A stretch of DNA of 64,000 nucleotides from Liolophura sinensis (taxonomy: Eukaryota > Mollusca > Polyplacophora > Chitonida > Chitonidae): NCBI RefSeq assembly GCF_032854445.1, contig NC_088305.1, positions 2,673,001 through 2,737,000 of the forward strand, in the 5' to 3' direction. The position numbers and the translations under genes were made by a program. A model generated the notes under the pieces. That model worked only from the letters and a program-made list of their open reading frames with translations, was not told the origin of the DNA and did not search any database. Positions 1-64,000 of the stretch are shown piece by piece. Each line of letters opens with the position of its first letter. The stretch's first letter is position 1.

Positions 1-567
1 CAGCTTTCCCTGCTATTGGACTCCGATGCTCAGAGTAGGACATAAGCTACACCCGTACCAGTACAACTTAACTTTAATACTAGGACGACTCCCATCAATG
101 TACTGGCCTATGTATGTCAAATCTATATACTTTTTTAAGGTGGAAAAGCAACAAAAATTACAGAATGTTCATCTGAAAGAGTTCATAAAGGTTCTTGTAA
201 ATGTCATCTTCAATATATTTTTTTTTCTGATTTTCTTTAATGAGAAAGAGACACCCGAAAATAATTTTGGCATGGTGGGTATTTGAGACCACTTCTTGGT
301 ACATATTGTTTTAGTGTAATAATGTTACAAACGAGGATGTAAGACATGTTTAATAAATATATTTGCACTAGAATTTGGTCTTTTCAGCTAACATGAGTGA
401 GTGAGTGAGTGAGTGAGTGAGTGAGAGTGTGAGTGAGTGAGTGAGTGAGTGAGAGTGTGAGTGTGTGTGAGAGTTTGAGTGTGTGTGAGAGTGTGTGTGA
501 GAGTGTGTGTGTGGGTGTGTGTGTGTGGTGGGTGTGGAGCGGGGTTGTGTGCAGGAGTTAGACTCAC
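1..567 (-). other. Myo1d intron 11, partial
   Basis: Intronic sequence after exon 11 running off the window. It holds a GAGT/GTGT-type microsatellite at 391-533. No further exon was found. Confidence 0.8.
391..533. repeat. GAGT/GTGT microsatellite
   Basis: Uninterrupted GAGT repeats grade into GTGT and GAGTGTGT repeats, ending about 35 bp from the exon 11 donor. Confidence 0.97.
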
Positions 568-678
568 CTCATCCGTGACTTTTCCCACCTGTAGACACGC
601 CTCGTCAAGGATGGCCAGGATACCTTTGTGTGGCTGTTCCACCAAATCACAGATCACCTTGTTGTTAAAGTAGTCCAC
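568..678 (-). CDS. Myo1d: Myo1d exon 11 (last exon in window)
   Basis: Encodes [20 protein letters not shown] then [17 protein letters not shown] (residues 437-473), phase 0. Acceptor ctctctccag, donor gtgagtct. The next expected segment (a FLEALN-like block) is not seen in positions 1-567, so the following exon is outside the window. Confidence 0.95.
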
Positions 679-3600
679 CTGGAGAGAGAGAGAGAGCACT
701 CAGACTTTATTCCCATTCCCTGTCACTCATTATTCTTATTGTAACTTTAAATGCCTATTGCAATGATGTTGCATACTCACATGTTGCCCCATACAGAAAG
801 AAGTCGATACTCACATGTTGCCCAACAAAAGTAAGTCCACACTCACTACTGTTATTATGTTGCAATGTTTAAACATGTGTTTGTACAGACAAATTTTATA
901 AACAAAGGAAAAGAACTGAAAGCTAAAACAGAAAGACTTCAGATCTTCTAAAATATGAAACATCCAGTCATTATCTACAATGTAAGTGGAACTGTAATAT
1001 TATGGAAAATCACTTGCTGATTGTATCAACACAGTTGCTGATTGTATCAGCACAGTTGCTGATTGTATCAACACAGTTGCTGATTGTATCAGCACAGTTG
1101 CTGATTGTATCAACACAGTTGCTGATTGTATCAACACAGTTGCTGATTGTATCAGCACAGTTGCTGATTGTATCAACACAGTTGCTGATTGTATCAGCAC
1201 AGTTGCTGATTGTATCAGCACAGTTGCTGATTGTATCAGCACAGGCGTAACACGATTCATTGTAATTTCCCTGAGTGACGCATAGATCAAGAAAGATGGC
1301 GGTGGTGGGAGGCGGGGAAAGAGGTGAGGGGTTCATATTCACGTCAACACTGTCATACACTTGTTGCCCCACAGAAGAAAGTCCATACTCAAATGTTGCC
1401 CCACAGAAGAAAGTCCATACTCAAATGTTGCCCCACAGAAGAAAGTCCATACTCAAATGCTGCCCCACAGAAGAAAGTCCATACTCAAATGCTGACCCAC
1501 AGAAGAAAGTCCATACTCAAATGCTGCCCCACAGAAGAAAGCCCATACTCAAATGCTGCCCCACAGAAGAAAGTCCATACTCAAATGCTGCCCCACAGAA
1601 GAAAGTCCATACTCAAATGCTGCCCCACAGAAGAAAGTCCATACTCATGTCGCCCAACAAAAGAAAGTCCACACTCACATGATGCCCCACAGAAGAGTGT
1701 GTGAGTGCTTGGGGTTTAATGTCGTACAATTTTTCAGTCATATGATGACGAAGGGATCCTTAGAGTGGATATAATGTGCCTCCTTGTTGCTAGACGGATT
1801 TTCATCAATCTTTTATCTAGTGCTGCTTCAAGGCAAGTAAGCCACGCCATTATACTGAAAAGGGTCAACCATCCAATGCCCTATCCCCTTGAAGCTGAAC
1901 GCCAAGCGAGGAAGTTACAACTTCCTCATTTAAAGTGTGACTCTGCCCAGGATTGACCATGGATCTACTGCTCCCGAAGCGGACGCTGGACCAACTGTGC
2001 TATCTGGGCCTGTCCATACTCACATGTTGCCTCATGGAATAAAGTCCATACTCACATGTTGCCCCAAAGAAGAAAGTCCATACTCACATGTTGCCCCATA
2101 GAAGAAAGTCCATACTCACATGTTGCCCCATAGAAGAAAGTCCATACTCACATGTTGCCCCATAGAAGAAAGTCCATACTCACATGTTGCCCCATAGAAG
2201 AAAGTCCATACTCAAATGTTGCCCAACAAAAGTAAGTCCATACTCACAAGTTATCACTGACAATAAACTTCAAACTCCTAGGTTGCTACTGACTAAAAAA
2301 GTAATACTCACATGTTGCCACTCAATGCCTTCTCTCATATACTCTTCTTGCTCCTGCTTCAGCACCAACTCAATGAACAGTTGCTGTAACTTTTCATTGC
2401 AGTAGTTGATACAAAACTGTTCAAAGCTGAAACACAAAATGACATGGACATTTTGAGTTTTAAGGCATGCTGTCCTCATTTGGCACCTGGGTGTCACAAG
2501 ATAATACTAAGTTTCCTGAATTGTGTTAAGGCATAAAATTCAAATAAGGCCAGAACACTTGTTGTCCCTACATCATTTGTAATTCTTGATTGTCATCAAA
2601 ATTAGTACCCTGTGTAGTTAAATCATGACTGTACAGTCTGATGTAATTACTTTTACTGTGACACTGCCTTTTCCATTGCGCGTCATTGTCATGTCATGCC
2701 ACTATATCAGCGCTGCCTGCAATCAACAAAGCTACATGTAGCATCAGTTTTCTTAGCTCAGCTTTACATATATGGGAGACTAGCTTTCTATTTGCGAAAT
2801 ACTGTAGGGACAAAACTGTTATTGGTGTGTTGAGAAGGGTATATGGGAATTTAAACCCCGGGTTTGAAATTTTAAATCCCCATATACCATTCTCAAAACA
2901 TGGATAACTTATATTAGACAGAGATTAACTACAGATTACCAAATGGTGAGTCAGTTTGAGAGTCTTGCTGATCTCTAAAAGGTGTTTGGACACACAACTC
3001 TCAACCCCTGGTGGACAAACCTGTTATTGTCAAAGATCTCGAAGCCGTAGATGTCCAGCACCCCTATCACAGTATTTTTGCCCACATATTTGATGCCGCT
3101 GGCTTTTATGTCAATGGCTTCGTTTATCCTTCCCACAATCCATGTGAACATCCGGTCATATACAGCCTGCAAAATAAACAATGTCACAATTACCCTAAAT
3201 CACCTAAAATTTCGCCCACAAAAGTGCATTTTTAGAGGCTAACAAATGTCACAAAATATTATTTTTGTTGCTGAAACAAATTTTCCAGTAAAATATCAGC
3301 CCATGTTTCACGCAAACCTCAAAACACCTTCCTAAAATCAACAGAACTCCCAGAAGCAGGAAAAATGGGCAAGTTAGTCATGGACAAAATTTATGGTCAT
3401 TTAGGGCATTAGAAGAAGCAGTGTGGTAAAATTTTTCACATCATTTTAAAGATGAACATTTTGTCTGATTTTGACAGTTCTTTTTATGAAAAAATGGTGT
3501 TTTAATACCTGTTATAACATTCATTTGTCTTTAATAATGTACTTTTTATGCCAAGAGTTCAGATCATCTTTTCCTTATCCACTCAATTCAATCAATCAAA

Positions 3601-6600
3601 CTCTACTCCACCCACATTGCAAACAGGAACTTGTATAAAGTTCCAAAAGAAACTAGGCAAAAGGTTTAGAATTATACAAAGGAAATCCTGTGAAGCAGAT
3701 CTACATCTATAACAACATGATTCAAAAGGATTTACATTTAATTAAGAATTTCATTGTACAGGTAAGTGAAAAACTATGCATGTCAGTTCTATATGCCTAC
3801 CTTTGCAAATGCATCTCTTGCATAGTAGGCTTCTGGAATGGTTAAAGTTTTGTTTACAACATCCCCGCCTGCTGCGACAACGCGAGAGCACAGTGCCACC
3901 TGCAGGTCATCTGCGTTCACAGACAACAACTCAGTGATATAGTCTAACTCCGCCTTGCTTTTTGTCTCCGCAGCCTCCCGATCCTCCGGACACTCGAAAT
4001 GAATGTTACCCTGCAAGACAATGTTCAGAATAACATGTGTACACGTCTGCTTGGGTTTAACGTTGTACTTAACAATTTGTCAGTCATTAGGTGTTTCGGT
4101 TGCATGACCTACTTCTGGCAGCCATATTGGAGTACTGCCCATGTTGACAAAACTCCAATATGGCTGACTAGCTATTGTTCTGCAAGGGTGATGATGTCAT
4201 GTGCAACCCCTCCATACTGTGTATTCTTGTAGCAGGGCGAGTTTATGCTATCAAAGTGCTGCCCCCACGGAAGTATCATGCCTAAAACATCAGAAATGAC
4301 CCCCCACCCAGTCACATTTACTGATACCGTGCCAAAAAGTCCTGTTTCCTTGCTCTAACCTCTCGGTGCTGAGCACCAAGCCAGGCAGCTGTAAGAACCA
4401 ATTTTGAAGCATGTTTACAATGAACATTTTGCAAAAAAGAAGCACATGTATGCGAGCTATCTATTAAGGCAAGCTTTTGCTGGCTTCCGCTCTGGTCATA
4501 CTTGGAAAAGTATGCTAGCATAAGGCCAGCAACCTGCAAATGGTCATGGGTTTCCCCCGGGCATTCGTCCCACCATCTGATAATTCTGGCCTCCATTGTA
4601 CAAGTGAAATACATTTGAGTACATTTGAGTGTTGATGTGCAAAGCCACCTTGGAATAGCAGACAGGAATACGGTAACGCACATACAGTGTAGATCTTCAT
4701 ACAGACAAGTTTTGTCAAATGTTTGTCCCACGAGAAACAGATGGGAGACACAGATGGAAATATGAAAAGACGGACAGAAACTACTTTATATTGCAGAGGC
4801 ATAAAACAATATATATATTACTCCAGCCAGCCAATAAACACTGGATTTGTTTCGTTTCTTGGGATTTATCATTACATTCAACACTATATCGAAACAATTT
4901 CTCCTTGGAGTTGACTGAATCCAATTATAAAAACGATCTATAGTGCCGCCTCATTCTAACACCATGCTGATGACACCAGCAGTGATGCTTCAACCGGCAC
5001 TTAAAATATCGCTTATCCAGTGTCCTATGCAAAGATGTGCACACAATACAAAGTTACCAACTTCAGCAAAAAGCACTATTTGAATTTGAACCCTAAGTTG
5101 ACCTGCGACTGAGAGGGCTTGAGCGTAAAGTATGGCTAATAAACAAGTTGAAAACCAAAATTAACAGCACCATGAAAAAGATCTGAAAAACAGTATTGCT
5201 GTACCTCACTGACAAATTACCATGATCAGTGGCTATCATTATGAGGCGAGCTGCTTTCTAGTGTGTACGAAACACTCAAATCAGGTAAGCCTGTCTGGAT
5301 AACACTCACCAGGTGCATCACCGCGGCAACAATCTTCCACAGTGTCTCTGCGTGTTTGAAGGCAAATCCCACAGCTTTCAGAGCATCCATCACATTGCGG
5401 TAGTCGTTCTTGTCATTGATGGAGTCCACCTTAAAACACAACAGCAAATAATCATGGTTCAATCTGAGGAACTTAGAAACTTGGACGGACGGATTGCCTG
5501 AGCAACCTTGGCAGTCATCCTGAAGCAGATTTGTGATCACAGTGTTGAGGTTATAGAGCTGGTCAGAACAAAGCCATCTTTAAGGCATCATGGCAGCTTG
5601 CACAGCTGCCATTACCCTGCCATAGTGGTTACATGCAGATGACGACGAGGAGTCATTAGGTGTGTGTAAATATACTGTGTCTTCTTGTGGCAGGGCAAGT
5701 TCATGCCGCCAAAGTGCTGCTGCCACTGAAGTATCATGTCAAAGACACCAGACAGGAGACCTCACCCTGTCACATATACTGACACCAGGTCTTGTTTCTT
5801 CACTCTAACCTCCCAAGGTGAATGCCAAGCGAGGCAGTAACAAGCACCATGTTTAAAGTCTTTGGTATGACCCGACGGGTGAGTGAGTGCCTAAGGTTCA
5901 ACATCATACTTAACAATTTTTCAGTGCAACCAGTCATTGCACTATCCCCTTAATGCTGAACGCCAAGTGAGGAAGCTACAACTTCCTCTTTTACGGTCTT
6001 AGGTGTGACCCGATCCAGGATTGACCCTGAATCTACCGCCCTTGAAGCGGACGTTCTACTAACCGAGCTATCAGGGCTGGTCGGGTTGCAAACGAGAAGA
6101 CAGCACAAAGACACAGGTCAGACTACGGTATACACACTGAGGACTTGCGCTGGTTTGTGGACCATGTTTGTATGACTTTCCACAAATGCCCACACCCTGT
6201 AGGCAGGGTATTCATTAGAAGACAGGGTCCAGCCTCCCACAACAACTATCGTAACTATCGGAGCAGGTAACCACCTTCAATGACCACCATTCCTACTTTA
6301 CTTCTTTTAATTCTCTGTCAAGAAGCTTACAACTTTGCCCGGGTAGCCTTCAACCCAAAGGGATAATGACCCTCTGAAGAAGCTGTGTCTACTCACCTTG
6401 TGATCCCCACCCTGCTTGATGTAGTGATAGTTTTTGGGGCCTCTCTGTACACCCAGCCACACTAGTGTGGATACTCACCTTGTGATCCCCACCCTGCTTG
6501 ATGTAGTGATAGTTTTTGGGGCCTCTCTGTACACCCAGCCACACTAGTGTGGATACTCACCTTATGATCCCCACCCTGCTTGATGTAGTGATAGTTTTTG

Positions 6601-9600
6601 GGGCCTCTCTGTACACTCAGCCACACTAGTGTGGATACTCACCTTATGATCCCCACCCTGCTTGATGTAGTGATAGTTTTTGGGGCCTTTCTGTACACCC
6701 AGCCACACTAGTGTGGATACTCACCTTGTGATCCCCACCCTGCTTGATATAGTGATAGTTTTTGGGGCCTCTCTGTACACTCAGCCACACTAATGTGGAT
6801 ACTCACCTTGTGATCCCCACCCTGCTTGATATAGTGATAGTTTTTGGGGCCTCTCTGTACACTCAGCCACACTAGTGTGGATACTCACCTTATGATCCCC
6901 ACCCTGCTTGATGTAGTGATAGTTTTTGGGGCCTCTCTGTACACCCAGCCACGCTAGTGTGGATACTCACCTTGTGATCCCCACCCTGCTTGATGTAGTG
7001 ATAGTTTTTGGGGCCTCTCTGTACACCCAGCCACACTAGTGTGGATACTCACCTTATGATCCCCACCCTGCTTGATATAGTGATAGTTTTTGGGGCCTCT
7101 CTGTACACCCAGCCACACAAGTGTGGATACTGACCTTATGATCCCCACCCTGCTTGATATAGTGATAGTTTTTGGGGCCTCTCTGTACACCCAGCCACAC
7201 TAGTGTGGATACTCACCTTGTGATCCCCACCCTGCTTGATATAGTGATAGTTTTTGGGGCCTCTCTGTACACTCAGCCACACTAATGTGAATACTCACCT
7301 TGTGATCCCCACCCTGCTTGATATAGTGATAGTTTTTGGGGCCTCTCTGTACACCCAGCCACACTAGTGTGGATACTCACCTTGTGATCCCCACCCTGCT
7401 TGATATAGTGATAGTTTTTGGGGCCTCTCTGTAGATGCAGCTCTGTCAATTTCTGCTCTGTAGCACCACTCAGCAACTGGGTAAACAGCAGAGAATTAAG
7501 GAATGATACATGTAAACACATCTGTCAAGAAATCTCAATGATTTTAAATAACAATAATATTTTCTTAGGGAGATCAATTAGTTTAATACAAAACCAATAA
7601 TCACACATTTACACAAACAGCTATTTTAATGTATATATGCAACACAAATGATCCTGATAAAAAGGTATCACTGCCTATATAAAATATACCAGAATTTCTC
7701 AACATTTTCGCATATGAAAGAGCAACTTTCAGTGCAATTTATGCACATTTACAATTTGATTTTGGAGACAAAACTAGATTCGTTGGATTGGCCATTTTCA
7801 GGGTTTCACAAAGAGTATAATTTTATTAGTCTATACAAAATAATGCCTTCAGAATATGCTTGAATGAACATCTAACAAACATGCGAAAAGAATTACAGTA
7901 TTGTCATGGAGACTTTCGCACTTAATGAACCGAGACATGTTTTGACACGAATAAATAATAAAGCCGAGATGCTGTCTGTTTTTACATGTACATGGACAAA
8001 AGCCTGTCAAATTTATACCAGTGACACAAGCAGAGGGAAAAAATATTTGTTTTTTTTTTAATACCACAAAAATAAACAAAAATAAAAATTCACCTGGTAA
8101 AAAGAATGAAAGTTCCTCTCTCCAGATTGCTGATAAACAACGCGGGACTGAAAACGAGAAGAAAAAAATTAGAAACAAAACAAAATGCATCAAACACTTC
8201 AATTGTCATCATCCTTTTTATTCTGTCAGTAATTTTTTTTTGGAACTGAAGACATTTATTTTAATCAGGAGTCGTACAATGAACCAGGTATGGCACAGAC
8301 TTCAGCGGGTAGGTATTACTTGGTTAATACCACACTTCACCCAATGGTAATATTTCCCTAATAGTTTTCTGCTTTTAAATAGATTTGCATTATTTTTTAA
8401 CCTGTAAAAATACACTTCATCATAAATCACTGCATTTCACCTAAAGTTACACATTTTTCAACTGACACATATTGCTTGATTCTGATAACTTCATCCACCT
8501 TAATACATGGCCACTTAGAAGGTTTTTGTTTTAAATTTTGAGGAATTCCTTATCAGACAAACTTCAATACTTGCATCAAGAGTATCATTTTAAGACCTCT
8601 ATGTGCTTGTGAAAGAACATTTTGACACAAACTAGAGGTGAAATACAGTATATTCAGTCCTGTATTTTATGCCCGTTGACAGGATTTTGAGTAGCACAGC
8701 TAAAAGGTCATATTTGAAGTTTTAAAAAAAAGTTTTCAGTTTGAAAACATTTAATACCAAACTGAGCATAAAACATGCTTGACGTCATTATAAAAAATAG
8801 ATAATCTTGTTATGGGTTGATTAGACTTCTTAAGATCAGCAAATTGCTTATTTAATAATGTTTGTGAGATCAACATGGAATATTCGTCGAACACAAATAT
8901 TTTGAAGTCTAACACTACCTAACCATAATATAGTAAGCTGTTTGAGCAAAACACTTTAGCTTAAAGGGATACAGAATCGTTTCTGATTGGCTGTGCCCAG
9001 TTGTTCGAAAGTGTATTCACTAATACTGGTATTAAGTCACATTTCATATTTAAATTCAAATTTAAATTTAACGCCAAAATCAGCAGCCAGTGCAGTTCTC
9101 CAAACTCAAAGCATAACAGCAGCAGTTTTAGTTCATATTTAATACACTGGTACACTTTTTTCTTATAAGCTATGTACTAAATTGAAGACTTCGCTTGAAG
9201 GTAAATATAGTATTAAGTCTTAAACCAGCTTTGAATAATGGGGCAATGATGTGAGAGATAAGCAAGTCCTGGCTATGCCCAGCCTAATTGGAAATCTCAA
9301 CTAATTAGCGTCAGTTTCCTGAAGAAAGGAAAAAAAAAAGAAGTTTTGTGTAAACAGGCCCAGTTTTTAATAATCTGGACTTACCTTTTCTAACAGGTAA
9401 TTGTTGATGTGACCTCCAATGGGATCCCCTTTGAAGTCAAAGTTGATGTCCATGTATTTGCCAAAACGACTGGAGTTATCATTGCGATTGGTCTTGGCAT
9501 TCCCAAATGCTTCCAAAATGGCATTGGACTTAATGAGGACATCTTTCACCCTGTAATTGGGGAGAAAAGACACAAAATGATATGAGTACATTGAAATTTG

Positions 9601-12600
9601 CTTCTCAAACTTTGAACCTATCCTAAACCTTTAGTACCCCTTAAGATTTGTTGCCTTTAGTCACCTTAACACAAACCTGACTTCACTTTCAGAAACACCA
9701 AGAGAAATTTATTTATTTATTTGACTGGGATTTTTACACCTGGGGAAACCATCTGCAGGTTGCTGGCAGACCTTCCCACTCATGGCCAGAAAGGAACCCA
9801 GCATGAGCTGAACACAGTAACCGCAATGGTGAGAGGCTCCTGTGTCACTCTTCAAGATGCCTGTAGCAATATCGGAATTTGAGGATTACCATATTAGCCT
9901 ACTGTAGGTTACACCAAAATAAATTTTCAATATCAGAGGAGGGTTTAAAAAATAATATTAAAGCTTGGAAATCATCTCATTTGTATACAATCCAAGCCAT
10001 TTTTCCAGCTGAAGACATATTTACACGATCACAATCCTTAAAAACAGGAAAACGTCACCAAATAATCCAGATAGGATAACCTAAAAAGGTGAGCATTTTC
10101 AGTGTGATATTTTTTATTCAGTTTTGGGGGAATTTTCAGTGTCAGCTCGCTCCTAAAACTGGTGTAGCCTAACAACAAATATTAACCATGACTAACGCTG
10201 ACCAAGTTAATATACCTTTCCAATTACTGTGTACTGTTGTTGTAAAAATAGCAAATGTGACCCCAAAATGAAAAATAACTGTTTTATTCATTTCTTTATT
10301 GGACTAGCACAAATCCTTTGATTGTGTCCTTAATACATAGATGCCCTTAACAATCCATTACCTCTCCACTTCTTTCTGTCCACTGACGTTTGTAACAGCT
10401 GCAATATATCTCATGATGATCTTGGAGGCCTCTGTCTTACCTGAGCCACTTTCACCTGGAGCAAACAGGTGAGAACAGGTAAATCACAGATAAAACATGT
10501 CCATCAATAACAGTATATCTTTCCTTTACATATTACGGTATCCACACTATATGTTGAGGTATCAGTGCACTGTGACTGACAAAATTTGTCTTGTGTCAAA
10601 TAGTTTTGCTCTTTTCATGACTTTCAAATTTTGGAAGTAAGAGAACATACAGGTAAATACACATGTGTATATTGACAGGAATAGTCATAAAAGGTACGTA
10701 TATGTTTCACTCATGATGAAATATTACATAAACCAGGAAAATATGAATTCTCTTACAACTTAAACGAAGAACTTTTGTAAAACAGAAATGACAATTCAGG
10801 GGAGATAACTCCACCACCCTTCTCCCTCCAGCATTAATACAGGAATAAATCTATGTACATGTATTGCACTTCACTTGTTCACATATGTCTTCATACTGAC
10901 TCAAAGCTAGAGACTGTTGTCTGTTCTTTTGTCTTGCTACTCAATTTTACATTCTTCAATGATTTTGAAATACAAAGATGTTTTTTGCACTTCCTTGCCA
11001 AGGCCTAACCCTGAAAACAGACGCTAAGCCATGACTAGCGTAACATACAGACCTGATATCACAATGCAGGTATCTCGAGACTGCCTCTTCATGGTTTTGT
11101 ACGCACTGTCGGCGAGGGCGAATATGTGCGGGGGTCTCTCGTAGATCTCCCTCCCCCGGTACATGTTAACATAGTCCTGGCCATAGATGTCCAGTGTCTT
11201 GTACGGGTTGATGGACACAACCACTTCTCCTATATACGTGTAGATTCGGCCCTTGGAAAATCTACACAATAAAAACCAACAACAACAACTTTTTTATTCA
11301 TGTACATTTACTTACATGTTTTTCCAAATAGTTCCAGATTAAGTGGTCTAAGAGTCAATTTTTCATAGCAAAATTTAGGCAAAATACAGTATTCAGGAGA
11401 TGCTGTGTATCAATGGATGATAAACATATCTTCCCTGTCCCTTAAAAGACATATGATATCAAAAATAGTACTGACAGAACGACAGACTTAAACAGAGCTA
11501 CTTGTACTTAATTGTAGAGCCACAGGACATGTACATAAAGCATGCATGTAGATAGTCAATAAGCCAACGCTCCGCCATGACTAATGCACATGTAGTTGCT
11601 CAGTTTGCCTTATGGTGAGAGTTACATGTATTCTGACCTTAGAAAAGCATCTTCAGGTTTGTTTGGAAAGTAGGACTATACAGCCTACTTCAAAAGTGTC
11701 AGTTTCAGCACCAAAAGTAATATATCATGACATTTGTATTTACCTTTAAAAAAGGAATTTTTTGGCCTCAAATTTTAGATAATTTACTGTAGTTCTCCAA
11801 ATATTTCTGATTGAGCATTTCTTTATCATTTACCTATATCACTACAAACCCCACAATATCTGGTGAGCGCAAGCATACTCCCTCCCAGAGTTACTTCCCC
11901 CTTGATTCTAACATTATCCAGCTGTACTATTTCTACATACAAAAGGCTGTGTTAGAAGGCATCAGGGAGGATACCCGTAGCTTTGAAGTACTTACACTAA
12001 GACAAGTTAACTACAACAGCATGCATTCTTGCTGACTAATTTTCTTGGAGCTTTAGCAAATTGCACAAGTACAATAGAATATTTGTAAGTGGAAGATGTA
12101 AACCACATGCATGCCTCTCTCACCTAAAATGGTAAACTCTCCAACCATGGCATGCACACATTTAGACATAGCAGATCAATTCAGGAGTAGAGGAGTTTTG
12201 ACGTCAACACCAGAGATGAAAGAAATGTTACTGTATCATGTGACCGGTCAATGTTAGACAAATATTTTAAACCCCATCACTGCATGTACAGGTATAACAT
12301 AGGCTTCTGAACACGTTTCACAGTGAACTAAGGTTAACAAACATTGTCTAACATTTTTCACAAGTCACATGATACAGAGGGAATAATTTTACCTTTAACA
12401 ACAAAAGAGTTTGAACTCAAACTCCCCTATTGCCACAACTGTGAAAGGTGGACCAGTAAATAAAGAAATAAATAAATCGTAATTGGATTACAACCAGGGA
12501 AATGGTTACTGTATTACTAGGAAGGAGGTTTTATTGAAAATGCAAATAACTGTCACCAGTCTGTGAGTTAATACCCTGTAAAATTACAATTACAAACTGT

Positions 12601-15600
12601 ATTACCATGTAATTAGGTTACTATGTAATTAGGTAACCATGTAATTAGGTTACCATGTAATTAGGTTACTATGTACATATAGTGCACATGTTTTATGAGG
12701 TGTCTGTTTACATGTACATGCACAAATACAGCAGAATCCTAGTTCTGTCTGAGTTATCCCCCCTAGCCAATCACCTAAGGTTATTTTCTGATGCAGATCT
12801 AGATGTAATGCCATCCAGGTACTTAACAACTAGTTGACCCTCTGCCCCAATCTGTCTCAATCCCTGGTAATCCCCACCCTGGGGGAAATGCTGATGAGAG
12901 ACCTTATCCCCTATAATATAAATACTGGGGCAGTGCTGACAAGCCTTAACCCAGGGCTGACAAGGATGACTGTAAAGGCCTCGACATTCACTAATCACAT
13001 GAAGATCTGTTACCATAAATATTCTGGTATACCACACACACAAAAGGGACAAGAGCAGTAATAAATGAATGAACAAACTGCGCCGAATAAAGCAAATACA
13101 GCAGATAAATTGGACAGAATTTACAACAAATATCAAACGCACTGTAGCATAAATATCCAAGTACACAAATATCAAACCTTACACACACAAATCTTCCTGA
13201 GTACTGCATAAAACACCAATGAAATAAATAAATAAATAAATGTACACTGTACATAGCTGAACACAAAGAAAAAAGAAACAATGACAAACAAATACTGAGA
13301 TGATTTGCAAACTGTGAATATATCCCACTGTGAATGCATGACTGTGAAATAAAATCAAGGATTTACCATAGCATCAAATTAAGATGTGACATTAAGCCAT
13401 GATCATTCACTCGTGTCTGTAAGATTCACACACTATGCCCGTTTTTTCTGCCGGAAATATTCACTCCTTCAGCATTTTACATATATATAATACATGTACG
13501 TCTTTTATCTACATACATGCACTTTTTTGTTCGTTCAGGATTTTTGGCTATACAGTTGATTCAATGGGATTTATTTTTGTTCAACTATGGCTTCTCAGGA
13601 AAACAGACAGATTTGTGAATCAGTAGCATGTTATTCCTCAAACCTTCTGCATATGAAAGTGCAGCTTTCAGTGTAATTTATGCACATTTGTAATTTGATT
13701 CTGGAGACAAAACTACATTGGTGTGACTGCCCAAATTCAGGGCTTCACAAAAAGTACAGTTCAGAATAGCTTTCAGAATATGCTTACATATAAACACATT
13801 GCAAACATGAGAACGTGTGGAACAATTATGGTAAGTCAGGAATACGGATATCTATACTTGTCTCAGGCACTTCTCTCTCACACCGTAAACTGTGTGTAGA
13901 AAACTAGCGTGACCCTCTGATAATTAACCTGGTTGTCATCCTCCATTCTACGTTAAGAGAAACATGCTGCTAAGTTCTCATTGCGTAATGATACGGACGT
14001 AGTTTAAACAATTACACTTAATACATTGATTCAACCTGCTAGAAACACAACAACAAAAATCAGCTGCAAGAGAGTTTACCATAAAACAAATATACCGCCC
14101 ACGTAGATATTCAATTGAAAAATTTATTTAAATTAATTAATTTATTATTGATTTGATTGTTTAATGCCACACAATTTTAACACAAACATACGATGTTAGT
14201 CAGTAGCTATCAAGTAAGCTCAAGAACTTTGTGTACTGAACATGTACTTGTTTCCATTCAAATCTGTCCTGGGTTTTGGCAACCAACCCAGAGCCTGGGG
14301 AAAACTTGCTGGACTGATTGGCCTGATAATTATTAGACCAATGAATCACTGACTCCACTGGAGGGGGAGAGTGTGGGGGTGTGCAGGAAGAGGGGGGGGG
14401 GGGGTACCGCTCATTAGTAAGGCTACCCAACCCCTATCTCAAACCTCAACAGTCCCATTATACATGTATACACACATCGCTTTACCCATCCTTAAAATAT
14501 GTCCGTTGTGCGAAACATTATTGATGCATCTAAAATGTTTAACAGTCGATGAAAACACATCTCTTTTCTGCAGCCAGCTGATCGATGGCACCTATTTATT
14601 ACATGTACATGAACAAATATCTGCATAAAATTTTTACGCACCAAAAATAATTTTAAAAACCTCTGGAAATTATGGTCTGAAAAAAAAAATTCACCTGAAA
14701 AAATACACTGTAATTGTTTTGTGGAATTTCCCAGTCAGAGGAAGATGTTTAAAAAAAAAACATAATTTAAAGTATTTCTGGACACAGTTCTCTCGCGTCT
14801 TTCAATTGACGCACACATTATTGTTGATTATGTAGACTTTAAACACTATGGCTGACCTTGACAACAGCAAAGAGAAATTTTTTTTTTTGGATTTTTATAA
14901 TCATGAGTTTCATGAAAGCTAATGACATTTTGGGTAACACTTTTCAAAGGGTATGCTATTATAAGTACAAATTTGTTTTGTCCTAATGAAGCCTCTGTGG
15001 TATTGTCGTCAAACACTAAAGCAAATATACCATACAACATGTATGCATGGTGCAATTCACCTCAGGGCTAAATCGCCCCTTAACTCATCATTGATCATCA
15101 AACACTACACATAAATGTACCAAATCATTCTGGGCAGCAGTCCAGCTGTAGTATTAGCAGTCCCCTGGCGTGACTGATAATTACTTTTACACAGAAGGCG
15201 TTATCAGGATTCACCACATATATGTACCAAACATGTACTCTGTACTGTACACTGTTGTAATGAGCAGGGCTTGACTCAGGGCAATTTTGAAACGGTGAAA
15301 AGGGGTCTGGTGGTGAGAAGTTTGGGATACCAAATGATACCATTTTCATCATTTTGGAATATCTGCATATGTAAAAATGGTAAAACAGCTTTGAAGCCAT
15401 TCAAAAGTTTGGCCAAACCATAAGTACATGTAGCCTATTCAGCTACAAGTACGCCTATTCAGCTACAATTACGAGGAGCCTATTCAGCTACAAGTATGCC
15501 TATTCAGCTACAATTACTTGCAGCCTATTCACCTACAAGTAGCCTATTCAGCTACAACTACAAGTATGCCTATTCAGCTACAATTACAGGTAGCCTATTT

Positions 15601-18600
15601 ACAAATGGTTAAGATTCAGTTACAAGTACGCCTATTCAGCTCCAATTACAAGTAACCTATTCCGCTAAAAGTAGGCTTATTCAGCTACAAGTATGCCTAT
15701 TCAGCTACAATTACTTGCAGCCTATTCTGCTACAATTAAAAGTAGCCTATTCAGCTACAACTACAAGTAGCCTATTTACAAATGGTTACAGATTCAGTTA
15801 CAAGTATGCCTATTCAGCTACGATTACAAGTATCCTATTCAGCTACAAGTAGGCCTATTCAGCTACAATTACTTGCAGCCTATTCTGCTACAATTAAAAG
15901 TAGCCTATTCAGCTACAACTACAAGTAGCCCATTTACAAATGGTTACAGATTCAGTTACAAGTATGCCTATTCAGCTACAATTACAAGTAGCTGATTCAG
16001 ATACAATTACTTGAAGCCTATTCTGCTACAATTACAAGTAGCCTATTCAGCTACAACTACAAGTAGCCTATTTACAAATGGTTACAGATTCAGTTACAAG
16101 TATGCCTATTCAGCTACAATTACAAGTAGCTGATTCAGCTACAATTACTTGAAGCCTGTTCTGCTACAATTACAAGTAGCCTATTCAGCTACAACTACAA
16201 GTAGCCTATTTACAAATGGTTACAGATTCAGTTACAAGCATGCCTATTCAGCTACAACTACAAGTAGCTGATTCAGCTACAATTACTTGAGGCCTATTCT
16301 GCTACAATTACAAGCAGCCTATTCAGCTACAATTACAAGTAGCTGATTCAGCTACAAGTACATTGTAGATCAAGTCCTGAAGAAGGATGAATACTATAAA
16401 AGCTTGAGCCTTCTACAAGTCTAACAATATATATTTTCTAAAGCCTTAATTGCTTTTTACTACCAAGCATATACATATACTAATGAAGATGCAGATCCAA
16501 TAAGAAAAGGGCCCAGGGTCCACAAGAGATACATGTACAAAAATGTACACCATACTGGTGGATGTGAGCGTCAAACATTTTGAAAGTACTATGGGGTGTT
16601 GAGAAATAATCTGCATGGTTTTATGAAGTTTGCATCTTTAATAACACAAACAATTTTTTGGCATCATTTTCATAACTCTACGCATCAATTCCTCTGAAAA
16701 AAGGACTTTGAGGTAGAAAAGGTAGATGATTTATAGTATTAATGATGACCCTGTGTACACGGTATCTCCATGTACATCCAAATCGGTGAGAAGCTGCTAC
16801 ATGTAGCTTTGCCATGGGTCAGCGAAATCAACAAAACTGCTGCATAAACTTCACAAGTAAATATATCACAGTAAATCTACAGGTCCTTTTATCTGGTGGC
16901 AATATTTCCCTGTCAGATTATTCTGTTTACAGTTCCAAGAAGAGAGTTCCCATCCAATATAATTAGAGGTCATTTGAGTGACAAGATAATTATGAATCAA
17001 TACTTTTTAGTTCAGAGATCCAATCCACCATTACAGCACGATATACAGCAGGTTTTATCCACAATCCACCATTACAGCATGATATACAGCAGGTTTTATC
17101 AACAATCCACCATTACAGCATGAAATACAGCAGGTTTTATCCACAATCCACCATTACAGCACGATATACAGCAGGTTTTATCAACAATCCACCATTACAG
17201 CATGAAATACAGCAGGTTTTATCCACAATCCACCATTACAGCATGATATACAGCAGGTTTTATCAACAATCCACCACTACAGCATGATATACAGCAGGTT
17301 TTATCAACAATCCACCATTACAGCATGATATACAGCAGGTTTTATCCACAATCCACCATTACAGCATGATATACAGCAGGTTTTATCCACAATCCACAAT
17401 TACAGCATGATATACAGCAGGTTTTATCAACAATCCACCATTACAGCATGAAATACAGCAGGTTTTATCCACAATCCACCATTACAGCATGAAATACAGC
17501 AGGTTTTATCCACAATCCACCATTACAGCACAATATACAGCAGGTTTTATCCACAATCCACCATTACAGCATGAAATACAGCAGGTTTTATCAACAATCC
17601 ACCATTACAGCATGATATACAGCAGGTTTTATCCACAATCCACCATTACAGCACAATATACAGCAGGTTTTATCCACAATCCACAATTACAGCATGATAT
17701 ACAGCAGGTTTTATCAACAATCCACCATTACAGCATGAAATACAGCAGGTTTTATCCACAATCCACCATTACAGCATGATATACAGCAGGTTTTATCCAC
17801 AATCCACCATTACAGCATGATATACAGCAGGTTTTATCCACAATCCACCATTACAGCATGAAATACAGCAGGTTTTATCCACAATCCACCATTACAGCAC
17901 GATATACAGCAGGTTTTATCAACAATCCACCATTACAGCATGAAATACAGCAGGTTTTATCCACAATCCACCATTACAGCACGATATACAGCAGGTTTTA
18001 TCAACAATCCACCATTACAGCATGAAATACAGCAGGTTTTATCCACAATCCACCATTACAGCACGAAATACAGCAGGTTTTATCCACAATCCACCATTAC
18101 AGCACGAAATACAGCAGGTTTTATCAACAATCCACCATTACAGCATGAAATACAGCAGGTTTTATTCACAATCCACCATTACAGCATGATATACAGCAGG
18201 TTTTATCAACAATCCACCATTACAGCATGATATACAGCAGGTTTTATCCACAATCCACCACTACAGCATGATATACAGCAGGTTTTATCCACAATCCACC
18301 ATTACAGCATGATATACAGCAGGTTTTATCAACAATCCACCATTACAGCATGAAATACAGCAGGTTTTATCCACAATCCACCATTACAGCACGATATACA
18401 GCAGGTTTTATCAACAATCCACCATTACAGCATGAAATACAGCAGGTTTTATCAACAATCCACCATTACAGCATGATATACAGCAGGTTTTATCCACAAT
18501 CCACCATTACAGCATGAAATACAGCAGGTTTTATCCACAATCCACCATTACAGCACGATATACAGCAGGTTTTATCCACAATCCACCATTACAGCACGAT

Positions 18601-21600
18601 ACACAGCAGGTTTTATCCACAATCCACCACTACAGCATGATATACAGCAGGTTTTATCCACAATCCACAATTACAGCATGATATACAGCAGGTTTTATGC
18701 ACAATCCACCATTACAGCACGATATACAGCAGGTTTTATCAACAATCCACCATTACAGCATGAAATACAGCAGGTTTTATCCACAATCCACCATTACAGC
18801 ACGATATACAACAGGTTTTATCAACAATCCACCATTACAGCATGAAATACAGCAGGTTTTATCCACAATCCACCATTACAGCATGATATACAGCAGGTTT
18901 TATCAACAATCCACCATTACAGCACGATATACAGCAGGTTTTATCCACAATCCAAGATTACAGCATGAAATACAGCAGGTTTTATCAACAATCCACCATT
19001 ACAGCACGATATACAGCAGGTTTTATCCACAATCCACCATTACAGCATGAAATACAGCAGGTTTTATCAACAATCCACCATTACAGCATGAAATACAGCA
19101 GGTTTTATCCACAATCCACCATTACAACATGATATACAGCAGGTTTTATCAACAATCCACCATCACAGCATGATATACAGCAGGTTTTATCAACAATCCA
19201 CCATTACAGCACGATATACAGCAGGTTTTATCCACAATCCACCATTACAGCATGAAATACAGCAGGTTTTATCAACAATCCACCATTACAGCAGGTTTTA
19301 TCCACAATCCACCATTACAGCATGATATACAGAAGGTTTTATCCACAATCCACCATTACAGCATGAAATACAGCAGGTTTTATCCACAATCCACCATTAC
19401 AGCACGATATACAGCAGGTTTTATCAACAATCCACCATTACAGCATGAAATACAGCAGGTTTTATCCACAATCCACCATTACAGCACGATATACAGCAGG
19501 TTTTATCAACAATCCACCATTACAGCATGATATACAGCAGGTTTTATCAACAATCCACCATTACAGCACGATATACAGCAGGTTTTATCCACAATCCACC
19601 ATTACAGCATGATATACAGCAGGTTTTATCAACAATCCACCATTACAGCATGATATACAGCAGGTTTTATCCACAATCCACCATTACAGCATGATATACA
19701 GCAGGTTTTATCCACAATCCACCATTACAGCACGATATACAGCAGGTTTTATCAGAGCTAAATCGATCACCTCATGCGTGAATGTCCAGATTCATGGGCC
19801 TCGTATCCAAACAGTCCATATCAGGATCTATGTAACACTTTGCCTAAAGTGTTGAAAAAGGCAAGGTACATTGTACACAAATACGAATCTAGAACTAGGG
19901 TGAAAAACAAGGGTTTCGGGGTAAATCTGAAACTGGCGAAACAAAGCACAATCACTAAATGTATCACTTTTACAGGACAAAATTGTGAATGATGGAGAGC
20001 ACTTTTAGCAAACATGTAAGACCAGGCTAACAACACTACAAGGACTGTCTACGGCTTTCTGTTGGCACCATGGAATCAAGAAAAAAAAATCTTAAAAAAA
20101 ATTATTTATTTATTTTATTTTATTTATCAGGCCCACACAAGCGGGCTCGCATCAACCACTTATTTTCAGGAACATCCCACAAACAGTGACAGCAAGAGGC
20201 ACTGTCCATGCAAAGATAATAACATACACGTAGGCCTACTGTGTTTAACATTTTCATCTATTTATTTCATTCGTGTTTTACATCGTACTCAAGGATATTG
20301 CAGATATGATGGCAGCCACCATTATGGTGAGAAGAAATTGGGTAGAGAACCAAGAGAAATTCACAACCATCCGCTGGTTGCGGGCAGACCTACCCACGTT
20401 TCACCCAAAATTCCCCAAGTACATGTACACTTACATGTATATTGTGTGTGTCAAGGGCAAGTCTGCGTGGCCTGGCATAGCACAATGACTCAAGAGCCCC
20501 TCGTCTTAACGCACTTGCATGTCTCGCGTCGTACATGTACGTGGGAAGGTCTACCTGGGCATGCTCATGGGTTTTCCTCGGGTAAAATTTCCTTTCACCA
20601 TAGTGCTGTCTGCTGTCACATGAAATATCCTTGAGTGCAGCATAAAACACCAATAATTAACTACACTAAATAATTAAGTAAATCAAAGGTATTCTGTGCA
20701 GCCACTACTCCTCTGAGCATGAAGGTTACATATACATTCTGAGATCTCTTTTTTTCTGAAGCGTGAGTGCGTCATTTATTTATTAGTTTTTTTTACGTCG
20801 TACTCAAAAATACATGTATTTCACCAATATGATGGCAGCCAGAGCCTGGGGGGAAACCACAGCCCTTCACGCAGGTTGGTGTTTGACATACACGCACATG
20901 CATATACAGTGTGTACGTCAAAACATTATTGCTCTGATGCAATTAAGATGAGTATGATTACCTGGCTATTGTTGATCGTCCACATGTAATTACAGGTAAT
21001 GAATCATGCCCACCTGAGAACAACCAGGCTGTTGTAATGCACAGGTAACAAAATCAATTCAATGTGGTGACGTGTCCATGGAACAAAAACAACATCCAGG
21101 CGCGCCACCATATCTGATTAATTACAGACGTGTACAATAAAGGGCAAGTATCAATTTTTTTTCACCTGCAAAATGACTCTTTCATGGTTGTCATTCATAT
21201 CTACTTTTGGGAGCTAAATGAATTACACTTCATTTACAGGTACATGTACACTGCATGAATTAAACAAAAGTGTCAATGACACTAGATAGACTACATGGAT
21301 CCAAACTTATAAACTTTTGTTCCGATGATGTTCTACAACAAAATTAAAGAAAACATGTGAGTTCACCAGCCTAATTAGTAACTGCCTTTAAATACACTTT
21401 TTGCAATTTTTGGTACTTAAATGTACCAATTGGTTACTTGGAAAATAAAGTGGTAGACTGTTGTTGCACTAAGTGTCGACGTACAGTGTAATAGGTAAGG
21501 CATACATGTACACGTACAGCCTGCAAATGCTGCGACTGACCCAAAATTGCACACTTTTGTCTTTAAAAAGGTGCTCTGAGTTTGGTTGGAAGGTTAATTT

Positions 21601-24600
21601 TTAGCGTACTGAAAAATGTTTCAACAGCAAAAGTACCATTTGTTGACTTAATATTCATCAAAAAATTGCTCTTCTGGGCGATGAAAAACATGCACCATAG
21701 TTTTAATACTAGAAACAGATAACTGTTCCCATCAAAGATTGTAAAGAACCTAAAGAGTGCCAACCAAGGCCCAGGCACAGAGATACCCGAAAGATGAAGC
21801 GACCTAGAAAACACACATTAACTGTCTTTGACTGCTGAATACTGTGGGGTGGGGGGTGGGGGGAGTCTCATGTCTTAGCAGCAGATGATTTCATCAGCTC
21901 CCAAATCTCTTCAGTACTGGGATTTTGGCAGCCATTATTGGCACCAGCATCTTTCCTGGCTACCAGTGATTTCCACAGACTAATAGACAGTAGCCAGTGA
22001 CAGTGACTGGCAGTTCAGCCTCTACAACTGTGGGGTTACATCTGCCCGTTCACACCACATCTTAAATTTAACATCCAGGTCACTGGCCTTCAAACCAGGC
22101 TGTTAATCCGATCTTGACAGATTAAATTCCATGGATAGAACAGATAGACATGGTTCAGCAGTCAGGAATAGTCAACTGGTAGCAGTAACTGAGGTCACAT
22201 TAGGATATAGGGAGAAGGAGGGAGGGGGGGAGAGGGCAGGGAGGCAGGGAGTGCTTACTATATCAGGGAAATGCTTCGCAATCAAAGAAGCCAAACAAGT
22301 ACAAGTATGTATACCAAACATCCTACTTTGACATTTAAATCTGCCTCCAGAAATGCACTTTTGGGGGTTGAACTGTTTATGTTATTTACCATGAGTAGGT
22401 AATATTACCAGGTCCAATTAGGAAATTAGGATAGGCAGGACTGCTAGCTGTTACTATGAGCTGATTCATCCCTCCCCCCCCCCCCCCACCTCCTCTGGGT
22501 ATTCATGCATATTAACATGCCTTACTTGTAGACCAATAGCTTCAGTAGGATGTCCAAGTGGGCTGGTGTTGACTACACACTTGAGCATCCTGTGGTAACC
22601 ATGGCTGCACAAGGACATGAATCACACCCAGGAAGTGAGACAGGCGGACCACATTAAATGACTTAAAATTTCGTCCAAGACAAAGTTGCTCATTTTTCCA
22701 GATTCTTGGAGTTTTATTGATTTTAAAAAAGTGCTTGGAGAGGTGTTTGGAGGTACATGTAGGATGGTATCATACATATGGGAAAATATACATGTACATT
22801 TTAGCACCAGAAGTAATATCTTATGACATTTATTTGCCTCAAAAAATGTTCTTGTGGTCGAATTTTTTGGTTATTTAGGGTATACATGGCGACCGGAGGT
22901 GGAGTGGGGATGGGGGTGGGCTAGGGTGGGTGAGAACTCAAGCTAACATAAGAGAAATTTTCATCCCTAATTGTCTTATAGGACTTTCATAAACATACAA
23001 TCAAATCGTTATCAAACTAATCCTATAGACGGTAAATGTTCACTAAGGTTTGCATGTACACACGTTACCAGGGTGCATGTTAAAACGGTATGTCACTTGT
23101 TCATGCATTCTTTAGGTTTTACTTTGTACTTTACAATTTCTCAGTCATATGACAAAGGGTCATTCTGTGTTTGTACATATACTCTCTTCTTGTGGCAGGG
23201 TGAGTCCATGCTTCCACTGCCGCCACTGAACCATCATGCCAAAGACACCAGACATGACATCCCACCCAGTCACATTATACTGACAGTCCTGTTTCCTTGC
23301 TTTAACCCGTCAGTGATGAGCACCAATCGCGGCATCATCAACAAGTCTTTTTAGAGTCTTTGGTATGACCCCGACCCAGGGTCAAATTATTTTTTACAAT
23401 TTTTCCAATTGCGTTAAATACTTTTAAAACATTGGATTATAGAGTGGTCTGTAATGACCCTGATGGTATCAGTGATGTCACGTCCGTATGTTTGGTTTGA
23501 TATAGTTCATTTCCTTCAGCAAAAGCGTTCATAGATCCATATGTACATGTACTTGCATTTTGCATGATAAAATCTAGCACTTTGCACGTGTTAAAGTGAC
23601 CAAACACCTTTCTGGTGCCACTGGTCCCCAACAAGGTCAGAACAGGCCACTGTAAAATCACAAGTTTCAAATGGATTTCACATATCAGTTGGAAACAAAA
23701 TCAACATACATGTACATGTATATTTTACGAACAGTGTATATGTAAACATATGCACCACTTCAGTATTTCTGTCACTGTTAGCGTCAAAATAGTGGAGGTA
23801 TCTGTATGTGTACGTGCACTTCCTCTTCTTGTATAACAGCAGTTAGCCTTAAATGTTTATTGTGGCCTCCCTGGCTCAGTTGGTTAGCACGCCAGCGCAG
23901 CATAATGACCCAGGAGCCTCTTACCAATGCGGCTGCTGTTACCAAGTGCAACTCGTGCTGGCTTCCTCTCCGGCCGTACGTGGGAAGGTCTACCAGCAAC
24001 CTGCGAATGGTCGTAGGTTTCCTCCCACCATAATGCTGGCTGCCGTCGTATAAGTGAAATATTCTTGAGTACGGCGTAAAACACCAATGAAATAAATAAA
24101 TAAATAAATCAAATATTTATTTACTGATTTAACTGGTGTTTTATGCCATGCTGAAGAATATTTCTTTCATATGATGAGACAGGGCAGAGTCCTGAGGAAA
24201 CCCACGACTATCTGCCAGTTGCCCCATACCCCCCCCCCCCCCCACCCGCCTCAAATAGCCACAACTAACAGTTATTTCTGGGTCAACAGAACATTGACTC
24301 TACATACATATACTCAGGGCAAGCTGACACAAGTGTGTACTTTACAGGGGTGAGGGGGTGGGTGTCTCAATAACCACGGTAACAACACTGATCCGTGACA
24401 GTGGGTGATAGGTGTGCTACCTGGGGACATAGCACTGACCTCACAGGTACATGACATTCCTGATCACTACACCTTTAAGTCTGGTACACATCAACAATGA
24501 GGAATGTAACAATGGCTTTGTAGCCTACATTTAGTCTACAAACAGCAGAACTTTAGCCAGGTAAGCACAGCTCAATGACCTCGTGACCTCATCACATGAA

Positions 24601-27600
24601 TACAGCTGGCTTAAAAACTTCAATGGTTTGTATTTTTGATGAAAATCTCACAGACATAAGGCATTTGGTTCTCAGGGACAACTTTCACAAGACTTTGTAC
24701 AGACGATTTTCTCCATAAATGTCAAGTAGATATGGTACTGTACATGCAGATACGTGTGCCGTAAATGACTTAAAAATTTGACTAAGTTGCACATCTTACT
24801 AGTTTCTGAAAGTTCTATTATTCTGAGAAAGGTGCTTTGAGGATCCTTTGGAAAGTAGAATGCTTTATGGATTCAGCACTGAAACTATGTGTAATATTTA
24901 AGACATCTAGTTGCCTCTAAAATGAACTTTTATCTGGGGGGGGGGGAGGAGGGGGAGGCAAAAATTTAAATAATCTTGAATCTACATGTACTGATCGTAC
25001 AACACAGATTAACAGAAAAAAATTTGCACTGAAATTATGTTTCAAAATATGGCTCTGGGCCCCATCAAAGGTTGCATGAGATCTAGTTTGTTTCTCAGAG
25101 TGGCTCAAAGGCCTATAATTTAAAAAGAACATTATACAGGACTGAACTTATGCCACATGGCCTACTTTACATGCCACAAGTTCAGTGACAATATTAACTG
25201 CGGTTATCTTAATTATATGTGCCAATTTTGCATTAAATGGTGTACTCATTCATGCAGTCTTAATTACCGGTACATGGGAGGAAACGAGCAACATGCTCTT
25301 ACTGCTATCAAAAGACAGGAAAAAGTGTCTCACAGCGAAACAATGAGCCATTATTACAAACTTTTGTCCATTTCCAAATCTGATTATTATTTTTCTTTTT
25401 AAACAGCAGCTGCATGGAAGTACATGTAATAAAAAGTGCAAAAGGAACCTTTCAAACCATACATGCACTTCACACGTCTAAATTTGAAGATTAAATTTTC
25501 TAAATGATACACTTAGTTTTTATTTCTATCTAGATCCATGAAAATACAACAAAACTTTCTTATCGAGAATCAAAAGCAAAAAAAAAACAAAAAAAAAATC
25601 CTGCAAAACAAAACTATGTTTACAATAACACACAACTTCCCATAACCCAGTCGTAAGTCTACATGCACCTTGTAACTCTACTCATCTTGGCTTAGTTTGC
25701 AAAACTTTTGAAAGTCTACATCGCAAAGGTACATGTACAATGGTAAAATGTAACAAAAGTTCTTTCAAGCCCCAGCACATTATGTGTAGAGCACTTGTAA
25801 CAACATTATATTTATTTATTTATTTATTTGATTGTTGTTTTATGCGGCACTCAGGAATATTCCAGCCTTATGGTGGGAGGAAACAGGGCCCCATGACCCT
25901 CCGCAGGATGCTGACAGGCTCCTGGGTCATTACCCTGCCCTGGCATGCTTATCCCCTGGACCACGGAGGCCTCTTTTGTTGATTGTAAGATCACCACAGA
26001 CACATTGTACCAGTTCATGTAGCACTCCTCATTTGAAATATGTGTATCAAATATCTGTGTTTGTTTACAGGATCTGGTACATGTATCAGTAAGCAAGTGT
26101 ACAAATGTTTTTAGTTCATCCAAACTAGCGCTCGGCTAAAAGGTACTTACATGTAGGTGTACCAGCCTAAATATAAACACAGCATAACAACAAAGTGGTC
26201 GACCAGAAACTAAAATAGACAAAACAAGATTTTGGAAGAGTGTTTTCTGTGTGATGTGGGCATACATGTACCTTGGCCTTAGTACACAGTGAGGAACTGG
26301 TGCATGCATGCATTTGCAGCCAACGTACATGTACACAGACAAAGAATGTAATGGCAGCTGACTGAATGACTACCATTCTCTGATTTTATCACAAAACAAT
26401 TCTTTTCTTCAGTATGAAGTATGGTGTGTCAGCTATAGATGGGTACTGTACAGGTTTTTTGCATGACCTAAGCTAAAATTTCGCTCCTCACCACCAGACA
26501 CATTTTGCCAGATTCTTTGAGTTCTATTAATGTTATTAATGTGTTTTTAGGTGTGTTTGGGAGGTACAAGAATATTCTATTGTACCTTAGTCTCCAACGG
26601 TACAATGTCTTTCTCTCCACAGGTACAATGTCTTTGCCTCCACAGGTACAAATTGTTTAGTCTCCAAAGGTACATGTACAATGTCTTTGTCTTCACAGAT
26701 ACAAGGTCTTTGTCTTCACAGGTGCGCTGGTTATAGCTATGCAATGTATATTATGAACCAGTGCTGTACAAGTTACCATACACTAGAATACAGGTATTGA
26801 GTCTCTGTGTGAATTCACAGGTGGCTATTTTCAGCTCTATCTCCAAATCTTCAACCCCCCGCCCCCTTCACCTTTCTTGCCACACTTCCAGTCAATTTCC
26901 TGTAGGTGATGCAGCCTAGACACCTTGTCACTATGTCGTTCGTTCAGCAAGCATGGGATAATTACCTGACATTTAATCAGGAACTTGACAAAATGAACCT
27001 GACCAAACCTGTTCCTCACACAAAGCTGGACCGCCTCATGCTTGTACATGAACAATGGAGAGAAAAGATGTGGCTTTTTAATCTGTTTGGTGCGAATCCT
27101 ATGCACATACATTTACATGTACCTTGTGAGGAATTCAGGCCTGCTGGCAACCTGCGGATACCCGTGAGGAAACCTCATGGGTTTCCTCTGGACTCTAATC
27201 AGTTTCCTCCCATATGATATCCGCCATCCAATATCCTAATTCTTCAGACTTTTCAACCACTTCTGCGACCGATATTTTAGAATGTTCTGACAAAACTATC
27301 AGGTGTAGAGAAATAATTTGCGCAGTTATATCGAGCTTACATCTTTATTAACACAAACAAATCATTTTAAACGTCATTTTCGTAATAACTGCATGCAGAA
27401 ATTTTGCTGAAAAAAGTGCCTTAATGGTTGAAAAGGTTGAAGATTTAGAGTAAGTGAATATTAATTCTTGAGTATTGCGATAAACACCCATCAAATAAAT
27501 AAATAAATAAATTTTGGTCAGATTATTGGGATGTGTACCTTCCAACAACAGTACAACAAGGGGACACTGCCACAGACAGCTGTGTACATGTATACCAGGT

Positions 27601-30600
27601 CGTAAAACATGGTAATATACCACCTGATGATGACCGGCGGTGCTGCATGTCATGGTCCACAAGTCATCAGACTGACCACTGCAATGTGTTACTGGAGCGT
27701 GACCAACATCAGCGACCTTACACCTCCTCAGTCACCCATCACTGATTTTATCACCGTTTATCGCATGTATATCAGAATGTCATTAACACAAATATGCACC
27801 TTTACCTGCATGTCCTTAAGATTTGAGGTTGTCTGTTCAACACCTTTAGCCACCTTATTGACCTAGCTTCACATATGTACACACCAGACAGTACACAAAA
27901 TCTATTATAACTCTATTACGTACTGCCGTGTGCACACGTCGCAAGTGTGTAGTGTATAAAGCAGTGTGGGCAACAACAGAGTTGTTGTCAAAAACAGATC
28001 TTTTCTACCATTTCCTTAACTCTTATAATACAAGATTCTGCATGTATTACACATCTCAGAAAAAAAGCTGTTGACTTGGTACTAAGAACATCACCATTAT
28101 CATTCCCCACAACAGCTCTAAAGAATGTCACCATTATCATCTCCACATTCAGCACTAAGAACATCACCATTATCATCCCCACATTCAGCACTAAGAACAT
28201 CACCATTATCATTCAGCACTAAGAACATCACCATTATCATCCCCACATTCAGCACTAAGAACATCACCATTATCATCCCCACATTCAGCACTAAGAACGT
28301 CACCATTATCATTCCCCACATTCAGCACTAAGAACATCACCATTATCATTCAGCACTAAGAATGTCACCATTATCATCTCCACATTCAGCACTAAGAACA
28401 TCACCATTATCATCCCCACATTCAGCACTAAGAACATCACCATTATCATTCAGCACTAAGAACATCACCATTATCATCCCCACGTTCAGCACTAAGAACA
28501 TCACCATTATCATTTCCCACATTCAGCACTAAGAACATCACCATTATCATCCCCACATTCAGCACTAAGAACATCACCATTATCATTCCCCACATTCAGC
28601 AATAAGAATGTCACCGTTATCATTCCCCACATTCAGCACTAAGAACATCACCATTATCATTTCCCACATTCAGCACTAAGAACATCACCATTATCATCCC
28701 CACATTCAGCACTAAGAACGTCACCATTATCATTCCCCACATTCACCACTAAGAATGTCACCGTTATCATTCCCCACAGGTACAGTGCACATAAGCAATG
28801 CAAGGCTTCATAAACTGCAAGTGCCATAAATGGATACATAATCGATTCTGATTGGCTGATGTGAGAGATAGGCAAGTCCAGGCTATGCCTAACCTAAGCT
28901 AAGGTTTAAGTATGGCACATTTATTTAAGACTGACCAAGACTGCAGGGTTTAATCCAGGAAACCCTGATTCCCTTTAAAGGCCAAACTCAGAACAGGAAA
29001 GAACTCAAACTGTAGTTGGTACATTCAGTATACAAATCATAAACTTTCCATAGAAAAGCATTTAAACTGCAGCTGCTTGTGTTTTTTGACTAAAGTCTTA
29101 AGACATTTGATAAATATTGGCCACGCTTTCAGTGAAGTCAATTTGAAATTCTGATCAAGCAGTTTCCCAACTGTTCACAGCAGCTACAGGTACAGGTACA
29201 GGTACAGGTACAGGTACATGTATATGGGAGCCCTGCCTACATGTAGTTAGTGTTTGTGTAGGTGTAGTACCCAGAACTGACAGTAACTGTCATTGGTAAT
29301 ACATACACTGTGAACATATCCCCACCCACGGTTCACTTCTTCTGGTCACATTGTTAGAATTTTTCCCCTCAGCCTGAACCCAGCAATACCCTCTTACTGC
29401 AAGCTCCACCTGAGAATCTCTACCTGTTTCAAGTTGATATCTCAGGTATAGGAAGAAAACTTTTTACTTCCTTCTTCATTACATGTTTTTGTATGATCCT
29501 TGCTTAATGCCATATTTAAGATTTTTTCACTTACAGGTAAGGATGGTTGTCCGTTTCACAGGTGAAGGAAAATGAAGTGCAAGAGAAAAGTTAAAACCAC
29601 CAACCCTCTCACAAGTAAATGATAAATATTCCCAAGTGTGATATATGGATTTACACAGAGTACACAGAGTGTACATCTGCACTCTATGGTGGTGGGAGGT
29701 TCCTGGCTCTTTCATGTATGCATGAATTTGTACTTCAAGAGGAAATCAAGTTAATGGTGCTAAACAATCAAAACTTACATGTAAATAATGCCAAATGCTA
29801 ACATTTTACTTTCTTTCATATGATTTTGCTTATGTTCATTTTTGGAAGTCCTCAAAAAAAAATCTCAAATGAGTGGAGGGAACAGGAGTGCCTGGCATAA
29901 ACCACCAACCTTTGGCATGTTAATGACAAACTTTTTGACAAATAACAAGTAGTGTACATGTATACACATCACACTGGTGGAAGATAAATCTTCTTTAACG
30001 AACGTTAGACTTCATGCACAAGCAGTAAGAGCTTGAGAGCTTACACATCCCCTGTCTAAGGCTGGGGATACATGTATATGATGGGGACTGAGCTGTGGTA
30101 CAGAAAGCCCCCCCCCCCCCCCATCCATCCATTAGTGCTGGTGACCTCAAAGGCAGAGATCACACCATGGAAACACTTCTCATGCATATTCATCATGTGG
30201 ATAAGGTCGAGCATTAATCCACCCAATTACTGCTAACTTTTAACACCACTCTTCACATCAACAATTAGCCAATTGACAAGAGCAGCTGAACTAATTGAAT
30301 AGCTATAAGAGGCTGCCAAGTGCTGCTGTGACTTTATGGAGGTTGTTAGGTGTAGATAGGGCAGCTTAGGCTGGAGAGCAGTGCTGTGAAATCCTCCACA
30401 TAACAATAGCCGCACATCATGACAGGTGATGTTACAGGTCCAACAACACGGACAACATTTTACTGGCAAGACATTTATTGCCAGTAAAATTACAACCCGC
30501 ACCGATGCAGGCACAAAAAAGAAACCCTGTTCTTACAGGATTTTTAGTTCCTTTTCTTTATTATCATAATTGGATTCCCCTTCTCCTTTGAGGATCACAA

Positions 30601-32403
30601 GAAGTGAGTGAGCGAGTGCTTGGGTGTGACTCGACCCAGGATTGACCCCGGAGGATCACAAGGAGTGAGTGAGCGAGTGCTTGGGTGTGACTCGTCCCGG
30701 GATTGACCCCGGAGGATCACAAGGAGTGAGTGAGCGAGTGCTTGGGTGTGACTCGTCCCGGGATTGACCCCGGAGGATAAGGAGTGAGTGAGCGAGTGCT
30801 TGGGTGTGACTCAACCCGGGATTGACCCCGGAGGATCACAAGGAGTGAGTGAGCGAGTGTTTGGGTGTGACTCGACCCAGGATTGATCCCGGAGGATCAC
30901 AAGGAGTGAGTGAGCGAGTGTTTGGGTGTGACTCGACCCGGGATTGACCCCGGAGGATCACAAGGAGTGAGTGAGCGAGTGCTTTGGTGTGACTCGTCCC
31001 GGGATTGACCCCGTAGGATCACAAGGAAAAATCATGCCCAATAAGAAAACTTTCCTTTCTATCAACTTAAACCTGAATATAGAAATTTGGACAATCAGCG
31101 ACAAATATACCCTTGTGTATATCAAAAATAAGCATATATGCTCTAGATACTGAAAAGTCTCAGCTGTTCACAAATTGGTTTAGGAAGTAGTGTGTTCACA
31201 CATCACCCACCTTAAGTACATATATAATACTGCATGTTAAATAGGGCATGTAAATATACTACACATATACACCCATACAGACGTGATGTCGTGCAACTGG
31301 TTACATGCACATGTGTCACATTTACCCACTACAGGAACTTTACAGTGACTTCTTAAAGGGCTACAGAATCACTTCTGATTGGCTGGACAGATGGGAGAGT
31401 CCAGGCTATGCCTTGCCTAAGCTGAATTTTAGGTAGGGAACCTTTATTCAAGCAAAGATTTAACCTAGGAAACCCTGTCTTCACTGTCAGCCAATCAGGA
31501 TCGATCCTGTATCCCTTTAAAATTTACTCATAACACATCCACTTGACTGTATATGACAAGACAGTGGTTTTTAACGTCATATTGAAGAATTTTAAGGCCA
31601 GGGAGAATGAAAGTGTCCTGAGCAAATCACCTACATAAGCCAGGTTAATGTATCTAGCAGTGGAACCTCTTTACCTACAGCTGCCTCTTTCGTCAGGTGC
31701 TAATTGGTAAAGACATGTACTGTTACAGGTAGAATGGTTTTAGTAAAATAAGAAATGGTAAACATGGTGCTTTGGACGTGGCGAGGACAGATAATTAGAA
31801 GAACTGAATACCAGGTGGCAAAACGTTTGGTTATTCACTTGTAGAGCCAAGAAGAAACTTGGAGTGAACCACCATCTACCTTTGGCAAGTACCGGGCATT
31901 CTTTAGCGGCCACATTAATACCACGAGATATACTGAAATATACATGTTTATCAGCCTGATGGAGGGCAATTTATGGTATGTTATCGCAAACATGGTGCTG
32001 AGTGACATATGGATAAAACTGGAATGGTTGGTTGGTTGGTTGGTTGGTGTGTCGGGGGGGGGGGGGGGGATTATTATTTTCTCACTAATTTAGACCAGAC
32101 ACCTAAAGCCCTTCACAAACGAGGGAGAATCTTCAAATCCAGCAGTTGTTTAAAGTCAGGGGGTGTGTTGCATATCTAGGACAGAGCTTCACTTCTGTTT
32201 TCCTCCATCCAATTCAAGTACATAATCTACATAAGTGAAATATCGGTACAGCGTTATATTATAAACGCCGAGAAAATGCCGGTAATCAAGGAAATAAATT
32301 ACATGCATGTTTAGATGTGTGAAGCATTTTTTTTTCTGTACATTTCATTTTATTTCAATGCATTTGCCTCAAATTTTAAACAGCTCACCTTCAATAAATA
32401 CCG

Positions 32404-32434
<31 letters not shown>

Positions 32435-32961
32435 TTTCACACACACACTCTCAAAACCACCCCGCCCCCCTTCCTTTCGTACACAGGCTTACTGGCGCTG
32501 GACTCGAGCCAGACTGCTACTGCATCGTAACAAGTAGTAAACAACCCATCTCCAACTCAGTGCAGTATTAAACGCTCAACACCGCTTCTGTCAACTACAG
32601 CCACAGTCTCCACCGTATGTGACGATTAGCTGATTACCCCTTACTTCAGCAGGGGTCATTTGTGTCGTCGTCTGCAGGCCGACAAATCGACATTTCCCCA
32701 GTTTTGTCGAAGGCCTTTTCACAGCCTGTCTTTTACTTCCGCGATCAACGGCTTGGAAAGCGCTTCGATTTCGACTGCCGGGCCACCCCTATAAAAACAG
32801 CTGTAGACAAACAATAGCTAAAAACTACGGGTGTCTGAGAGATCACAAGGAAGTCACACTCACCTGAGTTGTAGATTTTCCATAAAAGCCGGCATGGTAA
32901 GCTCTCGCAGTAAAACAAAGTCAGGTATTCCATATTCGGGGCCTTCGTGTATACCCGCCAT
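568..32961 (-). CDS. Myo1d: Class I unconventional myosin, Myo1d/Myo31DF type (exons 1-11, 3' end outside window)
   Basis: Actin-based ATPase motor that links membranes to the cortical actin cytoskeleton; the Myo1d/Myo31DF group is known for a role in left-right asymmetry. Eleven exons with GT-AG introns join in phase: 32864-32961, 11053-11261, 10362-10455, 9385-9550, 8094-8147, 7381-7476, 5310-5429, 3801-4010, 3021-3166, 2312-2426, 568-678, giving 473 residues. Visible motifs: P-loop GESGSGKT (103-110; an unusual Ser where GESGAGKT is normal), switch [17 protein letters not shown] (from about 151), switch II DIYGFE (387-392), [17 protein letters not shown] (from 399). The segments [18 protein letters not shown] and [20 protein letters not shown] match the Myo1d subgroup best from memory. 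Threonines near 334-336 lie about where the TEDS-rule site is expected. The start ATG is the only one in frame before the conserved PDFVLL segment. The rest of the motor, IQ motifs and TH1 tail must lie beyond position 1. A Myo1g-like assignment is the main alternative. Confidence 0.94.
771..843. repeat. Two degenerate copies of the 32-bp intron 10 repeat
   Basis: Two diverged copies of the unit carrying ACTCACATGTTGCCC, isolated from the main array by the 21-bp repeat. They show the 32-bp family once extended over most of intron 10. Confidence 0.8.
1012..1243. repeat. 21-bp minisatellite, 11 copies
   Basis: Perfect 21-bp units (core TTGCTGATTGTATC, then A/G-variant CACAG) differing only at one A/G site. 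The unit is a multiple of three, so long open frames appear in several frames; these are not genes. Confidence 0.97.
1361..1700. repeat. 32-bp minisatellite, first block (about 10 copies)
   Basis: Unit contains GCCCCACAGAAGAAAGTCC and ATACTCAAATGTTG. On the myosin strand the ancestral donor GT reads TT here (ACTCAAATG in place of ACTCACATG), so this block no longer carries usable decoy donors. Confidence 0.95.
1701..2008 (-). mobile_element. tRNA-derived SINE, family B, inserted in the 32-bp array
   Basis: Matches other copies at 5885-6083 and 33985-34312. On the minus strand it begins with a tRNA-like head (GCCC-ATAGC-GTTG type A box, then a B-box-like GATC-ATGGTCAATCC segment) and ends with the GTACGACATTAAACCCC tail. 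It separates two blocks of the same 32-bp array, so it is younger than the array. Boundaries are good to about 10 bp; no clear target duplication was seen. Confidence 0.78.
2009..2255. repeat. 32-bp minisatellite, second block (7-8 copies)
   Basis: Unit carries ATACTCACATGTTGCC, identical over 16 bases to the exon 10 donor junction at about 2305-2320. Reverse-complemented it reads GGCAACAT|gtgagtat, so each copy is a decoy 5' splice site. Confidence 0.95.
2312..2426 (-). CDS. Myo1d: Myo1d exon 10
   Basis: Encodes [20 protein letters not shown] then [18 protein letters not shown] (residues 399-436). Acceptor gtgtttcag, donor CAT|gtgagtatt. This donor and the eight exon bases before it recur in the intron 10 minisatellite. 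Confidence 0.96.
3021..3166 (-). CDS. Myo1d: Myo1d exon 9 (switch II)
   Basis: Encodes [20 protein letters not shown], then [19 protein letters not shown], with switch II DIYGFE at residues 387-392. Acceptor tattttgcag, donor gtttgtcc. Two final bases combine with exon 10 to give Ser398. Confidence 0.96.
3167..3800 (-). other. Myo1d intron 8
   Basis: No gene. Positions about 3195-3410 resemble a diffuse dispersed repeat also seen near 22660, 24765 and 26468 (AAATTTCGCCC...GTGCATTTTTAG type). The rest is unremarkable AT-rich sequence. Confidence 0.6.
3801..4010 (-). CDS. Myo1d: Myo1d exon 8
   Basis: Encodes [20 protein letters not shown] through [10 protein letters not shown] (residues 280-349). 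It includes [17 protein letters not shown] and the loop ahead of DAFAK where the heavy-chain phosphorylation (TEDS) site normally sits. Acceptor tcttgcag, donor gtaggcat. Confidence 0.95.
4045..4425 (-). mobile_element. SINE family B-related copy (diverged)
   Basis: Shares the GGGTTTAACGTTGTACTT tail and the AGTCCTGTTTCCTTGCTCTA, GTGCTGAGCACCAAGC blocks with copies at 5640-5880 and 23105-23385. It carries an internal near-repeat of a CAATATGGC-containing segment. Lies in myosin intron 7. Confidence 0.65.
5310..5429 (-). CDS. Myo1d: Myo1d exon 7
   Basis: Encodes [20 protein letters not shown] then [20 protein letters not shown] (residues 240-279), the helix block that in class I myosins precedes LGN. 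Acceptor tgttttaag, donor gtgagtgtt, phase 0. Confidence 0.95.
5640..5880 (-). mobile_element. SINE family B-related copy
   Basis: Shares TTCTTGTGGCAGGGC, TATCATGTCAAAGACACC and TCACTCTAACCTCCCA blocks with 23105-23385. It directly abuts a second family B copy, so the two are nested or tandem in intron 6. Confidence 0.65.
5885..6083 (-). mobile_element. tRNA-derived SINE, family B
   Basis: On the minus strand it starts GCCCTGATAGCTCGGTTAGT, a good tRNA A-box region, followed by a B-box-like GGTAGATTCAGGGTCAATCC. It ends at GTTAAGTATGATGTTGAACC. Internal portion shortened compared with 33985-34312. Confidence 0.78.
6389..7434 (-). repeat. 82-bp tandem array of exon 6 end plus 5' splice site (about 13 units)
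   Basis: Start points of ATACTCACC recur every 82 bp (6471, 6553, 6635, 6717 and on to 7373). On the myosin strand each unit is 48 bp matching the last 16 codons of exon 6 ([16 protein letters not shown]), then gtgagtatcc and about 24 bp of intron ending tgtacag. The copy at 7381-7434 is exon 6 itself; the others lie in intron 6. Copies differ at only a few sites. Confidence 0.95.
7381..7476 (-). CDS. Myo1d: Myo1d exon 6 (source of the 82-bp array)
   Basis: Encodes [16 protein letters not shown] followed by [16 protein letters not shown], residues 208-239, phase 0 on both sides. Acceptor gtttacccag, donor gtgagtatcc. The last 48 bases and the donor are repeated many times in the following intron. 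Confidence 0.93.
7477..8093 (-). other. Myo1d intron 5 with a dispersed repeat
   Basis: Positions about 7660-7865 match 13640-13830 (shared TTTATGCACATTT, GGAGACAAAACTA, CAGAATATGCTT). No gene. Confidence 0.65.
8094..8147 (-). CDS. Myo1d: Myo1d exon 5 (54-bp mini-exon)
   Basis: Found by asking what must lie between exons 4 and 6. Encodes [18 protein letters not shown], the canonical SRV...GERNFHxFYQ segment of myosin motors. Acceptor cgttttcag, donor gtgaattt, phase 0 on both sides. Confidence 0.93.
8955..9290. mobile_element. Fragments of the TTAAAGGG-ended MITE family
   Basis: Positions 8960-8995 match the left end (TTAAAGGGATACAGAATCG, TCTGATTGGCTG) and 9237-9290 match the interior (GAGAGATAAGCAAGTCCTGG) of intact copies at 28826-28978 and 31353-31520. 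An unrelated insert separates them. Lies in intron 4. Confidence 0.65.
9385..9550 (-). CDS. Myo1d: Myo1d exon 4 (switch I)
   Basis: Encodes [20 protein letters not shown], then [20 protein letters not shown] and [15 protein letters not shown]. It carries the switch I nucleotide-sensing loop. Acceptor ccccaattacag, donor gtaagtcc, closing in phase 0. Confidence 0.96.
9712..9860 (-). mobile_element. SINE family A, truncated
   Basis: Minus-oriented: ATTTATTTATTTGAC tail, then GGTTGCTGGCAGACCTTCCC and CCAGCATGAGCTGAACACAG, matching the complement of the full copy at 61793-62063. Intron 3. Confidence 0.75.
10362..10455 (-). CDS. Myo1d: Myo1d exon 3 (ATP-binding P-loop)
   Basis: Encodes [20 protein letters not shown] and on to GQKEVE, with Gly103 completed from exon 2 and two bases of Arg134 at the end. 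Acceptor tttgctccag, donor gtaatgg. The fifth P-loop residue is Ser, not the usual Ala. Confidence 0.94.
11053..11261 (-). CDS. Myo1d: Myo1d exon 2 (residues 34-102)
   Basis: Encodes [20 protein letters not shown], then the [18 protein letters not shown] block and ends at DTCIVIS. One base completes Arg33 and the exon closes one base into Gly103. Acceptor ttgtgtag, donor gtctgtat, which is a non-consensus but valid GT. The exon leads directly into the P-loop exon. Confidence 0.94.
12229..12385. mobile_element. MITE with long inverted termini (short copy)
   Basis: Left TACTGTATCATGTGACC...GTTAGACAA is mirrored by right TTGTCTAACATTTTT...GTCACATGATACAG. The same termini bound the element at 49199-49466. 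Confidence 0.75.
12600..12672. repeat. 17-18-bp repeat of TTACCATGTAATTAGG
   Basis: Four to five copies alternating ACCATG and ACTATG before TAATTAGGT. Confidence 0.9.
13640..13830. repeat. Dispersed repeat, partner of 7660-7865
   Basis: Shares GCATATGAAAG-GCA, TTTATGCACATTT, TTTGATTCTGGAGACAAAAC and CAGAATATGCTT blocks in the same order with intron 5. Element type unknown. Confidence 0.65.
15420..16365. repeat. CAGCTACAA-type array with higher-order structure
   Basis: Short units such as GCCTATTCAGCTACAA(T/G)TAC are grouped into longer blocks of about 138-177 bp, each marked by TATTTACAAATGGTTA (near 15594, 15771, 15928, 16067, 16205). Confidence 0.93.
16560..16740. repeat. Dispersed repeat, partner of 27240-27460
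   Basis: Shares GAGAAATAATCTGC, TTGCATCTTTAATAACACAA, GGCATCATTTTCATAA and GAAAAAAGGACTT blocks with 27240-27460 in the same order. Element class unknown. Confidence 0.65.
17020..19752. repeat. 41-bp satellite, about 66 copies
   Basis: Unit built from ATCCACCATTACAGCA, (C/T)GA(A/T)ATACAGCAGG and TTTTATC(A/C)ACA. The period is 41 bp throughout. Variants CATGAAATA, CATGATATA, CACGATATA and TCAAC/TCCAC alternate in runs, suggesting higher-order amplification. One unit near 19290 is shortened. Open frames in it are repeat artefacts. Confidence 0.98.
20258..20410 (-). mobile_element. SINE family A fragment, minus
   Basis: Complement of the family A 3' half: GTTTTACATCGTACTCAAGG, CACCATTATGGTGAGAAG, CATCCGCTGGTTGCGGGCAG, CCTACCCACG. 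Confidence 0.7.
20470..20665 (+). mobile_element. SINE family A fragment, plus
   Basis: Plus-oriented remnant: GGCATAGCACAATGACTCA, GGGAAGGTCTACCTGGGCA, GGGTTTTCCTCGGG, TCACATGAAATATCCTTGAG, GCATAAAACACCAAT. Facing the preceding minus copy it forms a loose inverted pair. Confidence 0.7.
20775..20880 (-). mobile_element. SINE family A fragment
   Basis: Minus copy: ATTTATTTATTAG tail, ACGTCGTACTCAAAAATAC, ATGATGGCAGCCAGAGCC, CACGCAGGTTGG. Confidence 0.65.
22660..22865. repeat. Dispersed repeat family D
   Basis: Blocks GACTTAAAATTTCGTCC, TTTTTCCAGATTCTTGGAG, GTGCTTGGAG, AGCACCAGAAGTAATAT recur near 24765-24935, 26468-26570 and, more weakly, 3195-3410, 11690-11760 and 44600-44740. No termini resolved. 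Confidence 0.55.
23105..23385 (-). mobile_element. SINE family B-related copy
   Basis: Blocks ACAATTTCTCAGTCATATGA, CTTCTTGTGGCAGGGTGAG, ATCATGCCAAAGACACCAGA, CCCACCCAGTCACATTATAC and GAGTCTTTGGTATGACCC align with 5640-5880 and 4045-4425. Confidence 0.7.
23862..24108 (+). mobile_element. SINE family A, nearly full length
   Basis: Starts GGCCTCCCTGGCTCAGTTGG (tRNA-like A box), runs through a degenerate B-box region, GGCCGTACGTGGGAAGGTC, GCAACCTGCGAATGGTCG, CGTCGTATAAGTGAAATATT, and ends CACCAATGAAATAAATAAAT. Confidence 0.9.
24115..24220 (-). mobile_element. SINE family A fragment
   Basis: Minus copy immediately after the preceding one: ATATTTATTTACTG tail, GGTGTTTTATGCCATGCTG, AAACCCACGACTATCTGCC. 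Confidence 0.7.
24765..24935. repeat. Dispersed repeat family D copy
   Basis: Aligns by eye with 22660-22865: AATGACTTAAAAATTTGAC, TTAGTTTCTGAAAGTTCTAT analogue, GGTGCTTTGAGGATCCTTTG, CAGCACTGAAACTATGTGTA. Confidence 0.5.
25803..25977 (-). mobile_element. SINE family A, internally shortened
   Basis: Minus copy: (ATTT)n tail, TTTTATGCGGCACTCAGGAA, CTTATGGTGGGAGGAAAC, CCGCAGGATGCTGACAGGC, then the head complement CTCCTGGGTCATTACCCTGC ... ACCACGGAGGCC. Confidence 0.8.
26588..26725. repeat. Irregular ~22-bp repeat of CACAGGTACAATGTCTTTG
   Basis: Five to six imperfect copies of a TCTTTGTCTTCACAGGTACA-like unit in intron 1. Each contains CACAGGTAC-type sequence. Confidence 0.8.
27140..27230 (+). 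mobile_element. SINE family A fragment
   Basis: Short remnant: GCTGGCAACCTGCGGATACC, CATGGGTTTCCTCTGG, TTTCCTCCCATATGATATCC. Confidence 0.55.
27240..27510. repeat. Dispersed repeat, partner of 16560-16740, followed by a SINE A tail
   Basis: Matches 16560-16740 in block order. At 27470-27510 the sequence GAGTATTGCGATAAACACCC then ATCAAATAAATAAATAAATA is the 3' end of a SINE family A copy. Confidence 0.6.
28078..28780. repeat. 36-bp minisatellite with shortened units
   Basis: Unit combines CACTAAGAACATCACC, ATTATCAT and CCCCACATTCAG. Some units lack the CCCCACATTCAG part, giving a mixed-length array of about 20 copies. Confidence 0.95.
28826..28978. mobile_element. MITE with TTAAAGGG-type termini
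   Basis: Left ATGGATACATAATCGATTCTG(ATTGGCTG) and right AACCCTGATTCCCTTTAAAG flank an interior GAGAGATAGGCAAGTCCAGG, TTAATCCAGGAAACCCTG shared with 31353-31520. The left end has lost the TTAAAGGG. Confidence 0.75.
29187..29218. repeat. ACAGGT hexanucleotide repeat
   Basis: Five tandem ACAGGT units followed by ACATGTATATG. Confidence 0.95.
29870..29945 (-). mobile_element. SINE family C fragment
   Basis: GAGTGGAGGGAACAGGAGTG then CATAAACCACCAACCTTTGG and TGACAAACTTTT, the diagnostic core also seen at 33860-33915 and 35903-36060. Confidence 0.6.
30598..31026. repeat. 61-bp tandem array, 7 copies, SINE B-derived
   Basis: Starts at 30604, 30665, 30726, 30784, 30845, 30906, 30967 (one unit 58 bp). 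Each holds GAGTGAGTGAGCGAGTG, GGTGTGACTCGACCC and GGATTGACCCCGGAGGATC. The GTGTGAC(T/C)CGACCCAGGATTGACCC portion matches the B-box end of SINE family B. Confidence 0.95.
31353..31520. mobile_element. MITE, 168 bp, TTAA-flanked inverted termini
   Basis: Begins TTAAAGGGCTACAGAATC and ends GATCCTGTATCCCTTTAA. The ends are inverted copies over about 33 bp (both include the TGATTGGCTG/CAGCCAATCA motif). The flanking TTAA could be a piggyBac-type target duplication. Confidence 0.85.
32406..32434. repeat. 29-bp poly-C tract
   Basis: Continuous C run about 430 bp downstream of the myosin exon 1 donor on the transcribed strand (poly-G in the RNA). A poly-G run also occurs near 32046-32069. Confidence 0.98.
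32864..32961 (-). CDS. Myo1d: Myo1d exon 1 (start codon, residues 1-33)
   Basis: Encodes [20 protein letters not shown] through ENLQL plus two bases of Arg33. It ends in AG followed by the donor gtgagtgtg. The ATG has the context AACCATGG and begins the conserved class I N-terminus (PDFVLL, then [11 protein letters not shown]). No TATA-like box is evident just upstream. Confidence 0.9.
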
Positions 32962-33521
32962 GGTTGAAAACTTTTACCGCTGAAATCAAGGAGCCGGTCG
33001 GTAACTCAAATGCCGGCCGCTAGAGGGCGGTACTGGTAGATCGGAAACCTCAAGGGACATCTTGTTGAGTAAACACAAAGCTGGTTTCCGATTGGCTACT
33101 TAACGCTGTGGATCCGGTATATCGATGTTGATACTCACAGATGTTTTTTTTTTTTTTTTTTTTTAACACTGACAGAATGTATTTAACTGGAGGAAATAAT
33201 ATAGCGCGAATAAGCCAGACTATACAGGGTTCTATTGTTGATTTGTTTTGTTCGAGTGAATCATACATGAATTCATCAGGTGACATGAACTATCATTGTC
33301 TTTATTTTATATATATATATATATATATTGTTTCAGGCTTGTAGGACAGTTCATGTGGAACAATTAACGATATACTGTTGCTCGGCCAACAGCGACATAT
33401 ATACGCCTACTGTGTATAATCGCATGCTGATGACGTCATATACCGCATGCATGCAAGTACGAACGCCCTTGTAACACGTAATAATGAAAGTAACTGTATC
33501 AGTGAGGTATCTGGGGAAGGT

Positions 33522-33793
33522 ACACTCAAAAATGAATCTGCATGTTAATTTTAACAGAAAGTCCGTTGTCTGAGTGATGATAAACTGTATTCTGTTATTA
33601 TAGCATAACAATCTGTCATTTTCAATATAATATCCTGTTATTCTAATAGAGTCTTCATGTTGAATTAATAGCATAGGCCCCTATGTGTGTTATATCTCAC
33701 AGAATAATCTTGAAATACAGTAGCAGAATACATTCTACCATCACTCAGGCAACAGACATTCTGTTAAAATTATCGGATTCATTTTTTGAGCGT
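33522..33793. mobile_element. MITE, 272 bp, with ~70-bp inverted termini
   Basis: Left TACACTCAAAAATGAATC ... TTTTAACAGAAAGTCCGTTG ... TGAGTGATGATAAACTGTAT pairs with right ATACATTCTACCATCACTCA ... TCTGTTAAAATTATCGGATT ... TTTTTTGAGCGTA. A TA sits at each outer edge. A partial second copy lies at 37440-37690. Confidence 0.85.
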
Positions 33794-33819
33794 ATACAGG
33801 TGGTTTACAGGCATACTCC

Positions 33820-33915
33820 GGGCCCGTCGGTTTCCTTCACTCATGACTTAACCTGTATAATATTGCTGGGAAGGAAACCGGAGTGCGGGGAATAAACCAC
33901 TGCATGACATTTGGC
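33820..33915 (-). mobile_element. SINE family C fragment
   Basis: GGGAAGGAAACCGGAGTGCG then GGGAATAAACCACTGCATG and ATTTGGCATATGTC, a shortened family C core. Confidence 0.55.
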
Positions 33916-33984
33916 ATATGTCACGTGACTAATATTGATAGTGGAAAGGACGTGGCCTCCAGCGAACACTGTTGGAGTGAGAGT

Positions 33985-34312
33985 GGGGGTTGGTGTTTAA
34001 CGTCGTACTTAACAATTTGTCATATCAGCATTATTCTTGGGGCGTAGGACTTCTTAGAGTGCATGTAATGTGATTCCTTGTTGCAGAACGGATTTCCACC
34101 GCTCTTTTATGTAGTGCTGCTTCACTGAGTCGACTTACCGAAGGCAAGATACGGGTCAACCAGTTGTTGCACTATTCCCTTAATGCTGAACGCCAGGTGA
34201 GGAAGCTACAACTTCCCCTTTAAGGTCAGGTGTGACCCGACCCAGGTTTCACCCTAGATCTACCGCCCCGACGCGGTCGCTGTGTGTATATACCGGCTGG
34301 TACCTCAAATAA
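33985..34312 (-). mobile_element. tRNA-derived SINE, family B, longest copy
   Basis: Contains all blocks of the 1701-2008 copy: TTTAACGTCGTACTTAACAA, GATTCCTTGTTGCAGAACGG, TTTTATGTAGTGCTGCTTCA, AATGCTGAACGCCAGGTGAG, GGTGTGACCCGACCCAGG, GATCTACCGCCCC, then the head region near 34300. Confidence 0.8.
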
Positions 34313-35204
34313 AACTATGGGTTTGTATATATGTTGGCCAAGTATACACGACATATCACCGTCGACTATGCACTTATACATAGCATTGCCACTGATTAAA
34401 AGATTCGTGAAAAGGTCCTAGTAAACGAAGAGTACGACTACGTTTTTAAGTAAAAAATGAAGAAAGATATGCCACAAAAAATGTATACGGTATATTTCAC
34501 ATTTTTGAATAATCTATTTTACGCACATATTTTGCGTTAATCGTCGAAAATATTCGGAAATCATGGACGCCATCATGATGAAACATACTGCATGGTATCG
34601 AAGTTGTTTTGACAGCTCTCATACACCATTGACGTAAGGGCAGCGTGCTACACTTATGATTTCCGGACTGTTGGTTGATGCCTTAGGGGAACTGTAGTTC
34701 AAAATCATTTTTGCTTCCAATGATAAAAGATGATAAGTTTTTCTGTACTTTTGTATGTTAGGCAACATCATATACACCATATTAAACAATAAAAACCAAG
34801 CATCTCATACATGCATCAAGATTCCGAAAACACTGGCAGCAGAGGAACTTTAAAAATTTGCCTACATCCGAGAATGGCATTAAACACGTCTTAACTGTGA
34901 AGGCTTTTATACATTATATGAATCACCCCTCCCCAAACTTCCCAACTCCTTATACCGCCCCCCCCCCCCACTCCCCCACACACACACCCACCTCCACCCA
35001 CCCAGGCAGCAGTACACGCAAGGCTGAAAGGGCGATGTCCTTTCAGTTTGCACGACCTGTATACCAGTGCCACAATCTTATTTATTGCTTTCTTTGTTTA
35101 TTTATTTACATATTGTTGTTTGTTTAAACCGGTGATGCAAAGTTATGGGTGAATGAAAATGGATGTCTGCATGTGACCCGCCATGCAACCTAGCTATATC
35201 AGCT

Positions 35205-35243
35205 AAATGGCTATATATATATATATATATAGCCCCATTCAGG
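35205..35243. repeat. TA-rich hairpin
   Basis: AAATGGCTA, a run of TA and TAGCCCCATT form a near-perfect palindrome with a long AT stem. Confidence 0.85.
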
Positions 35244-35279
35244 GCGTTATATGTCAAGTGAGTGTGGCAAACTATACAC

Positions 35280-35730
35280 ACTTTACAAGGGGATGTTTTA
35301 AAGGCTCTTCGCGCTCGGTATGGTTCTTCAAAGAACCTATTCATGAAAACACAGCATCTGTTCAGAGCATTGGTTCTTCGTCATAGTCAAAAGGTAATTC
35401 TTCGTCGTACATGTAGGTAAACGTTCTTCGGAATGAATGAAAACGAGTCTCATTTGCATAACTGACCAGATGACTGTCGTCTGCCATTGTTATTGCTGAG
35501 GACAGCCATTTTGCGTAGAGGTTTGTAGCAAGCAAGTATGAAAACTTGCATCACAGCATTTTAAAAACATTCCTTGAGGATTAGCATGTAAAATACAACA
35601 TTCTGCGTGTTTTTTGTGATAATCTAAATGGGTGAAACGGTTCTTCAAAAAGGCTAAAGAACCTAAAAAGGCTCCGTATATAAGCCACTATAAAGAACCT
35701 CTAAAGGTGCTAAATAGCACGATTTTTTTT
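35280..35730. other. GTTCTTCAAAGAACC palindromic segment
   Basis: Several inverted GGTTCTT/AAGAACC words (35322-35340, 35370, 35640-35700). It looks like a decayed hairpin-rich transposable element, but I could not define termini. Confidence 0.4.
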
Positions 35731-35902
35731 CTCTGTGTACAAGATATTTCCCTCCCCATATACCGTAAACGAGATTGAATGACTTCCATACACCTCACGC
35801 TGCGCTACATGCATGATTGCAGAGGAAGCAGCTTGGTGCACTGGATGCATGGTCGGTGCATGGGCAGTTGGGAGTGGATGGGTAACTGTCTTACATTATT
35901 TC

Positions 35903-36060
35903 ATTTATTTCTTTGTTTTATTGAATGTTGTTGTTGATTGTTGTTTAACGTCATATATCAAGAATTTTTCGTTGCATGAGTGGAGGAAACCGGAGTGCCC
36001 GCGTGCAATTTTGGCAAACCACCGTCGTTTGGCAAGCTACTGACGAACTTTCCCGCATAT
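35903..36060 (-). mobile_element. SINE family C
   Basis: GTTTAACGTCATATATCAAG, CATGAGTGGAGGAAACCGGA, GTGCCCGCGTGCAATTTTGG, CAAACCACCGTCGTTTGGCA, ACTGACGAACTTTCCCGC. Best preserved family C core in the window. Confidence 0.75.
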
Positions 36061-36594
36061 CTGACGCGTATATATGCACATAACTTTATATTGCTGCATG
36101 GATTTAGATAAGTGATCTTTATAACAGACGTTTAGCAGACCGCATGCGCAATGCAACTGGCCATATGCCACAGGGTCATTCACACGATACTGTCACAACA
36201 GCTGATTACAATATGCATGAATAGGGGTGTTAGTGAATTTTATAGATAAAGTATCTTATTATATAACATGGGAGTTTTATATACGTCAGTTTGCAGCGAA
36301 CAGTTCGACCATTGTATATTCCCAGTGTACTATTTGCAATAATTATAATACAATTATAGACTTAGAGCAAAGAGAGTAAGACCAGAGCAGCGACGACAGT
36401 CTGATACATGGGGCGGCATGGCAATATATACATACATGTATTATGTCGGTACACAGATTTGCCTTTATGTGTTTTATACGTGATCGGCCTATATACATGT
36501 ATATACCGATAAATGACAGGTTGTTCCAGCTTACAGAGGGCTTACAGAGTGCTTACAGAGTGATAAATTGTAATTAAATGACAAATTTGGGTAA

Positions 36595-37285
36595 CGCCTT
36601 AGTTAATGATGAACCAAATGTACGGAAATGGTGAAACTATGAAGCTATAATAAGGAAATGTTAAAAGCATGTATCCATTATAGTCCGGAGATGTTAAAAT
36701 CATGGACTGATTATATGGAAATGTTAAAACAATGAACCCATTATATGGAATTGATAAAACCATGAATTTATTGTATGAAAATGTTAAAATAATGACCCAA
36801 TATATGGAATTGGTAAAACCACGAACCCATTGTTTGAAAATGGTAAAATCATGAACCCATTATAACTATATTATGTTAACATCATGTTAAAACTATGAGC
36901 CTACTCAATATATGGAACATTTAAAACTAATTTAAAACTAATTAAATGGAAATGTTAAAATAATGAACCCAATATATGGAACTGGTAAAACCATGAACCC
37001 ATTATAAGGAAATGTTAAAACTATGAGCCTACTATACAGAAATGTTAAAATCATGGACCTATCATACGCGAAAGCACGGATACATTATACCGTGGAGATG
37101 GTAAAATCATTGACTAATTAAATGGAAATGTTAAAATAATGAACCCAATATATGGAACTGGTAAAACCATGAACCCATTGTATGAAAATGTTAAAACCAT
37201 GAACCCATTGTACAGAAATGTTTAAAATCATGGACCTATCATACGGAAATGTTAAAATAATGAACCCATTATAAGGAAATGTGCC
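36595..37285. repeat. Degenerate GGAAATGTTAAAA...ATGAACCCATTATA array
   Basis: Roughly 25-30-bp units alternating GGAAATGTTAAAATCATG and GGAACTGGTAAAACCATG, each followed by AACCCATTATA-like sequence. About 20 diverged copies. Confidence 0.9.
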
Positions 37286-37439
37286 AAATGTAGTTCGAGA
37301 GAAACAAGACAGAGCGTTTAAACCATTTATGCATGAGCTCAGTCAAGAGACATTAAATTGGGGAGGCGTGGAACTTTTTGCCTATCATAATTTAAATTAA
37401 AAATTTAAAGGAATCATATAGATGTAACACATTTAAAAA

Positions 37440-37690
37440 CTAAATATTAATTATCTGTTATGCTAGAATGTATTCTGCTACTGTAACGTAAAACTTTGTC
37501 GCATTCAATATAATGTCCTGTTACAGTTTAATAATACGCTGTTTATGTTGAGATCATACAATATATATATGTGCCATATTTAACAGAACAATCTGCTGGA
37601 ATAAGAGAATACATTCTGGTATCACTCAGACAACAGACTTTGTGTTAAACGGAACAGATTATTCCTTTGAGATTATATATTTAAATATTG
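37440..37690. mobile_element. Partial second copy of the 272-bp MITE
   Basis: Shares GAATGTATTCTGCTACTGTA, ATAATGTCCTGTTAC, GAGAATACATTCTGGTATCA, CTCAGACAACAGAC with 33522-33793. The outer TACACTCAAAAA ends are absent. Confidence 0.65.
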
Positions 37691-38506
37691 GTAAATTTTT
37701 ACGTGGTGGTTGAAGATGGGGTCATGGGCGCGTTACGAATATGTCGCCTAGATTTACCCAAGTGAAACTACTCTGTATACATCTTCATACCGTATCCTGG
37801 GCTGTGAGCATTTTTCTTCCCGAGATATTCAACAATGGCAGTTTTTTTCCTTATTGTTTGGTAACATTTTCTCAGGAGGTCTTCCATATCATTTTGAACG
37901 CGTAAAGCTTAAAACTTACTCAAATGGTCTTAATGAAGCGATTTCACAGAAAACTATTTGCAAAATATGTTCCATCTGTGGACGAATCCATGCACTAAGT
38001 GAGTTTTGATTTAAGTCAAAATTTGAAATTTTATTTGAACGCTTATTTCTGAACTATTTTCTGATAACATTTTACGTACCGAATGCATGTACCCCAATTT
38101 GAGTTTCTTCTAACTCTACGCATTATATAAAAGTTGAAAATGTTGAAAGGAGTCAAAACCCTATTTGTGGAATAGACCCAGATCTGCACCTGCCACTTGG
38201 CAGTAACTCCAAATTTCTTACTGGTATATATAGGCCTTCCTATACGTATCATACGTAGGCCTATACACAAAACTGGAATCGGACGGGAAAAATTTGAGAC
38301 TCCACCGCTCTGCACTGATGGTGGAGCCTAGCATTGTAGCAATAAACGTCCCGTGTTCGTTGAGGATTTACTTTATTTTTCTAACTAAGTTTGTCAGCCC
38401 ACTTAGTTAAGTATAACTTGCCAGAGGCACCCCAGTTTCCTCCATTACCTGCACGACCGTCTTCATATTTAGGCATGAGTGAACAGTTATTAAGCATATC
38501 GTTACA

Positions 38507-38773
38507 TATTTATTTGTTTATTTGATTGGTGTTTTACGCCATACTCAAGAATATTTCACTTATACGACGGCGATCAGCATTATGGTGGGTGGAAATCGGG
38601 CAGAGCCCGGGGGAAACACACGACCATCCGCAGGCTGCTGTCACACCTTCCCACGTACGGCCGGAGAGGAAGCCAGCATGAGCTGGACTTGAACTCACAG
38701 CGACTGCATTGGTGAGAGACTCCTGGGTCATTACGCTGCGCTAGTGCGCTAACCAACTGAGCCACGGAGGCCC
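38507..38773 (-). mobile_element. SINE family A, full length
   Basis: Complement of a complete copy: TTTATTTGTTTATTTG tail, GGTGTTTTACGCCATACTCA, CTTATACGACGGCGATCAGC, TTCCCACGTACGGCCGGAGA, GGACTTGAACTCACAGCGAC (B-box complement), and AACCAACTGAGCCACGGAGG (A-box complement). Confidence 0.93.
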
Positions 38774-39550
38774 CATGTCGTTACATAAAAATCCGAAATA
38801 AAATAAAAGTAACCAAATCATATGCATAGATGTGTCACTCATGCCATCACATTATTTGGCTGCTACACATTTCTCTTCGCACGCTCATGTATTCTCCTGG
38901 CAATTCTCCGTTTATCAAATTATATCCACCCGAGGAGTCCACCTTACAACGATTGCATTAACTAACCTAGGTCTACTTTGCATATATATGACTATAACAA
39001 GCCCCCCTTCCCTCTCCCACCCTCTCACACACACGCATCCCAACCCAGTCATGCTCATCTACCTTAAAGCTAATACGACCTGCCATGATAGTCTAACCAG
39101 CTGTGGACAGACGTAAGCAAATTATCCGTAATAAGTTGCGTATGCTAAGAACCGCCATACGTGCATACATGTACAGGTACAAAAGAATATACCGTGAATA
39201 ATTTCATTCTTTGTATCGTACCAGGTAGGCCTAAACATTGTCACCCTATCAAAAGGGCATTCTCACATATACATGTATGTACCTTGCATATATTTTTCGT
39301 ACATTTGCAATAGTGTAATCAAGTATATTTGTCAGGGTTGAAACTTAGATATATCAATCCTAAACCAAGGGCAATAATTTTTGTAAACGGTTGGCTTACC
39401 TCCCATGACAGCAATAAATCTCCCTTGCAGGAGGTACAAACAGCCAACAGGAACAATCGAGCATGCTTTGCAAATTTTGGCGCAAGTTACTGCACTAGAG
39501 GAAGAAATCCAGCCTAAAATTTGTACATTTGGATTTGTCCTAACACAAAA

Positions 39551-39574
39551 ATGTCTCAGAAGTCAACGCAAAAG
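39551..39574 (+). CDS. PSME3: PSME3 exon 1, proposed (8 residues)
   Basis: ATG in the context CACAAAAATG, encoding MSQKSTQK, followed by gtatag. Phase 0 and residue type fit the next exon (LVTDFKEKYKKE). The donor is weak and the exon is tiny, so another first exon upstream is possible. Confidence 0.42.
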
Positions 39575-42500
39575 GTATAGGTATTGGTGTCTGTATTTTT
39601 ATAACCGCATATTAAGGTAACGTCGTAGTTGTCATGCCTATGTATGCTTGGTAATGTCTCGGACGCTGGTCAGCTGTTAGATATTTTTTGAATAATACAG
39701 TTCTCGGATTAGTTCAATTAACACAAGTGATTTGAAGCCACTTGTAAGAATCTAATATTTACGTGGGCTATAGTAAAGGATAGGGTGCTGTCACCTGGTA
39801 GATTGACGTCAGTTCATTGAAGAATCTGCTTTTCATTTATTAATTTATTTATTTGATTGTTGGTTCGAGTTAATCGGAAGAATTTTGAAGAATTTTCCAC
39901 TTTTATATACACCGCCTGTGGTCAGTATAATAGCCTAAGGATCGGTCTCCTGTTGGCAAACTCTTGCGAGATGTATAGTTGAATGATATTAATTATCAGA
40001 GACAGCCATTCATGTTTTGAGTGTGGCTGCTTGAAGTGATAGCAAAACATGGTGCTATGTTTCTCAAAGCAGTCATAATGCTACCTCAGTGTCAGATACG
40101 AAGACGTTGTATGCCGTCAGTATATGAGATGTCATGGTGATTAGGTCATTGTAATGTTACAACCCCTTTGAGAAACAGCCTCCTGAGCAATGAAATTACT
40201 ATGGAGAAAACATCTATACAGTATTTGCATACTTCCCTCTCTCTGCTTCCAGAAATCTTGTATTGAGATGAACTATTTTGTACAATGTTATGTTGCACAG
40301 TTGTAAGGTTTTTTTGTTAAAATCACAGAATGGACTGTTTTTTTACATTCTTCCACAATAACAGGAGAGGCCTGTTTTTGCAAAATTTAATGTGCTAAGG
40401 TTTTCCTTTAATGTTTTAAAAAAAAAAAAACATTGTGAAATCTCACAACCCTTTCATGCTTTTTTAATAAAGGTTTCCTAACTTTATAAATCAGTTAACA
40501 GTGTACTAGTTAAAAATTTGTGCAATCAGTATCAAATATTCATGTTCAGAACTTCATCGCAAGAAGTGTACTATATATTAGTGTATTGGAACTAGTGTCA
40601 GTTCTGTCTAATACTGTTTTTCATAGGAACCTGTTGTTACATTGATGGAAGACATGTTAAATACATGGGTCTCTGTCTGCAGTAACTCTCTAGTCTCATC
40701 TATGTAGAAATATATGTTTCTAATTGTATTCTTTCATTTCTTCTTTTTTTTATTGGGCAGTTGGTTACTGATTTTAAGGAGAAATACAAGAAGGAGGTAA
40801 GCATAACAGTTAGTTATCACTTACCAGCTTTGTTACAAGATATGAAAGGAGAGCTCATTTTTGTTTAGAAATCCAGGAATCCTGTTCACAAAAATTCCTA
40901 TAAATTAAAGTGATGGGAATCTGTCGGAAGTCAAGTACAAAAACAGTAAAGAGAAGCAAAATGTGTTCATGTAAGGCAGCAGTGACATCTGAACCTCTCT
41001 GAAATATTAAATATTTATTTCTGGAACAGCTTGCAATTTTGCCTGTCTACACGGTCTTACTTGCCCCTGTATTTCTGGTTTAGGCAGAGAAGCTTGTCAA
41101 CGATGTATTCCCAAACAAAATGATAGAGTTGGATGAACTTTTCAGGGTAAGTAAAATGTTATCTACATAAACAGGGAGCCTTCTCCTTCACACATAAACC
41201 TGAGTGACTGACAAAGGCCGTTAGTTTTCTTCAGGTTCTTGTCTGGTTTCAGTGCTTTTTTTCCCCCTAGGCTGTGCTTTCCTCCACTCATAAACTGACG
41301 AAAGGTGGTGGGTTTTTCCTGGCTCTTTCTGCTTTCCACCACCCATAAACCTGATTGACAAAGACTCGTGGTTTTCTGCTGGCTTTGTCTTGTTTCCACC
41401 ACCCATAAACCTGATTGACAAAGACTCATGGTTTTCTGCTGGCTCTGTCTGGTTTCCACCACCCATAAACCTGATTGACAAAGACTTGTGGTTTTCTGCT
41501 GGCCCTGTGTGGTTTGCTCCACCCATACACCTGATTGACAGTCATTGTTTTCTGCTGACTGTTTGGTTTCCTCCACCCATAACCTGATTGACTAAGACTC
41601 ATGGTTCTCTACTGGCTCAGTCTGGTTTCCTTCATCCAAATTTTCATCGCCAAATATTCAACTGGAATATTTTGATGGACAAGACCATTTTTTTGCCGAA
41701 CGTGACCGACAAGTCAATGGTATTTTCGAACCTTGGTCATGGTTTTCTGCTGGATCTGACTGGTTTCCTCCACTCATACACCTGACTGACTGTGAAAGTG
41801 CTTTTTCCAGGCTGCTTTCCTCCACCCATACACCTGACACCCTGACAAAGGCTGGTGGTTTTCTCCTGGTTCTGCCTGGTTTTCTTCACCCATACACCTG
41901 ACTCCCTGACAAAGGCTGGTGGTTTTCTCCTGGCTCTGTCTGGTTCCTCCACCCATACACCTGACTCACTGAAAAAGGCTGGTGGTTTTCTGGTTCTGTC
42001 TGGTTTCCTACATCCATACACCTGACTCACTGACAAAGGCTGGTGGTTTTCTGGCTCTGCCTTGTTTTCCCCTGACTCTGTCTGGTTTCCTCCACCCATA
42101 CACCTGACTTACTGCTGTCGTGTAATAGTAAGTAAATATTCTTGGCCATGGAGTTAATTCTCTTAAAATTTTTCAACTTGCCTTTGACAATTTTGTGTTC
42201 ACCAGTCTAAAAAACTAAGCCTGTCGCGGACGTCAGATGTTTGCTCAGACCTGAAGATTCCAGTCCCTGATCCCATACTTTTCACTGGAGACAGTGCCAT
42301 GGTGAGAATTGCAGAGGGAAACAAAAGTAAAGTGCATCAACCACGCTTGTGTTAAAACTATTTGTGTAACAGTGTATACTAGTCAATATTTTCAAACTCA
42401 TGTTATGAGTCTGGGGTCTAAGTATACTTAGTGTTAAGTAGTCCTTAGCTAAGTGCACTTTATATCTCTACAACTTACATCGTCATGGTAGTTAAGGGCA

Positions 42501-45500
42501 AACTTAGCTAAGTGAGGTTCATGAAACCGGTGCCTGTGTATCCACTTTTCTTGTGTGAAAAGCGTTTGTGTATACCGTAAAAACGGAGGTTATAATTCTG
42601 ATCAAAGATGTGTGAAGAGCCAGACAGTAGTGCTCTAATTTTGTTATGACTATTTTCTATGTGGGTTTTCGCTGTTGGACCAGATTTCTAACTCTGCAAT
42701 AAACTCTATAAACGTGATATAGTCCCATGATAGAGCTTGAATGTAATCTGTTGTTTGTATCATACAGGTAGGCGGCGTAGGCCTGAAATCTGACCGTGGC
42801 TTTAAAATGACTTTACCCCCAATGAATTATGAGTATGGATTGATATTCCTGAAAATAAAATTGTGATTATCTGACATCTTGCCAGTCAGTCCAGATCAGT
42901 TTTATTATGGAGAATACCACTAGTAACCACTTTATATGATTTATATTTATATTTAATTAATGGTCTGAACATGTGTTTGTTTTCTTTCAAGCCACATCCT
43001 AGTAAAAAGAGGAAAGCAGACAGCAATTCTATAGACGATATTTCAGGTTGGTTAATTGTTTGGATGTGTAATAAGACAGCATCTCGTCAAGTCATAGTTT
43101 AACCTGTACAAAATTACCGCAAGGCTGAACCCTCACACTATAGATGGTTTGCAATGGCGGTCATCTCTGAGGGAAGTCATCTCTGTATATTGTCCATTGG
43201 GTGTCTATTGTCACAGGTGTCATAAGCTGAGCAGAGGCCCTTGGCTGGTAAGGGCATACGGTGGGCAATATACACAAACTTACCTTAAAGTTGGCTGCCA
43301 TTTTAATCCATCTATAAAGCGTGGCGTTCTTTGTCAAAGAAGGGCAGGTGAACTCCTCCACTCAGATATACAGCCATTGTATATTCTTGCCAGTGAACGT
43401 CATTTTAACAGCTGTTAAGAGCAATTTTTATTTGAGGAGAATCCCTTTTCCCACTGAAGAGAAGCCTGTTTTAATCACTGGTTGTTAATAAACTCAAGGC
43501 TGGATGGAATTTTTTAGTTTATTTTGGGGGGTTCTGAAAAGTCTGAAATTAAATGAGAATCTAAGAAAATATTTAAAGCTTGATCTGGAATCCAGAAAGC
43601 AGAGGTCCTTGTGTATATTAATACATGTGTGCATAGTTTTATGAGAAACTAATCTAGGTTGGTCAAGAACTTACGTACATGTATAATACCAGGGTAGCAT
43701 GGATCGTAAGTGAGGGTTCTTGAAAGGGGCCAAAATTGGTACTTGAAAGTTTTTGGAAAGTTCAGTAATCAGATGTCATCGTGCATGCTGTACGAACCTT
43801 GCAGTATGGAGTTCATCAGTTCCCTGGTTATGTTTGTGTCAGGTACCAAGGTGATGATTCTACCGAACGGTCCCGTACCAACAAACCAACAACTCCAGGA
43901 CCTAGTGAACCTGCTCAAGCCTTACATACAGGAGTTGGTAGATCATGCTAATATGGTAAGCTACATGCTACACTGTAACTTGTACTGTGTGGACTGTGGT
44001 AGAGCTCGGCCACTGTATGTGGTAGAGCTCTGTCACTCTGAGTGATAGAGCTCTGTCACTGTCAGTGGTAGAGCTCTGTCACTGTCAGTGGTAGTGCTCT
44101 GTCACTGTCAGGGGTAGAGCTCTGTCAGTGTGAATGATACAGCTGTGTCACTGTCAGTGGTAGTGCTCTGTCACTGAGTGGTACGGCTCTGTCACTGAGT
44201 GGTACGGCTCTGTAACTGTGAGTGGTACGGCTCTGTCACTGTCAGTGGTAGTGCTCTGTCACTGTCACTGGCACAGCTCTGTCACTGTCAGTGGTAGTGC
44301 TCTGTCACTGTGTGTGGTACAGCTCTGTCACTGTCAGTGGTAGTGCTCTGTCACTGTGTGTGGTACAGCTCTGTCACTATCAGTGGTAGTGCTCTGTCAC
44401 TGTCAATGGTAGTGCTCTGTCACTGTCAGTGGTAGTGCTCTATCACTGTCAGCGGTAGTGCTCTGTCCCTCACTGTGACATTATAACCCTTGTTCGAGTT
44501 TCCGTGGAAATCTCTCTAGAGTCACAGGATTTTACGAAATAAGGGTATTAACAGGATGCGGTAAGGCATGTCATTACACACTAGATTACTGTGTTTGCTC
44601 TAAAAGTTTTTGATTTTACCCAATTCTGGGTGTTTTGTGGTTTGTTGTGAAGGTAGGATGATGCCCTATTGGTAAATGTAGGTTTCAGCACCGAAAGTAA
44701 TGTTTTAGTGTTTAATTTTATTTTGATTTCACTAACACTAAAAATATCTAAAACTTAAATAACAAAACAAACTGAAAGTCTACCTTTTTATTTTGTCCAT
44801 TCCTGATAGTGTTGTGATTTTCCTCTTTTTCCAAAGCTTTTTGAACATGTAAATATGGCATCAACAAGACAAATTGATAAAACAGTCCACATTTTCCACA
44901 AATTAGAGAATTTTTAAGTGTTATTTTTATTCTTCTACCGTGACATTGGAAAAAAGATATGTTCTGCAGGTAATGCAACAATTTGAATTGATGTGATGTG
45001 ATGTTCCTATTTGTCTCGTGGCAAATTTTCAGGGCAGTTAAAGTATTTGATAGCATTGTAACCATTGTAGTCATAGTGTATAAAAGAGACAGGCGTATGA
45101 CCCCTAATTTGCAGAATAATGGGGCTCTGGTTATAATTCTGTGGAACTTGAACATGTTTAATTTGGTTTGCGTTTACCACTACCTGGGATAGCAGATGAG
45201 TTAAATTAGAATGGAATAGCTGTCTGGGGAACATGTCGGCATTCAGCTGCTCCTGTGTTATTCCATATTTTGTTTTATAAGTTTAAAGCCAAACTGTTAA
45301 GAATTATTTGTTTAAATAAAATAAGTTCGAAATCTGTAGCCTGTGTAAAGCTTGTTGAAAGATGAGAAGAGAAAAATGGGGAAAAATGCATAGTTATGTG
45401 TTTAAGGTTGTGAAGAGAGCAACCCATATTATCTAATACAAAGTTGTCTCCCTTGTACTGTCCTTGTGTAACTGAGTTTTTGACCTACTCCATTCAGTTT

Positions 45501-48500
45501 GTTTTACAATACAATGTTTTCGTTTACAATAGGTGAAAATGTGGATTTCTTTTCTCATTCCTAAAATAGAAGATGGAAACAACTTTGGAGTCTCAATTCA
45601 GGTGGGTTAAAACATGTCGAAAACGTTCCTAGGCCGACTAGTTTGACTAGGCCATGTGGTGCGCCATTTTTAACAGAGCAACGGGTAAACAGGATGTCGC
45701 GTCACTTTTAGTCTACGCACATACACTGTATGGTTGAAAGGCAAAACAGAGTTTGCCTTATTGAAATAACTGGTGCCTGTTTGGTTTAAACTGATAACAT
45801 AGCAGCACTTTTGATTGTCTCAATGTGCACAATTTGACTTACTTTGAACTGCCATGTCTCTGTTGTGCAATGTCACACGTGAAAAGAAAAGGTATGCTCT
45901 TAAAGCTTCCTCTCGGATACTTTATTAGTGGATTTTTGTATTCATTCCCACAATGCTTTTTCTATTCATTCCCACAATGAATTTTTTCAAGATTCCCAAT
46001 TTTAATGTAATTTTATGTGTTAGAAGTGAAAGAGTCAAAGGTCAAATATGAAGGCATTAAAAGTGAACCTTTTAGAGAAAAGTCTTTCGGTCTCTCATTG
46101 TTTTATTATTATTCCTTATTACTTGTTCTCACAACAAGTGCTGTCACTTCATAGTATTTTTTTTTTATTATTACAAGAATTTGAATTTTACAAGTTAAAT
46201 GTAGCAAGTCCCTTTCAATCATGTCAGGAGAAAGTGGCAGTAAGTGGTTTTCTCCAAGCTCTGTGTTTCTCCTCGTATTACCCTGACTTTCAACACAAAA
46301 TTTGCCCAAAATCTTTTCTGCATTTGACTACTTTCAGGAGGACACGATGGCAGAAGCCCGACAGATTGAAACAGAGGCTGCGTCCTACCTAGATCAGATT
46401 TCACGATATTTTATCACACGAGGCAAGCTAGTGTCCAAGGTTGCCAAATATCCACACATAGTATGTATACAAGTGTTTAGGTGATGTTATTTTTGATTGG
46501 TTGAAGAAGCTAAATTGGCATTTAAAATCTGTCCATGTATATAGCACATTTATGGAGGTGAAATGATAAGCATTTGAAAAAAAGCAGAAAGGTGGTAGCC
46601 AGTGGTGAACAGGCCTGTGGTCAGCAGGCCAGTGGTCAGCCAGCCAGTTTTACAGTTTCAAATGAATTACATGTGACATTCACTTTTTTTTTCATGATGA
46701 TTACAGATAACCTGTTCTAGAAGTGGAGAGATTTCTTCCAAATTTCAATATTTTGTGATTTCTATCATTTTTAGGATCATTGACTACAGGCAACCTATGT
46801 AAGAATTGCCATATCTCTAGATTTCCTGATATTTACTATATAAGACTATTACCAACAATCCATGTAAGAAATACCACATCTCCAGATTTCCTGATATTTA
46901 CTATATAAGACTATTGCCTACAACCCGTGTAAGAAGTACCACATCTCTATATTTCCTGATATTTACTATATAAGACTATTGCCTACAACCCGTGTAAGAA
47001 ATACCACGTCTCTATATTTCCTGATATTTACTATATAAGACTATTGCCTACAACCCATGTAAGAAATACCACATCTCCAGATTTCCTGATATTTACTATA
47101 TAAGACTATTGCCTACAACCGATGTATGAAATACCACATCTCTATATTTCCTGATATTTACTTCATAAGTCTATTGCCTACAACCCCTGTATGAAATACC
47201 ACATCTCTATATTTCCTGATATTTACTTCATAAGTCTATTGCCTACAACCCGTGCAAGAAATACCACATCTCTGTATTTCCTGATATTTACTTCATAAGT
47301 CTATTGCCTACAACCCGTGTAAGAAATACCACATCTCTATATTTCCTGATATTTACTTCATAAGTCTATTGCCTACAACCCGTGTAAGAAATACCACATC
47401 TCTATATTTCCTGATATTTACTTCATAAGTCTATTGCCTACAACCCGTGTATGAAATGCTGTATCTGTACATTTTCACGGGTTTTACTTTGTAGGACGAT
47501 TACAGACAGTCCGTCCGAGAAGTGGATGAGAAAGAATTTATCAGCCTGCGCCTTATCTGCTGTGAATTACGGAACCATTATGTAAGTGGACTAGTGCCTC
47601 ACCAATGCGGTCGCTGTGAGTTCATGTCCAGCTCATGCTGACTTCCTCTCCAGCTCTGTGGAAGCCCTTCCAGCAACCTGCGGATGGTCGTGGGATTCTC
47701 CCGGGCTCTGCTCCCTTTCAGCCCACCATAATGCGGGTCGCCACCGTATAAGTGAAATATTCTTGAGTATGGTGTAAAGCACCGATCAAATCAATAAATA
47801 AATGGTATGGCTGCAAATAGCTAAGCAATAGTTTTTATGCCAGGCATACAGTACCTGACTTGAACAAGAACAGCACAGCTCCCATTACAGATTTGTGAAT
47901 GTAATGTGAAGAAAATTGTTTTAATATTTAAGCATTTATTTACATTATATTTTATTGGAGTTTTATGGTGTACTCAAGAATATTTCCCTTATACTACAGC
48001 TGGCAGTATTATGGTGAAAGGAAACCAGGCAGAGCCCAGGGGAAACCCACCAAAATCTGCAAGTTGCTGACAGACTTTTTAACATTTAAACAATGTAATA
48101 TATTAACAAACCTTGAAGTCATACTCTGTGGGTATAGGACCTACAAATTTCCCCATGCTGATTCAAATTTTGTGAACGGTTTTATGGAGTGGCTTTGGTG
48201 TACAGTGTTTCCTTCATAAATATGCCACTGATGGCTGTGTTTATCAGGCTCTGGACTAATGAGGTTGCATGTTCAAATCCAGCCCTTTGCTATGACGGTT
48301 GCGGCTTCAAGTCAAGATGTTTGGCTGTTAAATGTTGATGGTCCCCTCTGGACGCTCTGTTCTTGACCACTGAATTAAATACCAATTGATCAATCAATCA
48401 ATCAATCAATCAGTCGTAGTAAATATTTTGCTTGTATTAAGACAATGACATCCATGTGTTAGCAACATATTAGTGAAATTTACAAGGGTTGACAAATGTA

Positions 48501-48791
48501 GTTTTACCACTCCCTTGTTTCCTTCAGCTACAGCCATTATGGATATCTTGCACTCGCCGTCATGTTGGATCTTTGACTAAAGAATTTCAGTGTCCTGTGC
48601 ACATAATGACCATCTCACTCCGGGAGAGACTATAAAATTCTTTACATGTATGGATGTACATGGATATGTATTTTTGATCCAGTATAATTTGATGTATTTT
48701 TTGATTTTAGGCAAGCCTTCACGACTTGATCCACAAAAATATTGACAAGATAAAGAAGCCCAGGTCTGCCAATGCTGAGAATCTTTATTAA
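39551..48791 (+). CDS. PSME3: Proteasome activator complex subunit 3 (PA28-gamma/REG-gamma)
   Basis: Nuclear 11S cap that forms a ring on the 20S proteasome and promotes ubiquitin-independent degradation. Ten exons join in phase: 39551-39574, 40761-40796, 41084-41146, 42206-42301, 42992-43046, 43843-43955, 45533-45601, 46338-46460, 47495-47581, 48711-48791, giving 248 residues against 254 in the vertebrate protein. Visible: the N-terminal helix (VFPNKMIELDELF), KIPVPDPI linker, basic PSKKRKAD patch in the insert region (likely nuclear localisation), activation-loop block IPKIEDGNNFGVSIQ, SYLDQISRYFITRGKLVSK, and the C-terminal KIKKPRSANAENLY, whose end docks in the proteasome. A single gamma-type gene is usual for invertebrates. 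Introns hold several tandem arrays and SINEs. Only exon 1 is uncertain. Confidence 0.94.
39575..40760 (+). other. PSME3 intron 1 (if exon 1 is right)
   Basis: About 1.2 kb of AT-rich sequence with no tandem array. A short ATTTATTTATTTGATTGTTG at 39838-39860 is a SINE-tail remnant. Confidence 0.5.
40761..40796 (+). CDS. PSME3: PSME3 exon 2
   Basis: 36 bp, LVTDFKEKYKKE. Acceptor attgggcag, donor gtaagc. It corresponds to the first helix (vertebrate VDSFRERITSE). Confidence 0.88.
41084..41146 (+). CDS. PSME3: PSME3 exon 3
   Basis: 63 bp, AEKLVNDVFPNKMIELDELF plus Arg. Acceptor tggtttag, donor gtaagt. Confidence 0.93.
41190..42115. repeat. ~60-bp tandem array in PSME3 intron 3, SINE C/A-like
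   Basis: Core of exact 60-bp period at 41341, 41401, 41461, 41521 (ACCCATAAACCTGATTGACA, GTGGTTTTCTGCTGGCT, GTCTGGTTTCC), diverging on both sides. Read on the minus strand, GTGGAGGAAACC ... GAGAAAACCACCAGCCTTTG matches the SINE C core. The last unit continues into GCTGTCGTGTAATAGTAAG and AAATATTCTTG, the SINE A/C 3' segment. Confidence 0.88.
42206..42301 (+). CDS. PSME3: PSME3 exon 4
   Basis: 96 bp, SKKLSLSRTSDVCSDLKIPV then PDPILFTGDSAM. Acceptor gtgttcaccag, donor gtgagaat. It carries the conserved IPVPDPI linker. Confidence 0.93.
42992..43046 (+). CDS. PSME3: PSME3 exon 5 (basic patch)
   Basis: 55 bp, PHPSKKRKADSNSIDDIS plus one base of Gly. Acceptor tctttcaag, donor gttggtt. KKRK resembles a monopartite nuclear localisation signal. 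Confidence 0.9.
43047..43842 (+). other. PSME3 intron 5
   Basis: No tandem array and no gene recognised in this 0.8-kb intron. Confidence 0.6.
43843..43955 (+). CDS. PSME3: PSME3 exon 6
   Basis: 113 bp, TKVMILPNGPVPTNQQLQDL then VNLLKPYIQELVDHANM, preceded by Gly split across the junction. Acceptor tttgtgtcag, donor gtaagc. Confidence 0.95.
43990..44470. repeat. ~23-bp array of GCTCTGTCACTGTCAGTG
   Basis: About 20 imperfect units (GTAG(A/T)GCTCTGTCACTGT plus CAGTG), starting roughly 35 bp inside PSME3 intron 6. Confidence 0.95.
44471..45532 (+). other. Rest of PSME3 intron 6
   Basis: AT-rich. 44600-44740 weakly resembles dispersed family D (TTCAGCACCGAAAGTAATGT). No gene. Confidence 0.5.
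45533..45601 (+). CDS. PSME3: PSME3 exon 7 (activation loop)
   Basis: 69 bp, VKMWISFLIPKIEDGNNFGV then SIQ. Acceptor gtttacaatag, donor gtgggt. EDGNNFGV is the PA28 activation-loop signature. Confidence 0.96.
46338..46460 (+). CDS. PSME3: PSME3 exon 8
   Basis: 123 bp, EDTMAEARQIETEAASYLDQ then ISRYFITRGKLVSKVAKYPH and Ile. Acceptor actactttcag, donor gtatgt. Confidence 0.96.
46696..46731 (+). pseudogene. Decayed copy of the start of PSME3 exon 9
   Basis: GATGATTACAGATAACCTG then TTCTAGAAGTGGAGAG aligns by eye with exon 9 GACGATTACAGACAGTCC then GTCCGAGAAGTGGATGAG: 28 of 36 columns identical, mostly transitions and one gap. It carries an in-frame stop, and a TAG-type acceptor is not kept. 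A second, weaker copy starts at 46773 (TAGGATCATTGACTACAGG). Confidence 0.6.
46773..47455. repeat. ~65-bp array in PSME3 intron 8, about 10 copies
   Basis: Units contain GACTATTGCCTACAACCCG, TGTAAGAAATACCACATC and ATTTCCTGATATTTACT. The block TTTACT...TAAGACTATTGCCTACAACC with CGTGTAAGAA resembles the exon 9 acceptor and first codons. The array stops about 40 bp before that acceptor. Confidence 0.93.
47495..47581 (+). CDS. PSME3: PSME3 exon 9
   Basis: 87 bp, DDYRQSVREVDEKEFISLRL then ICCELRNHY. Acceptor ttttactttgtag, donor gtaagtgg. Confidence 0.96.
47590..47805 (+). mobile_element. SINE family A, 5'-truncated, in PSME3 intron 9
   Basis: Starts only about 8 bp past the exon 9 donor with CTAGTGCCTCACCAATGCGG, through GTTCATGTCCAGCTCATGCT (B-box region), GCAACCTGCGGATGGTCGTG, and ends CACCGATCAAATCAATAAAT. 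Confidence 0.88.
47935..48085 (-). mobile_element. SINE family A fragment, minus
   Basis: ATTTATTTACATTATATTTT tail, GGTGTACTCAAGAATATTTC, AGTATTATGGTGAAAGGAAA, CAGAGCCCAGGGGAAACCCA, CTGCAAGTTGCTGACAGAC. It forms an inverted pair with 47590-47805. Confidence 0.85.
48711..48791 (+). CDS. PSME3: PSME3 exon 10 (stop codon)
   Basis: 81 bp, ASLHDLIHKNIDKIKKPRSA then NAENLY and TAA. Acceptor tttttgattttag. The C-terminal Tyr is conserved in PA28-gamma. Confidence 0.96.
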   Translation, partial: ASLHDLIHKNIDKIKKPRSANAENLY

Positions 48792-48959
48792 AATGCTCTG
48801 TTCTGATTGGCTAAGGACATCATCTGACCTCTTCTTGGAAACCAATCATTCAAAAACTGGAAGAATTTAAACTGACCATTACAACTTTTAGCATTTCAAT
48901 GTTTTAACAGTAAATAATACCTGACCAAGAAAAAAAAAACATAAAAAATAAAAAAAATC

Positions 48960-48965
48960 AATAAA
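48960..48965 (+). terminator. PSME3: Candidate PSME3 polyadenylation signal AATAAA
   Basis: First AATAAA after the stop codon, about 170 bp downstream in an A-rich stretch. It may be chance; ATTAAA near 49184 is another candidate. Confidence 0.35.
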
Positions 48966-49198
48966 TACAAGAACAGAAAACAAAAGATAAGAAAGACAGT
49001 GTTTTAGCTGTAAAGCTTTTATCTGTACCTTTATAAACAATTACTTTATTGTAAAATGGACATAAATGTTTTTTGTCTTGATGTGTATATACATGTATGC
49101 TCAGTAAAGTGGCAGTGAAACTATATCTGTGCCGTAAATTTATTTTTGTAATACGAGAGTTATGAGTTAGAACTTTTCTGGAATTAAAGATAAAAATA

Positions 49199-49466
49199 AT
49201 CCTGCTGTATCATGTGACTTGTGAAAAATGCTAGGCAACCCTTTGTTAACTATAACATACCGATCACTTGTCTCACTGTGTTCCAGTAGCAAAAATTTCC
49301 TTGAGGAACTTTTCAACCTCACAAATGTTCAACTCCTCAATTTTCTCCAACCTTCATCAATTTTAAACTGCTTTTTGTGAAACCATTTTCAGACGCCCAT
49401 GTTATAGTAAATGTGATCCAAAATAGTTGTCTAACATTTTTGGTAGGTCACATAATACAGCAGGAT
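49199..49466. mobile_element. MITE, 268 bp, ~40-bp inverted termini
   Basis: Left ATCCTGCTGTATCATGTGAC...AAAAATGCTAGGCAAC is mirrored by right GTTGTCTAACATTTTT...GGTCACATAATACAGCAGGAT. Related to 12229-12385. Confidence 0.88.
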
Positions 49467-49525
49467 CCTTTTTTTACCTTCAGTGATAAAAGAATTCAAA
49501 CTCGAAACGCGCATGTTAATAGATG

Positions 49526-49626
49526 CATGGTTATTCAGTGATTGGATACTCTAATATCTGTTGACGTCTCGCCCGAAATGAAGATTAACACCAAATCTTT
49601 GAGTATCCTATCACTGAGTAACAATG
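49526..49626. repeat. Inverted repeat, 26-bp arms
   Basis: CATGGTTATTCAGTGATTGG(ATACTC) and its inverted partner GAGTATCCTATCACTGAGTA(ACAATG) flank about 49 bp. The arms match at 23 of 26 sites by eye. Confidence 0.85.
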
Positions 49627-49735
49627 TCACGAATTTATCCTGCAAAGACCCATCAATTCAGTGCAGAACTGAAGACCGATGTCTAGAGCTGATCTAGGCC
49701 GATTTTGAACCCGATATAACGGGTTTGGGCGTCGC

Positions 49736-52700
49736 CAGTTTGGGCGCCCAAACGAGTGACAAAGAAAAACAATATTCGCGGAAAAATGAACTTCACTGCT
49801 TGTATGGATCGGTCTAAACAGTAGGAAACAAAACGACATCAAAACACCCTTAAATAGGCCATTACAATCACAATCGGTAGCTAGCGTGATGTATTGTTTA
49901 AATCTCTGCAAAGAGGATACAGAATATGCATTGTCACATGCTGTTTGAATCTGCGCGGAGAGTGGAACTCTTCTCCCAATAAATGTTAGGATAATCAGGT
50001 CACACGTGCAAGACAGTGACCTCAGACAGGTTGAAGGACATCGCGCATACAAAGCCAATGCAACTGAACGTGCGCGGTGACCCCGAAATCGTGCACTAGG
50101 CAAGAAATGGCAGGCGAGGTGATAGCGAGACGTACCGGTTGATTGATGCCAAAATGCCGCGTCCAAAGACGACTAGAGTTAGCCATAACAAAAAAGCGTC
50201 AACGTATAGATCCGGCCGATTAAACAGCACAGAGGACCTGAAAAATCCACAAAAAATAACAGATTTTTTTGGCGGTAGTGGTCGAAAAAAGGCAAGGATT
50301 TCAGAAGCAAATGAAACACGTGACGGCATCGATAGTGAGGGAAGTGCTGCAGAGCCAGAGGTGCCGGAGTCGGGCGTGCTGATATCCCCTAGCCCCGAAC
50401 CGGCGTCGGCAAGCACCAGCGAAACACCAAGCACTTCTAAACTTCACACCCAAGAAAACTTGGAAAATATACAGGAAAATGTCGACAGCGATAGGCCTTC
50501 AACACCAGAACAAACCGAGCCTTTAGACTATAGCACAACGGAGGGCAAAAGATTTGACGGACGAACAAACAGGGACGGTCAATCACGGGCCCAGTGGGAA
50601 AAAATGTTTTCTTGGCTTTATTACAGTCATGACCAACAAGGTTGGAAGTGCAAATTATGTGAGGAATATGCTGTAACAGGTGACGAGACATGGAAAAATA
50701 AAGCAGTTAAACTAGAAGGCCATCCAAAAAGGGGTTTAGAAAATCACAGCCGTGGCAGTAAACACCAGAATGCCATTACTCAGAAAAGAGCTATACAAGC
50801 CATGGTTTCCAAGGGAAATATAACACAGCAGATAACGAGTTCTTTGGCAAAACAAAAACAAACAGGACAAGCCCGAAATCAGAGAGTAGTCGAAAAATTG
50901 ATAAAATCAACATACTTCATTGCTAAGAAAAAGTGGGCAGTAAAACAGAACTTTCAAGAATTTGTGAATTTTATTGCAAATTTGGGAGAGGAAGACTTAC
51001 GATGGCATTGCCAATCTAGTGCTAAAAACGCCACATACTTGTCATCTACAAGCGTTGAGGAATTTCTGTGTGCGATAAACTGTTGTTTAGAGACAGATCT
51101 TCTCGATAAGCTGGCCTGTTGCTCTGGCTTTACCATCTTAGCAGACGAAAGCACAGATGAAAAAGATCGAGAACAACTCACCATCTTCATCAGGTACGTG
51201 GACAGAATAACACACAAGGTTAGTGAAGAATATTTATCAATTGTTCAAATTAAGGCTGATAAAACAGCTGGGTCGCTTTTCACTGAGGTGATGGGCGTTT
51301 TAAAACAGAAAGGACTTGAACCGAAAGAAATTCGATTTACTGGGTTTGATGGAACAAACACAATGTCTGGTGAAAAAAACGGACTTCAGAGAAGAATTAG
51401 GCACATATCCCCTCACGCAATATACCAGAATTGCAGAAATCACAAACTGGCTTTAGTATTCGTACACATAATGAAGAAATTCCCATTACTTCAGCAGCTG
51501 GACAAAGTATTGCTCACAGTTTGGAAACTTTTCAAACACTCAACTATCAAGTTCGCCGTTTTTGAAGAAGCACAGGCTGTTGAAGGCCTCACGCCTGTTA
51601 AGATTTTGAAGGCTTGCACAACACGGTGGCTGAGTCACGGAGAAGCATGTGTGAGGATATTGTCACGCTGGGACTGTTTGCTGGATTCTCTTGACACTCT
51701 GTTCGCTAATCGAGGCGAACCTGAAGTAAAGGGCTGTAGAGATCAGCTTATTGAAGTGTGCTTGATGGCAGTTTTACTCGCCGACGTGCTGATCGCCGTA
51801 AATCAGTTCTCTAAGTTTCTTCAGAGAAAGAACCTGGATTTCACATCTATTCCGGCAAGATTTCAAAAACTGAAATTAGCTATTTCAGAGCTTTCTGCAA
51901 ATTTGGATCTAGGCAAATACTTTTCACAAGCAAGAAAATTTGTGGAAAAGAACAAGACAAGAGCAGAGATGGGGAGACGCCTCAGACGAGAAGACAGCTT
52001 TCTTGATCACGATCAGTCTGTTACAGAAACTGTGGAACAATTCAAACAAACTGTAGCAAGACCATTTTTGCACAGTCTTCTACAAGAATTGGAGGATGCC
52101 ATATCAATCAACAACCCTGTGTTAAAACATTTTGATGTGTTTAATCCTTCACTCAAGCCTCAAGTTAGTGACAGGCTTGCTCACTTGGATGCTCTCATTG
52201 AGTTTTATGGTGACACACAGTTGGATACTCACGGGGGTGAAACAAACACTTCCTATCCTTTAATTAATAGGCAGGAAGCAGTTGGAGAGAGGTCAGATTT
52301 TCTACAAGAATTTGATCAGGCTTACGAAACTTGTTGCTACGATTTCAGGACAGAAGTTGCTAAGATAGTCCGAGAAAAGAAAATCAAAAAGATGGACACC
52401 AGTGACTACATTGACAGTCATCCCGTGGAATCTGCCTCAGTTTTTCAGCAAATGTGTGCTTCTGGGAGCTTAACTACCACAAAGCACTGTATGAAATTGT
52501 TTGAATTGGCACTACTAATCCCGCCTTCCACAGCAAACGTAGAAAGAGGTTTTTCTGCCATGAACCTCATTTGCAGCTCACTGAGAGCCTCACTCAACCA
52601 AACAAGCTTGGATCGTTTCATGAGAATAAACCTGAATGGCCCTGACAGCCTTTCAGAATCATACGTGAAAAGAATAGCGGAGAAATGGGCTTCAGTGAAA

Positions 52701-53371
52701 GATCGTAGGATCCTGCCTTGCTGAATCATAATGTGCTAATTTTCATTTGAAAAGATGAACTTGGTGAGTTAATACACAATTTGTTTGAGACTTTTTGCAC
52801 ATTATGGTTCTGAATGTATCTATTATGTGCATGTCTGACATACTGATAGTTATCAAGTCAATACATAAGAAATAAAATGTTTACTATAATGAGCAAGTAA
52901 ATGAACTCAAAGCAGTGCTTGGGTGAAAGTCAAGGTACATTGTGCATGCACTTGTTTATTTACAACAACAAACCTGCTGACATATATGTGATGGTACGTG
53001 TTATAAATTAAAACCCGAGGGTCTGCGACAAAATGCACTGTTTCATTATTTGTCACATGTATGTATGTCACATCTAAAACTCAGGGTCAGTCCCAGTTCG
53101 TAGGCCTACAACAGAGACGTATATCGTTATATTATTAAAACATATATATATAGATGTAAAATATAAATGTGTGGATAGTATTAACTAATATTTTAAGCTG
53201 TTTAAAATACCTGAGAGTGCTTTTCATAACATCTATCAAAGTGCTTAATATGGCCTAGAATGCATTTCTGGGCGTCGAAAAAATCTAGCGGCTGGGGGCC
53301 TGCGGCCACCAGACCCCCGGCTAATAGGCAACGCCTCGCTACGCTCGGCCCAAGGGTGCCCAAACTTTGGA
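49736..53371. mobile_element. Candidate hAT transposon around the transposase ORF
   Basis: Candidate ends: left CAGTTTGGGCGCCC at 49736-49749 and right GGGTGCCCAAACTTTGG ending near 53371. AGTTTGGGC(G/A)CCC is inverted between the two sides over 13 bases with one mismatch. No matching 8-bp target duplication was found beside these points, so the true ends may differ. Confidence 0.45.
50154..52724 (+). CDS. hAT-superfamily transposase-like protein (ZMYM1/KIAA1586-like), intact single exon
   Basis: 856 residues from the first in-frame ATG (AAAATGCCG; an A at -3); the open frame extends only five codons further upstream, starting with TTG. Order of features: basic N-terminus with PQKITDFF (32-39), a PIP-box-like motif; TTF-type zinc finger WKCKLC...ENHSRGSKH (Cys166, Cys169, His198, His204); RNase H-fold block FTILADESTDEKDREQLTIF with Asp331; GFDGTNTMSG with Asp399; NCRNHKLALV (Cys427, His430); TTRWLSHGEAC; C-terminal hAT dimerisation PPSTANVERGFSAMN with Glu797. 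These fit the DDE and CxxH pattern known for hAT transposases. The frame has no stop, so it is either a recent autonomous element or a domesticated gene. Its GC content looks higher than flanking DNA. Not related in function to its neighbours. Confidence 0.93.
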   Translation: MPRPKTTRVSHNKKASTYRSGRLNSTEDLKNPQKITDFFGGSGRKKARISEANETRDGIDSEGSAAEPEVPESGVLISPSPEPASASTSETPSTSKLHTQENLENIQENVDSDRPSTPEQTEPLDYSTTEGKRFDGRTNRDGQSRAQWEKMFSWLYYSHDQQGWKCKLCEEYAVTGDETWKNKAVKLEGHPKRGLENHSRGSKHQNAITQKRAIQAMVSKGNITQQITSSLAKQKQTGQARNQRVVEKLIKSTYFIAKKKWAVKQNFQEFVNFIANLGEEDLRWHCQSSAKNATYLSSTSVEEFLCAINCCLETDLLDKLACCSGFTILADESTDEKDREQLTIFIRYVDRITHKVSEEYLSIVQIKADKTAGSLFTEVMGVLKQKGLEPKEIRFTGFDGTNTMSGEKNGLQRRIRHISPHAIYQNCRNHKLALVFVHIMKKFPLLQQLDKVLLTVWKLFKHSTIKFAVFEEAQAVEGLTPVKILKACTTRWLSHGEACVRILSRWDCLLDSLDTLFANRGEPEVKGCRDQLIEVCLMAVLLADVLIAVNQFSKFLQRKNLDFTSIPARFQKLKLAISELSANLDLGKYFSQARKFVEKNKTRAEMGRRLRREDSFLDHDQSVTETVEQFKQTVARPFLHSLLQELEDAISINNPVLKHFDVFNPSLKPQVSDRLAHLDALIEFYGDTQLDTHGGETNTSYPLINRQEAVGERSDFLQEFDQAYETCCYDFRTEVAKIVREKKIKKMDTSDYIDSHPVESASVFQQMCASGSLTTTKHCMKLFELALLIPPSTANVERGFSAMNLICSSLRASLNQTSLDRFMRINLNGPDSLSESYVKRIAEKWASVKDRRILPC

Positions 53372-54382
53372 CCTAGAATAGCCCCAGGATGTATAGGTGA
53401 ATCACTTTAGCGATGTGACCATTGTATTCACAGCCCAACAAAGGCAGATAACCTACTCAGCAGACACATTTGAAGTCGTCTGCAGGATTCAAGAATATAT
53501 CTGTACCCCACGTGACCGATGTTGTCCAGTGAAAAGCCGAGTATTTTGTCTGATGCGGGATAATGTTGAAAATGCTTACTACTGCAATGATGAATGGTTC
53601 TATAGCGGTAGCAGTCAGCATTGCAAGGAATGATAGGCTGACCTTTTGCAAGTTACTGATATACCTTTCCACGTGTTGCAAACGTGGAAGACAGATCTGC
53701 GCACAGACTCTACTGTTAATCACTTATTGTCACCAAGACTTGTCAAACAGCGCGAGTACATGAATGTACACGTTCCCTGTTTGACACCGTGATTGTCCAG
53801 TGCTGTAAAAGACATCTTCCTCAGGTGATTCGACCAAGACTCCTAAAAGCTTAATAAAATAGGCTGCTTGTTCTCCTGTCACCGTCTGACCCGAATATCC
53901 GCCAGAGGGAGCTTTAAAAATAGTTTTTATTGTTCAGTTGTAGCAAGTAAGATGTGTTTTCTTGAGTAAAGTGAAATCAGGCACGTTGTACGAACACGTA
54001 CGTGAGAGTGCTCTTCAGCTTTGTAGAGGTCTCTAGTGTCGGACTGTAACATATTTTTTCCGCACAATGATGGCCGTTATTGAGTACTTTTTTGTTAATA
54101 CAATATAACTATGGGTGCGCCAATTAGACGTCACATAGGTAACATCACTGCATATGTCTTTATTTACCTTTGGGCTTAGTCACAGTGCTATTGAGTGTCG
54201 CTTCTATTGAAGTATTTGCTTGAACACACAGAATGTCTTTGCTGCTCTGATTTTACCCTCTATACTGCCGTCTTTTATGCGGTGTGTGTCCAAGAGTGAT
54301 GAAGGTCTCCTGGCACCACTGAAAATGGATCATTTCAATTTATATGGAAAGCAGGCATAGGTCTACCTGATAGCTATGCTTA
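53372..54382. other. Gene-free stretch
   Basis: No conserved coding, tandem repeat or recognisable transposon. Short open frames at 53397-53763 show no family motif. Confidence 0.6.
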
Positions 54383-54589
54383 TACCTGTACACCATTGGT
54401 ACACCTATGCCTGTACACCGTTGGTACACCTATGCCTGTACACCGTTGGTACACCTATGGCTGTACACCGTGGGTACACCTATGCTTGTACACCGTTGGT
54501 ACAGCTATACCTGTACACTGTTGGTACACCTATGCCTGTACACCGTTGGTACACCTTTACCTGTACACCGTTGGTACACCTATGCCTGT
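54383..54589. repeat. 24-bp minisatellite, left half
   Basis: About nine units of CCTGTACACCGTTGG then TACACCTATG (period 24). Frame-open because the unit is a multiple of three. Confidence 0.96.
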
Positions 54590-55343
54590 TGTTACGACCC
54601 AAACTGTCTGTATTATAAAGAGATGGCTTGTTCGAAATACACGACAGTTTAGCCGCACAAAAAAGTAACCAAAACCAGCAGATTTTATTTTACAACAATT
54701 TATTAGGTTTAACAAGAACAGATAACAAGACTTTTACAAATACTAAAGTACTTAAGTTTAACGAGAAACAATAACAGTATCTATACAAATACTAAAGTAC
54801 TTACATGTACAACGATGTCAAGTCCAAACGGACGCATATACTCCACAATGCTTAAAAATTGCACAGAGGCAATATTCTTAAGAGGGAAAAACCACAGTAT
54901 AACTGAGTGTATGACGAAATATACACAAAATTCCACAGACAGGGTCCGTGTACTAATAAGCACTGTGTACACAAGAGCACAAATTAAATATACAAGTTCA
55001 GACTGAACAAGTGCTCGGTGGAGATATGATATGTCAAAGCCAGAGGCTATAAAGACACTAAAATTCAGCACAAAAGGCCTACTAAAGTAACACACAGCGA
55101 AAGCATCGAAAACTCTCAATAATTCTCCTTTCTTCTCCTTTGACCTGCTTTCATAGGTCTTTATAGACTTGTGGAATTTTCTAGAATAAGAAAATTCTTG
55201 AACACTTGTTGTAAACAAACAGGCACCGAACTGAACGTATTCTGGAACATTCTAAGGTAGAGGCCGACAGCAGGCCCTGAACTCAGCATATGTAAACAGT
55301 GGCAAGCTAAATTTAGAAGCTGACGGCAGTTGTTCAAATAACA
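54590..55343. mobile_element. 754-bp insertion with 4-bp target duplication, probable solo LTR
   Basis: Begins TGTTACGACCCAAACTG and ends GTTCAAATAACA (TG...CA). CTGT is present on both sides (54586-54589 and 55344-55347). Removing the element and one CTGT restores a perfect minisatellite unit (TATGCCTGTACACCG). TG...CA ends and a 4-bp duplication fit an LTR retrotransposon that left a solo LTR. A non-LTR insertion is not excluded. Confidence 0.75.
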
Positions 55344-55462
55344 CTGTACACCGTTGGTACACCTATATCTGTACACCGTTGGTACACCTATACCTGTACA
55401 CCGTTGGTACACCTATGCCTGTACACCGTTGGTACACCTATGCCTGTACACCACTGGTACAT
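55344..55462. repeat. 24-bp minisatellite, right half
   Basis: About five more units in the same phase as 54383-54589, interrupted only by the 754-bp insertion. Confidence 0.95.
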
Positions 55463-55796
55463 GCTATCGCCGAGTTTCAAGCAATAGTTCTTTTCCCATT
55501 CAGGACAGAAAATCTCGGGACGGCCCGTGTGATGATAAATAACCGGTGAACGTCCGGGCGAAAATAACTCATTAGCGGACATTGATTCCCACAAAAGCAG
55601 TCAAAGACAAAAGACCTTTCATCCGGGGACCTTCGCTTGCCACCAAGGACACCAGCTGTTGTGGAACATGTCGGCAAGGTTAAACGAATTAGGCTACAGA
55701 TTCAGCCTGGAATCTGTTGATAAGAATTGAGCTGATGGACAGATTGAAAGTAACAAATCAAGAGCACTCAACCAACGCGTTGTATTTGTGCGGCTT

Positions 55797-56010
55797 ACCT
55801 TTGACATTTCAGATTTATTCCAAGTTCGACAGACCGGGGTGTTGAGCGGGCCTTCGGATGATCTTGAGTTTCTCCCGGGCTCTGCTCGATTTCCTCTCCT
55901 TACCTTTAACATTTCAGGTTTATTCCAAGTTCGGCAGACCGGGGTGTTGAGCAGGCCTTCGGATGGTCGTGAGTTTCTCCCTGACTCTGCCCGATTTCTT
56001 CCCCCAGTAA
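55797..56010. repeat. ~107-bp direct duplication
   Basis: Two adjacent copies (55797-55903, 55905-56010) sharing TTATTCCAAGTTCG, CAGACCGGGGTGTTGAGC and GGCCTTCGGATG, each followed by a TTTCTCCC...TCTGC segment like SINE A. Confidence 0.9.
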
Positions 56011-56095
56011 TGCTGGCGCACATCGTATAAGTGAAATATTCTTTAGTACGGCGTGAAACACCAATCATATAAGTAAATAAATAAATAAATAAATA
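55965..56095 (+). mobile_element. SINE family A 3' half
   Basis: CGGATGGTCGTGAGTTTCTC, AATGCTGGCGCACATCGTAT, AAGTGAAATATTCTTTAGTA, then AAATAAATAAATAAATAAAT. Fused to the 107-bp duplicated sequence in place of its normal 5' half. Confidence 0.85.
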
Positions 56096-56199
56096 TCCCA
56101 AGTAGGACGTAAATGACAATGCCTATGAGGCTGGAGGATATTTTAATCCATCTACCGTTTTGTGAGTCTGACATTCATTTGAGACCAAACATGATGTTC

Positions 56200-56346
56200 A
56201 TGTGTACGTTTTCACCTGTGGAAAAGTTCGTGAGTAGCTCACCAAAGATCGGTGGTTTACCCCAGCTGCTGTCTCTGCCACCCATGAAACTGACCCGTCA
56301 AATTCTTGGGTTTGACGTTAAGCGACGATAAAATAAATGAATAAAT
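56200..56346 (+). mobile_element. SINE family C, plus orientation
   Basis: AAGATCGGTGGTTTACCCCA, GCTGCTGTCTCTGCCACCCA, TGAAACTGACCCGTC, GGGTTTGACGTTAAGCGACG, AAATAAATGAATAAATA: complement order of the 35903-36060 copy with a family A-like tail. Confidence 0.75.
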
Positions 56347-56454
56347 ATAGGTCGATAGAATTCCATGATCTAATACATTACCATGCATCTAACTGATATG
56401 CCTTGCATAGTTTTCAATACGGGTATGAAGGACTGTACCATTACCCTAATTTTT

Positions 56455-56585
56455 CAGCAACCTGCGGATGGTCGTGGGTTTCCCCCGGGCTCTACCCATT
56501 TTCCACCCACCATAATGCTGGCCGCCGTCGTATAAGTGAAATATTCTTGAGGATGGCGTAAAACACCAATCAAATAAATAAATGA
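56455..56585 (+). mobile_element. SINE family A, 5'-truncated
   Basis: CAGCAACCTGCGGATGGTCG, TGGGTTTCCCCCGGGCTCTA, CACCATAATGCTGGCCGCCG, AAGTGAAATATTCTTGAGGA, CACCAATCAAATAAATAAAT. Confidence 0.92.
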
Positions 56586-56589
56586 ATTT

Positions 56590-58140
56590 ACCCTAATTTG
56601 CATTTACGGCCTACAGCTACCGGCATAGAATACACAAAAACAGGGTGCCCACCTTTCCACCACCTCAACCATTTGCAATGGAATTTCGTATGAGTAGAAT
56701 ACAGCGGGCCATCCTAATATTTTGCAATGAAATTTGTCGCAACATGCAACGAACGAGCTTGTGCATAATTTCCAAATGAAAACACCTATTCATTATTGCC
56801 GTGCGTTTCTACATTTCTTTAGCAAAGCATAGATTTCCGCTCTTCTCTGATGGGATGTGCAAGCTGGGTGATTAGTGGGTATTCACAGCTGACAAAAAGG
56901 AGGAAAGCAGCCAAACGAGAAGGATGTTCCCCTGAGAATGGCACGTGAGTTCAAATATTCAAATCCAGTTCACCCACAGTCACACGAGGCGGACAAAGAA
57001 TGCCATGTCAGTGCCCGGCTCGTTTCGCCAATGAGGGTATTTTGCGATCATCAATATTCACAGGAAGCAGCAGACGACGGTCTTTCTGCTGATATGGTGT
57101 CACTAGGTCAAAAGAACTATACTTATCTCAATATTTATTTAACGATTTTTATGAGCAATGTCTCAGCTTTTATGATTGCAGATTAGCAGTGAAGGATAAC
57201 GATGAACATGGTGTTTCATTCGAGGGATACAATCCACTTTTATCAGCGTCTTAGCTTTCCAGATTCTTTACCAGTGTTATTTGTGTCCGAGAGGGCCTGG
57301 TCGTAAAGTCTGCAGCACTAGAGAGTAAAATTAGAGTAGCGACGATAGTGTGATAGTAACCGGTGAAAAACGTCTTGTTGTCAATTTACCGCAGATATGG
57401 GTTAATTCTAACAGCAATTTACACGCAGGCTGGCACCATGCTTTGAGCAGAATTAGATAAATAATACGGTTATGTTAATTACATTTTATTAGATCTAAGA
57501 TGATTGGTCTGCAATTACTCAAACTCTTGACATCATGTACAGAAGCAGTTAAACAATGCAAAGAGATCTGACCTAGGGCTTTCGTCCATTAGCCGGATCC
57601 TGGTATAGGCTGGAATACGATACAATATAGGCCTACCTTGATTAATGACTCTGAATATAATCCAGAACACAGGTACTAGTATTAGGCTAGTAGAATTAAA
57701 GCTATTACAACTCAGGTGTTAAATCCCTGTCATCTATTTCAATTTAAAAGAGTTATCTCAGCTGTTAAATCTCAGGTGCTTTGTGTCTATTTTCCAGATA
57801 AACGGCTCTGCCAAATTGCGAATTAGTTTGTCTTTATTTAAGTTTACGATATTGACACAATTTTCAGTGTATCCTTGGATGGTATGTGTCGCTCATTGAA
57901 CGTCCCGCGTCACCGACTTCAAGGTCCTTGTTAGAACAGCGGCGGAAATATTCGTTTTTTGTGAAACTTTTGCATAACAGGTTTCAACATGAATTTCTTT
58001 CATCTTTTCCAAACATCTTTCTTGAATGAAGGAATACAAGAATGACGTACAAATAGTAGTGGTAGTGGACTGGTGGTAGTGGAAAATGACAGACAGTCAA
58101 CCAGACGTAACTATGGGCGTGTTTTAGCCCTCACCAGGCT
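56590..58140. other. Gene-free stretch
   Basis: AT-rich sequence without recognisable coding, arrays or transposons. A short open frame at 56938-57186 shows no known motif. Confidence 0.6.
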
Positions 58141-58174
58141 CATACATGTATGCGAGGTATATACTTCATTGGGT

Positions 58175-58420
58175 GCGAACTGAGAGGATATGCACGCCAG
58201 CACGGCGCAATGACCCAAGGGCCTCCCACTCATGCGGTCGTTGTGAGTTCAAGTCCAACTCATGCTAGCATCCTCTCCAGTCGTACGTGGGAAGATTTGT
58301 CAGCAAATTGCGTATGGGCTCCTGGGCTTTGCTCGGTTTCTTCTCACTATAATGCTGGCCGCCGTCGTATTAGTGAAATATTCTTGGTTATGGTGTAAAA
58401 TAAAGATCAAATATCGAGCG
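58175..58420 (+). mobile_element. SINE family A, diverged
   Basis: CACGCCAGCACGGCGCAATG, ATGCGGTCGTTGTGAGTTCA (B-box), GTCGTACGTGGGAAGATTTG, AATGCTGGCCGCCGTCGTAT; the poly-AAAT tail is eroded. Confidence 0.85.
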
Positions 58421-58585
58421 TGCAGTGTTAGAGCACGACAAAGACATCTAACTGACATCGTGCTATACAGTGGCCGACATAACCAGGAAGTCATTAAGAG
58501 AGGCGAGCGTGCAGTGTTAATGCATGACAAAGCCATCTAACTCAGATGTTAGAGGCGTGCATACAGTGTTAGAGCATAACATTAT
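58418..58585. repeat. Three irregular copies of GCGTGCAGTGTTAGAGCA
   Basis: Copies near 58420, 58506 and 58556 share GCGTGCA(G/T)(A)CAGTGTTA and GACAAAG(A/C)CATCTAAC. They form a short degenerate array at the eroded tail of the preceding SINE. Confidence 0.75.
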
Positions 58586-58637
58586 GGGTTTGCAGTTGCT
58601 CGGCATAACCCGAGTCGGGACTGATCCCGGGTTTTTC

Positions 58638-58641
58638 CAAA

Positions 58642-58672
<31 letters not shown>

Positions 58673-58673
58673 G
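58638..58673. repeat. Poly-A tract
   Basis: Near-continuous A run with two G interruptions, following GGGACTGATCCCGGGTTTTT. Could be a retroposon tail. Confidence 0.9.
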
Positions 58674-59164
58674 AAACACGGAGAAAAGACGGGTTGTGAA
58701 AAGTGTTGGTAGCCCCTGGAGAAATTGATCTGAAATGAAGCGACGATCGATTTGTTTGTGTGTTAAAAACTAGAAAAAGGACTTGCCTTCGACTATACAT
58801 CCTGCTTTTTAAATTCCGGAAACTGTGTTTGGATGACGTAAAATAGAGATATAAAGACTCTGATGTGTCCCGGGTGTGTAGTTAAGTCCTCATTAGCTTG
58901 CGGTATTGCTGGACGCCTTGATCAGTGGGGCCGCGTGCTGGCAGTAACAAAATCCTTAATTTGAGCAAAAGAGTCGAGCTATTGGCGTAGAAATGTGCTT
59001 TCCACGATTCCTTCAGTATTGCGTGTCCTTCTAAATTGGAACTTTGAAAGGAAGAGGTAGAAATGAGCAATCCAAGATATGTAATGATTTAAACATTTTT
59101 TCTCCACCTTTGGATGGCCCGTAAACTTCGCAATGTGTTTTGAAAGAAATGTATAAAAGGTGAT

Positions 59165-59700
59165 CATGTGTAATACTTCCGGCCGTTTTCTGTCCCCACA
59201 GACTCATAAATTTTAAACAAAAAAAATGAATGTTCTACCGAAGATCGTTAGCCGGTGCCTCCCTACTTGTTTTCGTCAAGGTTGATGGACAGAATTAGTA
59301 CTGAGTAGTGAATAAAACTCCCATACACGGCCCATTCTTTTGTAAGGATAGTTTTGTCAGTTAACCGTGGTCTGTATTTTCGATTAATTTTGGCCATTTT
59401 CTACTTTTTTCTTTCCATCAATAATGTAGCGGTTTGTTTATTGACGAGATTGGGTACAGGAACTGAAAGGAGTTAGTCTTGCAAAGCCATTTGTCTTCAC
59501 AGGACCGTTGTTCTGTCTAATGAAACCAAGCTTTGAGGTGGGTTAAAACACATCCAATATTACGTCGTTTTTCGGTCCCGTTAGTCTCCTCTACCTCTCA
59601 GTTGAGCTGGTCTGCTCTACAGTTCCTCAGCCAGGAAGGTTTTTACATTTTAAGCTGAAATCCCACACACAAACTGATTCTCAGTCTAGTAAATTCGTTT
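59165..59700. repeat. Diverged duplication, copy 1
   Basis: Order of blocks: CCGGCCGTTTTCTGTCCCCA, AAGGTTGATGGACAGAATTA, AACCGTGGTCTGTATTTTCG, GGAACTGAAAGGAG, TCTAATGAAACCAAGC, GGGTTAAAACACATCCA. The same order recurs at 61640-62560. Confidence 0.6.
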
Positions 59701-59859
59701 ATATGGAAAATGGTTACAACCTCGAAATCTACGGACTGATCGAGAAAACTTTAAAAGATAAATAAACTGGCCAAATTCCGGAAGGCCTGTGTTGGCTTAT
59801 AAACAGAGCGCGTATTCACTGCCTATACTTTACCAGTCTGACTGTTATAGTCTCTTCTG

Positions 59860-59948
59860 TTCCACCCACAATAACATAGGTCACCATTGTACAAGTGAAA
59901 TATTCCTGAGTACGGCGTAAAGCACCAATCAAAAAATATATAAATAAA
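59860..59948 (+). mobile_element. SINE family A fragment
   Basis: TCCACCCACAATAACATAGG, CACCATTGTACAAGTGAAAT, ATTCCTGAGTACGGCGTAAA, GCACCAATCAAAAAATATAT. Confidence 0.8.
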
Positions 59949-60639
59949 GTTATGTTCTCTTTTGCAGTAAAACATATCTACCATATTATACTCAGAAAAC
60001 ATAATATCGTATTAAATTTAACCGTTTAGTTAAGAGTGATCCCACCTAATTTCTTAAGGGTCTGGAAAATCTTTCAGGGGAACTTTTCGCAGGAAACAAA
60101 ATAAAAATAAAAAAAAGAAACAAAACCAAAAGAAAAAAGATAATAGGAGGAAAACAAAAACAATCTTCACGGAGAAAGCTCTTGGTATAAACCTCTTGAT
60201 AAACTGAACTGAAATGAAGTAAAGGTCGATTTGGTAGATAAGTAAAAGAAGACCCCACTTTCTAATTTTTTTTTCCTGCCATGGCGGAGAACCAGTGTCA
60301 CTTGATGCTCCAACCTGCTTTATTTGTGGCGGAATGACAGACTATGTTATCGGGCTGGTCACGTGATCATGGTAGTATGGCAACATTCAATTTGTTTTAA
60401 AGAGCCAAGCTATTGGAGGGCAATGCGAGCATCAGTATCCGTGCAGTGCGATTAGAATACCATAAAATGAACCTTAATGAAGAAGTAGAAAAAAATCGTC
60501 TTTTTTCTTCTTCCCAGTGGCCTTTAAGCTAAATTAAATGTTTGGTCTACTGGCGATATTAAAGAAGGCCTTTGTAGCTTTGGTTTAGTAGCAGGATGGA
60601 AGTGGACCTCACTTCGTATTGTTTGTGAGACTGATATAT

Positions 60640-61415
60640 GCCTATCTCACTTTAGCTTATTGGAAGGATTGGAATAGGCCTATCTCACTTTGGCTTATTG
60701 GAAGGAGTGGAATATGCCTATCTCACTTTGGCTTATTGGAAGGATTGGAATATGCCTATCTCACTTTGGCTTATTGGAAAGCTTGGAATATGCCTATCTC
60801 ACTTTGGCTTATTGGAAAGCTTGGAATAGGCCTATCTCACTTTGGCTTATTGGAAAGCTTGGAATATGCCTATCTCACTTTGGCTTATTGGAAGGATTGG
60901 AATATGCCTATCTCACTTTGGCTTATTGGAAGGATTAGAATAGGCCTATCTCACTTTGGCTTATTGGAAGGATTAGAATAGGCCTATCTCACTCTGGCTT
61001 ATTGGAAGGATTGGAATATGCCTATCACACTTTGGCTTATTGGAAGGATTAGAATAGGCCTATCTCACTTTGGCTTATTGGAAGGATTGGAATAGGCCTA
61101 TCTCACTTTGGCTTATTGGAAGGATTGGAATATGCCTATCTCACTTTGGCTTATTGGAAGGATTGGAATATGCCTATCTCACTTTGGCTTATTGGAAGGA
61201 GTGGAATATGCCTATCTCACTTTGGCTTATTGGAAGGATTGGAATAGGCCTATCTCACTTTAGCTTATTGGAAGGATTGGAATAGGCCTATCTCACTTTG
61301 GCTTATTGGAAGGATTGGAATATGCCTATCTCACTTTGGCTTATTGGAAGGATTGGAATATGCCTATCTCACTTTGGCTTATTGGAAGGATTGGAATAGG
61401 CCTGTCTCCCTTTGT
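60640..61415. repeat. 39-bp minisatellite, about 20 copies
   Basis: Unit GCCTATCTCACTTTGGC then TTATTGGAAGGATTGGAATA(G/T). It is exactly 13 codons, so all three plus frames stay open for long stretches. Later copies fade into CAAAATAGGCC variants to 61520. Confidence 0.97.
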
Positions 61416-61639
61416 ATTATTAGTGAGATCAAAATAGGCCAGTATCAGTTTGTATTATTTGTGGAACTAAAATAGGCGGAGCTCACTTTTGTTTATTTTT
61501 TGATGAGATTGAAATAGGCGTTTGAAATTTATGCTAAATTAAGAAGTGCCTGCTCTGAAAAATTACCTTCTCGAATTGTTTTGGAAACATCTTCTGAAAT
61601 TAAGCTGTGCTAAAAGGTAGGAAGGGCCATCGCTTGCAA

Positions 61640-62560
61640 CAATTCCGGCCCTTTTCTCTCTCTCCAGGTCACCATTTGCAATAATTCAAGCCCCTTTCTC
61701 TCTCTTCGGTGACACGTAAAGTTTAAATTAAGAAAATAAATGTGCAAGTGGAGAATGTCACCGAACTTTTTATAGCCGTATTCAGTTTTTCGGGGGCCTC
61801 CGTGGCTCAGTTGGTTAGCGCGCTAGCACAGCGTAATGACCCAGGAGTCTCTAGTCAATGCGGTCGCAGTGAGTTCAAGTCCAGCTCATGCTGGCTGCCT
61901 CTCCGGCCGTATGTGGAAGGTCTGTCAGCAACCTGCGGAAGTTCGTGGGTTTCCCCCGGGCTCAGCCCGGTTTCCACCCACCATAATGCTGGCCGCCGTC
62001 GTATAAGTGAAATATTCTTGAGTACGGCGTAAAACACCAATCAAATAAATAAATAAATAAATCAATTTTTCGTTAAGGATGAGGGACAGAATACGCATGA
62101 AGTTGTAGATTTTTCCAGGTATGGCGCCTTCTGCAGGAAGGGATGAGTATTTCAATCACCTGTGGTCTATATTCCCAAGCAGTTGTGGCCACTGATTGTT
62201 TTCTTTTCATTTTCGTTGTTTTTGAGATGCAAATGGGTGAAGGAAATGAAAGGGGGTTGTGGTGAGAAGCGATTTATCTTTACGAGACAGTTGTTCGATC
62301 TAATGAGGCCAACCTCATTTGTAAAACGTGGGGTTAAAACACAACCAGTGATACGTCTTGCTGGCAGCCCATATCTCTAAACAACCAAAATACAGTTTGT
62401 GCATAATAATACCTATCCAACAAAAGCAACAGTCAAAATATTCAAGTTTCTCGTTCTATAATTAGGGAGGAGCCTGTTTTGGGTCGGCCTTTTCATTTTG
62501 AGTTGAAAAGGAGCTTTCACTGAAAAATTAGTGTCTGCCGTCTGCGAATTGGTTCAGAAA
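61640..62560. repeat. Diverged duplication, copy 2 (contains a SINE)
   Basis: Blocks CCGGCCCTTTTCTCTCTCTC, AAGGATGAGGGACAGAATAC, CACCTGTGGTCTATATTCCC, GAAATGAAAGGGGG, TCTAATGAGGCCAACC, GGGTTAAAACACAACCAG parallel 59165-59700. The SINE at 61793-62063 interrupts it. Confidence 0.6.
61793..62063 (+). mobile_element. SINE family A, complete reference copy
   Basis: Head GGGGCCTCCGTGGCTCAGTT (A box GTGGCTCAGTTGG), B box GAGTTCAAGTCC, body GGCTGCCTCTCCGGCCGTAT, CAGCAACCTGCGGAAGTTCG, TGGGTTTCCCCCGGGCTCAG, CCACCATAATGCTGGCCGCC, GTCGTATAAGTGAAATATTC, GAGTACGGCGTAAAACACCA, tail of AAAT units. A tRNA-headed SINE with a conserved body and A-rich tandem tail. Confidence 0.95.
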
Positions 62561-62569
62561 CGCCTCGTG

Positions 62570-63752
<1,183 letters not shown>

Positions 63753-64000
63753 CTAATTCTTGTACAGTGGATTACATCCAGGGCGATTAATCAAAGTTTA
63801 GGCGTCTATTAATTTGGCCATCATATTCTCTTTTGCCACCATTTGTAGGTTCTAAAGCCATTCTCATATTCCCGCCGACACGTTTTCAAGACGACGTTAA
63901 TTATTTCTTATCATTTACGATTTACTTGTACTTTTATTTACTTTACATTGTTCAAACCAAACACTGATAGAGCTCCTTCGTTTCTTCACTTCTATTCAAA

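Follow-up and report, generated by a model that had tools for sequence, protein, structure and literature searches.

The window, a stretch of 64,000 nucleotides of the Liolophura sinensis genome (NC_088305.1, positions 2,673,001 to 2,737,000), contains on its minus strand a Myo1d-like gene, a class I myosin, for which Pfam matches to the myosin head and TH1 domains were obtained. Exon 5 lies at 8094..8147 (minus strand). Exon 6 (7381..7476, minus strand) is 96 bp long and in phase 0, exon 7 (5310..5429, minus strand) follows the acceptor ttttaag, and exon 10 (2312..2426, minus strand) ends in GAGTGGCAACAT before the intron start gtgagtatta. The first exon or exons of the gene were not found, and an apparent 1-nt frame slip was observed in exon 18. 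Tandem repeats with a unit of at least 10 bp make up 16% of the 164 kb around the gene, so that minisatellites form the regional background. The open frames in the 129 kb beside the gene (the window after base 15000 and loci L004-L011) were ranked and looked transposon-like or weak when judged by eye. Eight consecutive Haemocyan_bet_s matches were observed at C8, one unit of which matched PDB haemocyanin chains including KLH1. Haemocyanin of this eight-unit type points to a mollusc, and on these matches a lancelet genome was rejected.

A regular tandem array occupies the boundary of exon 6 and intron 6. Tandem Repeats Finder (TRF) reported a period-82 array at 6390..7433 (minus strand) with 12.7 copies, 96% matches, 0% indels, and a score of 1934, and the 48-bp end of exon 6 was found 13 times on the minus strand, each with its 5' splice site and every spacing being exactly 82 bp. 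An indel-free period-82 array of this length is far beyond chance. Copy 1 (7428-7381) is the authentic end of exon 6, which the array therefore adjoins; copies 2-12 are complete decoy units, and at copy 13 (6444-6397) the array breaks off past its GTGAGTA. The 12 decoys (copies 2-13; 6397..7346, minus strand) lie in intron 6, each carrying the 48-bp exon copy, a donor, and a 34-bp spacer, which is incomplete in copy 13. Identity between exon and array begins 5 bp before the 48-bp segment, TACAG being common to both, and the last 53 bp of exon 6 belong to copy 1. Each unit thus holds exon, splice site, and intron sequence (53 bp of exon, GTGAGTA, and a 22-bp spacer). The first 34 bp of intron 6 (7347..7380, minus strand) contain the authentic donor GTGAGTATCC, a perfect 14-bp palindrome CCACACTAGTGTGG, and the end TGTACAG.

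About 12 intronic units repeating the 48-bp end of exon 6 had been proposed in the original prediction, and 12 decoys were indeed found at the 82-bp period; the 16 residues that it gave for this end were also correct. The 34-bp piece that it described as ending in TGTACAG was also recovered, this end showing no variation in all 12 full units (copies 1-12). An intact donor had been claimed for every unit; GTGAGT is kept in 11 of the 12 decoys, while copy 4 has GTCAGT.

The 12 full units differ by 3.3% on average in pairwise comparison, and copies 1, 3, and 9 are identical across 82 bp. All 16 codons are open in 12/12 decoys, five of which have CATAAG for CACAAG, and an amino-acid change was observed in one (K for R in copy 10). 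Variable sites numbered 3/48 in the exon part and 6/34 in the intron part (P = 0.10), two of the three exonic ones being synonymous third positions. The lower exonic variation is in the direction that constraint would give, yet with this P value selection on the codons of these decoys was not shown. In a comparable 124-bp array of the C3 myosin, reading by eye revealed an exon-frame TAG in three of the seven decoys (copies 2, 6, and 7) and amino-acid changes in copy 8, and these decoys are thus free of coding constraint.

Two further properties of the spacer were considered. A 26-bp piece of it was searched against the 609-Mb assembly allowing up to 3 mismatches, and all 12 matches were located inside the exon 6 array; a transposon origin of the spacer was therefore rejected. 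RNA hairpins formed by the palindrome CCACACTAGTGTGG were also rejected, as the first two units did not fold better than shuffled sequences (z = 0.67; 152 of 200 shuffles were at least as good) and no compensatory changes were apparent in the spacer when inspected by eye.

The reading frame distinguishes the authentic donor from its copies. Among the 13 donors, only donor 1 opens a frame into exon 7 (VDSINDKN...), whereas translation from donors 2-13 ends 64 residues past the start of exon 6. The exon 6/7 joint aligned with Myo1c without a gap, and the five PDB alignments listed (Myo1c and Myo1b) carry no insert of 16 residues per unit there. Protein homology and frame thus suggest that donor 1 is the one used. 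Retention of the intron had been expected to introduce a stop in the second unit, and the translation agreed with this.

The decoy donors are strong. Eleven of the 12 scored 12.2, equal to the best true donors; under that matrix all true donors scored between 7.1 and 12.2. The TACAG in the place of a decoy acceptor is copied exon sequence (codons CTA CAG), not an intron acceptor. It is preceded by 7-8 pyrimidines in 17 positions, compared with 12-16 at three true sites, and a YTNAY motif occurs upstream of the AG in 1/12 decoys versus 14/23 true acceptors. Decoy acceptors scored 4.4-6.4, which is below the median of the true acceptors and inside their range (-1.0 to 14.4). As the donors are strong and the acceptors fall within the true range, low-level use of decoy sites may occur, to judge from their scores. 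The pseudo-intron between neighboring units is 34 nt, shorter than the usual length of introns spliced in animals. The original prediction required a splice to span at least three units; this was too strict, as joining donor i to acceptor i+2 already gives a 116-nt intron.

The array is not peculiar to intron 6, and similar arrays exist at other boundaries and in other genes. The Myo1d-like gene has two more, at exon 10 and exon 22. At exon 10, a 32-bp unit GGGGCAACATGTGAGTATGGACTTTCTTCTAT copies the exon end and donor (2012..2252, minus strand); in a related block (1365-1696; consensus ..GCATTTGAGTATGG..) the GT is mostly gone, and a relic lies at 772-846. Donor arrays were also found in the C3 myosin (121 bp x 9 and 124 bp x 8), in which an exonic part 107 bp long was examined, and in the C1 myosin (31 bp x 6), and an acceptor array was found in the C2 myosin (32 bp, 51 copies counted). 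An initial screen for splice-like units, covering 51 array rows from the window and L002-L031 (including haemocyanin loci and myosin fragments), yielded four donor- or acceptor-like rows, with a strong donor only in the exon 6 array and in L003. This screen passed over the exon 10 array (unit with CATGTGAGT).

Under a counting rule set after a first result was known (7/55 donors and 1/56 acceptors), 6/61 donors and 1/62 acceptors of seven genes lay within boundary arrays. For this final count, neighboring copies had to lie within 300 bp, the low-complexity filter was loosened, and the gene set was extended by a kinesin gene. The first count had included two matches to distant arrays that were judged to be chance (C3 donor 8437 and C3 acceptor 15912), and the low-complexity filter had removed the C2 acceptor. 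Arrays at intron starts, at or near a donor and lacking a copy of the exon end (exon 17 of the Myo1d-like gene; C10 and C4 myosins), were left out, as were the haemocyanin loci and the 3-kb myosin fragments L012-L031. The six donors compare with 1.45 expected; donors look over-represented as array seeds, an excess not expected if seeding were purely random.

We consider it highly probable that the exon 6 array is a neutral boundary minisatellite, or 'mirage', in which the exon-proximal donor is used and the decoys are silent. A segment across the exon 6/intron 6 boundary would have been tandemly duplicated, and slippage, unequal exchange, or conversion would then have enlarged the array within the intron, the exon end and 5' splice site being carried along passively. 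This reading brings together the observed repeats, their exon origin, the frame effects, the homogenization of the units, and the recurrence at other boundaries; from these we infer neutrality and a mechanism of exchange, as well as the use of donor 1 suggested by homology and frame. Donor 1 would be chosen, leaving copies 2-13 as silent pseudo-sites, probably because exon definition pairs it with the real acceptor, which lies only 96 nt upstream, and because its transcription comes first. Its use is not automatic, as classical studies of duplicated 5' splice sites indicated that sites closer to the 3' splice site can win, and the equal strength of 11/12 decoy donors counts against this reading. 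We regard it as rather unlikely that 5' splice sites in this lineage are preferred birthplaces of minisatellites, with a process linked to transcription or splicing (for example pausing, R-loops, or U1-bound DNA-RNA structures) duplicating exon ends.

Arrays of this kind are known from lancelets. The cited accounts describe mirages in Adh3 and the globins BflGb6 and BflGb9, a similar case in PGBD5, and a further one in TnC, and regular splicing was undisturbed by RT-PCR (PMC3087553, PMC3902484). As in these reports, the unit is minisatellite-like, spans the exon-intron boundary with its splice signals, and occurs at both 5' and 3' boundaries; the host here is a mollusc, three arrays are present in one gene, and exonic parts can be long (107 bp in the C3 myosin). 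With 13 copies and no indels, the exon 6 array exceeds BflGb6, for which two haplotypes with 6 and 3 units are described, in both length and regularity, and its authentic copy 1 shares in the homogenization, which the units at the cluster boundaries of BflGb6 do not. In intron gain by tandem duplication (potato RdRp and ATP2A1), duplicated splice signals likewise supply the GT and AG for a possible intron (PMC4974935), whereas the duplicate here spans an existing boundary and lies inside an intron, and any new intron or exon formed from it would be hypothetical. Variable internal tandem repeats of human duplicated genes are also minisatellite-like and located at exon-intron boundaries, and may create new introns; they belong to recent primate paralogs, many with transcript support (PMC2812944), and the present case is a genomic observation in a class I myosin.

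The strength of the decoy donors also allows a reading in which donor 2 or donor 3 is sometimes chosen, producing an exon of 178 or 260 nt. Both lengths still fit exon definition, both donors equal donor 1 in strength, and both lead to an early stop, in the case of donor 2 through a shifted frame in exon 7; as such transcripts would be degraded, the array could lower or regulate the output of the gene. The regular splicing described for the lancelet arrays speaks against this, although RT-PCR misses degraded RNAs, and we hold such leakage to be possible but improbable. Splicing in of single units, each adding 16 residues to the motor, as the original prediction envisaged, is highly improbable. 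Its anatomy was right, as every unit resembles a phase-0, donor-bearing 48-bp mini-exon, open throughout, with an AG before and a GT after; the near absence of amino-acid changes and acceptor scores inside the true range also favor it. However, what the units copy is the 3' portion of exon 6, not an entire exon flanked by an intronic acceptor and donor of its own. The exon-derived AG, the poor pyrimidine tract and branch-point-like motifs, the 34-nt pseudo-intron, the joint free of inserts in the homologues listed, and the stops in 3/7 decoy exon copies of the C3 124-bp array leave it with no positive support.

Decoys that bind parts of the spliceosome and hold intron 6 back have a precedent in the human OGT gene, where decoy exons with recognized yet rarely spliced sites promote intron retention (PMC12017769). 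Both are intronic exon look-alikes bearing splice sites. The OGT decoys are supported by experiments, and their 3' splice sites are bound by U2AF; the pyrimidine-poor decoys described here, seen in genomic sequence, have no clear counterpart of these sites. As similar arrays occur at several boundaries, the cause is more likely to be mutational than regulatory, and retention is very unlikely. Finally, tandem arrays are error-prone in assemblies, and the frame slip in exon 18 could point to a false expansion or collapse; the substitutions scattered between units in a mosaic pattern, the zero indels, and the same class of array at several independent boundaries make an artefact extremely unlikely.

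Text searches of openly licensed papers, judged mostly by titles and the starts of abstracts, revealed no boundary array in a mollusc. What is new is the mollusc host and the recurrence at several boundaries. Even as a neutral by-product, which is most likely, the exon 6 array is a natural test of the choice among identical splice sites. Should roughly every tenth to twentieth donor seed an array, the genome would be rich in natural experiments, each a competition among some 6 to 51 splice sites that share their local sequence and are distinguished mainly by position. The choice of the exon-proximal site over identical neighbors and the birth of new exons or introns from boundary arrays would become testable by RNA-seq. 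If splice-site seeding is true, the genome would by extrapolation contain boundary arrays in the thousands; these would provide a permanent reservoir of exons and introns already made, as well as a natural series of identical splice sites in competition.

The Myo1d-like gene lies on the minus strand (C11:2684261-2658569; 23 exons read by eye) in an assembly of 609 Mb and 632 contigs, in which the window covers C11:2673001-2737000. Its joined exons 6-9 matched Pfam Myosin_head and its last three exons matched Myosin_TH1, and these predicted domains assign it to the class I myosins; Myo1d, the name used in the original prediction, is putative and plausible. Exon 18 (stretch L002, about 2518-2398) was otherwise conserved and contained an apparent 1-nt frame slip, which is either an assembly error or real. 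In the 164,000 bases analysed around the gene, minisatellites with units of at least 10 bp took up 26,111. The window contains a 41-bp unit repeated 67 times (17021-19753) and a 61-bp array (30590-31027) whose unit resembles, by eye, the tRNA-like part of a SINE in intron 6.

Intron 6 separates exon 6 (window 7476-7381, minus strand) from exon 7 (5429-5310, minus strand), and the reported array of 82-bp units copying the exon 6 end with its donor was confirmed. The 48-bp exon end was present in 13 copies at exact 82-bp spacing, copy 1 being the authentic end and copies 2-13 decoys; copies 2-12 were full units, and copy 13 stopped shortly past its donor. Because the TACAG preceding the 48 bp is also present in true exon 6 (codons CTA CAG), the shared segment measures 60 bp (TACAG + 48 + GTGAGTA), and the 22-bp spacer includes a perfect 14-bp palindrome. 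Copies 1, 3, and 9 were identical across 82 bp, and any two of the 12 full units differed on average at 2.7 of 82 positions, from which the true exon end seems to have been homogenised together with the decoys. As the array ends mid-unit, the ancestral duplication may already have held a pair of 60-bp copies with a 22-bp filler between them, or a deletion may have trimmed the array end; in the sequence of this one species, either flank may be the ancestral one.

The units had been proposed as 48-bp phase-0 mini-exons, each with a weak acceptor and a strong donor, that could add 16 residues apiece. Splice sites were scored using a small matrix built from the sites of the gene itself, with each of the 23 true acceptors left out of its own matrix. 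Eleven of the 12 decoy donors scored 12.2 and one scored 9.8, compared with 7.1 to 12.2 for 22 true donors; decoy acceptors scored 4.4 to 6.4, compared with -1.0 to 14.4 for the true ones (10.5 for the exon 6 acceptor, in this case not left out of the matrix). Thus, the decoy donors are strong, and the acceptors are weak yet inside the true range, as had been described. An upstream YTNAY motif was found for one of 12 decoys versus 14 of 23 true acceptors. The functional mini-exon reading itself was unsupported. Donor 1 alone gave an open frame from exon 6 to exon 7. For every one of donors 2-13, translation would stop after 64 residues counted from the exon 6 start; the stop lies in exon 7, read in a shifted frame, for donor 2 and within retained unit 2 for donors 3-13, where a retention stop had been anticipated. 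The joint of donor 1 and exon 7 aligned without gaps to Myo1c (4byf, 9cfu), and three Myo1b alignments had a one-residue gap near it. Exon definition favours the exon-proximal donor, here donor 1, which lies 96 nt from the authentic exon 6 acceptor. Donors 2 and 3, at 178 and 260 nt, are still in reach and may be used non-productively at a low level.

Boundary arrays are not peculiar to intron 6. Two more were found in the same gene, both on the minus strand. At exon 10, the end GGCAACAT with the donor gtgagtat was repeated in 32-bp units (window 2252-2012), followed by copies that had mostly lost the GT (1696-1365) and a further 32-bp block (846-772); a SINE-like insert, seen by eye, divides the first two blocks. 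At exon 22, in the TH1 domain, the end CCCCTGACAGAG with gtgagtga was repeated in 42/84-bp units (L003 9070-8531, C11:2661531-2662070). Arrays starting within or just past a donor, with the exon end not copied, were seen at L002 4423-4213 and around L048 1942-1568.

Six further loci, each having several matches to the myosin head, were chosen before any look at their repeats, and five, on contigs C1, C2, C3, C4, and C10, were examined, with C12 left out. The C2 locus carried a 3' splice-site array (TTTGTAG/GTTTGAG, 32 bp, about 51 near-identical copies counted) upstream of a myosin motor exon at L040 3497 (C2:5378497; arrays 1682-1944 and 2145-3505). Donor arrays were present on C1 (31 bp × 6) and C3 (121 bp × 9 and 124 bp × 8; L042 5818-6905 and L043 5948-6938, respectively). 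In the 121-bp array, gtaaag and gtaaaa forms alternate, which suggests spread by dimers. No array copying a boundary was seen at the C4 and C10 myosin loci or in a compact kinesin gene (5 kb, six exons read by eye). The C1 myosin also contained tandem, equal 93-bp exons (L044 6691-6783 and 7294-7386), both matching myosin residues 100-128, which look like alternative duplicated exons, and a third, partial match (L044 6168-6299). On C8, eight Haemocyan_bet_s matches stood in a row, one unit matching PDB haemocyanin chains including KLH1; a gene of this type marks the genome as molluscan.

The decoys appear not to be held to coding. In the C3 124-bp array, where 107 exonic bases of each unit were inspected, TAG occurred in the exon frame in three of seven decoys (copies 2, 6, and 7), and copy 8 had amino-acid changes, with the frames judged by eye. 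Within the index array, all 12 decoys were open and two of three variable exon sites were synonymous; variability did not differ significantly between the exon part and the spacer (P = 0.10).

Sites within arrays of at least three copies were counted in seven genes, six of them myosins; in the five other myosin loci, splice sites were predicted rather than taken from cDNA, with 33 of 36 exon matches kept and three dropped for poor site scores. Boundary arrays included 6/61 donors and 1/62 acceptors, and four of the seven genes had at least one. Non-coding background positions fell in arrays at 20.8% raw and at 2.4% with each array collapsed to one unit, the latter being taken as the fair null for array start sites. 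Against it, donors were in excess (6 observed, 1.45 expected, P = 0.003; similar in three settings), also without the index case (5/60, P = 0.014), and acceptors were not (1 observed, 1.47 expected). Donors showed no enrichment against the raw background, and the direct comparison of donors with acceptors gave P = 0.06. The donor excess should be taken as a lead rather than a result, since the counting rule was adjusted after a first version of the count had been seen and all but one of the seven genes are myosins.

The mirages of lancelets consist of tandem repeats across exon-intron boundaries; the parts of PMC3087553 and PMC3902484 available to us describe them in Adh3 and globin genes, name TnC as another case and PGBD5 as having similar, imperfect repeats, and report that either boundary may take part, that splicing is regular, and that the unit number of the BflGb6 globin array differs between two haplotypes. 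The index array shares the two structural features testable here, a unit of exon, splice site, and intron sequence and contiguity with the authentic exon end, and differs in host and regularity. Its true exon end also seems to be included in the homogenisation, unlike the boundary units of BflGb6, as far as the available part of PMC3087553 describes them. In an abalone gene, a 27-bp minisatellite whose copy number varies lies within an intron, with no boundary involvement noted in the available part of PMC6905558. No boundary-spanning array in molluscs was found in the open literature, judged mostly from titles and abstract starts. We regard the index array as a mirage-type array, in a phylum new for this kind as far as our literature search reaches, and boundary arrays may possibly prefer donors.
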